Source of the DNA: an uncultured Erysipelotrichaceae bacterium | Lineage (GTDB): Bacteria; Bacillota_I; Bacilli_A; RFN20; CAG-826 | Reading direction: 5' to 3' | Assembly (NCBI GenBank): GCA_902802355.1 | Contig: CADCLU010000008.1 | Coordinates: 1-48,557, forward strand | Length of the DNA stretch: 48,557 bases | In this document: positions 1 to 48,557 of the stretch, in pieces | Numbering within the stretch: position 1 is the stretch's first letter | Layout of the letters: each line of letters starts with the position of its first letter | Made by a program: the position numbers and the translations under genes | The notes under the pieces: generated by a model | What the model saw: the letters and a program-made list of their open reading frames with translations, nothing else | Told to the model about the DNA's origin: nothing | Databases searched by the model: none

Positions 1-993
1 TATCCTTGGATAACGGAAGCGAAGCAAAAAGAAGATTTGGAAGAATTCAAGCGCAGGCGATCTTACTACGCTTGGATACTCTCTAACCCAACCTCCAAAG
101 TCGATTTGAGGATAAAAGATGGAACAATCGAACTGATTGACGTTCCTGATTGGGAGGCATACGCTTTTCCAGTTCATTATTGGATTGATAGAGAGAACTC
201 GAACAAGCTTTTCTCCATGATGAGAGTTAAGGAACTTGAGGAGCTTTTGAAAACCCAGAAAAACATCGATGAGATGGTCAATATGCTCAAAGAGAGAGGC
301 ATAACGGCATCTCGGTGGGTTGAAGAACATGGGTCCAAGAACCCGTATAAACGAGACATGATTGAAGAGATAGTTGAGTCGTTAAGGAAAAAGGACAAGT
401 TTTTCGTTTCCGAAGCCCATCTTCAAACGGAATTCATTATCGAAGCAGCGAGGCTATATCCTGAGAACAAGTACTATCCTGAAATGCCTCCGAAGGCTCT
501 TCCGGAAGGCTATGAAGAATCGTTTGACAGCAAATCCATCTTCTTCGACCTCGTGATTAGATGCCCAAAACAGACCATTCTCGTCGAATTCAAATATTTG
601 ACGAAAGCTTATGAAGAAGTAGTGGATGGCTTCCCTTTAAAGGTTAAGAACCAGGGCGCACACGATATTAGGAAATACGACTGTTGGAAAGACATCTCAC
701 GCATCGAGAAATGCGTCAAAGATAGCAAAACAGGAATCGACTGCGGTTATTTCGTCTTAATCACAAACGAACATCTTTATTGGGATAAGCCAGTAAAGAA
801 GGATGCAGTTGATATAGATTTTTCAATTTGCGAAGGGAAACATCCTGCCTCCACGAAGAAGTGGGGAGAAGGAGCCAGCAAAGGAACCGTCAAAGGCAGG
901 GAAAAACCGATTGTCATCGAGAACGACTATTCTCTCGAATACAAACCTTTCTACAAAGAGTTCAAATCTTTGGTGGTTGAAATCAAAAAATAG
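1..993 (+). CDS. PD-(D/E)XK nuclease-like protein, 5'-truncated by window edge
   Basis: The reading frame is open from base 1 and no stop precedes it, so the gene starts outside the window; a TTG at 37 is only an internal candidate start. No family was recognised over the full length. Near codons 180-200 a stretch reads FFDLVIR, then ILVEFKYL. This is the acidic residue on one strand and the ExK on the next that form the core of the PD-(D/E)XK nuclease fold; an upstream HLQTEFIIEAA helix fits the N-terminal helix of that fold. The protein is charged, with no membrane segment or signal peptide, so it is cytoplasmic. It could be a restriction-type or DNA-repair nuclease. No methylase or helicase is visible beside it, but the upstream neighbour is unseen. 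The nuclease call is an inference from the motif; the open frame is directly seen. Confidence 0.6.
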   Translation, partial: YPWITEAKQKEDLEEFKRRRSYYAWILSNPTSKVDLRIKDGTIELIDVPDWEAYAFPVHYWIDRENSNKLFSMMRVKELEELLKTQKNIDEMVNMLKERGITASRWVEEHGSKNPYKRDMIEEIVESLRKKDKFFVSEAHLQTEFIIEAARLYPENKYYPEMPPKALPEGYEESFDSKSIFFDLVIRCPKQTILVEFKYLTKAYEEVVDGFPLKVKNQGAHDIRKYDCWKDISRIEKCVKDSKTGIDCGYFVLITNEHLYWDKPVKKDAVDIDFSICEGKHPASTKKWGEGASKGTVKGREKPIVIENDYSLEYKPFYKEFKSLVVEIKK

Positions 994-1047
994 AGCGGTT
1001 TTGCAAGGGATTTCAATCGATAATCTTCCCCCGATTCTTATAGAATC

Positions 1048-1076
1048 TTGTGGAACATTTACGATTTGCTTAAAAT
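1048..1076 (+). promoter_or_regulatory. Promoter of first esterase lipoprotein gene
   Basis: A -35-like TTGTGG (1048-1053) and -10 TAAAAT (1071-1076) are separated by exactly 17 bases. They lie 34 bases before the ATG at 1111, which has a good AGGAGA ribosome binding site at 1101. The -35 is a weak match; the -10 matches 5 of 6. Confidence 0.5.
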
Positions 1077-1110
1077 AACGAAAAGTGATTTTTTCAAATT
1101 AGGAGAAATT

Positions 1111-2190
1111 ATGAAACGCTTTAACAAACTTATGTCTTTATCCGCGCTTCTTTTCGCCATGGGATTAGCTTCTTGCACCCCGCCAGCAGGAACATCCTCC
1201 CAGCCAACGGGAACGAGCGAACCAGAAGTCGATGAACTTGCAGTCAACGTCTTCGTCTTATCCGGTCAGTCCAACATGGAAGGAAACACTTCCTTCAAGA
1301 GCGGAAGCACCGATTTGATCGCCCAGGCCTTCGAAGAGATGGGTCTTACTGATCCAGAGATCTTAACTGAGACTGGTGTCGAATCCGTCCAGACTTCCCT
1401 TTACTGCGCTGGATATGGTCAGCTTGATCATAACAAACTCGACACCAACACCCAGGTCAATAGCACGAACAAAACCGAAAGATTCAAAGGTGAATTCGTC
1501 CCAACCAAGACCGGCTTAGGCCTTAACTCCTCCAAGATGGGCCCAGAACTTGGCATGGCTTATGCCTTAAAGGATGAGGCTACCGCCGAAAAGCCAATCT
1601 ATTTCATCAAGATGGCTTCCGGTGGCAGTGGCTTCGAACAAAGCGGAACCGACTACAACTGGCCAGTCAAAGATGCAGAAGGCAATTGGCCAGAAATCAA
1701 CATGTACCACACTTTCTGCAAGCCATTCATCGAGAACAACCTCAAGCTCATCGAAGATGAAGGCTGGCATCCAGTCATCAAAGGCTGGTTATGGCATCAG
1801 GGCGAAAGTGATTCCGCGACCGAGAAGATCGCCAAATACAAGCAGCGCCTTGGTGATATGGTAGAACTCTTCAGAACCGACTTCGCTGAATACGCCAAAG
1901 ACCAGGATGGCGAGAACATCGCCTTCGTCGATGGCATGATCTATCAGGGAAGTGGCACCGCATGGGGCGCCCAGACCTCCAAAGACATGAACGCGGTCAA
2001 ACAGGAATTCGCTGACAGCGCGGACAACAACTACATCGTCGACATTTACGCTAACGAAGAGCCAACCGCTGAGAATGAGCTTAAACCTGGCAACCCTGGT
2101 GGCGACAGCATGCACTATAACGTCAAGAGCTCCCTTCGCTTAGGAATGGGCTATGCGAAAGTCATCCTTGATAACAACCTTCTTGACTAA
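1111..2190 (+). CDS. SASA-type (sialate O-acetylesterase/CE6-like) esterase lipoprotein 1
   Basis: A 359-residue secreted lipoprotein. The signal peptide ends in the lipobox LASC near residue 22, followed by a short Pro/Ser/Thr linker. The remainder is an SGNH-hydrolase-like SASA domain: VLSGQSNMEG carries the nucleophile Ser (near residue 53), GPELGMAYAL and IKMASGGSGF form the oxyanion region, WLWHQGESDS is the family block III, and a C-terminal DSMHYN supplies the likely catalytic His. This family removes O-acetyl groups from sialic acid or xylan; the substrate cannot be read from sequence. The start at 1111 was chosen because AGGAGA lies 5 bases upstream and the signal peptide begins there, although the frame extends 63 bases upstream. 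Two related genes follow cls at 4364 and 5450. The family call is firm, the substrate is not. Confidence 0.85.
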   Translation: MKRFNKLMSLSALLFAMGLASCTPPAGTSSQPTGTSEPEVDELAVNVFVLSGQSNMEGNTSFKSGSTDLIAQAFEEMGLTDPEILTETGVESVQTSLYCAGYGQLDHNKLDTNTQVNSTNKTERFKGEFVPTKTGLGLNSSKMGPELGMAYALKDEATAEKPIYFIKMASGGSGFEQSGTDYNWPVKDAEGNWPEINMYHTFCKPFIENNLKLIEDEGWHPVIKGWLWHQGESDSATEKIAKYKQRLGDMVELFRTDFAEYAKDQDGENIAFVDGMIYQGSGTAWGAQTSKDMNAVKQEFADSADNNYIVDIYANEEPTAENELKPGNPGGDSMHYNVKSSLRLGMGYAKVILDNNLLD

Positions 2191-2207
2191 GTAAATCGCT
2201 CCTATAT

Positions 2208-2238
2208 AGCGCTTCCCTCAAAAGGGGAGGCGCTTTTT
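2208..2238 (+). terminator. Rho-independent terminator after esterase 1
   Basis: A 9-bp stem (GCGCTTCCC with GGGAGGCGC, one G:U) closes a 6-7 base loop and is followed by six T. It lies about 20 bases after the TAA at 2188. Confidence 0.85.
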
Positions 2239-2247
2239 TGTGTTTTC

Positions 2248-2276
2248 CTGAAAAAATAGTAAATCGCCACTATATA
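2248..2276 (+). promoter_or_regulatory. Candidate promoter of small membrane peptide gene
   Basis: CTGAAA (2248-2253, 4 of 6 to TTGACA) and TATATA (2271-2276) are 17 bases apart. A dyad GCCACT/AGTGGC (about 2266-2285) spans the -10. A transcript from here would carry a roughly 70-base leader before the 29-codon frame. Confidence 0.4.
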
Positions 2277-2315
2277 TAAAGTGGCAAAGCAAAGCCATTA
2301 AAACTCGGAACGGGC

Positions 2316-2346
2316 CCTCGCAATCTCAGCACAGAAAGCGAGGTGA
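2316..2346 (+). promoter_or_regulatory. Leader hairpin that would occlude the ribosome binding site
   Basis: CCTCGC (2316-2321) is perfectly complementary to GCGAGG (2338-2343), which overlaps the AGGTGA Shine-Dalgarno (2341-2346) of the frame at 2353. Folding would hide the ribosome binding site. This arrangement is known from type I toxin mRNAs; that it works this way here is inference. Confidence 0.45.
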
Positions 2347-2352
2347 TGTCCA

Positions 2353-2442
2353 ATGAAAGACCTTCAAAAAGAAGACGCAAGCCTTCTTAAGATCGCTCTG
2401 ATTTGTCTCTTATTATCCTTATTGGCCTGGCTAGTAAAATAA
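2353..2442 (+). CDS. 29-residue single-pass membrane peptide, candidate type I toxin
   Basis: The frame starts with ATG at 2353, seven bases after AGGTGA, and ends TAA. The peptide has a charged N-terminus (MKDLQKEDASLLK) followed by about 14 hydrophobic residues (IALICLLLSLLAWL) and a terminal Lys. That is the shape of Fst/Ldr/TisB-type toxic peptides: short, one membrane helix, no enzyme domain. The surroundings support this: the ribosome binding site sits in a hairpin, a consensus minus-strand promoter lies just downstream pointing into the gene, and repeated AAAAGAGCC(T)CTCC motifs follow. No sequence family was recognised, so function is inferred from size and architecture only. It could be a harmless small membrane protein or a chance frame. 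Confidence 0.5.
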   Translation: MKDLQKEDASLLKIALICLLLSLLAWLVK

Positions 2443-2469
2443 AAAGAGCCTCTCCGTTCTTATGGTCTT

Positions 2470-2497
2470 ATTATAACTCGAATTTTTACAAAGTGAA
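2470..2497 (-). promoter_or_regulatory. Minus-strand promoter, candidate antisense RNA
   Basis: Read on the minus strand, TTCACT (4 of 6) and a perfect TATAAT are separated by 16 bases. A transcript would start near 2463 and run leftward across the small peptide gene ending at 2442. No minus-strand coding frame of note follows, so an antisense RNA is the likely product if it is active. Confidence 0.45.
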
Positions 2498-2526
2498 TAT
2501 GCCTGATATGAGCGACTTATAGTAAT

Positions 2527-2579
2527 TAAAAGAGCCCTCCTAAGCCACAACCATAAAGTGTTTTGTGAGGACTCTTTTA
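2527..2579. terminator. Long bidirectional hairpin between small peptide locus and cls
   Basis: TAAAAGAG (2527-2534) pairs with CTCTTTTA (2572-2579) and pairing continues inward with CCTC/GAGG and CACAA/TTGTG. U-rich flanks on both strands fit a shared terminator for cls (minus) and for plus-strand transcripts. The left arm repeats the AAAAGAGCCTCTCC found at about 2441-2455. Confidence 0.6.
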
Positions 2580-2622
2580 TATTATAGCCAGCATCTAAAT
2601 ATTTGGCAACAATGTAAGGAAG

Positions 2623-4230
2623 TTACAAGAGAACACGGAAGATTTTAAAGACTCCAGAAACGAATCTTTGGAAAGCATTGGCTTTGAAATCGACAGGGAC
2701 TTCCTTGGAGACGCTGATCATCTCCTCGAAGTCTTTTTTGATATCTTTGAGACATGGTGCGTCATATATGACCATCGCATCCTCGAAGTGGTGGGTCAAA
2801 GATCTGAAATCGAAGTTGATCGTGCCAACGCAGGCGACTTTATCATCGACAAGCATGCCTTTCTGATGGTTGAAGCCAGGCGTGTACGTATAGACATGGA
2901 TTCCACTTTCAAGGAAGAGGTGGAACTGGCATTTGGCCATCCAGTAGACGATCTTCTTGTCTGGGATGCCTGGGACGATGAGATTGACCTCAACGCCACG
3001 TTTAGCTGCACTCTGAAGCGCTCTGATAAGAGGATATGTGCAAATGAGGTATGGAGTGGATATATCAACCCTCTTTGTGGCGACACTAAGCATGTTGATG
3101 TAATTCTGCTCACCGACTTGCTCATTATCGTCATATGGCCCAGGGGTGTCGCCAAAGAAGAACGCAGCGCCTTTATCCTCGAAGTGAGGATAATCATCAC
3201 CTTTGGTGAAGATCGAATAATCCGTGATCTTGTGGGTGCATAAGTCATGGTTCTGAAGGAAGGTGACGATAAGGTCTTTGATGCCTTCGCCTTCGATCTT
3301 GATCATCGTGTCTTTCCAGTATCCGAATCTCTTCTTATCGTTCGCGTATTCGTCCGCGAGGTTCATGCCGCCTGTGTAGCCGATCTGGTGATCGATGATA
3401 ACTATTTTGCGGTGATCTCTGTTGTTGATGAGGTTAGAGAGGATAGGGGTGATCGGATGGAAAGGATAGGCGGTGATTCCCATCTTCTTGAGCTTATGGA
3501 CGAAGTTGCCAGGGATGGTTCTATTACAGCCGATATCATCAAAGATGATTCTGACATCGACGCCTTCTTTTGCTTTTTCTTTAAGGACCTCAAGGGTCTT
3601 CTTGTACCATTTGCCTTCGGTGATGATGAAGAACTCTAAGAAGATGAACTTCTTGGCTTTCTTCAAATCCTCGATGAAGGAAGGGAAGAATTCCTCACCG
3701 TTCTTGAAGTAGGTCAGCCTATTGTTTTTCGAAGTGAAAAGCCTTGTCGTTTCGTGGAGATAATGGAAAATTCCCCGGCAATTCGGCTCTATTTCCTCTT
3801 CGTTGGCCTTTTCGATATGCGCATGTTCCTTGGCTTTGCTATCAAGGTATTTCATGGTTGGGACGACGATCTTCGCGTCCTTCCTTCTCATGCGGACACG
3901 GACAAAGACGAAGTAGAAGGTGAGAGTGATGGCAGGGAAGAGGAAAAGGAAGGTGATCCAAGGGATCTTGTATTCGGGGTTCTCCTCGCGGTTGATGATC
4001 TTGAAGAAGACCACTAAGGCGACGATCGATAAAGCGACCCTGAAGACGAGGACGACGAGGATCTTGATGAAGTCAGCAAGGTTTTTGGCATTCTCGACCT
4101 CGCTCTCAAGGACGACGGCTAGATAGGAATCAAGGAAAATATATCCTCCGACGATGAGGAATATCTCAAGGATGATGAGAATGGCGAATAAGAGCTTCGG
4201 GGATGCGATGGTTCTCCAGAATTTCTTCAT
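2623..4230 (-). CDS. cls: Cardiolipin synthase (phospholipase D family)
   Basis: A 535-residue membrane enzyme that joins two phosphatidylglycerols into cardiolipin. It has three N-terminal hydrophobic segments (roughly residues 12-33, 55-78, 92-112), then two PLD domains. Each domain holds an HKD signature: NNRDHRKIVIIDHQIGYTGG around residue 270 and FNHQKGMLVDDKVACVGTIN near residue 465. Both signatures have the His, Lys and Asp in place, so the enzyme should be active. Length fits Bacillota Cls, which is usually 480-515 with two membrane segments; the extra length is N-terminal. It stands alone, convergent to the upstream locus. There is no Shine-Dalgarno before the ATG; instead a perfect TATAAT lies 7 bases upstream (4238-4243), suggesting a leaderless transcript. 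Confidence 0.92.
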   Translation of the reverse strand: MKKFWRTIASPKLLFAILIILEIFLIVGGYIFLDSYLAVVLESEVENAKNLADFIKILVVLVFRVALSIVALVVFFKIINREENPEYKIPWITFLFLFPAITLTFYFVFVRVRMRRKDAKIVVPTMKYLDSKAKEHAHIEKANEEEIEPNCRGIFHYLHETTRLFTSKNNRLTYFKNGEEFFPSFIEDLKKAKKFIFLEFFIITEGKWYKKTLEVLKEKAKEGVDVRIIFDDIGCNRTIPGNFVHKLKKMGITAYPFHPITPILSNLINNRDHRKIVIIDHQIGYTGGMNLADEYANDKKRFGYWKDTMIKIEGEGIKDLIVTFLQNHDLCTHKITDYSIFTKGDDYPHFEDKGAAFFFGDTPGPYDDNEQVGEQNYINMLSVATKRVDISTPYLICTYPLIRALQSAAKRGVEVNLIVPGIPDKKIVYWMAKCQFHLFLESGIHVYTYTPGFNHQKGMLVDDKVACVGTINFDFRSLTHHFEDAMVIYDAPCLKDIKKDFEEMISVSKEVPVDFKANAFQRFVSGVFKIFRVLL

Positions 4231-4237
4231 AGTAGTA

Positions 4238-4243
4238 ATTATA
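4238..4243 (-). promoter_or_regulatory. -10 box of cls, 7 bases before the start codon
   Basis: The minus strand reads TATAAT, then seven bases, then ATG. Transcription starting about 7 bases after the -10 would begin at the start codon itself. No convincing -35 is present (AT-rich, TTATTA-like). Confidence 0.5.
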
Positions 4244-4312
4244 CCCTTTTTATTCTTTTTAATAAAAAAACGCCAAGAATGTCATAAGAAAAGAGAAAAA
4301 CTGTCTCTTTAT

Positions 4313-4327
4313 TTGAAAGCGCTTCCT
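4313..4327 (+). promoter_or_regulatory. cre box (CcpA-type) upstream of esterases 2 and 3
   Basis: TTGAAAGCGCTTCCT matches the cre consensus WTGNAANCGNWNNCW at every fixed position. It lies 37 bases before the ATG at 4364, where bound CcpA would block transcription. Carbon catabolite control is known for this motif; the regulator gene itself is not in the window. Confidence 0.7.
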
Positions 4328-4363
4328 TGCTAAAGTTTTCTTTGGAAAAGAGGTTTTCTCTAT

Positions 4364-5440
4364 ATGAAAAAAACATTGACCCTATCTACTTTGCTTTTGG
4401 CTCTTGCTTTAGCAGGCTGCGACAAACCAGCTCCAGCCGCATCAAGCGTGCCCGTAGTGGAAGAGGATCCGCTTAAAGTCCAGGTCATCGTCATGTCTGG
4501 CCAGTCCAACATGGAAGGAAGCACCTATTACGACAATGGCCAAGGCTGGCTTAGAAAGGCCTGCGAAGAGCTCGTCGAAGAAGGACATGATCCTATCGAC
4601 GCCGACATCTTCTTCGATGGCATGCCTGACATCCAGTGCTCATACCGTGGATATTATCCATATGGCGGTGGCGACCCAGCCGCTAACGCGCACGCTTCCA
4701 ATACCGCCGATAAGATGGCCGGCAAGTTCCTCAACCTTAAGGTTGGCATGGGACAGAAAGACGTCGCCATGGGGCCGGAGATCGGCTTAGGAAACGTTCT
4801 CCATACCAACGAAATCGGAACAGAAGAAAAACCTGTTTATCTCATTAAGAGCGCATTCTCTGGCTCTTCCTTCAAAATCCAAAACGGCTCCAAGAAACAC
4901 TGGAAAGTCGCTGATGATAACAATGGCGAAGAAGGCGAGCTTTGGACCGAGACCAAGCAGTTCGTCCACAATAACCTCAAATTAATCGAAGATGCCGGCT
5001 TCCATCCAGAGATCAAAGCCTGGCTCTGGCACCAAGGCGAGTCCGATAGTGATAACAACGAGATGGCTGGCGAAGAACAGTATGGCGTCTATATGCGTCA
5101 CCTCCTTGGAGAATTCAGAGAAGAGTTCGCTGATTATGCCCCAGAGGAAGATGGCGACAACATCGCCTTCGTCGACTGCACCATCTATGATGGAACCCGT
5201 ATCACCTATACCGGTGTCGACACACTTAACGCCACTAAGAAAGCCATCGCTGAGGAAAGCGAGAATAACTACATCATCAATGCCTCAACCAAAGACAATG
5301 AAGGCTTAGGCTTAGAGATTGGTGGCGATCAGAATCTCGGTGGTTGCTATGATCGATTTCACTACGTCACCAAAGATTTGTTTAGACTCGGTGAAGCCTA
5401 TGGCAACATTCTCATCGATAACGACATCATCGAACATTAA
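4364..5440 (+). CDS. SASA-type esterase lipoprotein 2
   Basis: A 358-residue lipoprotein (lipobox LAGC at residues 16-19) paralogous to the gene at 1111. The SASA landmarks are VIVMSGQSNMEGS with the nucleophile Ser, MGPEIGLGNVL, WLWHQGESDS and a C-terminal DRFHYVTKDL with the likely catalytic His. Probable role: removing O-acetyl groups from sialic acids or plant polysaccharides outside the membrane. The start has AAGAGG ten bases upstream. A cre box precedes it and esterase 3 follows nine bases after its stop, so the two form an operon. The tandem copies with different inserts between motifs suggest duplication and specialisation on different acetylated sugars; that is inference. Confidence 0.85.
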   Translation: MKKTLTLSTLLLALALAGCDKPAPAASSVPVVEEDPLKVQVIVMSGQSNMEGSTYYDNGQGWLRKACEELVEEGHDPIDADIFFDGMPDIQCSYRGYYPYGGGDPAANAHASNTADKMAGKFLNLKVGMGQKDVAMGPEIGLGNVLHTNEIGTEEKPVYLIKSAFSGSSFKIQNGSKKHWKVADDNNGEEGELWTETKQFVHNNLKLIEDAGFHPEIKAWLWHQGESDSDNNEMAGEEQYGVYMRHLLGEFREEFADYAPEEDGDNIAFVDCTIYDGTRITYTGVDTLNATKKAIAEESENNYIINASTKDNEGLGLEIGGDQNLGGCYDRFHYVTKDLFRLGEAYGNILIDNDIIEH

Positions 5441-5449
5441 GGTGAAACC

Positions 5450-6508
5450 ATGAAGAAAAGATTATTAGTTACTTCCCTCTTGCTCTCTTTGGGGCTTGCT
5501 TCTTGTAACGATGCTCCGAAAGCATCCTCAACTCCAGTGGAAGAAGGGCCAAAGAAAGCCCAAGTCATCGTCATGTCTGGCCAATCCAACATGGAAGGCA
5601 GCACCCTTTGGGGCGAAAAAGGACATGGTCACGATGATGACGACAATTGGTTAGAGAAAGCATTCGAAGAGCTTGGCACTCAGTATGACGCCGCCGACTA
5701 TATCGAAGGCAACGTCCCAGAGATCCAGATGTCTTTCCGTTGCTTCTACCCATATGAGAATCCAATCAAGGTGAATGCCTCCAATATGGAAGATCCCCTT
5801 GCCGGTGAGTTCAAGAACCTCCAGGTCGGCATGGCCAACCAGACAAGGTTCATCGGACCTGAGATTGGCCTAGCCAATATCCTCAGAGAAAAAGCCTCCG
5901 AAGAGACTCCGATCTTCTTCATCAAGAGTGCTTACGGTGGTTCTTCCTTAGGCGACCAGTACGGCGCTAACTCAGAGTACATCTGGAGAACCAAAGAAGA
6001 TGGCAACGGTACCGAAGGCAAGCTTTGGACCGAAACCAAAGAGTTCGTCCACAATAACCTCGAGTTAATTGAGGAACTAGGCTTCGAGCCAGAGATCAAA
6101 GCGTGGCTTTGGCACCAAGGCGAATCCGATGGCAATAACGCCAACTACGGCACTCAGATGAGACATCTTATCTCCGAGTTCAGAAGCGAGTTCGCTCCAA
6201 ATGCGGTGGATGAGGATGGCGAGAACATCGCCTTCGTCGACTGCACCATCTATGATGGCGGACGTATCGGCTACAACGCCGAAAAGGAAGGCGGCCTCAA
6301 CGACATGAAGAAATCCATCGCCGCTGAAGCTGATAACAATTACATCATCAACGCGTCCTTCATCGACGAGGGCGGATTAAAGCTCCAGATCGGTGGCAAC
6401 AGCGACCTCGATGGCGGTTTCAACAAATATCATTACATCACCAAAGACTGCATCCGTTTGGGTGAGGCCTATGGCAATATCTTGGTGGATAACAACATCA
6501 TCGAATAA
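5450..6508 (+). CDS. SASA-type esterase lipoprotein 3
   Basis: A 352-residue lipoprotein (lipobox LASC) with the same layout as esterase 2: MSGQSNMEGS near residue 45, IGPEIGLANIL, KAWLWHQGESDG, and a C-terminal NKYHYITKDC with the likely catalytic His. It is the second gene of the operon: AAGGTG lies just before the ATG and the gap to the previous stop is nine bases. The three copies in the window are closest in the WLWHQGESD block and the C-terminal GEAYGNILVDN segment. Expression presumably follows the cre-controlled promoter upstream of 4364. Family assignment is firm; substrate is unknown. Confidence 0.85.
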   Translation: MKKRLLVTSLLLSLGLASCNDAPKASSTPVEEGPKKAQVIVMSGQSNMEGSTLWGEKGHGHDDDDNWLEKAFEELGTQYDAADYIEGNVPEIQMSFRCFYPYENPIKVNASNMEDPLAGEFKNLQVGMANQTRFIGPEIGLANILREKASEETPIFFIKSAYGGSSLGDQYGANSEYIWRTKEDGNGTEGKLWTETKEFVHNNLELIEELGFEPEIKAWLWHQGESDGNNANYGTQMRHLISEFRSEFAPNAVDEDGENIAFVDCTIYDGGRIGYNAEKEGGLNDMKKSIAAEADNNYIINASFIDEGGLKLQIGGNSDLDGGFNKYHYITKDCIRLGEAYGNILVDNNIIE

Positions 6509-6525
6509 CCCTAGCAAAATTAAAG

Positions 6526-6553
6526 AAAAACCCATGATTTGCATGGGTTTTTT
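6526..6553. terminator. Bidirectional terminator between esterase operon and AraC gene
   Basis: AAAAACCCATG and CATGGGTTTTTT form an 11-bp perfect stem around a five-base loop, with A/T runs on both sides. It serves both convergent genes, the esterase operon ending at 6508 and the regulator ending at 6556. Confidence 0.9.
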
Positions 6554-6555
6554 GT

Positions 6556-7512
6556 TTATTTGCCGATATATTTCTCAACGGCTTTGAGGGAATCCTGATC
6601 GTTATAGATGAGCTCGAATTTGCCCGTCTCTGGGGCAGGTCCATCGTAATATGTGCCGTATTTCTTTCTGTACTCTTTAGGAGTGCATCCGAATCTCTTA
6701 AGGAACATCTTGTTCATGTATTTGGAATCGGAGAATCCTGATTCGTAAGAGATCTCAAGGAGCGTCTTCTCTTTGTTCGCCATAAGACGGATGCACTGTT
6801 CCATCCTCTTGATGTTGACGAATTCCTGGAAGGTCATTCCAAAGGAAGAGGAGAAGATATGGGATAAGTGGGTAACAGAGAGGTTTTCTTTAGTAGCGAT
6901 GTCCTCGAGTCTAATCTGAGAGTCGAAGTTCGCGTCGATATAGGAGATGATTCTCTCCATCCTGCTCTTTTTGCGGTTGATCCTCTCTTTCTGGACCTCA
7001 TTTATGACTTTGTAGTCGAGGTGGCGGTAGACATAGGCTAGGGCCTTAGAGATAGAGGCAACGACATCGAGCTGGAAGTAGTTGGTCTCCGAGAAATAAG
7101 CGATGGCCGCATCGGTGAAAAGCTTGCTGATGCGCGTGTAATCGTCCGCGCTTAAGGAAGAACGGAGGTTTCCGCTTTTGAAGACGGAGCTATGGATCTG
7201 CGGGAAATATTCCCTTAAGAAGTGGTTGCTGATCTGAATGAAGAGGGATGTAGGCCCGCTCGCACGCGATTTGTTGTCCTCGTCCAAATGTGAGGAGATG
7301 CTATGGACGTCGCCGGAGTTGATGAAAATGATGTCGCCAGGACCATATAGATAGGTCGCGTTATTGATCTCAAGGATGCCTTTTCCAGTCAAATTCAAAA
7401 GGATCTCGAAGTCGTTATGAAGATGGTTCTCGACGAACTTGATCTTGTTGACGAACATCTTGATGTGTTTGACCTTAGGGTACTTGACGACCTCAATACG
7501 ACTGCTTTCCAT
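6556..7512 (-). CDS. AraC-family transcriptional regulator with cupin sensor domain
   Basis: About 318 residues from the ATG at 7512; an in-frame TTG at 7566 would add 18 residues but has no ribosome binding site, and neither does the ATG. The N-terminal part looks like a cupin sugar-sensing domain: HNDFEILLNLTGKGILEI, then GDIIFINSGDVHSI. The C-terminal 100 residues hold the two helix-turn-helix units of AraC proteins (IRLEDIATKENLSVTHLSHIF and LLEISYESGFSDSKYMNKMF, ending FGCTPKEYRKKY). It lies between the esterase operon and the GH3 operon and is transcribed away from GH3, so it is the natural candidate to activate one or both. Which sugar it senses is unknown. Confidence 0.9.
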   Translation of the reverse strand: MESSRIEVVKYPKVKHIKMFVNKIKFVENHLHNDFEILLNLTGKGILEINNATYLYGPGDIIFINSGDVHSISSHLDEDNKSRASGPTSLFIQISNHFLREYFPQIHSSVFKSGNLRSSLSADDYTRISKLFTDAAIAYFSETNYFQLDVVASISKALAYVYRHLDYKVINEVQKERINRKKSRMERIISYIDANFDSQIRLEDIATKENLSVTHLSHIFSSSFGMTFQEFVNIKRMEQCIRLMANKEKTLLEISYESGFSDSKYMNKMFLKRFGCTPKEYRKKYGTYYDGPAPETGKFELIYNDQDSLKAVEKYIGK

Positions 7513-7567
7513 AGGTTCAAAAAAATCGAAAGAAAATGTGCAATTAATGTTAATAAAAAAACGCAAC

Positions 7568-7639
7568 TTTGTCCATATAACATGATTATCTATTTTTTGC
7601 GGTTTTTACAATTGACTTTCTTTGGACAAACTATCCAAA
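7568..7639. promoter_or_regulatory. Repeated TTTGTCCA/TGGACAAA dyad upstream of AraC gene
   Basis: TTTGTCCA at 7568-7575 recurs inverted as TTTGGACAAA at 7621-7630. A second dyad, TTTGGA/TCCAAA, spans 7621-7639. Paired sites just upstream of an AraC gene are plausible operators for autoregulation; no experiment supports this here. Confidence 0.3.
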
Positions 7640-7668
7640 AACATCGACATCGTAAATAGTCACGCAAG

Positions 7669-7691
7669 CCCTTGATTTTTAAGGGTTTTTT
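7669..7691 (+). terminator. Plus-strand terminator with no recognised upstream gene
   Basis: CCCTTGA and TTAAGGG form a 7-bp stem (one G:U) with a three-base loop, followed by six T. It points rightward, yet no plus-strand gene lies between the terminator at 6553 and this point, so it would end an antisense or small RNA, or insulate the GH3 region. Confidence 0.5.
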
Positions 7692-7718
7692 GACAAAAAG
7701 TTAGCACAAATCCTTAAT
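7690..7718 (+). promoter_or_regulatory. Candidate promoter upstream of a 37-codon frame
   Basis: A perfect TTGACA (7690-7695) and CTTAAT (7713-7718, 4 of 6) are spaced by 17 bases. It could drive the small frame at 7795 and possibly run on into the GH3 operon. Confidence 0.4.
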
Positions 7719-7794
7719 TTCCGTAGATGTGCATTATAGGAAAAAGCTTTTTACGATCTGTGTTTTCAGGTCACAAAAAGCAGGGGAGGAGATT

Positions 7795-7908
7795 ATGACA
7801 ATTTTGTTGTTTTTGACCTTTTGCAAAATCGATTATGTTGCGGATTTTGACCCCAAAAACCCTCCTGAAAACGCAAGAAACGTCACTTTGTTATTCAAAC
7901 CAGATTGA
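7795..7908 (+). CDS. Small 37-residue hypothetical protein or leader peptide
   Basis: ATG at 7795 is preceded by a near-perfect ribosome binding site, GGGGAGGA (7783-7790). The frame ends TGA at 7906. The product begins hydrophobic (MTILLFLTFC) and continues with polar residues (DYVADFDPKNPPENARN). No family was recognised. It lies in the 506-base gap between the AraC and GH3 genes, after a promoter-like pair at 7690, and its stop is about 35 bases before the cre-overlapped GH3 promoter. It could be a leader peptide, a small secreted peptide or a chance frame. The strong ribosome binding site is the main reason to list it. Confidence 0.4.
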   Translation: MTILLFLTFCKIDYVADFDPKNPPENARNVTLLFKPD

Positions 7909-7943
7909 AAGAAAAGAAACTGAAAATCGCAAAATAATCCTTT

Positions 7944-7972
7944 TTGGAAGCGCTCACATATCTTTTGATAAT
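7944..7972 (+). promoter_or_regulatory. GH3 promoter overlapped by a cre box
   Basis: TTGGAA (-35, 7944-7949) and GATAAT (-10, 7967-7972) are 17 bases apart. TTGGAAGCGCTCACA (7944-7958) matches the cre consensus WTGNAANCGNWNNCW fully and covers the -35, so bound CcpA would exclude RNA polymerase. This implies glucose-type repression of the GH3 operon. Confidence 0.7.
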
Positions 7973-7978
7973 AGGCGA

Positions 7979-8000
7979 CTATAAATATAGTTGCGCGCAA
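7979..8000. promoter_or_regulatory. Two adjacent palindromes in the GH3 leader
   Basis: CTATAAATATAG (7979-7990) and TTGCGCGCAA (7991-8000) are perfect palindromes lying back to back around the expected transcription start and before the AAAGGA ribosome binding site. They could be operator half-sites; function unknown. Confidence 0.3.
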
Positions 8001-8018
8001 ATGCGCAGAAAGGAAACT

Positions 8019-11012
8019 ATGAAAAAATCTAACTTTTGGCTAGGTTTATCAGCAGTTGGACTCAGTCTTTCTGTCATTGCTGCTGCAGGTTCCACATTGG
8101 CTTTCGGCCCATATGAGAACCTCATCAACAACGAACTTGGACTGAACGTTCAGACAATCGAGAAGAGCTTCCGTTCCGAATTCGCCGAGGAAGACGGCAG
8201 TCTTTCTGACGAAGGCTGGAAGAGAATGATCAAAGCCTCTTACGATTTCTGCGTCAAGGAAGAGGAACAAGGTTCCGTCCTCCTCAAGAATGACAACAAC
8301 GTCCTTCCGCTGGCAGAGAACGAGCGTAAAGTCACCGTCTTCGGTTACAACGCCGCTCACTTATTCCATCGTTCCGGCGCCGGTGGTGCCGCCCCAAACG
8401 ATGCCTATGTCGTCCGTCTCAGCGAAGCTTTCGAGAAAGCTAAGATTGAGATGAACCCAACCGTCTGGAATCTTTACAGCCCAACCGCGAAATTCTCCCC
8501 TGAGAGAGTCTCCGCTTCGAGCAACAGCGATCCAGAGCAACCAGTCAGCATCTACACCGACGCTGTCAAGAACACCTTCAAAGATTACAATGGCGCCGCC
8601 ATCGTCGTCTTCCGCCGCTGCGGTACCGAGGATAGCGACCCAGCCAAAGGCGCCCTCGACCTCAAACCAAACGAGGCTGCCTTGCTTAAGATGATCAAAG
8701 ACTCCGGTCAGTTCCAGAAGACCATCGTCATGATCAACTCCCCATTCCCAATGTCGCTTCATTACGCTGATGAAGAAGAGTATGGCGTTGATGCCGTTCT
8801 CTACTTCGGCGTTCCTGGCTACTATTCCATGGAAGGCGTTGCCAACGTCCTTATTGGCAAAGCCAACCCATCCGGCCACACCTGTGTCACGTTCCCAGCT
8901 CACTGCTCCAACAGCGCAGCCTTCCAGAACTTCGGCAACCCTGGCTTCAAGGGCAGCGGTGCCTCTGGAAACTACGTCATCTACCAAGAAGGCATCTACG
9001 TCGGCTACAAGTACTATGAGACCCGTTATGCCGACTGCGTCTTAGAGAGAGGCAACGCCAACGGCGATGCCGGTGTCTACGAAGACGGCGACACCAACTG
9101 GACCTACAGCCATGAGGTTGCTTACCCATTCGGCTATGGTCTTAGCTATGTCGACTTCAAACAGAAGATGACCTCCCTCAGCTATGATGCTGAAAAAGAC
9201 GAGATCGTCGCTGAAATCGAAATCGAGAACCTCGGAGACAGAGAAGGCATGGATGCCGCTCAGCTCTTCGCTCAGGTCCCATACACTGAAGGTGGACTTC
9301 CAAAATCCGCCATCCAGCTCCTTGGCTACGAAAAGGTTACCGTCCCAGCCCACGAAAAAAAGACCGCTACCGTCAGAGCCCCACGCTACTTCCTCGCTTC
9401 CTATGATTCGGAGAAGAATAACGGCGAAGGCGGATATGTCCTTGATAGCGGCAAGTACTACTTCGCTTGCGGCAACGGCGTCCACGAAGCCCTTAACAAC
9501 ATCCTTGGCAAGACCGCTCCAGGAAAAGCCCTTGTCGACCACAGAGGCAACAGCTACACCGCTGACCTCGAGTGCGTCAAAGAGCTCGAAATCACTGGTG
9601 CCGAAGATGCCTATGCCAAGTCCATCTACAACAAAGAAGTCGACGTCAAGAACGAGTTCGAAGACGCTGACATCAACTACTGGGCCCAGGATAGTGAGAA
9701 GATCACCTATCTCAGCCGTGACAACTGGCAGGGCACTTGGCCAACCGGTCCAGATCACAACATCACCCAGACCCAGGCTATGAAAGATGCCATGAACATG
9801 AGCAGACTTTATAGCAAACCAGCCGATGCTCCATCTTACAAAGATAGTGAAGGCGAACTCTACAGCGTCGAGCTCCCAGAGAAGATCAAATTCTCCGATG
9901 TCGCCACTTGGGAATACGATGACCCACGTTGGGATGACTTCATCAAACAGATGTCCCTCAACGATCTCACCATCTCCATGTCCGACAACCGTGGTATCCT
10001 CGCCGTTCCAAGCGTCGGTAAGCCAACCAACTCCATCGCCGAAGGTCCAGAAGGACTTCTCATGCCATACGCTTATGGTGATGGCCGCTGGGCCACTGGC
10101 TTCGCCACCGGTCCTGTCTACACCTCGACTTGGGATCACAAGATGCAAGCCAACGTCGGTAGATACTATGGTGAAGACGCCCTTTATTGCGGTGTCTCCG
10201 GTGTCAACGCCCCAGGCGCCAACATCTGCCGTACCGCCTACACTTCCCGTGCTTCTGAGTACATGTCAGAAGACGGTGTCATGAACTACTACACCGCCAG
10301 CAACATCATCAAAGCTGCTCGCGATAAGGGTTTGATCATGAACATCAAACACTGCTTCCTCAACAACCAGGAAACCAACCGTCAGAGAATCGCGACCTTC
10401 TGCAACGAGCAGGCTATCCGCGAAATCTACCTCAAACCATTCGAAGGTGCCCTCACCAAAGGTGAAGGTCTTGGCATCATGACCTCTTACAACCGTATCG
10501 GTCTCCGTTATGCCGCTGCCCACGATAAACTTGCCTTCAACGTCATGCGTGGCGAATGGGCCTACAAAGGTCTTATCATTGATGACGCCTTAACCGGTGG
10601 CAACAACGATAGCTACTCCAACACCGCTGCCATGATCCTTGGTGGAACCGAAGTCTTCTGTCTCGATGGCGGACGTGGTTCCCAGATCCGTTCTCTCATC
10701 ACCGGTAACGATGATGGCTACTTACTCCAGCTTTGCCAGAAAGCAAATAAGGACATCATGTACGCCTACGCCCAGTCTTGGATGGGTGACGCAGGACGCG
10801 CCGCCGCTGAGGCTGCCGAAAAAGGCGAATCCGGTGAGGTCGATGAAGGACCAAAAGAGATGTTCAAGTGGTGGAAACCAGTCGTCTGGTCCATCGATGG
10901 CGTCATCGGCGCCTTCGCTCTTGCGTCAATCGCTTGCTTCGTTATCTTCACTTTCGTCAAGAAGGTTGAACCAAAAGGCAGTGAAGAAAACACTGAAGGA
11001 GGTAACGCATAA
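8019..11012 (+). CDS. Glycoside hydrolase family 3, domain-swapped and membrane-anchored at both ends
   Basis: A 997-residue GH3 enzyme (beta-glucosidase or beta-xylosidase type). The domain order is reversed compared with most GH3 proteins. After an N-terminal membrane anchor (about residues 9-27) comes the alpha/beta domain (GSVLLKNDNNVLPL, about 80-375, ending PFGYGLSY), then a fibronectin III-like domain (about 380-500). Only then follows the TIM-barrel catalytic domain (about 620-930). That barrel has KHCFLNNQETNR (Lys777-His778) and GLIIDDALTGG, where Asp856 aligns with the nucleophile of the usual SDW motif; Trp is replaced by Ala. A second membrane helix lies at about 955-980. Reversed GH3 enzymes are known from rumen bacteria; anchoring at both termini is less usual. 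The start has AAAGGA, and the cre-overlapped promoter lies upstream. It is translationally coupled to the next gene. Confidence 0.9.
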   Translation: MKKSNFWLGLSAVGLSLSVIAAAGSTLAFGPYENLINNELGLNVQTIEKSFRSEFAEEDGSLSDEGWKRMIKASYDFCVKEEEQGSVLLKNDNNVLPLAENERKVTVFGYNAAHLFHRSGAGGAAPNDAYVVRLSEAFEKAKIEMNPTVWNLYSPTAKFSPERVSASSNSDPEQPVSIYTDAVKNTFKDYNGAAIVVFRRCGTEDSDPAKGALDLKPNEAALLKMIKDSGQFQKTIVMINSPFPMSLHYADEEEYGVDAVLYFGVPGYYSMEGVANVLIGKANPSGHTCVTFPAHCSNSAAFQNFGNPGFKGSGASGNYVIYQEGIYVGYKYYETRYADCVLERGNANGDAGVYEDGDTNWTYSHEVAYPFGYGLSYVDFKQKMTSLSYDAEKDEIVAEIEIENLGDREGMDAAQLFAQVPYTEGGLPKSAIQLLGYEKVTVPAHEKKTATVRAPRYFLASYDSEKNNGEGGYVLDSGKYYFACGNGVHEALNNILGKTAPGKALVDHRGNSYTADLECVKELEITGAEDAYAKSIYNKEVDVKNEFEDADINYWAQDSEKITYLSRDNWQGTWPTGPDHNITQTQAMKDAMNMSRLYSKPADAPSYKDSEGELYSVELPEKIKFSDVATWEYDDPRWDDFIKQMSLNDLTISMSDNRGILAVPSVGKPTNSIAEGPEGLLMPYAYGDGRWATGFATGPVYTSTWDHKMQANVGRYYGEDALYCGVSGVNAPGANICRTAYTSRASEYMSEDGVMNYYTASNIIKAARDKGLIMNIKHCFLNNQETNRQRIATFCNEQAIREIYLKPFEGALTKGEGLGIMTSYNRIGLRYAAAHDKLAFNVMRGEWAYKGLIIDDALTGGNNDSYSNTAAMILGGTEVFCLDGGRGSQIRSLITGNDDGYLLQLCQKANKDIMYAYAQSWMGDAGRAAAEAAEKGESGEVDEGPKEMFKWWKPVVWSIDGVIGAFALASIACFVIFTFVKKVEPKGSEENTEGGNA

Positions 11013-12415
11013 TGAAATTCTTTAAGAACAAGAAGCTCGGCTACTGGTTCATGGTAGCCGCCGCGCTCCTCTCGCTTCTCTTATTCATCATCTACATCGC
11101 CACCTACGAACCAGGCCAGTTCGGTCATGATCACACCATGCCTAACAGCGCCTCTGGACAAGCCACTGAGCTCGTCTGGATCTGGGCTCTCTTCGCCCTT
11201 CTTGCTCAGCTTGCCGCTCTTGCCGCTCCTGAGCACAAGTGGATCGAGATTGCCGTCGTCGGCTGCATTGGCGGAGCTCTCTTCATCGAGATGCAGCTTT
11301 GCCCAACCGTCTTAGCTGCCCTTGCTACCGGCGTCGCCTATGAAGGCGGCTCCCTCCCTCTCCATCTCACTTACCTTATCCTTATCTTCGCAGCCCTCAT
11401 CGTCGCGGTCGTCTCTTGCTTCCTCGACACCATCGGCGAAGAAGAGAAGGAATCCCTCAAGAAGACCTTTGCCATGCCACGCCTTGCTGGCGCAGCTGGC
11501 TTAGCCGGTGTTCTTGCCATCGTTGGCATCGTCCTCTCCGCGACTCTTCCAAACAAGATGGATGGACCAACCAATCTCAACGACAACTCCTTAGCCTCCT
11601 CCTCTGAACCAGAAGCGAAGAAATTCGCCATCGACTTACAGAAGGAATTCGGCGACAAGGTCGATCCAAACTATACCTTCGACCCAACCTCCATCCACTT
11701 CACCAAAGACGGCAACCAGTACAGCGCTTATACCGATGAGACTGAGTGGAAGAACGCCATCCAGTCCGCTGTCGGCAGCTCCTACGAGAGAAGCGACGCC
11801 AACTTAGTCTATTGCTTCGAAGGCGCCTACGCCGAAGGCTGGCAGGGCGACTACTCCAAGCACTATGCCTATCTCTATATCTGGGATGACGGCTTATACA
11901 ACGGTGAATCCGATGGCAAAAAGATCTACGGATACTGGTATGACACCGAAGAAGGTGGCGAAGCCGGTGCGACCTTAGTCATGATCGACACCCGCGGCAG
12001 CGACTGTGATATGGTCTGCTCCGTCAACACCTCCAAGTTCTACAAGTGGGTCACCGAGGTTAAGTCCGACCTCAACAGAGGCCGTACCATCAAGGCTTTC
12101 GGTTACTACTACTACCCAACCATCGGCTTCTATGTCGACCCAGGCGTTGATTACGTCGTCGTCGAAAAGGCCGAGGACATCGATGACAGCATCACCCTTG
12201 GCTGGACCGGCATGAGAGTTCTCAACAACTACAACGTCGGCTCCGTCTTCGATGCCGCTGCCAACCTCAAGTTCAGTGCCGCCAAAGATAGCGATGAAGC
12301 TAACGTCAAGATCGTCACCGCTACTTGGAAGACCTATTCTTGGGACACCAAGATCTACATTGGTTCAGCCCCAGCCGCCGAAGAAGCCCCAGCTTCTCCA
12401 GCCGCCGCTGAATAA
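11012..12415 (+). CDS. Multi-pass membrane protein with extracytoplasmic C-terminal domain, partner of GH3
   Basis: A 467-residue protein not assigned to a family. Hydrophobic segments lie near residues 13-30, 52-68, 79-98, 112-137 and 158-176. They are followed by a linker (NDNSLASSSEPEAKK) and a soluble region of about 260 residues rich in Tyr, Trp, Gly and Asp (YAYLYIWDDGLYNGESDGKK), ending in an Ala/Pro-rich tail. Its ATG overlaps the GH3 stop (TAATG) and AAGGAGG lies in the end of the GH3 gene, so the pair is translated together. The soluble part probably faces outside and may bind sugar or support the GH3 enzyme; that is inference from the coupling and composition. Confidence 0.75.
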   Translation: MKFFKNKKLGYWFMVAAALLSLLLFIIYIATYEPGQFGHDHTMPNSASGQATELVWIWALFALLAQLAALAAPEHKWIEIAVVGCIGGALFIEMQLCPTVLAALATGVAYEGGSLPLHLTYLILIFAALIVAVVSCFLDTIGEEEKESLKKTFAMPRLAGAAGLAGVLAIVGIVLSATLPNKMDGPTNLNDNSLASSSEPEAKKFAIDLQKEFGDKVDPNYTFDPTSIHFTKDGNQYSAYTDETEWKNAIQSAVGSSYERSDANLVYCFEGAYAEGWQGDYSKHYAYLYIWDDGLYNGESDGKKIYGYWYDTEEGGEAGATLVMIDTRGSDCDMVCSVNTSKFYKWVTEVKSDLNRGRTIKAFGYYYYPTIGFYVDPGVDYVVVEKAEDIDDSITLGWTGMRVLNNYNVGSVFDAAANLKFSAAKDSDEANVKIVTATWKTYSWDTKIYIGSAPAAEEAPASPAAAE

Positions 12416-12434
12416 GTAGCTCTAACAAAAAACT

Positions 12435-12463
12435 GAGGTCACTCTTAGAGTGGCCTCTTTTTT
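12435..12463 (+). terminator. Terminator of the GH3 operon
   Basis: GAGGTCACTC and GAGTGGCCTC form a 10-bp stem (one G:U) around TTA, followed by T6. Confidence 0.9.
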
Positions 12464-12506
12464 CATGCTTTCTAAAGAAAAGCACCCTAAAAACCCAAAA
12501 ATTAAC

Positions 12507-12572
12507 TAGTGAAAGGGCTTTCCAGAGGATATACTACCCATGTTGTGTTATTCACCCTTCCTTTAGGGTGAA
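12507..12572 (+). promoter_or_regulatory. Promoter and leader hairpin of phosphatase lipoprotein 1
   Basis: -10 TATACT (12530-12535) has a weak -35, TAGTGA (12507-12512), 17 bases upstream. The dyad GAAAGGGCTTTC (12511-12522) overlaps the -35 and resembles a degenerate cre. In the leader, TTCACCCT (12551-12558) and AGGGTGAA (12565-12572) form a perfect 8-bp hairpin before the AAGGAG ribosome binding site. Confidence 0.5.
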
Positions 12573-12592
12573 ACAAATAAAAGGAGACAAAC

Positions 12593-14260
12593 ATGAAACT
12601 CAATAAGAAGATTCTCGTGTTATCCGCTCTTCTCTGCCTTGGCCTAGGCGCATGTACAGGCCCAGTCAAAGGAAGCAGCGGAGCCGAAGAATCAATCACC
12701 CCTTGGAGCGACCCAGGAAGCGAAAGCTTCACCGAAGTCACTGAATTCGATGAACCAATCGATGTGAGAACCGACGATCAGAAGGCCTTCATCGAATATG
12801 ATGGCGACTATAGCCAGCTTCAGCAAAGCGACTTCACCGGTACCTACCATACGAATCCAAACGAATCCCAGTCCGAAGCCAAGACCTTCGAGATCGAATT
12901 CACCCACGACACCGATAAGGAAGTCTCTTCCTATGAAGTCGAGATGAGCCTTAAGAACAACATGGAAGACGCTTGGTCATTCCCATGCAAAGATAACAAG
13001 GCTACCATCCAGAACCTCTTCATCGGCAGCACCTATTACTACAGAGTCAAAGCCAACATCGAAGGCGAGGAACCAGAGTATTCCTTCGTCAAAACCCTTG
13101 AAACTGTCGATGCTGCCCCACGTATCGTCAATATCGATGGCATGACTAACTGCCGCGACCTCGGCGGAAAGATGACCGCTAGCGGTGCCAAGATCAGACA
13201 AGGCCTTCTTTATAGAACCGCCTCTCTTGACGACAGCCAGTCCCAGTCCATCATCACCGACACTGGCAGAAACACCGCGAGAAAGTATCTTGGCATGAAG
13301 ACCGAGATCGACCTCCGTGGTGGCCCAAACGGCACCGGTGGCGAGGGTAGTGGTTCCTTCACCGGCTCTTCCAAGCTCGATGCCGAGACCGACTACAAAT
13401 TCATCCCATTTGCCTACTCTAACGGCAAAGACAACCTCTTCCGTAACATCATCCCTGTCCGTCGCTTCTTCGAGACCTTAGCCACCCCAGAGGCCTTCCC
13501 AGCCTTCTTCCATTGCCGTATCGGCACCGATAGAACCGGCTTATGCGCCACCCTCCTCAATGGACTCCTTGGCCTCAGCCTCCAGGAAATCTACCAGGAT
13601 TACCTCTTCTCGAACTTCGGAAGAATCGGCAAAACCAGCACCGTTGGCCAGGCCAATGAAGATGGCATCGCCGGATACGTCAATGAGCTTGCCGCCTTCG
13701 ATGGCGACACCCTCCAGGAGAAAATCTATAACTTCCTCCTCACCATCGGCGTCAAAGAAGCTACCTTAGAGAACATCCTCGACGTCATGCTCGAAGGACC
13801 AAAACCAGAGCTCAACGCCAAGAAGATCAACGTCACCCACGCTGATCAGTTTACTCTTGATGGCGCTTCGATCGTCGATAGCACCGAGTTCCGTAGCCCA
13901 GAGAAGGCTGCCAAACTCTCTAACGGCAACAAGATCGCCTACACCTTCTCAAGCAGCAAAGAAGTGGAGACCTCGATCACCGCGATGATGACGAGCAAGA
14001 CCACCTCTGGTGCCCTTAATAGCGCCCTTAAAGTCAAACTCGATGGCACCGAGCTCTCCCTCTATGACACAAGCTTTGCCACCAACAAGCTTGGCTTTGG
14101 CACCAACGACGAATACTGGGAGCCAGCCAAACTCGTCGACGGCGTTGCCTTAAGCGCTGCTTCACACACCATCGAGGTCGAAAACCTCTTCTCCGCCGAC
14201 ATCAAGATCACCGACATGGTCCTCACCCTTGGTGGAGATACCGAGATCGCTCTCGCATAA
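12593..14260 (+). CDS. Lipoprotein tyrosine phosphatase (Y_phosphatase3-like) 1
   Basis: A 555-residue lipoprotein (lipobox LGAC near residue 21). Residues about 60-175 look like a fibronectin III-type fold (SSYEVEMSLK, TYYYRVKANIEG). Then comes a protein tyrosine phosphatase domain of the DSP-like Y_phosphatase3 family: IVNIDGMTNCRDLGG, IRQGLLYRTASLD, TEIDLRGG, and the P-loop FHCRIGTDRTG with catalytic Cys308 and Arg314. The last 130 residues form a beta-rich module (FSSSKEVETSITAMM to LTLGGDTEI) like a carbohydrate-binding domain. The signal peptide puts the enzyme outside the cell, where phosphotyrosine, phosphoinositide or phospho-sugar could be the target. The paralogue at 27161 shares the layout. 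AAGGAG precedes the ATG. The fold is confident, the substrate unknown. Confidence 0.85.
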   Translation: MKLNKKILVLSALLCLGLGACTGPVKGSSGAEESITPWSDPGSESFTEVTEFDEPIDVRTDDQKAFIEYDGDYSQLQQSDFTGTYHTNPNESQSEAKTFEIEFTHDTDKEVSSYEVEMSLKNNMEDAWSFPCKDNKATIQNLFIGSTYYYRVKANIEGEEPEYSFVKTLETVDAAPRIVNIDGMTNCRDLGGKMTASGAKIRQGLLYRTASLDDSQSQSIITDTGRNTARKYLGMKTEIDLRGGPNGTGGEGSGSFTGSSKLDAETDYKFIPFAYSNGKDNLFRNIIPVRRFFETLATPEAFPAFFHCRIGTDRTGLCATLLNGLLGLSLQEIYQDYLFSNFGRIGKTSTVGQANEDGIAGYVNELAAFDGDTLQEKIYNFLLTIGVKEATLENILDVMLEGPKPELNAKKINVTHADQFTLDGASIVDSTEFRSPEKAAKLSNGNKIAYTFSSSKEVETSITAMMTSKTTSGALNSALKVKLDGTELSLYDTSFATNKLGFGTNDEYWEPAKLVDGVALSAASHTIEVENLFSADIKITDMVLTLGGDTEIALA

Positions 14261-14283
14261 GCGAAAACACCTCGCTCCTATAG

Positions 14284-14314
14284 GCCAAATGACTAACCCT
14301 CATTTGGCTTTTTT
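14284..14314 (+). terminator. Terminator of phosphatase lipoprotein 1
   Basis: GCCAAATGA and TCATTTGGC form a perfect 9-bp stem around seven bases, followed by T6. Confidence 0.9.
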
Positions 14315-14325
14315 CGTGCCTATGC

Positions 14326-14340
14326 GTGTAAGCGATTTCA
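14326..14340 (+). promoter_or_regulatory. cre-like box upstream of CBM lipoprotein
   Basis: GTGTAAGCGATTTCA matches the cre consensus except the first weak position (14 of 15). It lies about 100 bases before the likely promoter, so it may act as an upstream or roadblock site. Confidence 0.45.
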
Positions 14341-14377
14341 TTTATTTACCTTTTTTATTAAAAACCTCAAAAGCGGT

Positions 14378-14429
14378 GGGCTTTGCCGTCTTTATTTATC
14401 AAAGATAAAGAAAGCCCTTTCATTTTTTA
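14378..14429 (+). terminator. Hairpin with T-rich tail in front of the CBM lipoprotein promoter
   Basis: GGGCTTT (14378-14384) pairs with AAAGCCC (14411-14417), and inside it TCTTTAT pairs with ATAAAGA. TTTCATTTTTT follows. It is either a second terminator for the phosphatase gene or an attenuator for a transcript starting near the cre box at 14326. Confidence 0.5.
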
Positions 14430-14439
14430 TTGGAAAAAC

Positions 14440-14469
14440 TTGTATTTTCTTCGAAGGATAAGCGATAAT
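14440..14469 (+). promoter_or_regulatory. Promoter of CBM lipoprotein gene
   Basis: TTGTAT (14440-14445) and GATAAT (14464-14469) are 18 bases apart. The leader holds an 8-bp hairpin, CCAGAGGA/TCCTTTGG (14493-14515), just before the AAAAAGGAG ribosome binding site. Confidence 0.5.
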
Positions 14470-14538
14470 GTAGGCAACAATAATCTCAAAGACCAGAGGA
14501 CTGACTTTCCTTTGGCAATTCAAAAAGGAGAATTTTTA

Positions 14539-16812
14539 ATGAAAAAAAGTCTTTCACAAGTCTTGATTCTCTCCGCCGCGCTTTTGCTTGCGTCATGCCA
14601 AAAGCCAGGAGACTCCAAGGCACCAGAGAGTGAAACTCCTGCTACTTCGCAGACTGAAACCACTCCTGGCACATCCGAGGCCGGAACCTCGACTCCAGCT
14701 GGCAGCACCTCGACTCCAACTGCGTCTTCTTCCAGACCAGCCGGATCTTCCACCCCAGCTGCCTCTTCCTCAACCCCAGCTGCCTCTTCCTCCGAAGCTG
14801 TCCAGGGCAACGTTGCGTTCACTGGAATCGACATTATCGAGGAAAGCAATAAGGTTACCGCTAAGATCACTGGTACTATCTCTGGCTTCGCAAATGCAGA
14901 CGCCATGAAGATGGCCTTCGGTCTTGTCCAGAGCGAAGCCGCTGAAGGCGCTACTGCCCAATACATCATGGGTAGCGCAACCCCAGCCGATGCTGATTAC
15001 AAGTATGTCCCAACCGTTGACGCTACTGCTGGCACCTTTGAACTCAAGGTCGACCTCAGCACTGTTACTTGGGCAGGCGGAACCTACACCGCCATGTGCG
15101 GTCCAAAAGGCCACTATGCCGCTGTTGGCGGACAACAGGCCGCTGGAATCACCTATGGCACTGGCAAAGTCAATGCTGGCGGATTCAGAATCTCCATCAG
15201 ATCCCATAACGGAACCATTGCTGCTGATGAACTTCCACCAGTCGCGATGACCATTTCCAAAGTCGAACTCGTCGAAGTTGAAGGCGTCAATCACGTCATC
15301 CACACCATCGGTGGCGCTCTTAACACAACCAAGCTTTCCGAAGCTGATTTCCTTGCCAAGCATCCATATGTCCAGTATGAGCACATCAACGATTCCTTTG
15401 GCTCCTGGAAGCAGAACGTCATGGGCAGCTCCACCAAGACCGACTTGGTTACCGTCGCCGTTGAAGAAGGCAACGCCCTCATCAAGGTCGACGTCACCAA
15501 TTTGGCATTAGGCGGATACAACATCAAGATCAACCTCAATGGTGACAGCGATGTTGACACTAAGATGGATATCGCCATCGACGGTACCCCGGTCGTTAAT
15601 GGCACCAAGAAATATCGTCCATATGCCGACAGCAGCAAGACCGCCGAAGCCGATATATATGGTAACTGTGGTCTCTACATCACTCACGAACACAACCTTA
15701 CTGTTGGTGAAAAAGCCGAAGATAGCGCCCTCCGTACCGTTACTTGTGCCGATAGCGACTACACCGGTTATGAACTCCGTGCCGCCGAAGCCACCTCTGG
15801 TCAATTAGCTCCAGCCGAAACTGGCAGTGGTTCCACCGAAAAGAACACCAGATTAGGTAAAGACAACAAGTACGACGATGTTTGGGATATCTCTGGCATC
15901 GCCTCTGGCGAATACGAGGTTTACCTCGAGGCCCGTTGCTCTTCTGGCAACGCCAACTCTGGCTACTGGAATTCTGCTACCGCCATCGCTAAAGGTGACA
16001 GAGCTAGCAACAACGGCAGCACCGCTGAACTTCAGAGTGACTACAAGTACAAAGTCAAGGTTGACGATGGCGCTTATGAGAACCTCGGCAACGACCAGGA
16101 TAACTATGCCGCTACCGGTATTAACGAAACCAGCAAAGCTTGGACCAATAAGGCCTTAGCGACCATCATGATCAATGAAGGTGCCGAAACCTTAACCGTC
16201 CATAACATGAACAACGGCTATGCCATCTGGGTCTACGCTGTCCGCCTTGTCAGAATTGGCAACTACATGCCACCTGCGACCAACATCGTCTTTGATGAGA
16301 ATCACGCTGCTAAGATCGAAGCTGAAGATTACTCAATCAAACACACCATCTTCACCAACACCGGTGAGGAAACGGATTACACCACCAATGGCACTACTTA
16401 TCCAGCCGACCTCAGCGGAAGCCTTGAAGAAGATGCTACCGCATCTGGCGGAAAATACATGCACGCTATCTTCAGAGAAGGCTGGAATAACAGCAAGCGT
16501 TCCAACATGTCTGGTGAGCTCGTTTACAGAGTTAAGTTAGCTGCCGCAACCACAGTCAAGATCAAAGCTAAGATCAAGTCCGATATGGAAACTGAAAAAG
16601 TCTGCTTTGATCTTAAAGTCGACGGCTCTGGCAAAGGCACTCTCAATTCCGCTAACGCTTGGGTCGAGGTTGAGTCCAGTACCATGGAACTCGCCGCTGG
16701 TGTCCACACCATTTCCTTCGTTGGACAACAATTAGGTTCAAGCGAAAGCTATCGCAGCGTCTTAGCTGATATCGACTGCTTCCAGGTCATTGACGCTACT
16801 CCTGCCGCCTAA
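14539..16812 (+). CDS. Large cell-surface lipoprotein with carbohydrate-binding-like modules
   Basis: A 757-residue lipoprotein (lipobox LASC near residue 21). About 75 residues of Thr/Ser/Pro/Ala-rich stalk follow (repeats of STPAASS). Then come beta-rich segments with no catalytic motif recognised. A middle module (about 380-575) contains THEHNLTV, a TCAD segment, and GEYEVYLEARCSSGNAN ending YAVRLVRIG. The C-terminal module begins AAKIEAEDYS and ends LADIDCFQV, the typical frame of a CBM6/CBM35-type carbohydrate-binding module. The likely role is to hold polysaccharide near the cell surface. The start is fixed by AAGGAG and the signal peptide; the frame extends upstream but that part is untranslated leader. 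The middle module recurs in the proteins at 23690 and 27161. Confidence 0.8.
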   Translation: MKKSLSQVLILSAALLLASCQKPGDSKAPESETPATSQTETTPGTSEAGTSTPAGSTSTPTASSSRPAGSSTPAASSSTPAASSSEAVQGNVAFTGIDIIEESNKVTAKITGTISGFANADAMKMAFGLVQSEAAEGATAQYIMGSATPADADYKYVPTVDATAGTFELKVDLSTVTWAGGTYTAMCGPKGHYAAVGGQQAAGITYGTGKVNAGGFRISIRSHNGTIAADELPPVAMTISKVELVEVEGVNHVIHTIGGALNTTKLSEADFLAKHPYVQYEHINDSFGSWKQNVMGSSTKTDLVTVAVEEGNALIKVDVTNLALGGYNIKINLNGDSDVDTKMDIAIDGTPVVNGTKKYRPYADSSKTAEADIYGNCGLYITHEHNLTVGEKAEDSALRTVTCADSDYTGYELRAAEATSGQLAPAETGSGSTEKNTRLGKDNKYDDVWDISGIASGEYEVYLEARCSSGNANSGYWNSATAIAKGDRASNNGSTAELQSDYKYKVKVDDGAYENLGNDQDNYAATGINETSKAWTNKALATIMINEGAETLTVHNMNNGYAIWVYAVRLVRIGNYMPPATNIVFDENHAAKIEAEDYSIKHTIFTNTGEETDYTTNGTTYPADLSGSLEEDATASGGKYMHAIFREGWNNSKRSNMSGELVYRVKLAAATTVKIKAKIKSDMETEKVCFDLKVDGSGKGTLNSANAWVEVESSTMELAAGVHTISFVGQQLGSSESYRSVLADIDCFQVIDATPAA
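14753..14795 (+). repeat. Tandem 21-bp repeat in the stalk of the CBM lipoprotein
   Basis: Two nearly identical in-frame copies of a 21-bp unit (CCCCAGCTGCCTCTTCCTCA plus one base) encode TPAASSS. Such repeats can expand or contract by slippage and change stalk length. Confidence 0.6.
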
Positions 16813-16835
16813 TAATAGGTTCTAACCTAAAAATG

Positions 16836-16866
16836 ACGGACTCTCTTCGGAGGGTCCGTTTTTTTG
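16836..16866 (+). terminator. UUCG-capped terminator of CBM lipoprotein gene
   Basis: ACGGACTCTC and GAGGGTCCGT form a 10-bp stem (one G:U) closed by a TTCG tetraloop, followed by T7. A small dyad TAGGTT/AACCTA (16816-16829) precedes it. Confidence 0.92.
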
Positions 16867-16968
16867 TGCCTTCCTGCGCTTTAATTCGAAAAGACATATA
16901 AAATCCTGACCTAACAGGCAATTCTTCAAAAATAAGGGGGTTCTGCCAGCGATTTTTCTTTAGACATA

Positions 16969-17008
16969 AACAAAAACCACCCTCGTGAAGGAGTTAACGG
17001 GGTGGTTT
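16969..17008 (-). terminator. Terminator of DUF368 gene
   Basis: On the minus strand AAACCACCCC pairs with GGGTGGTTT and TTTTG follows. It lies about 65 bases past the stop of the minus-strand gene ending at 17073. Confidence 0.75.
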
Positions 17009-17072
17009 CTGTGTAAAGCAACAATCATGGAACGACTGTGGTGGCTATCGCTCCATTCACCCTATTAACAGG

Positions 17073-17993
17073 TTAGTTTTCTTTTTTATTGGAGAATTTG
17101 TACAAAATGAATGTGAGGATTGCGCCACCGACAAGGAGACACCCTCCGACGATGTAATCCCATAACGGATGAGTGGCATCCAAATAGACAGGGTAGATGC
17201 TCGAATTCATGAACATGCTGACGAGGGATCCGATGATCAAACCGAAGATGGCGAAGAATGTGGTGGTCCTATGTTTGGCAAGGAGGTACTTCATTCCTTT
17301 GGACGCAACAACAAGTCCGGTGATCGCTCCTAAAAGGATCACAAGGGCGTAGATGATCCCGTTAAGGATATCCCCAGTCATATAGAAGGCATTATCTCCA
17401 ATGAGCTTATTGAGGAGAGGTATATATAAACCCATGACCATTAAGCACATAGAACCAGAAACACCTGGGACAAGACATGCGCCTGCACCTATTGCGCCCG
17501 CTAAGAAGATATATGGATATATCCACCAGGCATGTTCGTCCATGGCCGCACTCAAATCAAGCTTATATAAAGCGGATAATATGCCTAAAAGCGACGCTAC
17601 AGCGAAACAAATGAGCATCGCGCATATATGGAAGATCTTCTCTTTGACGTTGCTTCCTTTATGTAGTTCAACGGCAATCGAAGGGAGTGAGCCGATGATG
17701 AAACCACCGAATAACCCAGTCAAACAGAATGGAGCGACCTCATAGCCTTTCTTAATAGCAAGTAGGGCTAACGCTCCTCCAATCAAATATCCAAGCAAGA
17801 AGGGGAGAAGGCTTAAGAAGTTGGCTTTGAAGTTCTTCTTCAGGTCAGCGATCGAGTTGATGATCCTGTCATAGCACTTCTCGATGATGGCGATCGTTCC
17901 CGCGGATACCCCAGGAACGGCGGCAGACACGCCTAAAGGAAGCCCTTTGAGGGTGTCGATTAAGAAGTTCTTCTTAGTGGACTCGTTCTCCAT
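17073..17993 (-). CDS. DUF368 family membrane protein, PopT-like polyprenyl-phosphate transporter
   Basis: A 306-residue protein with about eight hydrophobic segments. It carries the two hallmark motifs of DUF368: GVSAAVPGVSAGTIAII near residue 20 and CLVPGVSGSMCLMVMGLY near residue 170. Members of this family (PopT) have been shown to return undecaprenyl phosphate across the membrane for reuse in cell-wall and surface-polymer synthesis. Length is normal for the family. It stands alone on the minus strand, between the CBM lipoprotein and the DUF2804 gene. No Shine-Dalgarno is visible; TAATAT lies 7 bases before the ATG, so the mRNA may be leaderless. The transporter role follows from the family, not from local context. 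Confidence 0.85.
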   Translation of the reverse strand: MENESTKKNFLIDTLKGLPLGVSAAVPGVSAGTIAIIEKCYDRIINSIADLKKNFKANFLSLLPFLLGYLIGGALALLAIKKGYEVAPFCLTGLFGGFIIGSLPSIAVELHKGSNVKEKIFHICAMLICFAVASLLGILSALYKLDLSAAMDEHAWWIYPYIFLAGAIGAGACLVPGVSGSMCLMVMGLYIPLLNKLIGDNAFYMTGDILNGIIYALVILLGAITGLVVASKGMKYLLAKHRTTTFFAIFGLIIGSLVSMFMNSSIYPVYLDATHPLWDYIVGGCLLVGGAILTFILYKFSNKKEN

Positions 17994-18086
17994 ATCAGTA
18001 ATATTAATGCAATTCGCCTCAAATGTGTTTGCTTTCTCTAGAACTCCCTTTCAAAAAAAGTAGAATAACAAGTGAGGTCAATAGTT

Positions 18087-19124
18087 ATGGAACAACATCT
18101 TCTTACCGAAGGACCCCTTTTGAATGAAGAAGGGAACCTTAACGAGGCTGGCTACGCTTTAAGTCTCGTCAAAAAATACGACAGAAATCTCATTAAAGCC
18201 GGCAAATCCCGCATAAAAGAGTGGGATTACTATTATGTTGGCAACAAGAAAAGAGGCATCGCCATGACGATCGCCGACAATGGGCTATACGCGATGGCGA
18301 GCGCCACTCTTTTCAACTTTGAGAGGAAAACCTATGTCGAGAAGATGACCCTCAAAGCCTTCACCTTTGGCAAGACCAACCTCCCATCTTCCTCAAAAGA
18401 AGGGGATGTAGTGTTCCAAAACAAGGAAGTGGAGATGAAATTCATCCATGAAGGGGAGACGGTAAGAAGACTCCTTCTTGTCTGGAAGAACTTCTCTGGA
18501 GAGAAAGAGCTTCGCGCCGACATCAAACTCACTGAGACCCTTAATGGCAACTCCCTTGTCATCGCCACCCCATGGCCAAAGAAAAAGCATTTCTATTACA
18601 ACCAGAAGATTAATCTTCTCTCTTCAACGGGATACGCCAAATTGGATGATGATTTCGTCGATCTTAGTCACGATACATATGGCACCCTTGACTGGGGAAG
18701 AGGTGTTTGGACCTATAAGAACACCTGGTATTGGTCGAGCATGAACACCATCCAGGATGGCAAAGAAATCGGCTGGAACCTCGGATATGGCTTTGGCGAC
18801 ACAAGCGCTGCCTCCGAGAACATCCTTTTCTACGATGGCAACATCTATAAGCTCGATGACGTCCGTTTTGACATACCTCTAGATAAGAAAGGCCATGACG
18901 ATTTCATGAAGAGATGGACCTTCAGAAGCGAGAAACGCGACATCAAGATCGAATTCACCCCAATCCTCAACCGTCATAGCGACAGCAACCTCGTCGTTAT
19001 CCGCTCAAACCAGAACCAGGTATTTGGCGTTTTCAATGGCACCATCCGCCTTCCTGACAGCGAAAAGCAGATCGTCATCGAAGATGCGCCTGGCTTTGCT
19101 GAAAAAGTCTATAACCGCTGGTAA
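18087..19124 (+). CDS. DUF2804 family protein
   Basis: A 345-residue cytoplasmic protein with no signal peptide or membrane segment. The N-terminal TEGPLLNEEGNLNEAGYA, followed by RIKEWDYYYVGNKKRG and DWGRGVWTYKNTWYWSS, is the pattern of DUF2804, a beta-rich family of unknown function. The ATG at 18087 was chosen because GTGAGGT lies 6-12 bases upstream; a GTG at 18072 would leave no ribosome binding site. A TAGAAT box about 25 bases upstream may be its -10. It is a single gene, with the tRNA promoter starting just after its stop. No function can be assigned from the neighbours. Confidence 0.8.
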   Translation: MEQHLLTEGPLLNEEGNLNEAGYALSLVKKYDRNLIKAGKSRIKEWDYYYVGNKKRGIAMTIADNGLYAMASATLFNFERKTYVEKMTLKAFTFGKTNLPSSSKEGDVVFQNKEVEMKFIHEGETVRRLLLVWKNFSGEKELRADIKLTETLNGNSLVIATPWPKKKHFYYNQKINLLSSTGYAKLDDDFVDLSHDTYGTLDWGRGVWTYKNTWYWSSMNTIQDGKEIGWNLGYGFGDTSAASENILFYDGNIYKLDDVRFDIPLDKKGHDDFMKRWTFRSEKRDIKIEFTPILNRHSDSNLVVIRSNQNQVFGVFNGTIRLPDSEKQIVIEDAPGFAEKVYNRW

Positions 19125-19129
19125 AATGC

Positions 19130-19158
19130 TTGACCTCCATTTGCTTACCCTTTAATAT
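19130..19158 (+). promoter_or_regulatory. Promoter of initiator tRNA gene
   Basis: TTGACC (5 of 6) and TAATAT (5 of 6) are spaced by exactly 17 bases. They lie about 30 bases upstream of the mature tRNA 5' end. It begins six bases after the DUF2804 stop codon. Confidence 0.75.
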
Positions 19159-19188
19159 ATGGGGGCGCTCAAAAGGCGTACCTATTAT

Positions 19189-19263
19189 CGCGGGGTAGAG
19201 CAGTGGTAGCTCATCAGGCCCATAACCTGGGGGTCGGTGGTTCAAATCCACCCTCCGCAACCA
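19189..19263 (+). tRNA. Initiator tRNA-fMet (CAU) with C33 and AGG/CCU anticodon stem
   Basis: A 75-base cloverleaf with encoded CCA. C1 opposite A72 is unpaired and the D-stem has A11-U24; both are bacterial initiator features. The anticodon loop reads CCCAUAA, so base 33 is C rather than the nearly universal U. The three G:C pairs expected at 29-31/39-41 are only two, because 29-41 is A:U (AGG/CCU). The T-stem GGUGG/CCACC and the acceptor are intact. Its own promoter and terminator flank it. The initiator identity is firm; the C33 is worth confirming against reads. Confidence 0.93.
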
Positions 19264-19272
19264 ATCAATCAG

Positions 19273-19307
19273 AACAGTATCGATACAAATCGGTACTGTT
19301 TTCTTTT
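19273..19307 (+). terminator. Terminator of initiator tRNA
   Basis: ACAGTATCGAT and ATCGGTACTGT form an 11-bp stem (one G:U) with a short loop, followed by TTTCTTTT. It is one of three similar hairpins between here and 21072. Confidence 0.85.
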
Positions 19308-19344
19308 ATGATATTAGAGTCACCGGAAAACAAGGATAAAAGAC

Positions 19345-20271
19345 ATGAAAGTATATTCCAAAATAATCGACACCATCGGAAACACACCTTTGGTGGAGCT
19401 CTCAAATATCGAGAAGAAATATGACCTCAAAGCGAAGATCATCGCCAAAGTGGAACGCTTTAACCCAGGCGGAAGCGTCAAGGACCGTATCGCCAAAGCC
19501 ATGATCGAGAAAGCCGAGAAAGAAGGCCTTATCAATCAGCAAACCGTTCTTATTGAGCCAACTAGCGGAAACACCGGCATCGGTTTGGCTATGGTCGCCG
19601 CCTCCAAAGGGTTAAGAATCATCCTCACCATGCCAGAGACGATGTCTATGGAAAGAAGGAACCTTCTTAAGGCTTATGGCGCGGAACTCGTCTTAACCGA
19701 AGGCGCCAAAGGCATGAAAGGGGCTATCGAGAAAGCGGAATCCCTCGCCAAAGAAATCCCTAACTCATTCATCCCTTCCCAGTTCACCAATATGGCTAAT
19801 CCAAATATCCATTATTTGACCACTGGTCCTGAAATCTATGCGGATTTAGACGGGGAAATTGACTATTTCGTCGCAGGCGTCGGCACCGGTGGCACCCTCT
19901 CTGGCGTTGGCAAATACCTCAAAGAAAAGAACCCAAATATCAAGGCTATTGCCGTTGAGCCAGAGACCTCCCCAGTCCTTTCCAAAGGAACAGCAGGCCC
20001 ACACAAGATCCAAGGCATCGGAGCAGGCTTCGTTCCTGAGACGCTTGATACCTCCGTCTACGATGAGATCATCACCATCGGCAACGAAGAAGCCTTCGAG
20101 ATGGGCAAAGAATCAGCAACGGTGGAAGGCCTACTCGTCGGCATCTCTAGCGGCGCGGCCATAAAAGCTGCCATCAAGCTCGCTCAAAGAGAAGAGAATA
20201 AGGGTAAGACAATCGTCGTCCTTCTCCCTGACACCGGCGAAAGATACCTCTCGACCCCAATGTTCAACTGA
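19345..20271 (+). CDS. cysK: Cysteine synthase (O-acetylserine sulfhydrylase)
   Basis: A 308-residue pyridoxal-phosphate enzyme that makes cysteine from O-acetylserine and sulfide in the cytoplasm. The PLP lysine is Lys46 in [21 protein letters not shown] (71-82) binds the substrate carboxylate, [10 protein letters not shown] holds the PLP phosphate, and a C-terminal GISSGAA carries the Ser that contacts the PLP ring nitrogen. Length is exactly that of the CysK family. The ATG has AAGGAT nine bases upstream. It is a single gene between two look-alike terminators, with no cysE nearby. The TGA at its end falls where CysK proteins normally stop, which shows that UGA means stop in this genome. 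Confidence 0.95.
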
Positions 20272-20280
20272 GAAACTCAA

Positions 20281-20308
20281 ACAGCATCGAACAATCGGTG
20301 CTGTTTTT
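20281..20308 (+). terminator. Terminator of cysK
   Basis: ACAGCATCGA and TCGGTGCTGT form a 10-bp stem (one G:U) around ACAA, followed by T5. Nearly identical to the hairpin at 21044. Confidence 0.9.
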
Positions 20309-20366
20309 ATTTAGACCATAAATGTAAAAGATGGGTTATAATTAAGACGAAAAGAAGGAAATAGTT

Positions 20367-21035
20367 ATGACCAAGTCAAAGAAGCTTTTATCGTCTTTAT
20401 TCTTCGCCACCCTTTTCGCCGCGACAGGATGCGTCACAAGCGCGCCTAAAGAAACATCGGAAGACCCTGATATCTATAAGGTCAACGAGGCAGAGTGGAA
20501 TGCGGCCATCTCTTTCAATAACATCACCCATTATCGTTTCCGCCGTGTCCAAAACGGCACAACGGACAATGTTCAGGTCAACGCTGAGAGAAAGATCATC
20601 TATAGCGAGCAATCGGAATACTGCAATACCTGGTATGTCAGGGAAGGCGGATATACTTACATGTATGACTGGATCCCTAGTGAGAACATCTATTACAAAT
20701 ACAAGGTAGGGGAATATAACGAGTACGATGGCTACGCATTGAACCTGGTTCCGTTCTACACGAAAGGCTTCAAATACGGGGACTTCACCTACCAAGAGGA
20801 CAGCAAGGCCTATTATCAGCTACTTCCAGAAGATACGAGCGTCAATGCCACCATCTTCAAAAGGGCGTATTACTATTTCAAATACCAAAATCTCATCAAA
20901 GTGGAGTACTTCGTCTGGGAAGATGAACCAGATGGACGTGACCTATACATCACGGTCGATTATTCGAATCCCGAGGATATAAACCTCCATGGCATCCAAT
21001 ACTTAGACAAAGGCGACATCAACGACAACATGTAA
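20367..21035 (+). CDS. Hypothetical lipoprotein, 222 residues
   Basis: The N-terminus (KKLLSSLFFATLFAATGC) is a signal peptide ending in ATGC, a weaker lipobox than its neighbours because Leu is missing at -3. The rest is Tyr- and Asp-rich (ITHYRFRRVQNG, EYNEYDGYALNLVPFY, YYYFKYQNLIKVEYF), which suggests a compact beta-sheet protein with paired strands. No family was recognised. AGAAGGAA lies about 8 bases before the ATG, and a TATAAT box at 20337 is a probable -10. It is a single gene with its own terminator. Likely exported; function unknown. Confidence 0.75.
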   Translation: MTKSKKLLSSLFFATLFAATGCVTSAPKETSEDPDIYKVNEAEWNAAISFNNITHYRFRRVQNGTTDNVQVNAERKIIYSEQSEYCNTWYVREGGYTYMYDWIPSENIYYKYKVGEYNEYDGYALNLVPFYTKGFKYGDFTYQEDSKAYYQLLPEDTSVNATIFKRAYYYFKYQNLIKVEYFVWEDEPDGRDLYITVDYSNPEDINLHGIQYLDKGDINDNM

Positions 21036-21043
21036 ACAAAAAT

Positions 21044-21072
21044 ACAGCATCGAATAATCGGTGCTGTTTTTT
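21044..21072 (+). terminator. Terminator after the 222-residue lipoprotein gene
   Basis: ACAGCATCGA and TCGGTGCTGT (one G:U) around ATAA, followed by T6. It differs from the cysK terminator in only one stem-loop base. Confidence 0.9.
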
Positions 21073-21130
21073 ATATGCACGTATTTGCCATCTTTACGAA
21101 AATATTGGATATCAGTAGCATAGTATTGAT

Positions 21131-22858
21131 ATGAGAAACGCCAAAATAAAGAGAATTGATAGGCTATTCGCCTTCTTGGCCCTCGCCTGCCTTCCTCTGG
21201 CCGGCTGCCAAAAAGGGGACGAATTCTCTAGCGATTCAGCTTCTCTTTCAACGAGCGCAGATGGATCACAAGAAACGTCCTCCGTTTCTAGTCCAACAGC
21301 CGATGGGTTCGTCATCGGAATCAACGAAGATGGCGGATTAAGAATCGACGGCTACAAAGGGAAGAAGATAAACGTCATCATTCCAAACTCGATTGAAGGC
21401 ATTGAAGTAGTTACCATCGGGGCATATGCTTTCGCCGAGAATGACACGATACGCTCGGTTACTATCCCTAGCAGCATCGTAACCATCCGTGAATCAGCCT
21501 TTATGCACTGCAAATCCCTAACTACGGTTACTTTCTCAGAAGGCTCATCGCTTACGACCATTGAGAGGGCCGCTTTCCGTGATTGCACATTATTAACAAC
21601 GATCAAACTTCCATACGGCACCAAGAAAATCGGAGAGAGTGCGTTCTATAACTGTTCTTCCTTGGCTTCTTTTGTCATCCCAAACAGTGTGACTGGCATT
21701 TATACATCAGCTTTTGAGCGTTGCCGCTCTTTAACAGAGATCCAAATCCCTGGTGGTGTGGACGTCATCCCAACATCGTGTTTTGCCAGTTGCTTTTCGC
21801 TTTCGCGTGTTGACCTAAACAAGGTAACCTTGATCCACCACCACGCATTCGAGTACTGCAGTTCCCTCACAAAAATCGATATCCCTCAAAGCGTTTATAG
21901 TATCGGTAGCGAGGCTTTTGCCTTCTCCGCCTTAAAATCAATCGATATCCCCGATAGCGTGACGCTTATTGGCAATGGGGCTTTCGCCAACTGCACTTCC
22001 CTAGAATCCGTCGACTATTCTAGTGGTTTGACGCAAGTGGAAACGAGTCTCTTTAATTACTGCACGGCTCTCAAATCGTTTGTTATCCCTGAAGGCGTAA
22101 CAACCGTTCAAAATAATGCCTTCCGCGACTGTCATTCATTAGCTAGCGTAACTTTCCCGAATTCTTTGGTAGAGATCCACACCCAAGCTTTCCAAGATTG
22201 CGATTCCTTAACCTCGATCAGCATCCCTGGAGATTTCAGATACATCTATTACTACGCTTTCTGTGGGTGTTCTTCATTGGTTTCGATCGATATTCCTAAT
22301 GCCACGAGGCCTGTTATTTACGAACACGCATTCGATGGTTGCTCTTCTTTGACTATGATCAACATTCCGTCTTTAAAGGATGCTGATGACTGGGTTTTCG
22401 CCAACTGCACTTCCTTAACTTCGGTAGTGTTCTCTGACACGTCGATTCCTGGCCACGCTTTCGATGGCTGCACGTCTCTCGCTTCGGTCGCTCTTCCTGT
22501 GGGTACAACCTACATTGGCTCTTATGCTTTCAGTGGCTGCGTCGCTCTGACTTCGCTCGAAATCCCTAGCCCTAGCCGTATTGGCTATGTTAGCGAAGGC
22601 GTTTTCAAAGGCTGCGTCACGCTCACTTGGGTCAAGCTTCCTAAAACCGTCAAATACATCGAATCTTTTGCTTTCGATGGCTGTTCGTCTTTTGCCTCCT
22701 TGTTCTTTGATGGAACAAGCGAAGATTGGGAGAATGTCACCATTCACGAAAATAACGATGGCCTTTCGAATGCGACCATTTATTTCTTTAGCGAGACCGA
22801 GCCTTCCGAACCTGGCAATTACTGGCACTACGTCGAAGGCGTGCCTACACGTTGGTAA
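21131..22858 (+). CDS. BspA-like leucine-rich repeat (LRR_5) lipoprotein
   Basis: A 575-residue lipoprotein (lipobox LAGC near residue 26) with a Ser/Thr-rich stalk of about 30 residues. It then has about 18 tandem LRR_5 units of 22-23 residues with the pattern IPxSVxxIGxxAFxxCxSLxxV. The last unit merges into a DGTSEDWENVTIH tail. LRR_5 proteins are surface adhesins or ligand-binding proteins common in gut and oral bacteria; a fixed Cys in each unit (AFxxC) is typical. There is no Shine-Dalgarno; TAGTAT (or CATAGT) lies 4-6 bases before the ATG, so translation may be leaderless. Codon use is less C-ending than in the GH3 and CBM genes. The next gene starts 26 bases downstream. Confidence 0.9.
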   Translation: MRNAKIKRIDRLFAFLALACLPLAGCQKGDEFSSDSASLSTSADGSQETSSVSSPTADGFVIGINEDGGLRIDGYKGKKINVIIPNSIEGIEVVTIGAYAFAENDTIRSVTIPSSIVTIRESAFMHCKSLTTVTFSEGSSLTTIERAAFRDCTLLTTIKLPYGTKKIGESAFYNCSSLASFVIPNSVTGIYTSAFERCRSLTEIQIPGGVDVIPTSCFASCFSLSRVDLNKVTLIHHHAFEYCSSLTKIDIPQSVYSIGSEAFAFSALKSIDIPDSVTLIGNGAFANCTSLESVDYSSGLTQVETSLFNYCTALKSFVIPEGVTTVQNNAFRDCHSLASVTFPNSLVEIHTQAFQDCDSLTSISIPGDFRYIYYYAFCGCSSLVSIDIPNATRPVIYEHAFDGCSSLTMINIPSLKDADDWVFANCTSLTSVVFSDTSIPGHAFDGCTSLASVALPVGTTYIGSYAFSGCVALTSLEIPSPSRIGYVSEGVFKGCVTLTWVKLPKTVKYIESFAFDGCSSFASLFFDGTSEDWENVTIHENNDGLSNATIYFFSETEPSEPGNYWHYVEGVPTRW

Positions 22859-22884
22859 GCCTTTTGTGAAGCGTAAGCCACGTC

Positions 22885-23409
22885 ATGAAAAACCAAAAAC
22901 CAAAATCTGAATCCAGAGTTATAGCAAATATCTGCCTAATCTCAGTGTTTGTTTTAATCGCGGTGGCGGTCGTTTTCGATCTCATCATCTTCTCAAACGT
23001 CGTTTTGCAGTTTGTCGCGGCCCTAATCTTGCCTTGCATCGCTTTCGTGATCCTTTTTGCCGCCATGATCGCCTCATTTATCTTCATCTTCGGTATCTTT
23101 TTGGTTGAGCAATATGGCTTCTGGCCTTTGACATTATCCGTGCAGTTCTTTGATGAAATCATTGGGGACATTGAAATCACGGCTTCTCAAGTTGAGGCAT
23201 TCAGGACCCTCAGAATCGTTTTGATTGTCCTTTGCATTGTCATATTCGTTCTCTCGATTGTCGGAGCGACCCTTGCCAAAACCGACAAAGAGGAGGGGAA
23301 CGACGCCGCATATCGCTCATCAAAGGGGAAATGCAAAGCCGCTAGGGTTTTCTCCATCCTTGGAATCCTTGTTTCAGTAGGCGCTTTAGCCATAACTTCC
23401 GCCATTTAG
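22885..23409 (+). CDS. Small multi-pass membrane protein
   Basis: A 174-residue protein with hydrophobic segments near residues 13-34, 36-70, 108-129 and 154-172, and charged loops (FFDEIIGDIEITASQVEAF, KTDKEEGNDAAYRSSKGK). No family was recognised. No ribosome binding site precedes the ATG, and the gap to the LRR gene is 26 bases, so it may be translated from the same transcript. Location is the cytoplasmic membrane; function unknown. A terminator follows at 23445. Confidence 0.65.
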   Translation: MKNQKPKSESRVIANICLISVFVLIAVAVVFDLIIFSNVVLQFVAALILPCIAFVILFAAMIASFIFIFGIFLVEQYGFWPLTLSVQFFDEIIGDIEITASQVEAFRTLRIVLIVLCIVIFVLSIVGATLAKTDKEEGNDAAYRSSKGKCKAARVFSILGILVSVGALAITSAI

Positions 23410-23444
23410 AACGATAATAATTCGCAAAATGCGCACTTATAATT

Positions 23445-23471
23445 AAAGACTTACAAAGTAAGTCTTTTTAT
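23445..23471 (+). terminator. Terminator after small membrane protein gene
   Basis: AAAGACTTAC and GTAAGTCTTT form a perfect 10-bp stem around AAA, followed by T-rich sequence. Confidence 0.9.
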
Positions 23472-23521
23472 ATAGCAAAATCAAAAGAAACACCATGATT
23501 GTAACGCAAGTTTGTCATGCA

Positions 23522-23559
23522 TGTATCCGCTTACATTTAATAACCTTTATAACTATAAG
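23522..23559 (+). promoter_or_regulatory. Promoter overlapped by cre box, upstream of short-stalk lipoprotein
   Basis: TTACAT (-35, 23531-23536) and TATAAG (-10, 23554-23559) are 17 bases apart. The cre box TGTATCCGCTTACAT (23522-23536), read on the minus strand, matches the consensus fully and covers the -35. This is the same geometry as at the GH3 promoter. Confidence 0.7.
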
Positions 23560-23598
23560 AATGCATTTTGATGCGCAATATCTGATGTTTTATTCTTT

Positions 23599-23679
23599 AT
23601 GAAGAGGATTTTGAAGGGGGAATCTTCTTCATCTAAACCTGAAAACCCCAAAAGAAAGGAACCGCAACTTAATCGTTGC
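23599..23679 (+). promoter_or_regulatory. Structured leader of short-stalk lipoprotein gene
   Basis: A 12-bp stem (ATGAAGAGGATT with AATCTTCTTCAT, one G:U) spans 23599-23632. A second small hairpin, GCAAC/GTTGC (23664-23679), lies between AAAGGA (about 23656-23661) and the ATG at 23690. Folding of the small hairpin would bring that ribosome binding site near the start codon. Confidence 0.45.
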
Positions 23680-23689
23680 AGAAAGATTT

Positions 23690-24418
23690 ATGAAAAAAGT
23701 TAAAATCTTAGCCTCATTAGCTGCCCTTATGACCTTAGGTCTTGCAGCTTGCACCGGCGAAACCACTCCAACCGAGTCCGGAACCGCCGAGGCCACCAGC
23801 CAGGCCGCCAGCCAGGCCGCTTCCAGCAAAGCCGCCAGCCAGGCCGCTTCCTCATCCAAAGCCGCTTCCTCATCCAAAGCCGCCAGCTCCAGATCCACTG
23901 GCCCAGACTACACCCAAGTCATCGCCCGCACCTGGACCGATGGAACTCCAGCCGCCAACAGCGATGGCAAGAACTACATCCCACTCACCGATGCGACCGC
24001 TAACAAAGTCGGCGTCAAGATTAAAATCACCGATTACACCGTCGAAACCGGTGCTGCCGATGGAACTGGCATCGATAGCAATGGCAAAGTTGTCCCACAA
24101 AACGATCACAATGCCATTCTTACTTACAAGATCACTGCTCCAAAAGCTGGCGATTATCAGATGATCATGAGAGCCAAATCCTCGACCTCGAACAACGCTT
24201 TAGAGAAGACCTTGGGTGATAGATATTTTAAAGTTACCCTTAATGGTCAGGCCGTTGATGTTGGCGATGACAGAGTCCCTCTTACCGCGGAAACAGCTGA
24301 TTTCGTTGCTGCCCCAACAATTCATCTTACCGGTAGCGAAGATACCTTCACCTTCACCGCTCCAGACTACCGTCCAGTCTTCGATCTTAATTCCTACATC
24401 ACCTTCTCTGAGCACTAG
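23690..24418 (+). CDS. Lipoprotein with Ser/Ala stalk and carbohydrate-binding-like module
   Basis: A 242-residue lipoprotein (lipobox LAAC near residue 21). A 45-residue stalk of SQAAS/SSKAAS repeats follows. The 160-residue C-terminal domain has the segment AGDYQMIMRAKSSTSNN and DRYFKVTLNGQ, recognisably the same module as in the proteins at 14539 and 27161 (there VYxxAxxSSGNA and YxxKVDxG). No enzyme motif was seen. The leader is long and structured, and the promoter carries a cre box, so expression should fall with glucose. Likely a surface sugar-binding protein. The ATG was chosen because the signal peptide starts there; its Shine-Dalgarno is displaced. Confidence 0.75.
   Translation: MKKVKILASLAALMTLGLAACTGETTPTESGTAEATSQAASQAASSKAASQAASSSKAASSSKAASSRSTGPDYTQVIARTWTDGTPAANSDGKNYIPLTDATANKVGVKIKITDYTVETGAADGTGIDSNGKVVPQNDHNAILTYKITAPKAGDYQMIMRAKSSTSNNALEKTLGDRYFKVTLNGQAVDVGDDRVPLTAETADFVAAPTIHLTGSEDTFTFTAPDYRPVFDLNSYITFSEH
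23790..23885 (+). repeat. Tandem repeats coding for the Ser/Ala stalk
   Basis: In-frame 12-bp (GCCAGCCAGGCC-like) and 18-bp (GCTTCCTCATCCAAAGCC-like) units recur, the latter twice in succession. They encode QAAS and SSKAAS and could vary in number between strains. Confidence 0.6.
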
Positions 24419-24443
24419 TCCTTAGTTAACAGTTGATATCCTA

Positions 24444-24471
24444 AGCCTCTCCGAAAAGGAGGGGCTTTTTC
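24444..24471 (+). terminator. Terminator of short-stalk lipoprotein gene
   Basis: AGCCTCTCC and GGAGGGGCT form a 9-bp stem (one G:U) around GAAAA, followed by T5. Confidence 0.9.
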
Positions 24472-24481
24472 TTACGAAAAC

Positions 24482-24510
24482 TTGAACAAATTGTGAAATA
24501 GGCACAATAT
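24482..24510 (+). promoter_or_regulatory. Promoter ending 6 bases before the start codon
   Basis: TTGAAC (24482-24487) and CAATAT (24505-24510) are 17 bases apart. The ATG at 24517 follows after six bases with no room for a Shine-Dalgarno, so this is the best-formed leaderless candidate in the window. Confidence 0.55.
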
Positions 24511-24516
24511 TAACCC

Positions 24517-25170
24517 ATGAGGAAAAACACGGACAACGTATCCCTTTTCATCAAAGTCCTTGGCGATGTGTTTTTGATACTCGCCCTTTTCGTTGGAATT
24601 CTTTATGTTCTTGCCGGTGTTTTCTCCAACATGAAAAACCTCAATCCAACCGATTTCTTCGCTCTACCTGAGGTGATCGCCATGGGTTCCACTTTTGTGG
24701 TGGGAACGGCTGCTTGCCTCTTCCTTATCTTCACCGGTCAGAAGAAGTTCCTCCCAATCGCTTTCTTAGTCTCTAGTGGTTTGTCTCTTGCTTTCCTTCT
24801 TTATGTCTTCTTCGTCCTCGCTGCGAAGATGAATGTAGGGGGAAATGAGACTTTCTTCACATCTATAAAGTTCGCTTCGACGTTCTTCCTCTTATTCGTC
24901 GCTGTCATGGTCGTCTTCTCTAGCGTCATCCCAGCCATCTTCCTTAGGAAGAATTACTTCAACCCTCTCCTTCATTCGATCGCCTATATTGTTGAAGCTT
25001 TGCTTTGGGTCGTCATCTTCATCCTTATGATCGGCAGGGTTTCCCCAATAACCGGATTCCTTGTCATGTCCTTTATCTTCCTTAGAAGCGGCCTCTACTG
25101 GTGGCTCCTCGAACTAAGAGACGAAAAGAAAAGGAAAAAGAAGAAAACCATCTCAAGCGAAGGAAGGTGA
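24517..25170 (+). CDS. Six-segment integral membrane protein
   Basis: A 217-residue protein with hydrophobic stretches near residues 11-36, 51-71, 77-101, 112-137, 143-168 and 175-192. It ends in a highly basic cytoplasmic tail (DEKKRKKKK). No family was recognised. It is preceded by a promoter only six bases from the ATG and no ribosome binding site. The acyltransferase gene follows after 38 bases. A transport or envelope role is possible, but nothing in the sequence proves one. Confidence 0.7.
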   Translation: MRKNTDNVSLFIKVLGDVFLILALFVGILYVLAGVFSNMKNLNPTDFFALPEVIAMGSTFVVGTAACLFLIFTGQKKFLPIAFLVSSGLSLAFLLYVFFVLAAKMNVGGNETFFTSIKFASTFFLLFVAVMVVFSSVIPAIFLRKNYFNPLLHSIAYIVEALLWVVIFILMIGRVSPITGFLVMSFIFLRSGLYWWLLELRDEKKRKKKKTISSEGR

Positions 25171-25208
25171 CTTCCTTCTTTTTTGAAATGAAGATAGAAT
25201 AGCCGAGT

Positions 25209-26024
25209 ATGTTACCAAAGAAGACGATATATTACAAGGACCTCGTTAACGATGACTTCGCCAACACGGGTTTCGACTATAAACCTCTCCCTGATAACTT
25301 CAAATACTCAACGAGGAACCCTATCGCCAAGTTCTTTGGTTTCATTTTCTATTACGCATTCGGTATCCCGATTCTTTGGATATATGCCAAAATTGCCACG
25401 CATTTTAGGATCATCGGAAAGAAAAAGCTCCGCAAATCCCGCTTAAAAGGCGGTTACTTCATATACGGCAACCACACAAGCGCCTGTGACGCGATGTTCG
25501 TCCCAGCAGGCCTTCTCCCTCCTAAGAGAGTGGCCATCGTCTGCGGTCAGGCAGCTGTGAGCAAAGCCTTCGCCCGTCCTTTTGAGATGGCACTAGGCGC
25601 TCTTCCTCTCCCAGAGACACCAAACCAGAAGAAAGCCTACACTGAGGAGATGGCGAAACGCCTCCATAAAGGCCACGCCATCCTCATCTTCCCAGAAGCT
25701 CATATCTGGCCATATTGCACGATGATCAGGCCTTTCCCCGATACTTCATTCACTTATCCTTCGACACTGAATGCTCCAGTCGTGGCAGTCTGTACGACCT
25801 ATGAAAGAAGGAAGATATGCCCGAATGGCAAACCTCGCGCGGTCATCCATGTCTCTGAGCCTTTCTACCCGGATATGGATAAGCCATTAGGCGAAAGAAC
25901 CCATCTTCTTAGGGAAGCCGTCTACAACTTCATGGTTGAGACGAGCTCCTCTCTTGATAACGTCGAATATTACCGTTATGTCCCATCCAAAGAAGAAGGG
26001 GAGCAAAGCCAAGAAGAGAAGTAG
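25209..26024 (+). CDS. plsC: PlsC-like 1-acyl-glycerol-3-phosphate acyltransferase
   Basis: A 271-residue acyltransferase that would add the second fatty acid to lysophosphatidic acid at the membrane. A hydrophobic segment near residues 42-63 anchors it. The catalytic NHxxxxD motif is GNHTSACDAMF (His89, Asp94), and motif III appears as LIFPEAHIWPY where many members have FPEGT. A later segment (LNAPVVAVCTTYE) fits motif IV. The sequence is close enough for the family, but other PlsC-type acyltransferases (lyso-lipid remodelling) cannot be excluded. There is no Shine-Dalgarno; TAGAAT lies 8 bases before the ATG. A tRNA promoter follows the gene. Confidence 0.82.
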   Translation: MLPKKTIYYKDLVNDDFANTGFDYKPLPDNFKYSTRNPIAKFFGFIFYYAFGIPILWIYAKIATHFRIIGKKKLRKSRLKGGYFIYGNHTSACDAMFVPAGLLPPKRVAIVCGQAAVSKAFARPFEMALGALPLPETPNQKKAYTEEMAKRLHKGHAILIFPEAHIWPYCTMIRPFPDTSFTYPSTLNAPVVAVCTTYERRKICPNGKPRAVIHVSEPFYPDMDKPLGERTHLLREAVYNFMVETSSSLDNVEYYRYVPSKEEGEQSQEEK

Positions 26025-26044
26025 TTTTTGCACTATATTTCCTC

Positions 26045-26073
26045 TTGCAAGTAATCACTCACTTGTGGATAAT
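26045..26073 (+). promoter_or_regulatory. Promoter of tRNA-Asp/tRNA-Phe operon
   Basis: TTGCAA (26045-26050) and GATAAT (26068-26073) are spaced by 17 bases, 17 bases before the tRNA-Asp 5' end. Confidence 0.7.
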
Positions 26074-26090
26074 ATTTAGGCACGCGAAAC

Positions 26091-26167
26091 GGACCATTGG
26101 TGTAGCGGCCTAACATGTCTCCCTGTCACGGAGAAGATCACGAGTTCGAATCTCGTATGGTCCGCCA
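26091..26167 (+). tRNA. tRNA-Asp (GUC)
   Basis: A 77-base cloverleaf. Acceptor GGACCAT pairs with ATGGTCC, the discriminator is G and CCA is encoded. The anticodon loop reads CUGUCAC with stem UCUCC/GGAGA, and the T-arm is ACGAG/CUCGU. It is followed by tRNA-Phe after 18 bases, so both are likely processed from one transcript. Confidence 0.95.
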
Positions 26168-26185
26168 ATAAGTGTGCTGATAGAT

Positions 26186-26261
26186 GGGCCGGTAGCTCAG
26201 CTGGTAGAGCAAAGGACTGAAAATCCTTGTGTCGGCGGTTCAACTCCGCCTTGGCCCACCA
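26186..26261 (+). tRNA. tRNA-Phe (GAA)
   Basis: A 76-base cloverleaf. Acceptor GGGCCGG pairs with TTGGCCC (two G:U), the discriminator is A and CCA is encoded. The anticodon loop is CUGAAAA with stem AAGGA/UCCUU, and the T-arm is GGCGG/CCGCC. Confidence 0.95.
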
Positions 26262-26271
26262 TCTAGAAAAC

Positions 26272-26302
26272 AATCCGAATCAAAAAAGGTTCGGATTTTT
26301 TT
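26272..26302 (+). terminator. Terminator of tRNA operon
   Basis: AATCCGAA and TTCGGATT form a perfect 8-bp stem around ten bases, followed by T-rich sequence. Confidence 0.9.
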
Positions 26303-26333
26303 GTTTTTCGCACTATATGATAAGTGGAGGTTA

Positions 26334-26425
26334 TGGTACCTGGTTATCTGGATATAGTACCAATTATGAATAAGTACGTATTATTGTACCTATGTACTTG
26401 ATAGCGTACATATTCCATGTATACT
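26334..26425 (+). promoter_or_regulatory. YefM-YoeB promoter with repeated GTAC operators
   Basis: Six GTAC-centred half-palindromes (GGTACC, AGTACC, AGTACG, TGTACC, TGTACT, CGTACA) occur in about 75 bases. YefM-family repressors bind TGTACA-type palindromes. The promoter is TTGATA (26398-26403), 16 bases, TATACT (26420-26425), with the last operators inside it. This fits autoregulation by the antitoxin and the complex. Confidence 0.65.
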
Positions 26426-26444
26426 TTATTTGGAGGTACTTTTT

Positions 26445-26696
26445 ATGGCCACAATGAATGCATCAATCCTTAGAAAGAATCTATTTGGTTCATTAGAGAA
26501 CGTTGTTGAATATAACGACTCAATCACCGTCAGCACGAAAAAAGGCAATGCTGTTATCATCTCAGAGGAAGAATACAACGCCATGCGCGAAACGATTTAC
26601 ATTACTTCCCAAAAAGGCCTCTTAAAGAGAATTAAAGAAGGCGAGAAGGAAGATATCTCTTCTATGAAGGTCTATAACCCAAACGAGGAGTGGTAA
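26445..26696 (+). CDS. yefM: YefM/Phd-family antitoxin
   Basis: An 83-residue protein. The N-terminal part (MNASILRKNLFGSLENVVEYNDSITVSTKKGNAVIISEEEYNAM, in segments) is the Phd/YefM DNA-binding and dimer fold. The C-terminal tail is the flexible toxin-binding region. It should neutralise the YoeB toxin and repress its own operon. The ATG at 26445 has TGGAGGT seven bases upstream; an in-frame GTG or TTG further up would lack it. The toxin gene starts three bases after its stop, the usual order for this pair. Confidence 0.9.
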   Translation: MATMNASILRKNLFGSLENVVEYNDSITVSTKKGNAVIISEEEYNAMRETIYITSQKGLLKRIKEGEKEDISSMKVYNPNEEW

Positions 26697-26699
26697 CCA

Positions 26700-26963
26700 A
26701 TGTGGGAGTTACGCTTTACAAAAAACGCGGAGAAAGATAAGGAAAACATAAAAAGGGCGGGGTTGACGCCCAAAGTGAAAAAACTCCTTAACTTAATTGC
26801 CGAAGATCCATATCGCTTTCCGCCGTCTTTCGAAAAACTCGTAGGAGATTTGCAAGGCTATTATTCAAGGAGAATCAATATTCAACATCGACTTGTCTAT
26901 CGCGTTTTAGAGGATGTCCATATCGTTATTGTCCACTCAATGTGGTCGCATTATGACGAGTAA
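26700..26963 (+). CDS. yoeB: YoeB/Txe-family mRNA endonuclease toxin
   Basis: An 87-residue RelE-superfamily toxin that cuts mRNA in the ribosomal A site. Recognisable features are the WELRFTKNAEKDKE start, the central RRINIQHRLVYRV strand and the YoeB-specific end IVHSMWSHYDE, with the catalytic His-Tyr near the C-terminus. Length fits the family (84-90). GAGGAG lies in the end of the antitoxin gene and the ATG follows it by a few bases, so translation is coupled. All core residues are present, so the toxin is probably active. A terminator follows at 26981. Confidence 0.93.
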   Translation: MWELRFTKNAEKDKENIKRAGLTPKVKKLLNLIAEDPYRFPPSFEKLVGDLQGYYSRRINIQHRLVYRVLEDVHIVIVHSMWSHYDE

Positions 26964-26980
26964 ACCTATTTAAAATGAAG

Positions 26981-27012
26981 AAGGGTCCGTCGCCGATGGG
27001 CCTTTTCTTTTT
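26981..27012 (+). terminator. Terminator of YefM-YoeB operon
   Basis: AAGGGTCC and GGGCCTT form a short stem with one bulged G, followed by a T-rich run. Confidence 0.75.
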
Positions 27013-27031
27013 TGATATTTCGTCCAAATAA

Positions 27032-27060
27032 TTGCTAACCGTATATCAATAAGGTAATAT
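27032..27060 (+). promoter_or_regulatory. Promoter of phosphatase lipoprotein 2
   Basis: TTGCTA (27032-27037) and TAATAT (27055-27060) are 17 bases apart. An AT palindrome, TAATATTT/AAATATTA (27055-27072), overlaps the -10. The leader to the ATG at 27161 is about 94 bases. Confidence 0.6.
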
Positions 27061-27084
27061 TTAAAAATATTAAGCGTTTGATTT

Positions 27085-27164
27085 TATGAACTTCCGTTTC
27101 ATAGAACGCACCCATTCAGAAAGGAAAAGTAGTGGTTTTAATTAGCCACGAAAAACAAAGATGA
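27085..27164 (+). promoter_or_regulatory. Leader with dyad and possible 10-codon leader peptide
   Basis: A dyad TATGAA/TTCATA spans 27085-27103. AAAGGA sits at about 27120-27125, 35 bases before the gene's ATG, with a hairpin GTGGT/GCCAC (27132-27149) in between. From GTG at 27132 a frame of ten codons runs to a TGA that overlaps the ATG (ATGA), so the ribosome binding site may serve a coupled leader peptide. Confidence 0.4.
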
Positions 27165-29428
27165 ATAAGAAAACCTTATTGGTCTCCATCCTCTCCTTAG
27201 GCATGCTTACCGCCTGTGGTTTCAACCTCGGAGGAAACTCAGGCAAAGAAAGCACCCCAATTTCCGGCGAGTCATCATTACCTGAGACTAGCGGGGAAGA
27301 AGGAACTTCGGAGGGAGGAGAAAGCACCCCAGTCACCTCTTCTGGCGCCTCGGCGGGCACCTCTGTCGTGACCTCTCAGCCAGCCGGCAACGGCTTCGTG
27401 ATCACCACCGATCTCAATGCCGCTCAGGAAATCCACACAACCGCTCAGAAGACCTATCTCGAATACTCTGGCGACTATGTGAACTACCCAGTTTCTTCTC
27501 TCCCATCCGGAAGAGAATGGAATAGCGATCCTCTCCCAGCTAAGCTTGCTTGGGAATATACCGCCCCAGAAGGAAAGACCGTTCATAAATACGCCGTGAC
27601 CTTTGGTCAGAAGAGCGATCTCAGCGATGGTTTCCGCGTCGAAGGAAGCATCAACAAAACCATTAACCTTCAGAATGTTTTCCTTGGCAAAAACTACTTC
27701 AAAGTCATCGCAAAGCTCTCTGACAATACTGAAATTGAATCCGACATCATGTCCTTCAACGTGACCACTCAGGCTCCACGTAACATCAAGATCGATGGCA
27801 TGACCAACTGCCGTGATATGGGTGGAAGAACCACCGTCGGCGGTGGCAAGGTCAAACAAGGAATGATCTATAGAACCTCCGGCGTTAAAGGCGGCAACCC
27901 TGCTAATGTCACGTCTGCCGGCATCAGCGAGATGAAGAATCATCTCAAGGTTAAAACTGAGATCAACGTCGCCGATAATACCGGCGTCAACGGAACCGGC
28001 AATGGCTGGGACGTCATCAACCATATGATGGACTATGATTCCGCTAACCAAACCCATCATCACCTTTCGAGAAACGCTGAATCCGTGAAGGCTTTCTTCA
28101 AGACCATCTCTGATCCAAGCAAATACCCAGTCTTCTTCCATTGCCGTATCGGCACCGACAGAACTGGCTTATGCGCCAACCTTCTTGGTGGCCTTCTTGG
28201 TGTCTCCAAGAATGAGCTCTATCAGGACTACCTTTTCTCGAACTTCGGCAACATCGAGGGACAAAGAGTCGTTGGTCCTTCCGCTGGCCAAGACAACATC
28301 GAGAACTACATGAACGAGATCGATGCCATGCCAGGCGCCACCTTCGCCAACAAGACCTACAACACCCTTCTTGCTATCGGCGTTGAAAGAAGCACCCTTG
28401 ATTCCGTCATCTCCATCCTTACCGAAGGTAATACCGTTCCAGGAAACAACAACGGACAGCTTATCGGAAAAGGCACCAGCCTTACGGGCACCGGTGTCAC
28501 GATGTCCACTTCGAGCTCAAACGCTCACCCAGAGCAGTACTACGTTCTCAATTCTTCCTCGAAAGTCGTCACCTATAACTTCACGACCACTGAGACAATG
28601 AACGCCGTCATCACCGCTTACCTTGGCAGTGGAACCGGTGGAAGCACCACTCTCAGCAGCGCTCTCGACGTCAAAGTCGACGGCACTTCCTTAACTCTTC
28701 CATCCAAGAGCTTCAAAGACGCTGGATTTGGCACCCTTAAAGGAAGAACCTGCTATTACGTCAATCAGATGGGCGAAGTCAGCAACCTTGCCGCTGGCGC
28801 CCATACCCTTACCATTCAGACCAAAGGCAGCAGTTCCATCAACGTCGGCGCTCTTGGTGTCTTCAACAAGGGAACTTCCAGCTCCAGCGGAAGCGGCAGT
28901 GACCCAGTCACTCCTCCAGCCCACACCCATAGCATCGTCACTGCTGAGACCAAGAATGCTGGCAATGATCTCTACAACATCTCTTGCTCCTGTGGCGAAA
29001 TCTCTGGTGGCGAGCTTAAGTTCGACAGCAGCAAAACCGTCACTTCTGGAAAGTGGGATGGCGACAAACTCAAAGGCGACCTCTCCTTCAATATCGCTGG
29101 AATCGCCGCTGGAACCTATGATGTCTATATGAAAGCTGGTTACTCTAGTGGTAACGCTACCAAAACCTTCATCAACACCAGTTCCTCTGCAACTCAGGCA
29201 TCCCGTTATGCCTTCAAAGTCGATGAAGGTAGTCTCGTTGCCATTACCAACACCTCTTCCTATCAGGATTTAGGTTTTGGCGAAGGTGCTTCTAGCGCAG
29301 CCTTCTCTAATGCCGCGTTATGCAATATCACCATCCCTGAAGGTGCTTCCATGTTCAAGATGACCTTCAATTCACCAGATGGTTATAGCGTTTACGCTAA
29401 AGGCATTCGCCTAGTCAAAACCGCCTAA
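27161..29428 (+). CDS. Lipoprotein tyrosine phosphatase (Y_phosphatase3-like) 2, with C-terminal CBM-like module
   Basis: A 755-residue lipoprotein (lipobox LTAC near residue 18) with a Gly/Ser/Glu-rich stalk. It repeats the layout of the gene at 12593: a fibronectin III-like region (about 90-200), a phosphatase domain with NIKIDGMTNCRDMGG, and the P-loop FHCRIGTDRTG with Cys328 and Arg334. DNA identity around the P-loop is high between the two genes. A beta-rich module follows. Then comes an extra C-terminal part, beginning AHTHSIVTAE and CSCGE and including GTYDVYMKAGYSSGNA and YAKGIRLVKTA, which is shared with the proteins at 14539 and 23690. The enzyme is predicted to act outside the cell; substrate unknown. 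The stalk and CBM-like part suggest it is held near glycans. Confidence 0.85.
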   Translation: MNKKTLLVSILSLGMLTACGFNLGGNSGKESTPISGESSLPETSGEEGTSEGGESTPVTSSGASAGTSVVTSQPAGNGFVITTDLNAAQEIHTTAQKTYLEYSGDYVNYPVSSLPSGREWNSDPLPAKLAWEYTAPEGKTVHKYAVTFGQKSDLSDGFRVEGSINKTINLQNVFLGKNYFKVIAKLSDNTEIESDIMSFNVTTQAPRNIKIDGMTNCRDMGGRTTVGGGKVKQGMIYRTSGVKGGNPANVTSAGISEMKNHLKVKTEINVADNTGVNGTGNGWDVINHMMDYDSANQTHHHLSRNAESVKAFFKTISDPSKYPVFFHCRIGTDRTGLCANLLGGLLGVSKNELYQDYLFSNFGNIEGQRVVGPSAGQDNIENYMNEIDAMPGATFANKTYNTLLAIGVERSTLDSVISILTEGNTVPGNNNGQLIGKGTSLTGTGVTMSTSSSNAHPEQYYVLNSSSKVVTYNFTTTETMNAVITAYLGSGTGGSTTLSSALDVKVDGTSLTLPSKSFKDAGFGTLKGRTCYYVNQMGEVSNLAAGAHTLTIQTKGSSSINVGALGVFNKGTSSSSGSGSDPVTPPAHTHSIVTAETKNAGNDLYNISCSCGEISGGELKFDSSKTVTSGKWDGDKLKGDLSFNIAGIAAGTYDVYMKAGYSSGNATKTFINTSSSATQASRYAFKVDEGSLVAITNTSSYQDLGFGEGASSAAFSNAALCNITIPEGASMFKMTFNSPDGYSVYAKGIRLVKTA

Positions 29429-29446
29429 GTAAGTAATCACAAAACT

Positions 29447-29478
29447 AAACCAAGCCAAATCGGCTTGGTTTTCTTTTT
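29447..29478 (+). terminator. Terminator of phosphatase lipoprotein 2
   Basis: AAACCAAGCC and GGCTTGGTTT form a perfect 10-bp stem around AAATC, followed by TCTTTTT. Confidence 0.92.
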
Positions 29479-29496
29479 ATGCTCACCCCAATCATT

Positions 29497-29502
29497 TATA
29501 AT
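29497..29502 (+). promoter_or_regulatory. -10 box of truB, 7 bases before the start codon
   Basis: A perfect TATAAT is followed by seven bases and ATG (29510). No Shine-Dalgarno is present. This is the same arrangement as at cls. The -35 region is T-rich but not a good match. Confidence 0.55.
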
Positions 29503-29509
29503 GATTCTT

Positions 29510-30349
29510 ATGTTAGACGGAATATTCCTCATCGACAAAGAAGCGGGCATGACCTCCCGTAAAGTGGACAATATCCTCGGCAAAAGATATGGCACACATG
29601 CGGTAGGGCACCTCGGTACCTTAGATCCTTTTGCCACAGGTCTTTTGGTTGTCGCGATCAACAAAGGGACAAAGCTTCTTACATACCTTAATGATGGGGA
29701 TAAGACCTATGAAGCCACTCTTCTATTAGGCGAGAAAACGTCCACAGGGGATTTGGAAGGGGAAGTCATCGAAAAGAAGGACGTCCCTAACATCTCCAAA
29801 GAGAAATTGGATGAGGTTTTGCACTTATTTTTGGGAAATTCCCAGCAAATCCCTCCTAAATTCAGTGCGATCAAAGTAAACGGAGTTCCTCTATATAAGT
29901 CCGCAAGACAAGGCAAAGAAGTGGAAGTCAAACCACGTGACATAACCATCTATTCCTTAGAAGGAACTATTGAAGGCAAAACCATCCATCTCAAAGCGAA
30001 AGTCTCCAAAGGAACCTATATCAGAACCTTAGGGGAAGATATCGCAGAGAAGCTAGGAACAGTAGGGCACCTCACAGCCTTAAGAAGAACCTCCATCGGA
30101 GATCTCTCGGTTAACGAAGCCAAGAAGATCGATGACCTCAAAGACGAGGACATCACAAGCGGAATCTCCCTCATTGATCTCCCACATATCGAATTAACCG
30201 AGGAAGAGGAATGGAAAGCCAAGAACGGCCAGACTCTTTCCTTTAACGTCAAAGAAGACAAGGTTTTGCTTATTAAAAGCAATTCCCTTATTGCGGTTTA
30301 TAAACGCAAAAACGAAAATACCTTTGTTCCTGAAAGGGGGCTTTTCTAG
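29510..30349 (+). CDS. truB: tRNA pseudouridine synthase B
   Basis: A 279-residue enzyme that converts U55 of the T-loop of tRNAs to pseudouridine. The signature GHLGTLDPFATGLL holds catalytic Asp39, and the N-terminal LDGIFLIDKEAGMTSRKV is the usual TruB start. The KVSKGTYIRTLGEDIAE and LRRTSIGDLS blocks also fit, and the C-terminal PUA-like part is short. The start at 29510 was chosen by family alignment and because a TATAAT lies seven bases upstream; an earlier in-frame start would fall in the preceding terminator. It overlaps ribF by one base, giving the classic truB-ribF pair. Confidence 0.95.
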   Translation: MLDGIFLIDKEAGMTSRKVDNILGKRYGTHAVGHLGTLDPFATGLLVVAINKGTKLLTYLNDGDKTYEATLLLGEKTSTGDLEGEVIEKKDVPNISKEKLDEVLHLFLGNSQQIPPKFSAIKVNGVPLYKSARQGKEVEVKPRDITIYSLEGTIEGKTIHLKAKVSKGTYIRTLGEDIAEKLGTVGHLTALRRTSIGDLSVNEAKKIDDLKDEDITSGISLIDLPHIELTEEEEWKAKNGQTLSFNVKEDKVLLIKSNSLIAVYKRKNENTFVPERGLF

Positions 30350-31233
30350 TGAAAGTCATAGATTGCTCGTTTGATAACATCCCTGCTACCTTCGATGGAG
30401 TCCTTCTTTTAGGCACATTCGATGGAGTTCATAAAGGACATATCTCTTTGGTGAGAGAAGCCTTAAATCACACTGACAGCGTAGGCGCTCTCCTTTTCAA
30501 AAACAACCCAGCCGATATCTTCGAGAAAGATAAGGAACACTATGTGTTAACCCCTCTTGAAGACAAGATCAGAAGATTCGCCAATGACGGAGTCGAAACC
30601 CTCTATGTCATCGACAACGACGAGAACTTCTATAAACACACCAAAGAGGAATTCATCGACTTCCTTCACCGCTTAGGTGTCAGACGCCTTTGTGTCGGTG
30701 AGGACTTCACCTTCGGTTACCAAAGAAGCGGTACCGTGAGCGACCTCTCGAAAGAATTCCTAACCTTCATCGTCCCTCTTCTCAATATCGATGGTAAGAA
30801 AGTTGCCACGAGGCAAGTCTTTGAGTTCCTTAAAGACGGAGATATCGAAAACGCCAACAAATTCCTTGGATATCAGTATGAGGTCAAAGGAAAGATCGGA
30901 TATGGATATGGCAATGGGCACAAGATCGGATTCCCAACCGCGAACCTTGAGATGTCTCTCCCATATCTCCTCCCCAAAGCAGGCGTCTACCTTGGCCTTT
31001 TCTACCTTAGGGGAGTTCCTCACCAGGCCATCATCAATGTCGGTAAGAACCCAACTGTCGGTCTCTTGAAGCATCCAGTCGTCGAAAGCTACATCAAGGA
31101 TGTAGATGAGGACCTTTATGGCGAATACGTCTATATTGCTTTCCTTAGGCGCATCAGAGACGAGATCAAGTTTGATAGCCTTGAGGATCTCAAGAAACAA
31201 TTAGAGCTCGACAAGAAAGAATTTCTTAAGTAA
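30349..31233 (+). CDS. ribF: Bifunctional riboflavin kinase/FAD synthetase
   Basis: A 294-residue enzyme that phosphorylates riboflavin to FMN and adenylylates FMN to FAD. The N-terminal nucleotidyltransferase domain shows LGTFDGVHKGHISLV and LCVGEDFTFGYQRSG. The C-terminal kinase domain shows IGYGYGNGHKIGFPTANLEM and a later NVGKNPTVG. It starts with GTG at 30349, overlapping the truB TAG by one base, with GAAAGGGGG upstream. Length is slightly below the usual 305-320. It forms an operon with truB and mtnN. Confidence 0.95.
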   Translation: MKVIDCSFDNIPATFDGVLLLGTFDGVHKGHISLVREALNHTDSVGALLFKNNPADIFEKDKEHYVLTPLEDKIRRFANDGVETLYVIDNDENFYKHTKEEFIDFLHRLGVRRLCVGEDFTFGYQRSGTVSDLSKEFLTFIVPLLNIDGKKVATRQVFEFLKDGDIENANKFLGYQYEVKGKIGYGYGNGHKIGFPTANLEMSLPYLLPKAGVYLGLFYLRGVPHQAIINVGKNPTVGLLKHPVVESYIKDVDEDLYGEYVYIAFLRRIRDEIKFDSLEDLKKQLELDKKEFLK

Positions 31234-31249
31234 GAAAGGATAATAGGAT

Positions 31250-31933
31250 ATGTACGCATTCATCACCCCAATGCCTTTAGAGAAGGATGCCCTCCTTCTT
31301 GATACGAGGATTCTCGAAGAAAAAGCCTATGGCATCACCGAGATCACCTTAGCCGAATACGAAGGCAAGAAATTCATTGCTGCCAAATGCGGAATCGGTA
31401 AGGTCAATGCCGCCATGGCCGCTCAGAAAGTCATCGATTCATATGAGAAAGAACTAGAGGGCATCATCGTCGTTGGCGTTGCTGGTTCCCTTAATAAAGA
31501 GAAAGCCCCATTATTTGGTGCCGTTATCGCCAAAGAAGTCGCATCACACGATTGCGATACGACCGCAGTCGGAGATCCTTATGGCTTAGTTCAGACGAAA
31601 GATGGCAATCTCATCTTCTTCAAAACCTCCGAGTTAATGGACAAACACCTTCTCGAAGCTGCAAAAGAGGGGGTTTTCGAGAACATCATCTCCGGGGATC
31701 AGTTCGTCGCCGATAACGAGAAGAAGAAATGGATGAAAGAGACATTCAAAGCGGTCGCGGTGGAAATGGAAAGCTCTGCTGCCGCCATGGTCGCATATAA
31801 CGCCGGCATCCCATTCGCGTGCCTTCGCACAATCAGCGATGCCGAGAATAGTGCGGATGAATATCCAGCCAATGCCAAAAAAGCAGCCCTCAAAGCAGGA
31901 GAAATAGCAAGAAAGTTCCTTTCTTCTTTCTAA
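31250..31933 (+). CDS. mtnN: 5'-methylthioadenosine/S-adenosylhomocysteine nucleosidase
   Basis: A 227-residue cytoplasmic hydrolase that splits MTA and SAH to adenine and a thioribose or homocysteine moiety, recycling the methyl-cycle by-products. Family landmarks are the N-terminal ITPMPLEKDAL with the catalytic Glu, CGIGKVNAAMAAQ, a GVAGS turn, SGDQFV, VEMESSAAAMVAY and RTISDAEN with the catalytic Asp. AAAGGA precedes the ATG, 16 bases after ribF, so it is the third gene of the truB operon. All active-site residues are present. Confidence 0.94.
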   Translation: MYAFITPMPLEKDALLLDTRILEEKAYGITEITLAEYEGKKFIAAKCGIGKVNAAMAAQKVIDSYEKELEGIIVVGVAGSLNKEKAPLFGAVIAKEVASHDCDTTAVGDPYGLVQTKDGNLIFFKTSELMDKHLLEAAKEGVFENIISGDQFVADNEKKKWMKETFKAVAVEMESSAAAMVAYNAGIPFACLRTISDAENSADEYPANAKKAALKAGEIARKFLSSF

Positions 31934-31982
31934 TGAAAGAACTATAGGGTATCCTTTAAAAATAGAAATAAGAGGTTCAGTT

Positions 31983-32651
31983 ATGAAACGCTTCCTTAAG
32001 ACAGTACTTTTGGGCATTGCCGCCGGTGCCTCTATCGGTTTAGGCGGACTTGCCTTCCTTGCTTGCAAGGCTCAGCCTGATGCAGGGGCCCTTGGCCATA
32101 TCCTTGGCTCATTCATGTTCGCAATCGGCTTACTTTGCGTTTGCTCATTCGGTTTCTTCCTTTACACCGGAAAGATCGGATATGTCTTCGACAATAAGCC
32201 ATCCTATCTTCTTGACCTATTAGGCGGATACCTTGGCAACATCATCGGCGCTGAGGCGATCGGATACATTTGCTTCTCAATCCCAGCCTTCCGCAATGGA
32301 ACGATGGGTGCTGCGGCATATAGCATTGCCCAAACGAGAATCAACGAAGGTTTCTTCGCTCCTCTTATGTGGGGCTTCATCTGCGGTATCTTCGTTTATG
32401 TCGCCGTTGATCTCTTCAAGAAAAAGCCAGGAGTCACCGGCACATTAGGTCTTATCTTCGCCGTCGCTGGTTTCGTCGTCATCGGAAGCGAGCACTGCAT
32501 CGCCAACATGTTCTATTTCAGCGCTGCGAATAGCTGGAATTGGCAAACCATCCTTAATGTCTTACTAGTCACAATCGGCAACAGCTTAGGCTCAATCGCC
32601 ATCCGTCAGCTCGTTAAATTAACCGAACCAAAACCTGAGCCAATTGCCTAA
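31983..32651 (+). CDS. Formate/nitrite transporter (FNT) family channel
   Basis: A 222-residue membrane protein with six hydrophobic segments. It shows the FNT pattern: LLGIAAGASIGLGGLAFL in helix 1, LYTGKIGYVF after helix 2, and the signature GSEHCIANMFYF, whose His lines the channel pore in FocA. Family members are usually 250-285 residues, so this one is short, mainly in loops. It would move formate, nitrite, hydrosulfide or lactate; which anion cannot be read from sequence. AGAGG precedes the ATG. It lies 49 bases after mtnN and its terminator has been split by the IS element. Confidence 0.85.
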   Translation: MKRFLKTVLLGIAAGASIGLGGLAFLACKAQPDAGALGHILGSFMFAIGLLCVCSFGFFLYTGKIGYVFDNKPSYLLDLLGGYLGNIIGAEAIGYICFSIPAFRNGTMGAAAYSIAQTRINEGFFAPLMWGFICGIFVYVAVDLFKKKPGVTGTLGLIFAVAGFVVIGSEHCIANMFYFSAANSWNWQTILNVLLVTIGNSLGSIAIRQLVKLTEPKPEPIA

Positions 32652-32706
32652 AATCCCTAACAAAAAAGCCACCAATTGAACTGAACCCCATTTAGTTCAC
32701 AGGTTA

Positions 32707-32747
32707 AAAAAGCCTCTTAGCGTAAAATGAGCGTTAGGAGGTTTTTT
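32707..32747 (+). promoter_or_regulatory. IS left-end hairpin covering the orfA ribosome binding site
   Basis: A 16-bp stem (32707-32722 with 32732-32747, three G:U pairs) includes the AGGAGG of orfA and ends in T6. Read-through transcripts from outside would fold it, terminating or hiding the ribosome binding site. A TAAAAT box lies in the loop (32723-32728), so an internal transcript would lack the left arm. Confidence 0.6.
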
Positions 32748-32749
32748 AT

Positions 32750-33052
32750 ATGGCGAGCAAAGGCCAAAAGTTTAAAAAGTATTCCAATGATTTAAAGCAA
32801 GCCATACTTCGTGAATATTTTGAAAATGGAGCTGATACTTCTTCTCTTGGCAAACGGTATGGCATACCAAGAGAATCCATCAAAAACTGGATTACAAAAG
32901 CTAAGCGTAATATCGACGTTGAAGTCGATCATCGCAAGGGCGGATCCGGGAGACAGAAATCGAAGAATCTGACATTGGAGGACTACAAGGAAAGGTATGA
33001 GATCCTAAAAAAATACCAGGCCTTCTTACAAGCACGACGAGGGAAAAAGTGA
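32750..33052 (+). CDS. IS3-family OrfA (DNA-binding, helix-turn-helix)
   Basis: A 100-residue protein with a transposase-type helix-turn-helix (FKKYSNDLKQAILREYFENG, then SSLGKRYGIPRESIKNWI) that should bind the IS ends, and a charged C-terminal helix for dimerisation. AGGAGG lies nine bases before the ATG inside the left-end hairpin. The gene ends GGG AAA AAG TGA, overlapping orfB. The AAAAAG run before the stop is a plausible -1 slippage site for an OrfAB fusion. Confidence 0.92.
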   Translation: MASKGQKFKKYSNDLKQAILREYFENGADTSSLGKRYGIPRESIKNWITKAKRNIDVEVDHRKGGSGRQKSKNLTLEDYKERYEILKKYQAFLQARRGKK

Positions 33053-33855
33053 CGTTCATAACCATCCATATAAACGAATACAAACTATCCAACCTATGCG
33101 CGGCTTTGGCGGTATCCCGCAGGACTTACTACAGGTATCGCGATCAAGAGGATCCCGATTATTATGAGTATCTGCTCATCAAAGATATCTTCGACGAAAG
33201 CAAAGGCACGTATGGGTATCGTAGGATTGAAGAAGGCCTCAAGATTAAATATGGTGTAATTTTTAATCACAAGAAGGTAGCGAGGGTCATGAGGAAATAC
33301 AACCTCAAGCCCGAATACATCAGAAGAATAAGACCGAACACAAGCGCGAAGCGTTTGGAAGAGAACGTCCAGCCGAATCTGGTCAAAAGGCGATTCAGGA
33401 CCAAAGGCCTCAACCGGATATGGTGCACGGATGTCACTTATCTGATATTCGGGAACAAGCGAGCATATCTATCAACAATCATCGATTTATACGATCGTCA
33501 TGTTGTGGCGTATGCCATATCCAAAAGAAACGACATTGAATTGGTAATCGATACCCTAAACAAAGCTTTGGAAACAGAAAAAGATGTGCATGGACTCATC
33601 ATTCACAGTGACCAGGGTTTCCAATACACATCCAATGAATACAAAGCCATCTGTGCCTCCAAAGGCATTGCCATCTCAATGAGCAGAAAGGGCACACCTA
33701 TCGACGACTCTCCGATGGAGAGCTGGCACGGGATCCTCAAAAAGGAGACTTTGTACAACAATAATATCGCATCTCTGGAGCATTACATTCAACTGATAGA
33801 GGAATGGATTGCCTTCTATAACTCAACGAGACTAAAAAACAGGAACCTTAATTGA
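33049..33855 (+). CDS. IS3-family OrfB transposase (DDE integrase core)
   Basis: A 268-residue rve-type integrase. The HTH_21-like N-terminal part includes SKGTYGYRRIEEGLK. The DDE residues sit in WCTDVTYL, IHSDQGFQY and PMESWHG. It lies in the -1 frame relative to orfA; translation occurs from the GTG that overlaps the orfA stop (GTGA) or by frameshifting at AAAAAG. The C-terminus (FYNSTRLKNRNLN) is shorter than in most OrfB proteins, which continue with a GLSPxEYR-type end. A hairpin CAGGAA/TTCCTG (33840-33861) covers the stop codon and may terminate transcription. Confidence 0.93.
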   Translation: MTFITIHINEYKLSNLCAALAVSRRTYYRYRDQEDPDYYEYLLIKDIFDESKGTYGYRRIEEGLKIKYGVIFNHKKVARVMRKYNLKPEYIRRIRPNTSAKRLEENVQPNLVKRRFRTKGLNRIWCTDVTYLIFGNKRAYLSTIIDLYDRHVVAYAISKRNDIELVIDTLNKALETEKDVHGLIIHSDQGFQYTSNEYKAICASKGIAISMSRKGTPIDDSPMESWHGILKKETLYNNNIASLEHYIQLIEEWIAFYNSTRLKNRNLN

Positions 33856-33940
33856 TTCCTGTCTTTCACCGGTTTTTTTGAAGTGTGTCCATTTCGGGGT
33901 TCACTTCAAATTGAGGTGGCTTTCTTTTTTTTGTTGTCTC

Positions 33941-35020
33941 TTAGGCCAAGACGCTGAATGCGTAAGTGGTCCTCGAATGGAACTGTTCGTTGGCCCTAAG
34001 GATGGTGGTTCCATAATCATTCCATTCTGGATGGTTGATCATGTCTGGGAACATCTGGGTCTCTAAGCAGATATTGCCTGAGCCATCGCGGTAGAGCTGA
34101 AGTCCCGCTCTATCGGTATAGACATCGACCTTAACACCTAATTCAGTGCCAGTGAGAGTGGAAACCTTTCTGTATCCGGTTCCATTGAGGACGTAGTTGT
34201 CGTCATAGGACTCGCTGTTGCTGAAGGCTTTTTCTGTCGTGTAGTCAAATTTGGTTCCGCTTACTGGGGAGATAGCGCCGGTAGGAATCTGATTGGAAAG
34301 AGGGGTGTAGTTGGCCGCATCGATCCAAAGTTTGTGATTCGCGTCTCTAGAATTGCCATTCAATGACATGAACAAGTGGTTGGTTGGGCTATAGAGGGTA
34401 TCGGCATCGCTTGTGGCGGTGTAATCGATTGTGAGCTCACCGGCATTGGTAAGGGTGTATTTTACGGTGGCGTCTAAGTTTCCTGGGTAGCCGTTGTCGT
34501 TAGCTGCGCTATGGAGCGAATAGGTGATGGTGGAAGCGGTCTGCCCGACTTTGGTCCAGTTCGCCGTGGCGAAAGGTCATTGCCAGGAAGATCCGCCGCC
34601 ATGGAGGGAATGCTGACCGGAGTTCTTGGTGACATTGTATTCGGTGCCGTTAAGAGTGAACTTGCCGTTGGCGATTCTGTTGGCGACACGACCGACGGTG
34701 AACCCGTCTTTTGCGATCTGCTTATTGCCTGAGCCGTAGGTTATCTTGTCGATTCTAGCGCCCTGGGCTTTGAATTTGACGACGAAACCGCTGTCGGTAT
34801 AGAGTTCGTTCTCCCTCATCGTTCTGCCTGCATCAAGGCTATCGTCGGCGACGCTGCTTTCTTCGGCAGGAAGGGAGCTTTCCTCAGCAGGGGTCGAGCT
34901 ATCAACCGGGAGAGACGCATCAATCTCCGTAGAAGCGGCGGGTTCGCCGAAGCATGGGGTTTGGCAGCTTGCCAAAAGAGCGGCGAAAGCGAGCACAAAG
35001 ATTTTCTTGTTCATTTTCAT
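33941..35020 (-). pseudogene. galM: Aldose 1-epimerase (galactose mutarotase) lipoprotein, interrupted by in-frame UGA
   Basis: From the ATG at 35020 (AAGGAAAA 8 bases upstream) one frame of 359 codons encodes a lipoprotein (lipobox LASC) with a Ser/Glu-rich stalk and a full GalM domain: VGRVANRIANGKF, GQHSLHGG, TNHLFMSLNG and CLETQMFPDMINHPEW, ILRANEQF. The catalytic His and Glu positions are all present. Codon 148 (34577-34579) is TGA, splitting it into 147 and 211 codons in the same frame with no frameshift. A perfect dyad (34561-34574) starts two bases after the UGA. A recent nonsense mutation is the simplest reading; read-through or a sequencing error is possible. The enzyme would interconvert alpha and beta sugars outside the cell. 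Confidence 0.85.
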
Positions 35021-35076
35021 AAAGTGTATTTTCCTTGCCATTACTTTCACACTTCCGAAGGAAAGTTGCAAGGGAA

Positions 35077-35113
35077 GGAAAAAGAAAAACAAGTAAGTTG
35101 TTGCTTACTTGTT
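35077..35113 (-). terminator. Terminator of typA, overlapping its stop codon
   Basis: On the minus strand AACAAGTAAG pairs with CTTACTTGTT in a perfect 10-bp stem, then TTTCTTTTT follows. The stop codon of typA lies in the left arm. Confidence 0.85.
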
Positions 35114-36946
35114 CTCCATTGCTTCTTTTAACGCTTTCTGGTGGGCGTCGAATTTCTTTCTGTCTGGGGTACTTAAGATTCTCTTTCTCATGCGGATTGA
35201 ATGAGGGGTGATCTCAACAAGCTCATCAGGGTTGATGTAATCAAGGCAGGCCTCTAAGGACATCTTTCTAGGAGCCTTGAGGACGATCGTTAATTCTCTA
35301 GTGGAGCTACGAACGTTCGTCATTGGCTTAGCTTGCGTGCAGTTGACAGCCAAATCGGATGGGTAACGGTGCTCACCGATGATCATGCCTTCGTAGCAGA
35401 CGGTGCCAGGTCCGATGAACATGGTGCCGTGCTCTTCGACTTTCTCTAAAGCGTAGCTGGTGGCAGGTCCTTTGTCGGTAGAGACAAGGACGCCGATATT
35501 ACGTTCGCCAAGGTCGTGGTTATAGACTGGGCGATATTCTTTGAAGGTGTGGTTGATGATGCCATAACCTTTGGTCATGGTAAGGAAGTTAGAGACGAAT
35601 CCGATAAGACCACGGGATGGGATGACGTAGATAAGTCTCGTTGTGGTGCCGTTATCGTCCATGGTGGAAAGCGAAGCGCCTCTTTCACCAAGAGAAGTCA
35701 TCATATCGCCGACGAATTCGTTTGGAACGTCGATCTGAAGGTCCTCATATGGCTCGCATCTCTGGCCGTCGATCTCTTTGATGATGACGGTTGGTTTAGC
35801 GACCTCAAGCTCGAAGCCTTCGCGTCTAAGGTTCTCAATGAGAACGCCAAGATGAAGCTCACCACGTCCTGAGACGATCCAGGATTCTTTGTTTGGGACT
35901 CTACTAAATCTCAAAGAGACATCCCTTTGGGTTTCCTGATAAAGCCTTTCCTCAATGACACGGGCGGTGACTTTCTTGCCGTCCTGTCCTCTCATTGGGG
36001 AGGAGTTTGTGCCGAATTCCATCTGAAGGGTTGGCTCATCGACACGTAAGGCAGGAAGCGCCTCTAAGGCGGATGGTGCGCAGATGGTGTCGCTCACTCC
36101 GATATCTGGGAGACCTGCGATACCGCAGATATCACCGGACTGAACCGAATCAACCTCATCTCTGCTCATGCCATGGAAGGTATAGAGCTTCATGACTTTG
36201 AAGTTGGTCGTGGTGCCGTCTTTTCTGACGTCGGTTACGCTATCGCCAACGTGGATACTACCACGTCTGACGGTTCCAATGCCGATTCTTCCGACAAAAT
36301 CGTTGTAATCGAGAAGGGCGCTTTGCCACTGGAATGGCTTAGAAGGCTCGCAGACTGGCTCTGGGATATGTTTGACAATGAGGTCAAGAAGCGGATCCAT
36401 GCCAGGTTTCTGGGTGGCTGGGTCTGGGTCAAGGGATGAGGTGCCGTTAAGTGCGCTCACAAAGCAGACAGGGAAATCAAGGAACTCATCCGGTGCGCCA
36501 AGCTCGATGAAGAGGTCAAGAACCTCGTCAATGGCTTTCTGTGGGTCGGCATGAGGTCTATCGATCTTGTTGATGACGACGATTGGCTTGATGTGGTTCT
36601 CAAGCGCGTTCTTAAGGACGAAACGAGTCTGAGGCATCGTGCCCTCATAGGCATCGACGACAAGCAAACATCCGTCAACCATGTGCATGATACGCTCGAC
36701 CTCGCCTCCGAAGTCCGCGTGCCCTGGGGTGTCGACGATGTTGATCTTGCAATCGTTATGGAGAATTGAGGTGGTCTTCGCAAGAATGGTGATTCCGCGC
36801 TCAGCCTCAATCGGGTTGGAGTCTAACATTCTGTCTTTGATCTGCTCGTTCTCTCTGAAAGTGTGAGAGCTGGTGAACAAAGAGTTGACCAAGGTGGTCT
36901 TTCCATGGTCGACGTGGGCGATGATGGCGACGTTACGAATGTTCAT
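35105..36946 (-). CDS. typA: Ribosome-associated GTPase TypA/BipA
   Basis: A 613-residue translational GTPase related to EF-G, which binds the ribosome and helps growth and 50S assembly at low temperature or stress. It has the G motifs AHVDHGKTT (G1), DTPGHADF (G3) and NKIDRP (G4), the effector RGITI, then beta-barrel, EF-G-like domains ([15 protein letters not shown]) and the BipA-specific C-terminal region. Length is normal. A strong AAGGAGG lies 5 bases before the ATG. It is a single gene with its own promoter and terminator. Nothing is missing. Confidence 0.97.
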
Positions 36947-36952
36947 GGGAAA

Positions 36953-37005
36953 CCTCCTTAGTTTTAAAACTAAGAAATAATAGTCTCACGAAAAGACTCT
37001 CGCAA
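36953..37005 (-). promoter_or_regulatory. typA promoter and 18-bp palindrome over the ribosome binding site
   Basis: On the minus strand TTGCGA (37000-37005) and TATTAT (36977-36982) are 17 bases apart. The perfect palindrome CTTAGTTTTAAAACTAAG (36957-36974) overlaps the AAGGAGG ribosome binding site, so a hairpin or repressor site could regulate translation. Confidence 0.6.
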
Positions 37006-37021
37006 GGAAAACTTACTTTTT

Positions 37022-37055
37022 GACCAAAAGAAAAGGACCCCAGTGTATGGGGTCC
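37022..37055 (-). terminator. Terminator of repeat lipoprotein gene
   Basis: On the minus strand GGACCCC and GGGGTCC form a 7-bp stem around seven bases, followed by TTTTCTTTT. Confidence 0.85.
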
Positions 37056-37074
37056 CAATGGAAGATGATGTGGA

Positions 37075-40000
37075 TTAGAGCGAGATCGAGACGGTGTAGG
37101 ACTTCGCAGTGTTGGTGCTGGTCATGGTGGTTAAGGCCTTGGACCAATCGGTGTAGGCAGAGACTCTGAAGTAGTAGGTCGTGCCAGCGGTGCAAGCATA
37201 GGTGAAGGTTTCGCCATCTCCGCCGTAACCATCGTCAGCGCTGGTAAGTGGGTTGCCCTGGAAGCCGGTAGCATTGAAGTTAGCGGCGTACAGACCGATC
37301 TTGAAGTCGACTCCATCAAGGGCATCGGCACTGAAGGTGTAGGTACCATCGGCAGTTGGAGTGAACTTGATGATGACAGAACCGTTGCCGGTTGGGTTGA
37401 AGGTGCCGCTGTTGGCGCCATCCCAAGTACCGGCTAAGAGGTTAGTCACAGTCGAAGTGGTTTCAACTTCGTAGGTGCCTTCGCCAAGGGTGTAGGTCTT
37501 TTCAGTCGCCGTGACGGTTAAGTCGTCGGCATTGAATTCGCTGGACTTGGCGGTGTAGACGGTCTTATCGGCATTTGGAGTTCCGGTGAATGGTTGACCA
37601 TTAAGGGAAGCACCCATGTAGATTCCTTCAAGGCTCTTCTTATCGAAGTCGCCCTCTGGACCGGTGTAGATGTCGTGGTCTGGAGTGAGATAGGTGAAGG
37701 CGACGGTTTCGGTCTTGCCAGCATAGCTGGAAGTTCCGGCTTCGCCGATAACCTTATCTTTGTCCCAGTAGTTGCCAGCTTTGATGATATAGGTGTGGCC
37801 AGCGGTGACAGCAAGCTTGGTGATCTTGCCACCTCCGCTTAAGGTAGCGCTGCTATCGTCGTAGGCAAGACGGCCATCGGCAACAGAGGTTGATGATTTG
37901 AAGGCGGTAGCAGTGCTCTCGAAGACCTGGATGTAACCATCGGAAGAGGTAGAAACGGTCTCCTCAACGGTGATGTAGCCATCTTCGGTAGCAGTGAATT
38001 TGCCCCAGAGGTTACCATCGGCTCCGACGGCTCCGGTGAAGGAAGTATCGGCGGCTTCGATAGTGTGGAATAAGTGGGTCTCCTCGGTTTCGGTAACGGC
38101 TTCGTAGGTCATGGCACCATTATCTAAGAAGTAGGTGGTGCTGGTCATCGTAGCAGTTGGATCGAGAGGATCGCTGGCGTTGATGTTGGACACGGTTCCT
38201 GGGACGGTTAAGGACTTGCCATTGGCGGAAAGGGTTCCGTTGGTGATGGCGGCGGTTCCTAATGTCGCAGTGTAGAGCTTACCTTCAACGGTCTGGACAG
38301 TGAGGTCGGCTCCGGTGTCGCTGGTGTAAACGTTGGTGACAATGGCTTTGAAGCTGAAGGAGAAGCTCTCAGCGTTTCCATCAAAAGTGGAAGAGGTATC
38401 GCCAACTAAGGTGTCTCTGTCTTTCCAAGCGCCAGCTTTGATGATGTAGGTGGTTCCGGCAGTGACTTTGAGGTCGGTGATCTTGCCAGCCCCGCTTAAA
38501 TCGGCGCCACTATCGGCGTAGGCAAGACGGCCATTGGCCTGAGAGGTGCTGGTAGTGTAGGCGGTAGCGGTGCTGGTGAAGATCTGGACATAACCATCGG
38601 AAGAGGTTGAGACAAGCTCTTCAACGGTGATGAGACCATCGCTTGGAGCGGTGAAGGAAGCCCAGAGGTTACCATCGCCGATAACGTTTCCGCTAAGACC
38701 GGTGGAATCGGCATCAAGAACGTGGTAGAAGTGCTCGCTGCCAGGCTGGGAAGCCTTGGTGTAGGTGTTGTTGACCGTATCGAGAGTGTAAACCTCGTCG
38801 GTGCTGGTCAAGAGTGGATCGTTAGGATCGGTCATATCAAGGGTTTGAGCGCCGGTGATAGACAAGGTGCCGTTGGTGGCATCGTAGGTGGCGTTGCCTT
38901 CGATTGGTTCGCCATCGAGGTAGGCAGCTTTGAAGGCGCCATCTTTGGTCGCGATGGTGAGTTCGCCATCAGCGCCAGTGTAGCTTTCCATGAGGTAATC
39001 GACGTAGGAGAAGGTGAATGATTCATCGATGCCGATGTAGGAAGAAGTGGTAACTGTGTCTCCTGGTAAGGTATCTTGGCCAGAGTATACGCCTTGTTTG
39101 ATGATGTAGGTGACGCCGGCACGGACGGTGACGGTGGCTTTAGCAACGCCGTTATATTTGGAGACATAAGCAAGTCTCTTCGCACCGGTTGAGGTGAGAC
39201 CCTGAAGTCCGGTCGCTGGATCATATTCGAAGACCTGGAGGTAGACGGTGTTTGAGGTGGTTGTTGTGCCGCCAATGGTGATGCTGCCACTCGCGGTTGG
39301 AGTGAAGGAACACCAGATGTTGCCGTCATTAGCAGTCAAGCCGGTATAAGAGGTATCGGTCTCAGAGAGAGCGTGGAATGGGTGTGTATCAACCGGTGTG
39401 GAAACGATTGTGTAGGTGTGGTTGGCTGCATCGATGGTGATCGTGTTGGTGGTGGTTGTCATGACAACGTCGGCAGGATTGGAGGCATCGAGAGTCATCG
39501 CAACGGTGGTGATGGTGGTGCCGGCGGCATTCATGGTGTAATCCTCAAGTTTTGTTCCGTTGAGAGAAACAGACATGACGGTTGAACCGCTCTTCTTGAG
39601 ATCGAGGTCACCAGCATCGCCAGTGTAGATATCGTGTGTGAAAGCGGTGAAGGTCCAATCAAACTCTTCAGCGCAATCCGCATGAGTGGAGCTCGTTGCG
39701 TTGTAATTCAAGCTCTTATCGTGCCAGTCGCAAAGTCTAATAATGTATGCGTGTCCAGCTTCAACGGTGACGGTGCAATGGACGCCTGTAGCGGTTGAAT
39801 AGTTGTTATCGTCATAAGCAAGCGCAGCGCCATCTTGTGTGTAGTTTTCCGCGGTAGCGTCGAAGATCTGGAGATAAGAATCTGAAACGGTTCCGTATGT
39901 CTCAAGGACATCAAGGGTACCGTCTTCAGTGGCAACATAGACTACCCAAATGGCGCCAGAGCCGTCTGTATCGGCGTTGTAAGTACCGGAAGTGCCAGTA

Positions 40001-41133
40001 AGCGTTTCCTCAAAGAGAGGAACCTTAATTGTGCCTACGCCTTCGGTATAGGTCTGCGCGATCTTAGCAAGGGTGTAGGTGATGGTTGGAGTGACAATCA
40101 TTGGGCCTTGTGGGTCGGTCTTATCGATTCCAGTTGGCGCGCTTCCGCTTGGGACGGAGAGGACGTTGCCATCATCAGATAAGGTCGCGCCAGGAAGTGC
40201 GACGCCATTGAGGGTGGCAAAGACTAAGCCATCGTTATCGGTGCCAATCGTAAGGGTGCCATGACCATCGGTGCCAGGAGCGGCAGTGTAGTCGGTCGCG
40301 GTGAAGTTGGTCTGTGCGATCGTCGCGAAGGATGTGGCAGTGACAGCGCCAACAGTGACCTTCCAAGAAGATTTGTTAGCTCCGGTGCCGTAATCAAAAA
40401 TAGCTCCACCGGCATTGATGTTCGTACCAGCCTGCATAGTGATGGTGACGTTGAACGCATAGGTTCCACCAATGCAAGCGAAGTATTTCCAATGTCCAGC
40501 AGAAACTTCGATTCCGCCGAAGAAGTTCTCTTCATCGTCGGTTTCGCAGAACGCGATGGTCGCGCTGCCTAAAGCAGCTTTGTCCATGACATAATAGTCA
40601 TTAGAGGTTTTGTCGTGTAAGACATAAGCCATGGTGCCGTCGGTGATTACTTCGACATAGTCCTCATCGGCGACCGTAGAGGCAGACTGGATCTTATAGA
40701 GTCCTCCGCCCATGTCAGTATAAGTAGCAGCGAATTTATCAGTGGATGTTCCCCAACTGGTGGTCTTATCAGAGTTGATGATAAGGTTGTTCATGCCGCC
40801 TTTATACTCACCGATGAAGCTCTTCTGACTCCAATCGGTCTCAACAGCAGGTGTGCTGCTTGAAGAAGCCGCAGCAGAAGATGAAGCTGCAGCAGAAGAT
40901 GATGCAGTACTAGTTCCAGCAGCAGATGTTCCAGCAGCGGATGTTCCCGCAGCGGAAGTGCCGGCCTCACTAGTACCAGTAGGGGCAGAAGTTTCATCTG
41001 CACTGGTCTGGACTGCTGTGTCAGATGAGCCAGTCGCAGGGGTAGATGAAGAATCTCCGCCTTTTCCGCATCCCGCTAATACCATTGCCGCAAAAGCACT
41101 GAGAAGCAAGATGCTGCCTGTAGATTTTTTCAT
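37075..41133 (-). CDS. Giant 1352-residue repeat lipoprotein
   Basis: A surface lipoprotein (lipobox LAGC near residue 21) with a stalk of GTSAAGTSAAGTS and SSAAASS repeats (residues 25-85). An N-terminal region of about 250 residues is followed by four homologous units of about 217 residues. Each unit starts with a PPC-like beta-sandwich (DGNLWxxFTAxxDGxITVEE, SDGYxQxFxSTAT, LAYxD, TAGxTYIIKAG) and ends with a shorter beta domain carrying a YTGxxGDL-type motif. A last PPC-like domain (LLAGTWDGANSGTFNP) closes the protein. No catalytic motif was found; PPC-like domains bind or assist in secreted proteins, so an adhesin or glycan-binding role is likely. AAAGGAGGGT precedes the ATG and a strong promoter lies at 41168. 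It is divergent from the next lipoprotein gene. Confidence 0.85.
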   Translation of the reverse strand: MKKSTGSILLLSAFAAMVLAGCGKGGDSSSTPATGSSDTAVQTSADETSAPTGTSEAGTSAAGTSAAGTSAAGTSTASSSAAASSSAAASSSSTPAVETDWSQKSFIGEYKGGMNNLIINSDKTTSWGTSTDKFAATYTDMGGGLYKIQSASTVADEDYVEVITDGTMAYVLHDKTSNDYYVMDKAALGSATIAFCETDDEENFFGGIEVSAGHWKYFACIGGTYAFNVTITMQAGTNINAGGAIFDYGTGANKSSWKVTVGAVTATSFATIAQTNFTATDYTAAPGTDGHGTLTIGTDNDGLVFATLNGVALPGATLSDDGNVLSVPSGSAPTGIDKTDPQGPMIVTPTITYTLAKIAQTYTEGVGTIKVPLFEETLTGTSGTYNADTDGSGAIWVVYVATEDGTLDVLETYGTVSDSYLQIFDATAENYTQDGAALAYDDNNYSTATGVHCTVTVEAGHAYIIRLCDWHDKSLNYNATSSTHADCAEEFDWTFTAFTHDIYTGDAGDLDLKKSGSTVMSVSLNGTKLEDYTMNAAGTTITTVAMTLDASNPADVVMTTTTNTITIDAANHTYTIVSTPVDTHPFHALSETDTSYTGLTANDGNIWCSFTPTASGSITIGGTTTTSNTVYLQVFEYDPATGLQGLTSTGAKRLAYVSKYNGVAKATVTVRAGVTYIIKQGVYSGQDTLPGDTVTTSSYIGIDESFTFSYVDYLMESYTGADGELTIATKDGAFKAAYLDGEPIEGNATYDATNGTLSITGAQTLDMTDPNDPLLTSTDEVYTLDTVNNTYTKASQPGSEHFYHVLDADSTGLSGNVIGDGNLWASFTAPSDGLITVEELVSTSSDGYVQIFTSTATAYTTSTSQANGRLAYADSGADLSGAGKITDLKVTAGTTYIIKAGAWKDRDTLVGDTSSTFDGNAESFSFSFKAIVTNVYTSDTGADLTVQTVEGKLYTATLGTAAITNGTLSANGKSLTVPGTVSNINASDPLDPTATMTSTTYFLDNGAMTYEAVTETEETHLFHTIEAADTSFTGAVGADGNLWGKFTATEDGYITVEETVSTSSDGYIQVFESTATAFKSSTSVADGRLAYDDSSATLSGGGKITKLAVTAGHTYIIKAGNYWDKDKVIGEAGTSSYAGKTETVAFTYLTPDHDIYTGPEGDFDKKSLEGIYMGASLNGQPFTGTPNADKTVYTAKSSEFNADDLTVTATEKTYTLGEGTYEVETTSTVTNLLAGTWDGANSGTFNPTGNGSVIIKFTPTADGTYTFSADALDGVDFKIGLYAANFNATGFQGNPLTSADDGYGGDGETFTYACTAGTTYYFRVSAYTDWSKALTTMTSTNTAKSYTVSISL
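37460..40010 (-). repeat. Four tandem units of about 650 bp in the repeat lipoprotein gene
   Basis: Homologous segments begin near 40000, 39376, 38725 and 38068. The last two are the most alike, including near-identical DNA around the SDGY(I/V)Q segment, so the array probably grew by recent duplication. Unit borders are approximate. Confidence 0.75.
40853..41000 (-). repeat. Short in-frame repeats coding for the lipoprotein stalk
   Basis: A 15-bp unit encoding AAGTS recurs at least three times, followed by Ser/Ala codon repeats. Such low-complexity stalk DNA is prone to length change. Confidence 0.6.
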
Positions 41134-41167
41134 TTTTGTGACCCTCCTTTCGTGGTCTTTTGAGGGC

Positions 41168-41195
41168 ATTATAGAAACGAACTTCACTATTTCAA
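41168..41195 (-). promoter_or_regulatory. Promoter of repeat lipoprotein gene
   Basis: On the minus strand TTGAAA (5 of 6) and a perfect TATAAT are 16 bases apart. Transcription would start about 28 bases before the ATG and include the AAAGGAGGG ribosome binding site. Confidence 0.75.
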
Positions 41196-41309
41196 CAATT
41201 AATTGCATTTTTTGCTAATTATTTTCAAAACATAAAATAATCATTTCCATTTTCGCGTTTTTGCGTAATATAGGAATAATCTCTACGGAGATTAGGAGGT
41301 TTTAGCATT

Positions 41310-42296
41310 ATGTACACACGCGTAACTAAGAAAGCATTATTATTACTGGCCACCAGCCTTCTTTTGACTGGCTGCACCGAAGATCCGACGAATTCCACCT
41401 CAAATGAGAATTCCGACACCGTTTCCAATCCTTCTGCGGATGAGAGCTATACCTCCGATAACTCTAATCCAATCCTTTCAGAATCTTCCTCCGAGAAGTC
41501 TTCCATTGATTACACCAAAGGCTGGGATCCAGCGATCGATGCTGAGATCAGAAGAAGCTTAGGAGGCAACGGTCTCCCATACTTCGATCTTCCTGGCGAG
41601 ATCACTATCATCCATGTCGACAAAACGATTGATACGAACGCCCACATGCTCATCACGAGCGACTGCGCCTTCGACCAGCACCTTGTCTATAGAGCCAAGA
41701 CCCAGTTCGAGCTCGCTGGCTGGACCGTTTCCTATAATAATGCCGCTGAGCCAGCCAACATGCTTCTCAACGCCGCTCAAAACGAGCAAGGCATCACCGT
41801 TAAGATGTATGGCAAATATACCACGCGCAACGAGTGCTATAACCCATACATCGAGGTCTATTTCACCGAGGTCTACAAAGAGCCTGTCAAAGGAACCAAT
41901 TGGTCGGATAGCACCCTTGCCATCCTGAGCGAAATCGGTGTTCAGTCCCCGCACATGCTCCCATACGTGTATTTAGCCAGCTACAACGACACCTGCGAGA
42001 AAAAGAGCGCCAAGAGAGCCGTCATCAAAGGCGGAGATTGGGTCTCTTACGAAACGAATGTCGTCGCCGTTGCGAGAAAAGCCCTCTCAACCAGCAAGAA
42101 CTGGCTTGAGACAAACGGAACCGCCACCGGCAGCGGCCACTATAGGTCCAACACCTACACCTTCACCAAGACCTTCTCCGATGGCTACACCATCTCTGCC
42201 AAGCTCTTCGGAGATGCCGCGGATGGCAGTTATAAATCCCTTGCCGAAGACGATGTCGTCGCCTATCTCGACGTCACCTGCACGCCAAAGAAGTAA
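41310..42296 (+). CDS. Hypothetical lipoprotein, 328 residues
   Basis: A lipoprotein (lipobox LTGC near residue 22) with a 45-residue Ser/Asn/Asp-rich stalk. The mature domain has two similar halves: a GLPYFDLPGEITI type start with a CAFDQHLVYRAKTQFELAGWTVSYNN segment, then a second part with LPYVYLASYNDTC and VAVARKALSTSKNWLETNG. This suggests an internal duplication of an alpha/beta unit. Each half ends in a strand pair with a charged end (YNPYIEVYFTEVY, DVVAYLDVTCTP). No family was recognised. AGGAGG lies ten bases before the ATG, below a hairpin AATCTC/GAGATT (41278-41293). It is divergent from the repeat lipoprotein. Confidence 0.8.
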   Translation: MYTRVTKKALLLLATSLLLTGCTEDPTNSTSNENSDTVSNPSADESYTSDNSNPILSESSSEKSSIDYTKGWDPAIDAEIRRSLGGNGLPYFDLPGEITIIHVDKTIDTNAHMLITSDCAFDQHLVYRAKTQFELAGWTVSYNNAAEPANMLLNAAQNEQGITVKMYGKYTTRNECYNPYIEVYFTEVYKEPVKGTNWSDSTLAILSEIGVQSPHMLPYVYLASYNDTCEKKSAKRAVIKGGDWVSYETNVVAVARKALSTSKNWLETNGTATGSGHYRSNTYTFTKTFSDGYTISAKLFGDAADGSYKSLAEDDVVAYLDVTCTPKK

Positions 42297-42315
42297 GGGA
42301 AATAAACAAAAATTG

Positions 42316-42342
42316 AAAGCTCACAGAAATGTGGGCTTTTTT
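42316..42342 (+). terminator. Terminator of 328-residue lipoprotein gene
   Basis: AAAGCTCACA and TGTGGGCTTT form a 10-bp stem (one G:U) with a GAAA loop, followed by T-rich sequence. Confidence 0.9.
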
Positions 42343-42415
42343 AATATCTTGAAATCCCTCGCAAAAACCCCTCAAATTTCAAAATCATCAGCAAATCCAT
42401 GATTTTATATGAGGC

Positions 42416-42444
42416 AAACAAAAAAGGCCGCCAGAAGCGACCTT
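42416..42444 (-). terminator. Terminator of the MoxR-VWA operon
   Basis: On the minus strand AAGGTCGC and GCGGCCTT form an 8-bp stem (one G:U) around five bases, followed by T5G. Confidence 0.85.
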
Positions 42445-42461
42445 AATTGTTATTTGAGGAA

Positions 42462-45161
42462 TTAACCGAGATTGGTGCCAACCGTGTACTCTGGCTTCCT
42501 CTTCTTTTTGGCTTCGCCTTTTCTGACGAAGACATCAGCGAGGAAGAGGACGAGAGTGGCGATGAGGAACCAAAGGCTCGTTGAGCGGTAGCTCTGGTTG
42601 GTGAGCTCGTCGGCCATGGCCGCGTAGTTAGGCTCGTTGATCGAGACCTGGTCACGTGTGGTGGCTAATTCATAGAGTAACTCGCCTTCAGAGGCGTCAA
42701 AGACGTTATATTCGCTCGAATAGTCGAAGAAGAGATGGTAATCGCCTTCTCCGAGAGGAACCATCTGCACATCACCGTTGGTAAAAGTTTTGTGATGTCT
42801 GTAGTTGATGTGGAGGGAATAGGTGCCGATATTCGCGGTCGGGACGTTGCCGCTATACTGCTTTCCATCGAAGAAGAGCTGTGACTCGACTACCTCACCC
42901 TTTGGACCGGTTAAGGTTACCTTGACCTCGGCGTTCGTATCCGGATCAGCCGCATAGATGTGGATGTCGGAGGTGACGCCTCTAGTCTCATAGGAGAACT
43001 GGATCTGGTCATGGGAAGCGAATTCAGGGAGAAGGTTGTTCCAGACGTTCTGGAAGAACTTCTTTCCTTCGGTGCTTCTTCTGAAGGTATAGGTCCAAGG
43101 TCCTAAATTAGAGGTGAATGAGGAGACGGCGCCTTTGCCAAACTTCCAATAAGCGAAGAGAGGAAGGGTCATAGTCGTGCTTCCGGAATGGTCGTCGGCC
43201 TCTTTCTGATAAGGAATCGTAAGGACGGTGTTGGCGTCTGGTTTCCTGTAGCAGAGGTAGGAGCCGTTGATGGAGCCTAAGGCCTCAGCATTGACGCCTT
43301 CCATCATTTTGTCATCCTTATCGGCGACGCCGATAGGAAGATCTTTGTTGTTGATCTGGCTGCTAAGGGACTTATCTCCGACGGCTTCGAGCATGGTATC
43401 GACGAGCTGGGTGGTGTTGTCGCAATAGAAGTATGCGCCATAACCATGGTCAGCAAGGGTTGTGAGAAGCGCTTCGCCGCTTGGATTGAGAATGTTGATG
43501 AAGGAACAGGAGATACCTTCAGCGGCCATCTTATCAACCTGTTCGATAAGCTCTCTATCGGTTTCGAATGGCTCACCATCGGAAAGGGTGATGACGTATT
43601 TGTACTCGAATCCGCTGTTGGCGATCAAGTCATAGCTCTTTTTGAGACCGGCGTTCATCTGTGTGCCACCGGTAGCCTCCATTCTGTCGATTGAGGCTTT
43701 GATGGAGTCGGCGTTTCTCTTCGCAGAGGAGAGAGGAGCGACGACGGTGGAGCTATCGGAGAAGGAGACGACGCCAAGAAGGTCTTTGTCGCCAAGGATG
43801 TCGACGCAGGCTTTGGCACCGGCTCTCGCCTGCTCGATGTTTGGACCAGACATGGAACCGGAGACGTCGACGTTAAGGATGACGGCTTTCTCGCTTGATC
43901 CCTGGATTTGGACAGGGAGCATGTCGGAGAAGAGGCTGAGTGGGTCGGTCTCCTCGCCGCTGAGGTTAAGCTCTCCGAAGTTCTGGAGGGTCTTGCCATA
44001 AGAGGCGACGCAGGTGAAGAGGTTGGCGACGAAGTCCTCATAGTGAGGAATCTGTTTCACGGAAACATCATAGAGGATGTATTCGTCGTATTTGAGAAGG
44101 AAGTCGAGGCTGAGGTTCAGGGAGTTATCCATGTACCAGTATTCGTTCACATTGGTATTGGAGGTGAAGCAATTGAGGTCGTTGATGAAGATATCCCGGA
44201 CATTGGTGTCTCTATCTTTCTTAAGGATAAGGACCTTGAACTGATCGGTGACTTCCTGAGTGAAGCTACGGGTGTTGTTCTCGGCGTAGACATCGTCGAG
44301 GGTGTGGCCGTCTTTGGCTTCAACGGTGATCTTGTAATCGAAGGTTCCAACGGTATCGGTTGGAAGGGCGAATTCGACGGTGTTGAGACCACGGTTGATC
44401 GGGAATTCCTGCTGATCGATGACGGTGCCCTCTTTCCAGAGATAGACAATGGCGTCATTCTGCTCCTTGAAGGAACGGATCGAGGCTTCGACGGTCTGGG
44501 TTCTGTTAAGGAAGACGGTATCGACGAACTTTAAGCTCGTGATAGCGATCTCGTTAGCGGCTTCTTTCGGGTTTCTCGTGTAGATGCACTCGATGTTGAC
44601 ATTGTTGTGGCGAAGATCCTCTAAAGCGAGGTTAGCGGTGCCATCGGTCTCGATGCCATCGGAAACGATGACGAGACGGTGGACCTTGTCTTCGCTATAC
44701 ATTTCGTTAGCGAACCTAAGGGCTTTCTCGAAGTTGGAGGAGTTCTTTTTGAAACTCTCATCTTCGAAGACCTTCTTGATGGCTGAATCGTAACGGCCGC
44801 CGAAATCGACGACTTTCTTTGGGGACTCAGCAAAGGCAACGGTAGCGGCCTTGGTGGTGCTGTTAAGCTTGCCATAGATGTCGCTGACGATACCATCGAT
44901 CTTATCTTTCGAGTCGATCTCAGAATCACTGCAGTCAGCAAGGACGATAAGCTCCGTTTCCATGGTGGTATGGAGATATTCGATGTTGATGAAGGTGAGG
45001 GTGAGGGTCGCTGCGATGAAGAAGTGGAGAACGAGCGAGATGATGTGTTTCGTCCATAATCTCTTCTGCTTTGGGATGTGGAAGAAGAAAAGGATGACGA
45101 TCGCAACCAAAGGAATAGCGATAAACGCTAGATATGGATTTCTGACTTCAATATTGTTCAT
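42462..45161 (-). CDS. Membrane-anchored VWA-domain protein (BatA-like, large)
   Basis: An 899-residue protein with membrane segments near residues 10-28, 36-58 and 862-882. A first, degenerate VWA-like region begins ELIVLADCSDSE (residue 76 area), and a second VWA domain has an intact metal site DVSGS (Asp432) with TGGTQMNAGL and TLSDGEPF. The middle and last parts are beta-rich (VSSFTSNLGPW, YSLHINYRHHKTF). Such proteins accompany MoxR ATPases and DUF58 proteins in Bat-like operons, where they are thought to assist assembly of envelope or metal-dependent complexes. Its ATG overlaps the end of the upstream gene by 14 bases, so it is translationally coupled. It is the last gene of the operon. 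Confidence 0.85.
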   Translation of the reverse strand: MNNIEVRNPYLAFIAIPLVAIVILFFFHIPKQKRLWTKHIISLVLHFFIAATLTLTFINIEYLHTTMETELIVLADCSDSEIDSKDKIDGIVSDIYGKLNSTTKAATVAFAESPKKVVDFGGRYDSAIKKVFEDESFKKNSSNFEKALRFANEMYSEDKVHRLVIVSDGIETDGTANLALEDLRHNNVNIECIYTRNPKEAANEIAITSLKFVDTVFLNRTQTVEASIRSFKEQNDAIVYLWKEGTVIDQQEFPINRGLNTVEFALPTDTVGTFDYKITVEAKDGHTLDDVYAENNTRSFTQEVTDQFKVLILKKDRDTNVRDIFINDLNCFTSNTNVNEYWYMDNSLNLSLDFLLKYDEYILYDVSVKQIPHYEDFVANLFTCVASYGKTLQNFGELNLSGEETDPLSLFSDMLPVQIQGSSEKAVILNVDVSGSMSGPNIEQARAGAKACVDILGDKDLLGVVSFSDSSTVVAPLSSAKRNADSIKASIDRMEATGGTQMNAGLKKSYDLIANSGFEYKYVITLSDGEPFETDRELIEQVDKMAAEGISCSFINILNPSGEALLTTLADHGYGAYFYCDNTTQLVDTMLEAVGDKSLSSQINNKDLPIGVADKDDKMMEGVNAEALGSINGSYLCYRKPDANTVLTIPYQKEADDHSGSTTMTLPLFAYWKFGKGAVSSFTSNLGPWTYTFRRSTEGKKFFQNVWNNLLPEFASHDQIQFSYETRGVTSDIHIYAADPDTNAEVKVTLTGPKGEVVESQLFFDGKQYSGNVPTANIGTYSLHINYRHHKTFTNGDVQMVPLGEGDYHLFFDYSSEYNVFDASEGELLYELATTRDQVSINEPNYAAMADELTNQSYRSTSLWFLIATLVLFLADVFVRKGEAKKKRKPEYTVGTNLG

Positions 45162-46993
45162 GAGTGTACAAGATCCAATCTGCAGCGAAGAAGGCTGCGG
45201 CGGCGATGATGATAGGCAAGATGTTGTCTAATAAGCCATCGCCTTTAGTGGTGTTATCGGTGATTGCGAGCGCAAACTTGGCCTGAGCGATTGGTTGCGG
45301 ATCCATCTCAGGTTTGCTCATATGCACGAAGAATCTGACTTCTTTGGTTTCGCCATCTTCATAGGTGATGGTGATGGTGTGCTCACCGACGGTGCGGGTT
45401 TCGTAGATGTATTGCTCCTGGCCCTCTTCGAAGTAGATAGGCTCAACTTCGCCTTCTTTCATGTCAGGTCTATGGACGGTGACCTGCATGATTTCATCGG
45501 CGATGGAGAAGATAGCCTTATCACCAACGGTGTAATCGAAGGAGGTGAGGAACTTCGGCTTGCAATAGTCGACGAGGTTACGCATAAGCGGAACGAAGTC
45601 GTAAAGAAGCGGGAGGTTGGAGTCGTGGAGGTCGAAGTTGAAGATGACCTCGCGGGTGCCATAGTCGGATCTTCCGACGAAGACAGACGGTTTCTTATTC
45701 GAGGTAAGGATGGTGGTGAAATCGTTGACGAGCGAATACTGCATGTATTGCTTGAGAAGGATGTCACGGTTCATGCCGATACCACGGGTAAGGGTGTTAT
45801 AGAGGTTTGAATCCTCGTTGTTGGTCCAGGCAAGGGCAGTGGCCTCATCAGGAGTGACCGGGTCAGAAGAGACGAGGAATCCTGCGCCTTCGACGGACTT
45901 TTTAAGTCCGAAGAACATCGACGCACCGATCTGCGGGAGCTGATTCGGCGTGTAGTTGTCATAGACGTAGAGGTCATAGCCAGAAACAAGCTTATAGGCG
46001 CTCGTCGAAGATGGCTTTGAGGTAGGTTTCGTTGGCACTGACAACAAGGGCTTTGGTATTGACTTGCTGGGTGTTGGCGAACACGGTGAAGCTATTGTCG
46101 TCCATCAAGCCATCGGTGAGGTTGGTGATGACGGCTTTGACGCTTTCGACAGGTTTGCCACCGGTTGGGAGCGGATCGGTGGAGATGGCATAATGAACGC
46201 CTTTCTCACAGCGGTAGGTCTTTTTGGCCATCTCAATGCCGTTCATGTAGAACATGACTTCAATGTCCTTGTCGCTTGCATAGGAACTGAGGACGGCATC
46301 GAAGGTGATTTTGCCATTTTCGACTTTGTACTTGAGATCGGTGATGGAGTAGTTCTCCTCATCATCGGAGCAGTCAAGCCACTCGATGTTGGTGAGAACG
46401 TCAGACTCGCAATCCTGATCGGTCGCAAGATAGCAGAGGTTAGCCTTTCCTTCGCTATAAAGCGTTTGGGCCAAAGCGATGGAATCGGCAAGGGAGGTCT
46501 CGTATTTGCTTGGCTCGCCTAAGCCGGTGAGCATGATGTCGAAACTAGAGATGTCGTCGACATTCTGGCAAACAAGACGTGGTTCTTTCTCAGCTAAGAT
46601 GAGAGTGAATGTGGAGCCATTGACGGCCTCATCCGCTTTCTCTTTGATGAGCTCGATGCCTCTCTCGAAACGGGTTTTCTCTTCATGGACCATGCCCATG
46701 GAAGAAGATGAGTCAAGGATGAAGACGATGTCATCGGCCTGTCCTTCAAGGGTGAAGACCGGGTGAGCCAAGGCGACGGAGAAGACCGCGATGGCAAGGC
46801 ACTGCACGATAAGGGCAAGGAGATGCTCGAAACGGGAGAGTGGGTTTTTGCGCTTTAAGAGTTTGGCAGCCATTTCCCAGATATAGGTAGATGGCGCGGT
46901 TTCCTCTTTATATTTATTGCGCAAGATGTAGATGATGATTAAGGCAGGGATCGCCAATAAGCCAAATAAGGCAAAAGGGAATAAGAAACTCAT
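45148..46993 (-). pseudogene. BatA-type VWA membrane protein gene, apparently frameshifted
   Basis: Two overlapping frames together look like one BatA-family protein. Frame 1 (46993 to 45992, 333 codons) has two N-terminal hydrophobic helices, the RNKYKEETAPSTYIWEM linker, a VWA domain with metal site DSSSS (near residue 94) and ends ...NETYLKAIFDERL. Frame 2 (internal, in the +1 frame, down to 45148) continues with SGYDLYVYDNYTPNQLPQ and ends with a membrane helix before LYTHEQY. In related proteins a linker of perhaps 15-25 residues separates these blocks, so a small deletion with a frame change near 45994 is likely. Frame 2 has only TTG/GTG candidates and no ribosome binding site. AGGGGG lies about 16 bases before the first ATG. 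Confidence 0.75.
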
Positions 46994-46996
46994 ATG

Positions 46997-47872
46997 TTAT
47001 TTGATTACCCCCTTGTCTGCTAATGTCTTAAGGAGAACCTCCTTAACGGACTGGTCGGTGGTGACCAGCTGATAGTCTGCTTCACGAGAGGTGCAGAAGT
47101 TGTCAATGCGGCTGGTGATGTACTCAACTGCCTTCTTATAGGCGTTAAGGATCTCACGGCCGATGTTGTCTTTGTAGAATCTCATGGAGTCTTCGGAGTC
47201 GCGGATGATCGTCTTTCCGCGGATCTCAGGCTTGATTTCCTGTGGGGAGAGGATCTGTAAGCAAAGCACGTCCCTCTTCTTTCCACGAAGATAATCGATG
47301 CTGTCGAAGAAATTGTTGTCTGTTAAAAAGTCGCTGATGATGATGGACCTGCCATCGCCAAATCCAACAACCGAACGGGTAAGAGCCTCTGAGATATAGG
47401 CATCGCCGCCAAACTTGAGTTTGTTGATGCGGCCTATGGTCTGGGTGAAGGCGTCTTTTCCGACAATCTTTTCTAAAATAGGTTCAACGATCTTGCCTCT
47501 GATGGCATAGATCGAAACGCGGTCCATCTCTTTGATGGAGAGATAGGCCAAAGCAACGGCCAACCTGACGGCCATCTCGTCTTTTCCATTGTAGGACATG
47601 GAAGTGGAGCAATCGATGTAGATACGGGTCTGCATCTGTCTCTCATCGAGATATAACTTGAGGTACATCTTTTCGGTTCGTCCGTAGATGTTCCAATCGA
47701 TCTTGGTGATGTCGTCTCCTTCGAGGTAGTCGCGGTAGTCGGCGAATTCGCTGCTTGAACCAAACTTTTTCGATTTATGATTGCCGCCAAAAAGACCAGC
47801 GACATTGTCCTTTACCGCTAGTGAGAATAGCTCAAGTTGTTGGAAAAAGCTTTCGTCGATAACCGATTGCAT
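46997..47872 (-). CDS. DUF58 domain protein of MoxR operon
   Basis: A 291-residue cytoplasmic protein. The DUF58 core is seen as FADYRDYLEGDDITKIDWNI and YGRTEKMYLKLYLDE. After it a VWA-like fold starts at YIDCSTSM and continues with RSIIISDFL. DUF58 proteins are encoded with MoxR ATPases and VWA proteins and are probably substrates or adaptors of the chaperone. It starts five bases after the moxR stop and ends three bases before the next start, so the operon is tightly packed. There is no strong Shine-Dalgarno before the ATG, which again fits coupled translation. Confidence 0.9.
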   Translation of the reverse strand: MQSVIDESFFQQLELFSLAVKDNVAGLFGGNHKSKKFGSSSEFADYRDYLEGDDITKIDWNIYGRTEKMYLKLYLDERQMQTRIYIDCSTSMSYNGKDEMAVRLAVALAYLSIKEMDRVSIYAIRGKIVEPILEKIVGKDAFTQTIGRINKLKFGGDAYISEALTRSVVGFGDGRSIIISDFLTDNNFFDSIDYLRGKKRDVLCLQILSPQEIKPEIRGKTIIRDSEDSMRFYKDNIGREILNAYKKAVEYITSRIDNFCTSREADYQLVTTDQSVKEVLLKTLADKGVIK

Positions 47873-47877
47873 ATTAA

Positions 47878-48557
47878 TTAACGATTCTTACGGTTTTCCT
47901 TGATGAGGAGTTCGATGACCTTGTCGATCGAAAGGCCTTCGTTGATGGCGTTGTAGTTGATCTTGATACGATGACGGAGGACTGGGAAAGCCAAAGCGTC
48001 GATATCGTCGAACGAAACGTTATAGTTGCCATGGATTAAAGCACGGATCTTGGCACCGGTGATAAGAGCCTGGCCAGCACGTGGGGAGCAGCCATAACGG
48101 ATGTATTTCTTGGTGACCTCAGAGGTCTCCTCGAATTCTGGGTGGGTGTTGTGGACAAGAGTCATGGCGTAGTCGATGACTTCCTGGATGCATGGGACAT
48201 CCTGGGCAAGGGCACGCATCTTCATGATCTGTGGGCCATCAACGACCTTGGTGGCGTTCTCAGCCTGGGAGTGCTGGGTCAAATTGACGATGTCAGCGAG
48301 TTCCTGGACACTTGGGAAGTCCATGGCGACCTTGAACATGAAACGGTCCATCTGAGCCTCTGGAAGTGGGTAAGTACCATCCTGCTCGATTGGGTTCTGG
48401 GTAGCGAGAACGAAGTATGGTTCCTGCATGACGTAGGTTTTGCCGGCGACAGTGGTCTTGTGCTCCTGCATGACCTCGAGAAGAGCGGACTGGGTCTTTG
48501 GGGTAGCACGGTTGATTTCGTCGGCGAGGATGATCTGGGCGAAGATAGGACCCTTTT
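47878..48557 (-). CDS. MoxR-family AAA+ ATPase, 5' end outside window
   Basis: The frame is open through the end of the window, so the visible part is the C-terminal 225 residues. It opens with the Walker B region [20 protein letters not shown], followed by sensor 1 ([21 protein letters not shown]), the arginine-finger region (MDRFMFKV), and the C-terminal lid with sensor 2 ([16 protein letters not shown]). The Walker A lies upstream and is unseen. MoxR ATPases act as chaperones for complexes with DUF58 and VWA proteins, which follow directly downstream. An internal ATG at 48471 is not the real start because the conserved Walker B precedes it. Confidence 0.95.

Follow-up and report, generated by a model that had tools for sequence, protein, structure and literature searches.

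A candidate family of type I toxin-antitoxin-like modules with a predicted two-helix mRNA switch in uncultured Bacilli

Does the 29-codon frame near the start of contig CADCLU010000008.1 (assembly GCA_902802355.1, from an uncultured Erysipelotrichaceae bacterium of the rumen) encode the toxin of a type I toxin-antitoxin system, a kind of module that serves bacteria in growth arrest or addiction, and if so, how would it be controlled? The whole contig of 48,557 nucleotides was analysed and is referred to here as the window. A sequence-only reading had proposed a locus on the Fst/Ldr plan, in which the mRNA hides its ribosome binding site and an opposing RNA pairs with it. All elements named in that reading were found at their coordinates, in a pattern far above chance. 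At a probability of roughly 65%, we read the locus as a member of a chromosomal family of type I toxin-antitoxin-like modules that would work through the mRNA switch proposed below. Control of the peptide by an antisense RNA is highly probable from the sequence comparisons, toxicity of the peptide is probable, and the exact direction of the switch, as modelled, falls a little short of even odds.

2353-2442, plus strand: ORF of a 29-residue single-helix peptide, putative toxin (MKDLQKEDASLLKIALICLLLSLLAWLVK)

The frame, with its one hydrophobic helix, is present as first described. Conservation in relatives, which had been proposed as a check, is borne out, as the peptide is kept at the same locus in seven other genomes of the genus, with 100% identity in four other species and 72-76% in three more. 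Its neighbours there are phospholipase D/cardiolipin synthase-like and lipoprotein genes (by eye). The ORF is conserved and under purifying selection, with a pN/pS of 0.39 family-wide and 0.15 in the window clade, where the coding constraint is therefore clear. A small hydrophobic peptide with conserved coding, as looked for in a type I toxin-antitoxin system, is present here as a 29-residue single-helix peptide, and its profile has matches in 12 genera. Seven representative peptides gave zero matches above cut-off in Pfam and NCBIfam. Around the module and its phospholipase D-like neighbour, the window holds three paralogous lipoproteins that share a GQSNMEG motif and look sialate O-acetylesterase/SGNH-like by eye (1048-2190, 4364-5440 and 5450-6508, plus strand). 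Further along on the minus strand, a galactose-mutarotase-like lipoprotein at 33941-35092 is apparently split into ORFs 34577-35092 and 33941-34375 and adjoins an IS3-like transposase pair at 32750-33855 (all by eye), and a lipoprotein of 1377 residues with long internal repeats lies at 37075-41208.

The region upstream of the frame, and one site within it, carry the following features.

2248-2276, plus strand: inferred peptide-mRNA promoter, CTGAAA (2248-2253), 17-nt spacer, TATATA (2271-2276)
2266-2285, no strand assigned: inverted repeat GCCACT..AGTGGC spanning the inferred -10; may act as an operator or as a hairpin in the RNA
2282-2346, plus strand: conserved mRNA leader (covariance model R1, E=1.9e-16, the model being built from 30 sequences with this leader among them)
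2283-2296, plus strand: 5' stem-loop GGC-AAAGCAAA-GCC, with covariation in relatives; presumed mRNA 5' end
2316-2321, plus strand: leader anti-SD (anti-Shine-Dalgarno) arm CCTCGC, with the SD arm or the mRNA 3'UTR as alternative partners; both helices covary in the same columns
2338-2343, plus strand: SD arm GCGAGG of the ribosome binding site, pairing with 2316-2321
2404-2409, plus strand: ORF codons 18-19 (TGT CTC), candidate second, weak anti-SD from RNAalifold pairing with the SD

The promoter is a weak match that was missed by the promoter scan and read from the sequence; family-wide, a TATAAT-like box lies at most 16 nt 5' of the 5' stem in 28 of 63 units, versus 13 of 63 in a control window. 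The inverted repeat is kept in eight genomes of the genus. At L031 (G026:C136), an AbiEi/AbiEii-like pair (by eye from translation, ORF from 544) has an inverted repeat around a TATATATAAA box at about 494-527 that resembles the one upstream of the peptide gene. The middle pair of the 5' stem occurs as A-U, U-A and G-C types in relatives, with 97.5-100% of sequences paired. The ribosome binding site does lie inside the hairpin at 2316-2346, as the sequence-only reading held. Rfam gave no relevant match for the window and five relatives.

A covariance search with the leader found 111 units, which occupy 56 of the 224 genomes and 13 of the 35 genera of one uncultured Bacilli family; 48 of the 56 genomes belong to genera other than that of the window. 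More than one unit is present in 21 genomes, with a maximum of eight, and the family's genomes come mostly from ruminant gut. The peptide profile search matched 12 of the 35 genera, often in tandem. Leader searches of the whole order (279 genomes) and of a class sample (395 genomes) added nothing outside the family. An exact-pattern scan of 84,980 species returned 45 stretches, all from uncultured Bacilli assemblies and with a ruminant host wherever the title names an animal, and zero copies of the pattern were found in viral contigs. Carriage by mobile elements is unsupported in these collections, as whole-unit blastn against phage and plasmid records gave short chance matches only. Weak DNA or protein matches in genomes G009, G014 and G017 were rejected because they look like chance matches within ordinary genes, and two-mismatch matches to the antisense core in other genomes of the genus were rejected for want of promoter and terminator context.

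The order of a unit is consistent: a GACAAAGnnAAGUC stem-loop, nnnAAAACUCGGAACGGAG, a CCUCRY arm, the SD arm, the start codon, a peptide of 25-30 residues and a 3'UTR complementary to the opposing RNA, followed by the -10 of the opposing RNA at near-fixed spacing. The 67 distinct units carry several peptide types (for example MKDFFKETLFLLKIALICLFLSLLALLVK, MKQFKEFKAILVLIALCLLLCLFLKLA, MKTNKEIVYAFLLGIIELVCLILELIR and MEPLKKAISLIVLCLLLCLLILIFK), which collapse into one group at 50% single-linkage identity. For short hydrophobic peptides such grouping is weak evidence of common descent, and the units are linked more strongly by the RNA scaffold that they share. Tandem runs of up to six leader units, with differing peptide types on the same scaffold, were seen at L111 (539-1835) and L072. 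Neighbouring genes are chromosomal and include (by eye) those for S15 and polynucleotide phosphorylase and for fructose-bisphosphate aldolase, as well as a gene resembling ribokinase and one for an XRE-type regulator. In the open-access papers searched, no description of this leader or peptide family was found. The suggestion of a possible new family is strongly borne out by these comparative data, with no match in Pfam, NCBIfam or Rfam, and by sequence the peptide family is widespread and previously uncatalogued.

Each unit carries a convergent gene for an opposing RNA of about 60 nt that overlaps the mRNA 3'UTR, and its promoter and terminator are conserved. Of 63 units, 60 have a -10; it stands 6-8 nt from a conserved GTTCTT in 58 and is of the extended type TGNTATAAT in 46. 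At the sequence level, the attributes of an antisense gene are all there: its own promoter, its own terminator and complementarity to the putative toxin mRNA. We infer that both RNAs are transcribed. The opposing RNA is a same-sense copy of the leader and fully complementary to the 3'UTR, with a predicted fold of a single-stranded 5' segment and a terminator hairpin. Its first bases are predicted to pair with its own loop (cognate -6.2 versus -4.0 kcal/mol; Wilcoxon p ~3e-9, uncorrected for relatedness), which suggests a pseudoknot or alternative fold.

In the window, this gene is found in two copies of unequal quality.

2470-2497, minus strand: proximal antisense RNA promoter, TTCACT-16-TATAAT (-10 at 2470-2475), found by scan and kept in relatives
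2443-2470, minus strand: proximal antisense RNA copy, decayed, without terminator stem and 3'UTR pairing segment
2527-2579, minus strand: distal antisense RNA hairpin/terminator (putative antitoxin), probably also a bidirectional terminator, supported by its fold against shuffles and by eight genomes
2581-2609, minus strand: distal antisense RNA promoter, TTGCCA-17-TATAAT, 11 of 12 consensus matches
2557-2579, plus strand: part of the 3'UTR that complements leader positions 2307-2333; the duplex, at -19.6 kcal/mol, falls short of the family mean of -30.0

The minus-strand promoter that had been described as aimed into the gene does exist, and transcription from it would enter the ORF in antisense; it belongs, however, to the decayed copy. 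The copy made up of the 2527-2579 hairpin and the promoter at 2581-2609 is intact; that promoter, the better of the two, had been overlooked and would drive transcription of the hairpin. The repeated motif AAAAGAGCC was confirmed where the ORF ends and again near 2529. The hairpin, 53 nt in length, is indeed long and stable on both strands: its folding energies are -21.8 kcal/mol (minus, z -5.0) and -16.9 kcal/mol (plus, z -4.7), and 0 of 200 shuffles match the native stability, whereas the proximal remnant folds no better than shuffles (z -0.05). Relatives carry TTG..A with TATAAT or TAAAAT at the distal promoter, and five of them retain about 30-45 further bases at the place of the proximal copy. 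Collapse of tandem repeats in short-read assembly could be an alternative cause of that gap. The genomes of the genus that share the locus hold two to three tandem minus-strand units (promoter, short RNA, terminator) 3' of the ORF, the most distal having a different promoter and lacking the 5' part of the RNA. In the G006 array (L028), a remnant of the peptide gene 3' end lies between opposing-RNA units, a layout that suggests duplication of the whole module followed by peptide loss, leaving orphan antisense genes. The window's own leader:3'UTR duplexes are weak (-12.8 kcal/mol proximal, -19.6 distal), and the cognate pairing advantage is lost in its subclade (ranks 21 and 28 of 62); on these two grounds the window copy may be a drifting, decaying member of the family.

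Two competing helices, both covarying, are present in the mRNA. Across 28 aligned units, the 5' stem together with a 20-pair leader:3'UTR helix has 96.9% of cells paired, with compensatory changes on both sides at 13 pairs, a count reached in 0 of 500 shuffles; the shuffle statistics are inflated by sequence relatedness, and the double changes nonetheless occur at many columns. Sliding the leader and 3'UTR partners lowers pairing to 30-51%. The SD hairpin, 97.6% paired, draws on the same leader columns (36-41), and the two helices are therefore mutually exclusive, which by sequence implies an RNA switch. Non-Watson-Crick pairs in the long helix are G-U in 22 cases versus A-C in 2, in addition to one G-U fixed in all 28 units, and this excess indicates selection on pairing within the mRNA, not mere likeness of leader and opposing RNA. 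Duplexes between leader and 3'UTR are also stronger for cognate than for non-cognate partners (-30.0 versus -22.9 kcal/mol). Direct blocking of the SD as the main action of the opposing RNA was set aside, since only 6 nt match the SD arm; it is also disfavored by the wobble bias and by the leader identity of about 25 nt, which includes segments outside the SD hairpin.

We favour the following explanation of how these helices are used. A short mRNA would encode the single-helix membrane peptide (the putative toxin), and a convergent RNA of about 60 nt, with its own promoter and overlapping the mRNA 3'UTR, would be the putative antitoxin. The CCUCRY leader arm could partner either the SD arm, which closes the site, or the mRNA's own 3'UTR through a helix of about 20 bp. 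In nascent mRNA, the SD would be closed by the leader arm. With the 3'UTR synthesised, that arm would be drawn off by the long-range helix, leaving the SD held weakly by codons 18-19 and allowing translation. The opposing RNA, as a same-sense leader copy, would then capture the 3'UTR and return the arm to the SD, with the resulting duplex probably cut by RNase III. We infer the direction of the second and third steps from folding: the predicted probability of an unpaired SD is 0.03 without the 3'UTR and 0.24 on average with the long-range helix forced. A tentative extension, which we hold somewhat less firmly than the direction itself, is that the antitoxin is a leader mimic competing for the 3'UTR, on one RNA chassis with exchangeable peptides.

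The same folding data bear on the opposite assignment, in which the long-range helix is an inert full-length state with the SD held by ORF codons, translation needs 3'-end processing or another trigger, and the opposing RNA removes the active form. Such storage forms are described for AapA and hok, and AapA3 combines a metastable upstream anti-SD with another hairpin that sequesters the SD and with an inert long-distance fold joining 5' and 3' parts (PMC6733600). Here, the SD is still predicted to be mostly paired in the long-range state (the mean of 24% free given above), and the RNAalifold consensus for 23 full-length mRNAs shows the long-range helix with the SD weakly paired to codons 18-19. 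The codon for Leu-19 is a near-invariant CTC (21 of 23 units, whereas CTC accounts for 6 of the 239 Leu codons elsewhere in these ORFs), which suggests an RNA-level constraint within the ORF, though codon 21 is as uniform (TTA in 22 of 22). Against this assignment, removal of the 3' segment would return the leader arm and close the SD more tightly, unlike in AapA, and we consider it unlikely.

To about the same extent, we doubt that the modules encode a benign membrane peptide under antisense control, such as a stress or transporter regulator, with no toxin involved. Their positions between housekeeping genes (S15 and polynucleotide phosphorylase) or beside fructose-bisphosphate aldolase (by eye) would suit such a role, but tandem copies with copy-specific pairing, a patchy spread over 56 of 224 genomes and the presence of several peptide types with a single RNA scaffold fit a toxin-antitoxin system better.

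Membership of Fst/Ldr itself, in which direct repeats would let the opposing RNA pair at the SD, is mostly refuted and very improbable. The type I layout of hydrophobic peptide, hidden ribosome site and opposing small RNA stands, the convergent RNAs would meet at a bidirectional hairpin, and a 6-nt CCUCNN of the opposing RNA could pair with the SD arm. The likeness does not go beyond layout: the APUU(A/V)GUU motif of the Fst/Ldr hydrophobic region (PMC3543317) is absent from all 62 distinct peptides, the seven representatives lack a Pfam or NCBIfam match, and the shared repeats are oriented wrongly for SD pairing, leaving both RNAs same-sense. Chance assembly of a short ORF, a terminator and promoter-like boxes, each ordinary alone, is refuted by conservation and covariation in 56 genomes.

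For toxin-antitoxin biology, the family would add at least 111 modules in 56 species, a large set of antisense-controlled membrane peptides in a lineage with none catalogued in the libraries searched. Its covarying natural sequences allow an RNA switch to be read directly, and the competing-helix model is directly testable. Tandem copy-specific modules, with differing peptides on one scaffold, offer a handle on how antitoxin specificity diversifies and on chromosomal multiplicity. If the leader-mimic reading is true, the antitoxin prevents formation of the long-range helix, which would otherwise detach the anti-SD arm from the ribosome binding site, and copy-specific pairing lets several independent tandem modules coexist in a genome.

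Among known systems, par/Fst likewise hides the SD in a 5' hairpin. In par/Fst of Enterococcus pAD1, convergent RNAs (RNA I and RNA II) share a terminator (PMC4147584), as they would here at the 2527-2579 hairpin, and the peptide is also of about 30 residues. The repeats here are inverted and not direct, and the antitoxin is consequently not complementary to the leader, nor to the region around the SD beyond 6 nt at most. Ldr/Rdl of E. coli forms long direct repeats of whole toxin and ~60-nt antisense units in tandem (PMC4147584), and entire units are tandemly copied here too; Rdl, however, overlaps the 5'UTR, the opposing RNA here overlaps the 3'UTR, and the peptides differ.

BsrG/SR4 and TxpA/RatA of Bacillus subtilis share a small hydrophobic peptide, a pre-sequestered SD and an opposing RNA that overlaps the 3' end of the toxin mRNA. 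Antitoxin binding at the 3'UTR tightens SD sequestration in BsrG/SR4 (PMC6562991), and the covariation and predicted folds here are consistent with such control. Their complementarity spans 100-140 bp, unlike the ~60-nt RNA here, which is a same-sense copy of a leader whose helix with the 3'UTR covaries; the peptides here matched no Pfam or NCBIfam family. AapA/IsoA of Helicobacter pylori resembles the modules in its ~30-residue peptide, its upstream anti-SD hairpin with a second SD-sequestering structure, its 5'-3' long-distance pairing and its module-specific antisense RNA (PMC6733600). The SD itself is the partner of the 3' segment in AapA, whose mRNA becomes active on trimming, whereas the 5'-3' pairing supported here by covariation involves the anti-SD arm, with the SD only weakly paired to the ORF, and the opposite effect would be expected. 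By sequence, the modules look like type I toxin-antitoxin systems distinct from the known ones compared, and the best reading, by analogy, is that they are closer in working to BsrG/SR4 and AapA/IsoA than to Fst.
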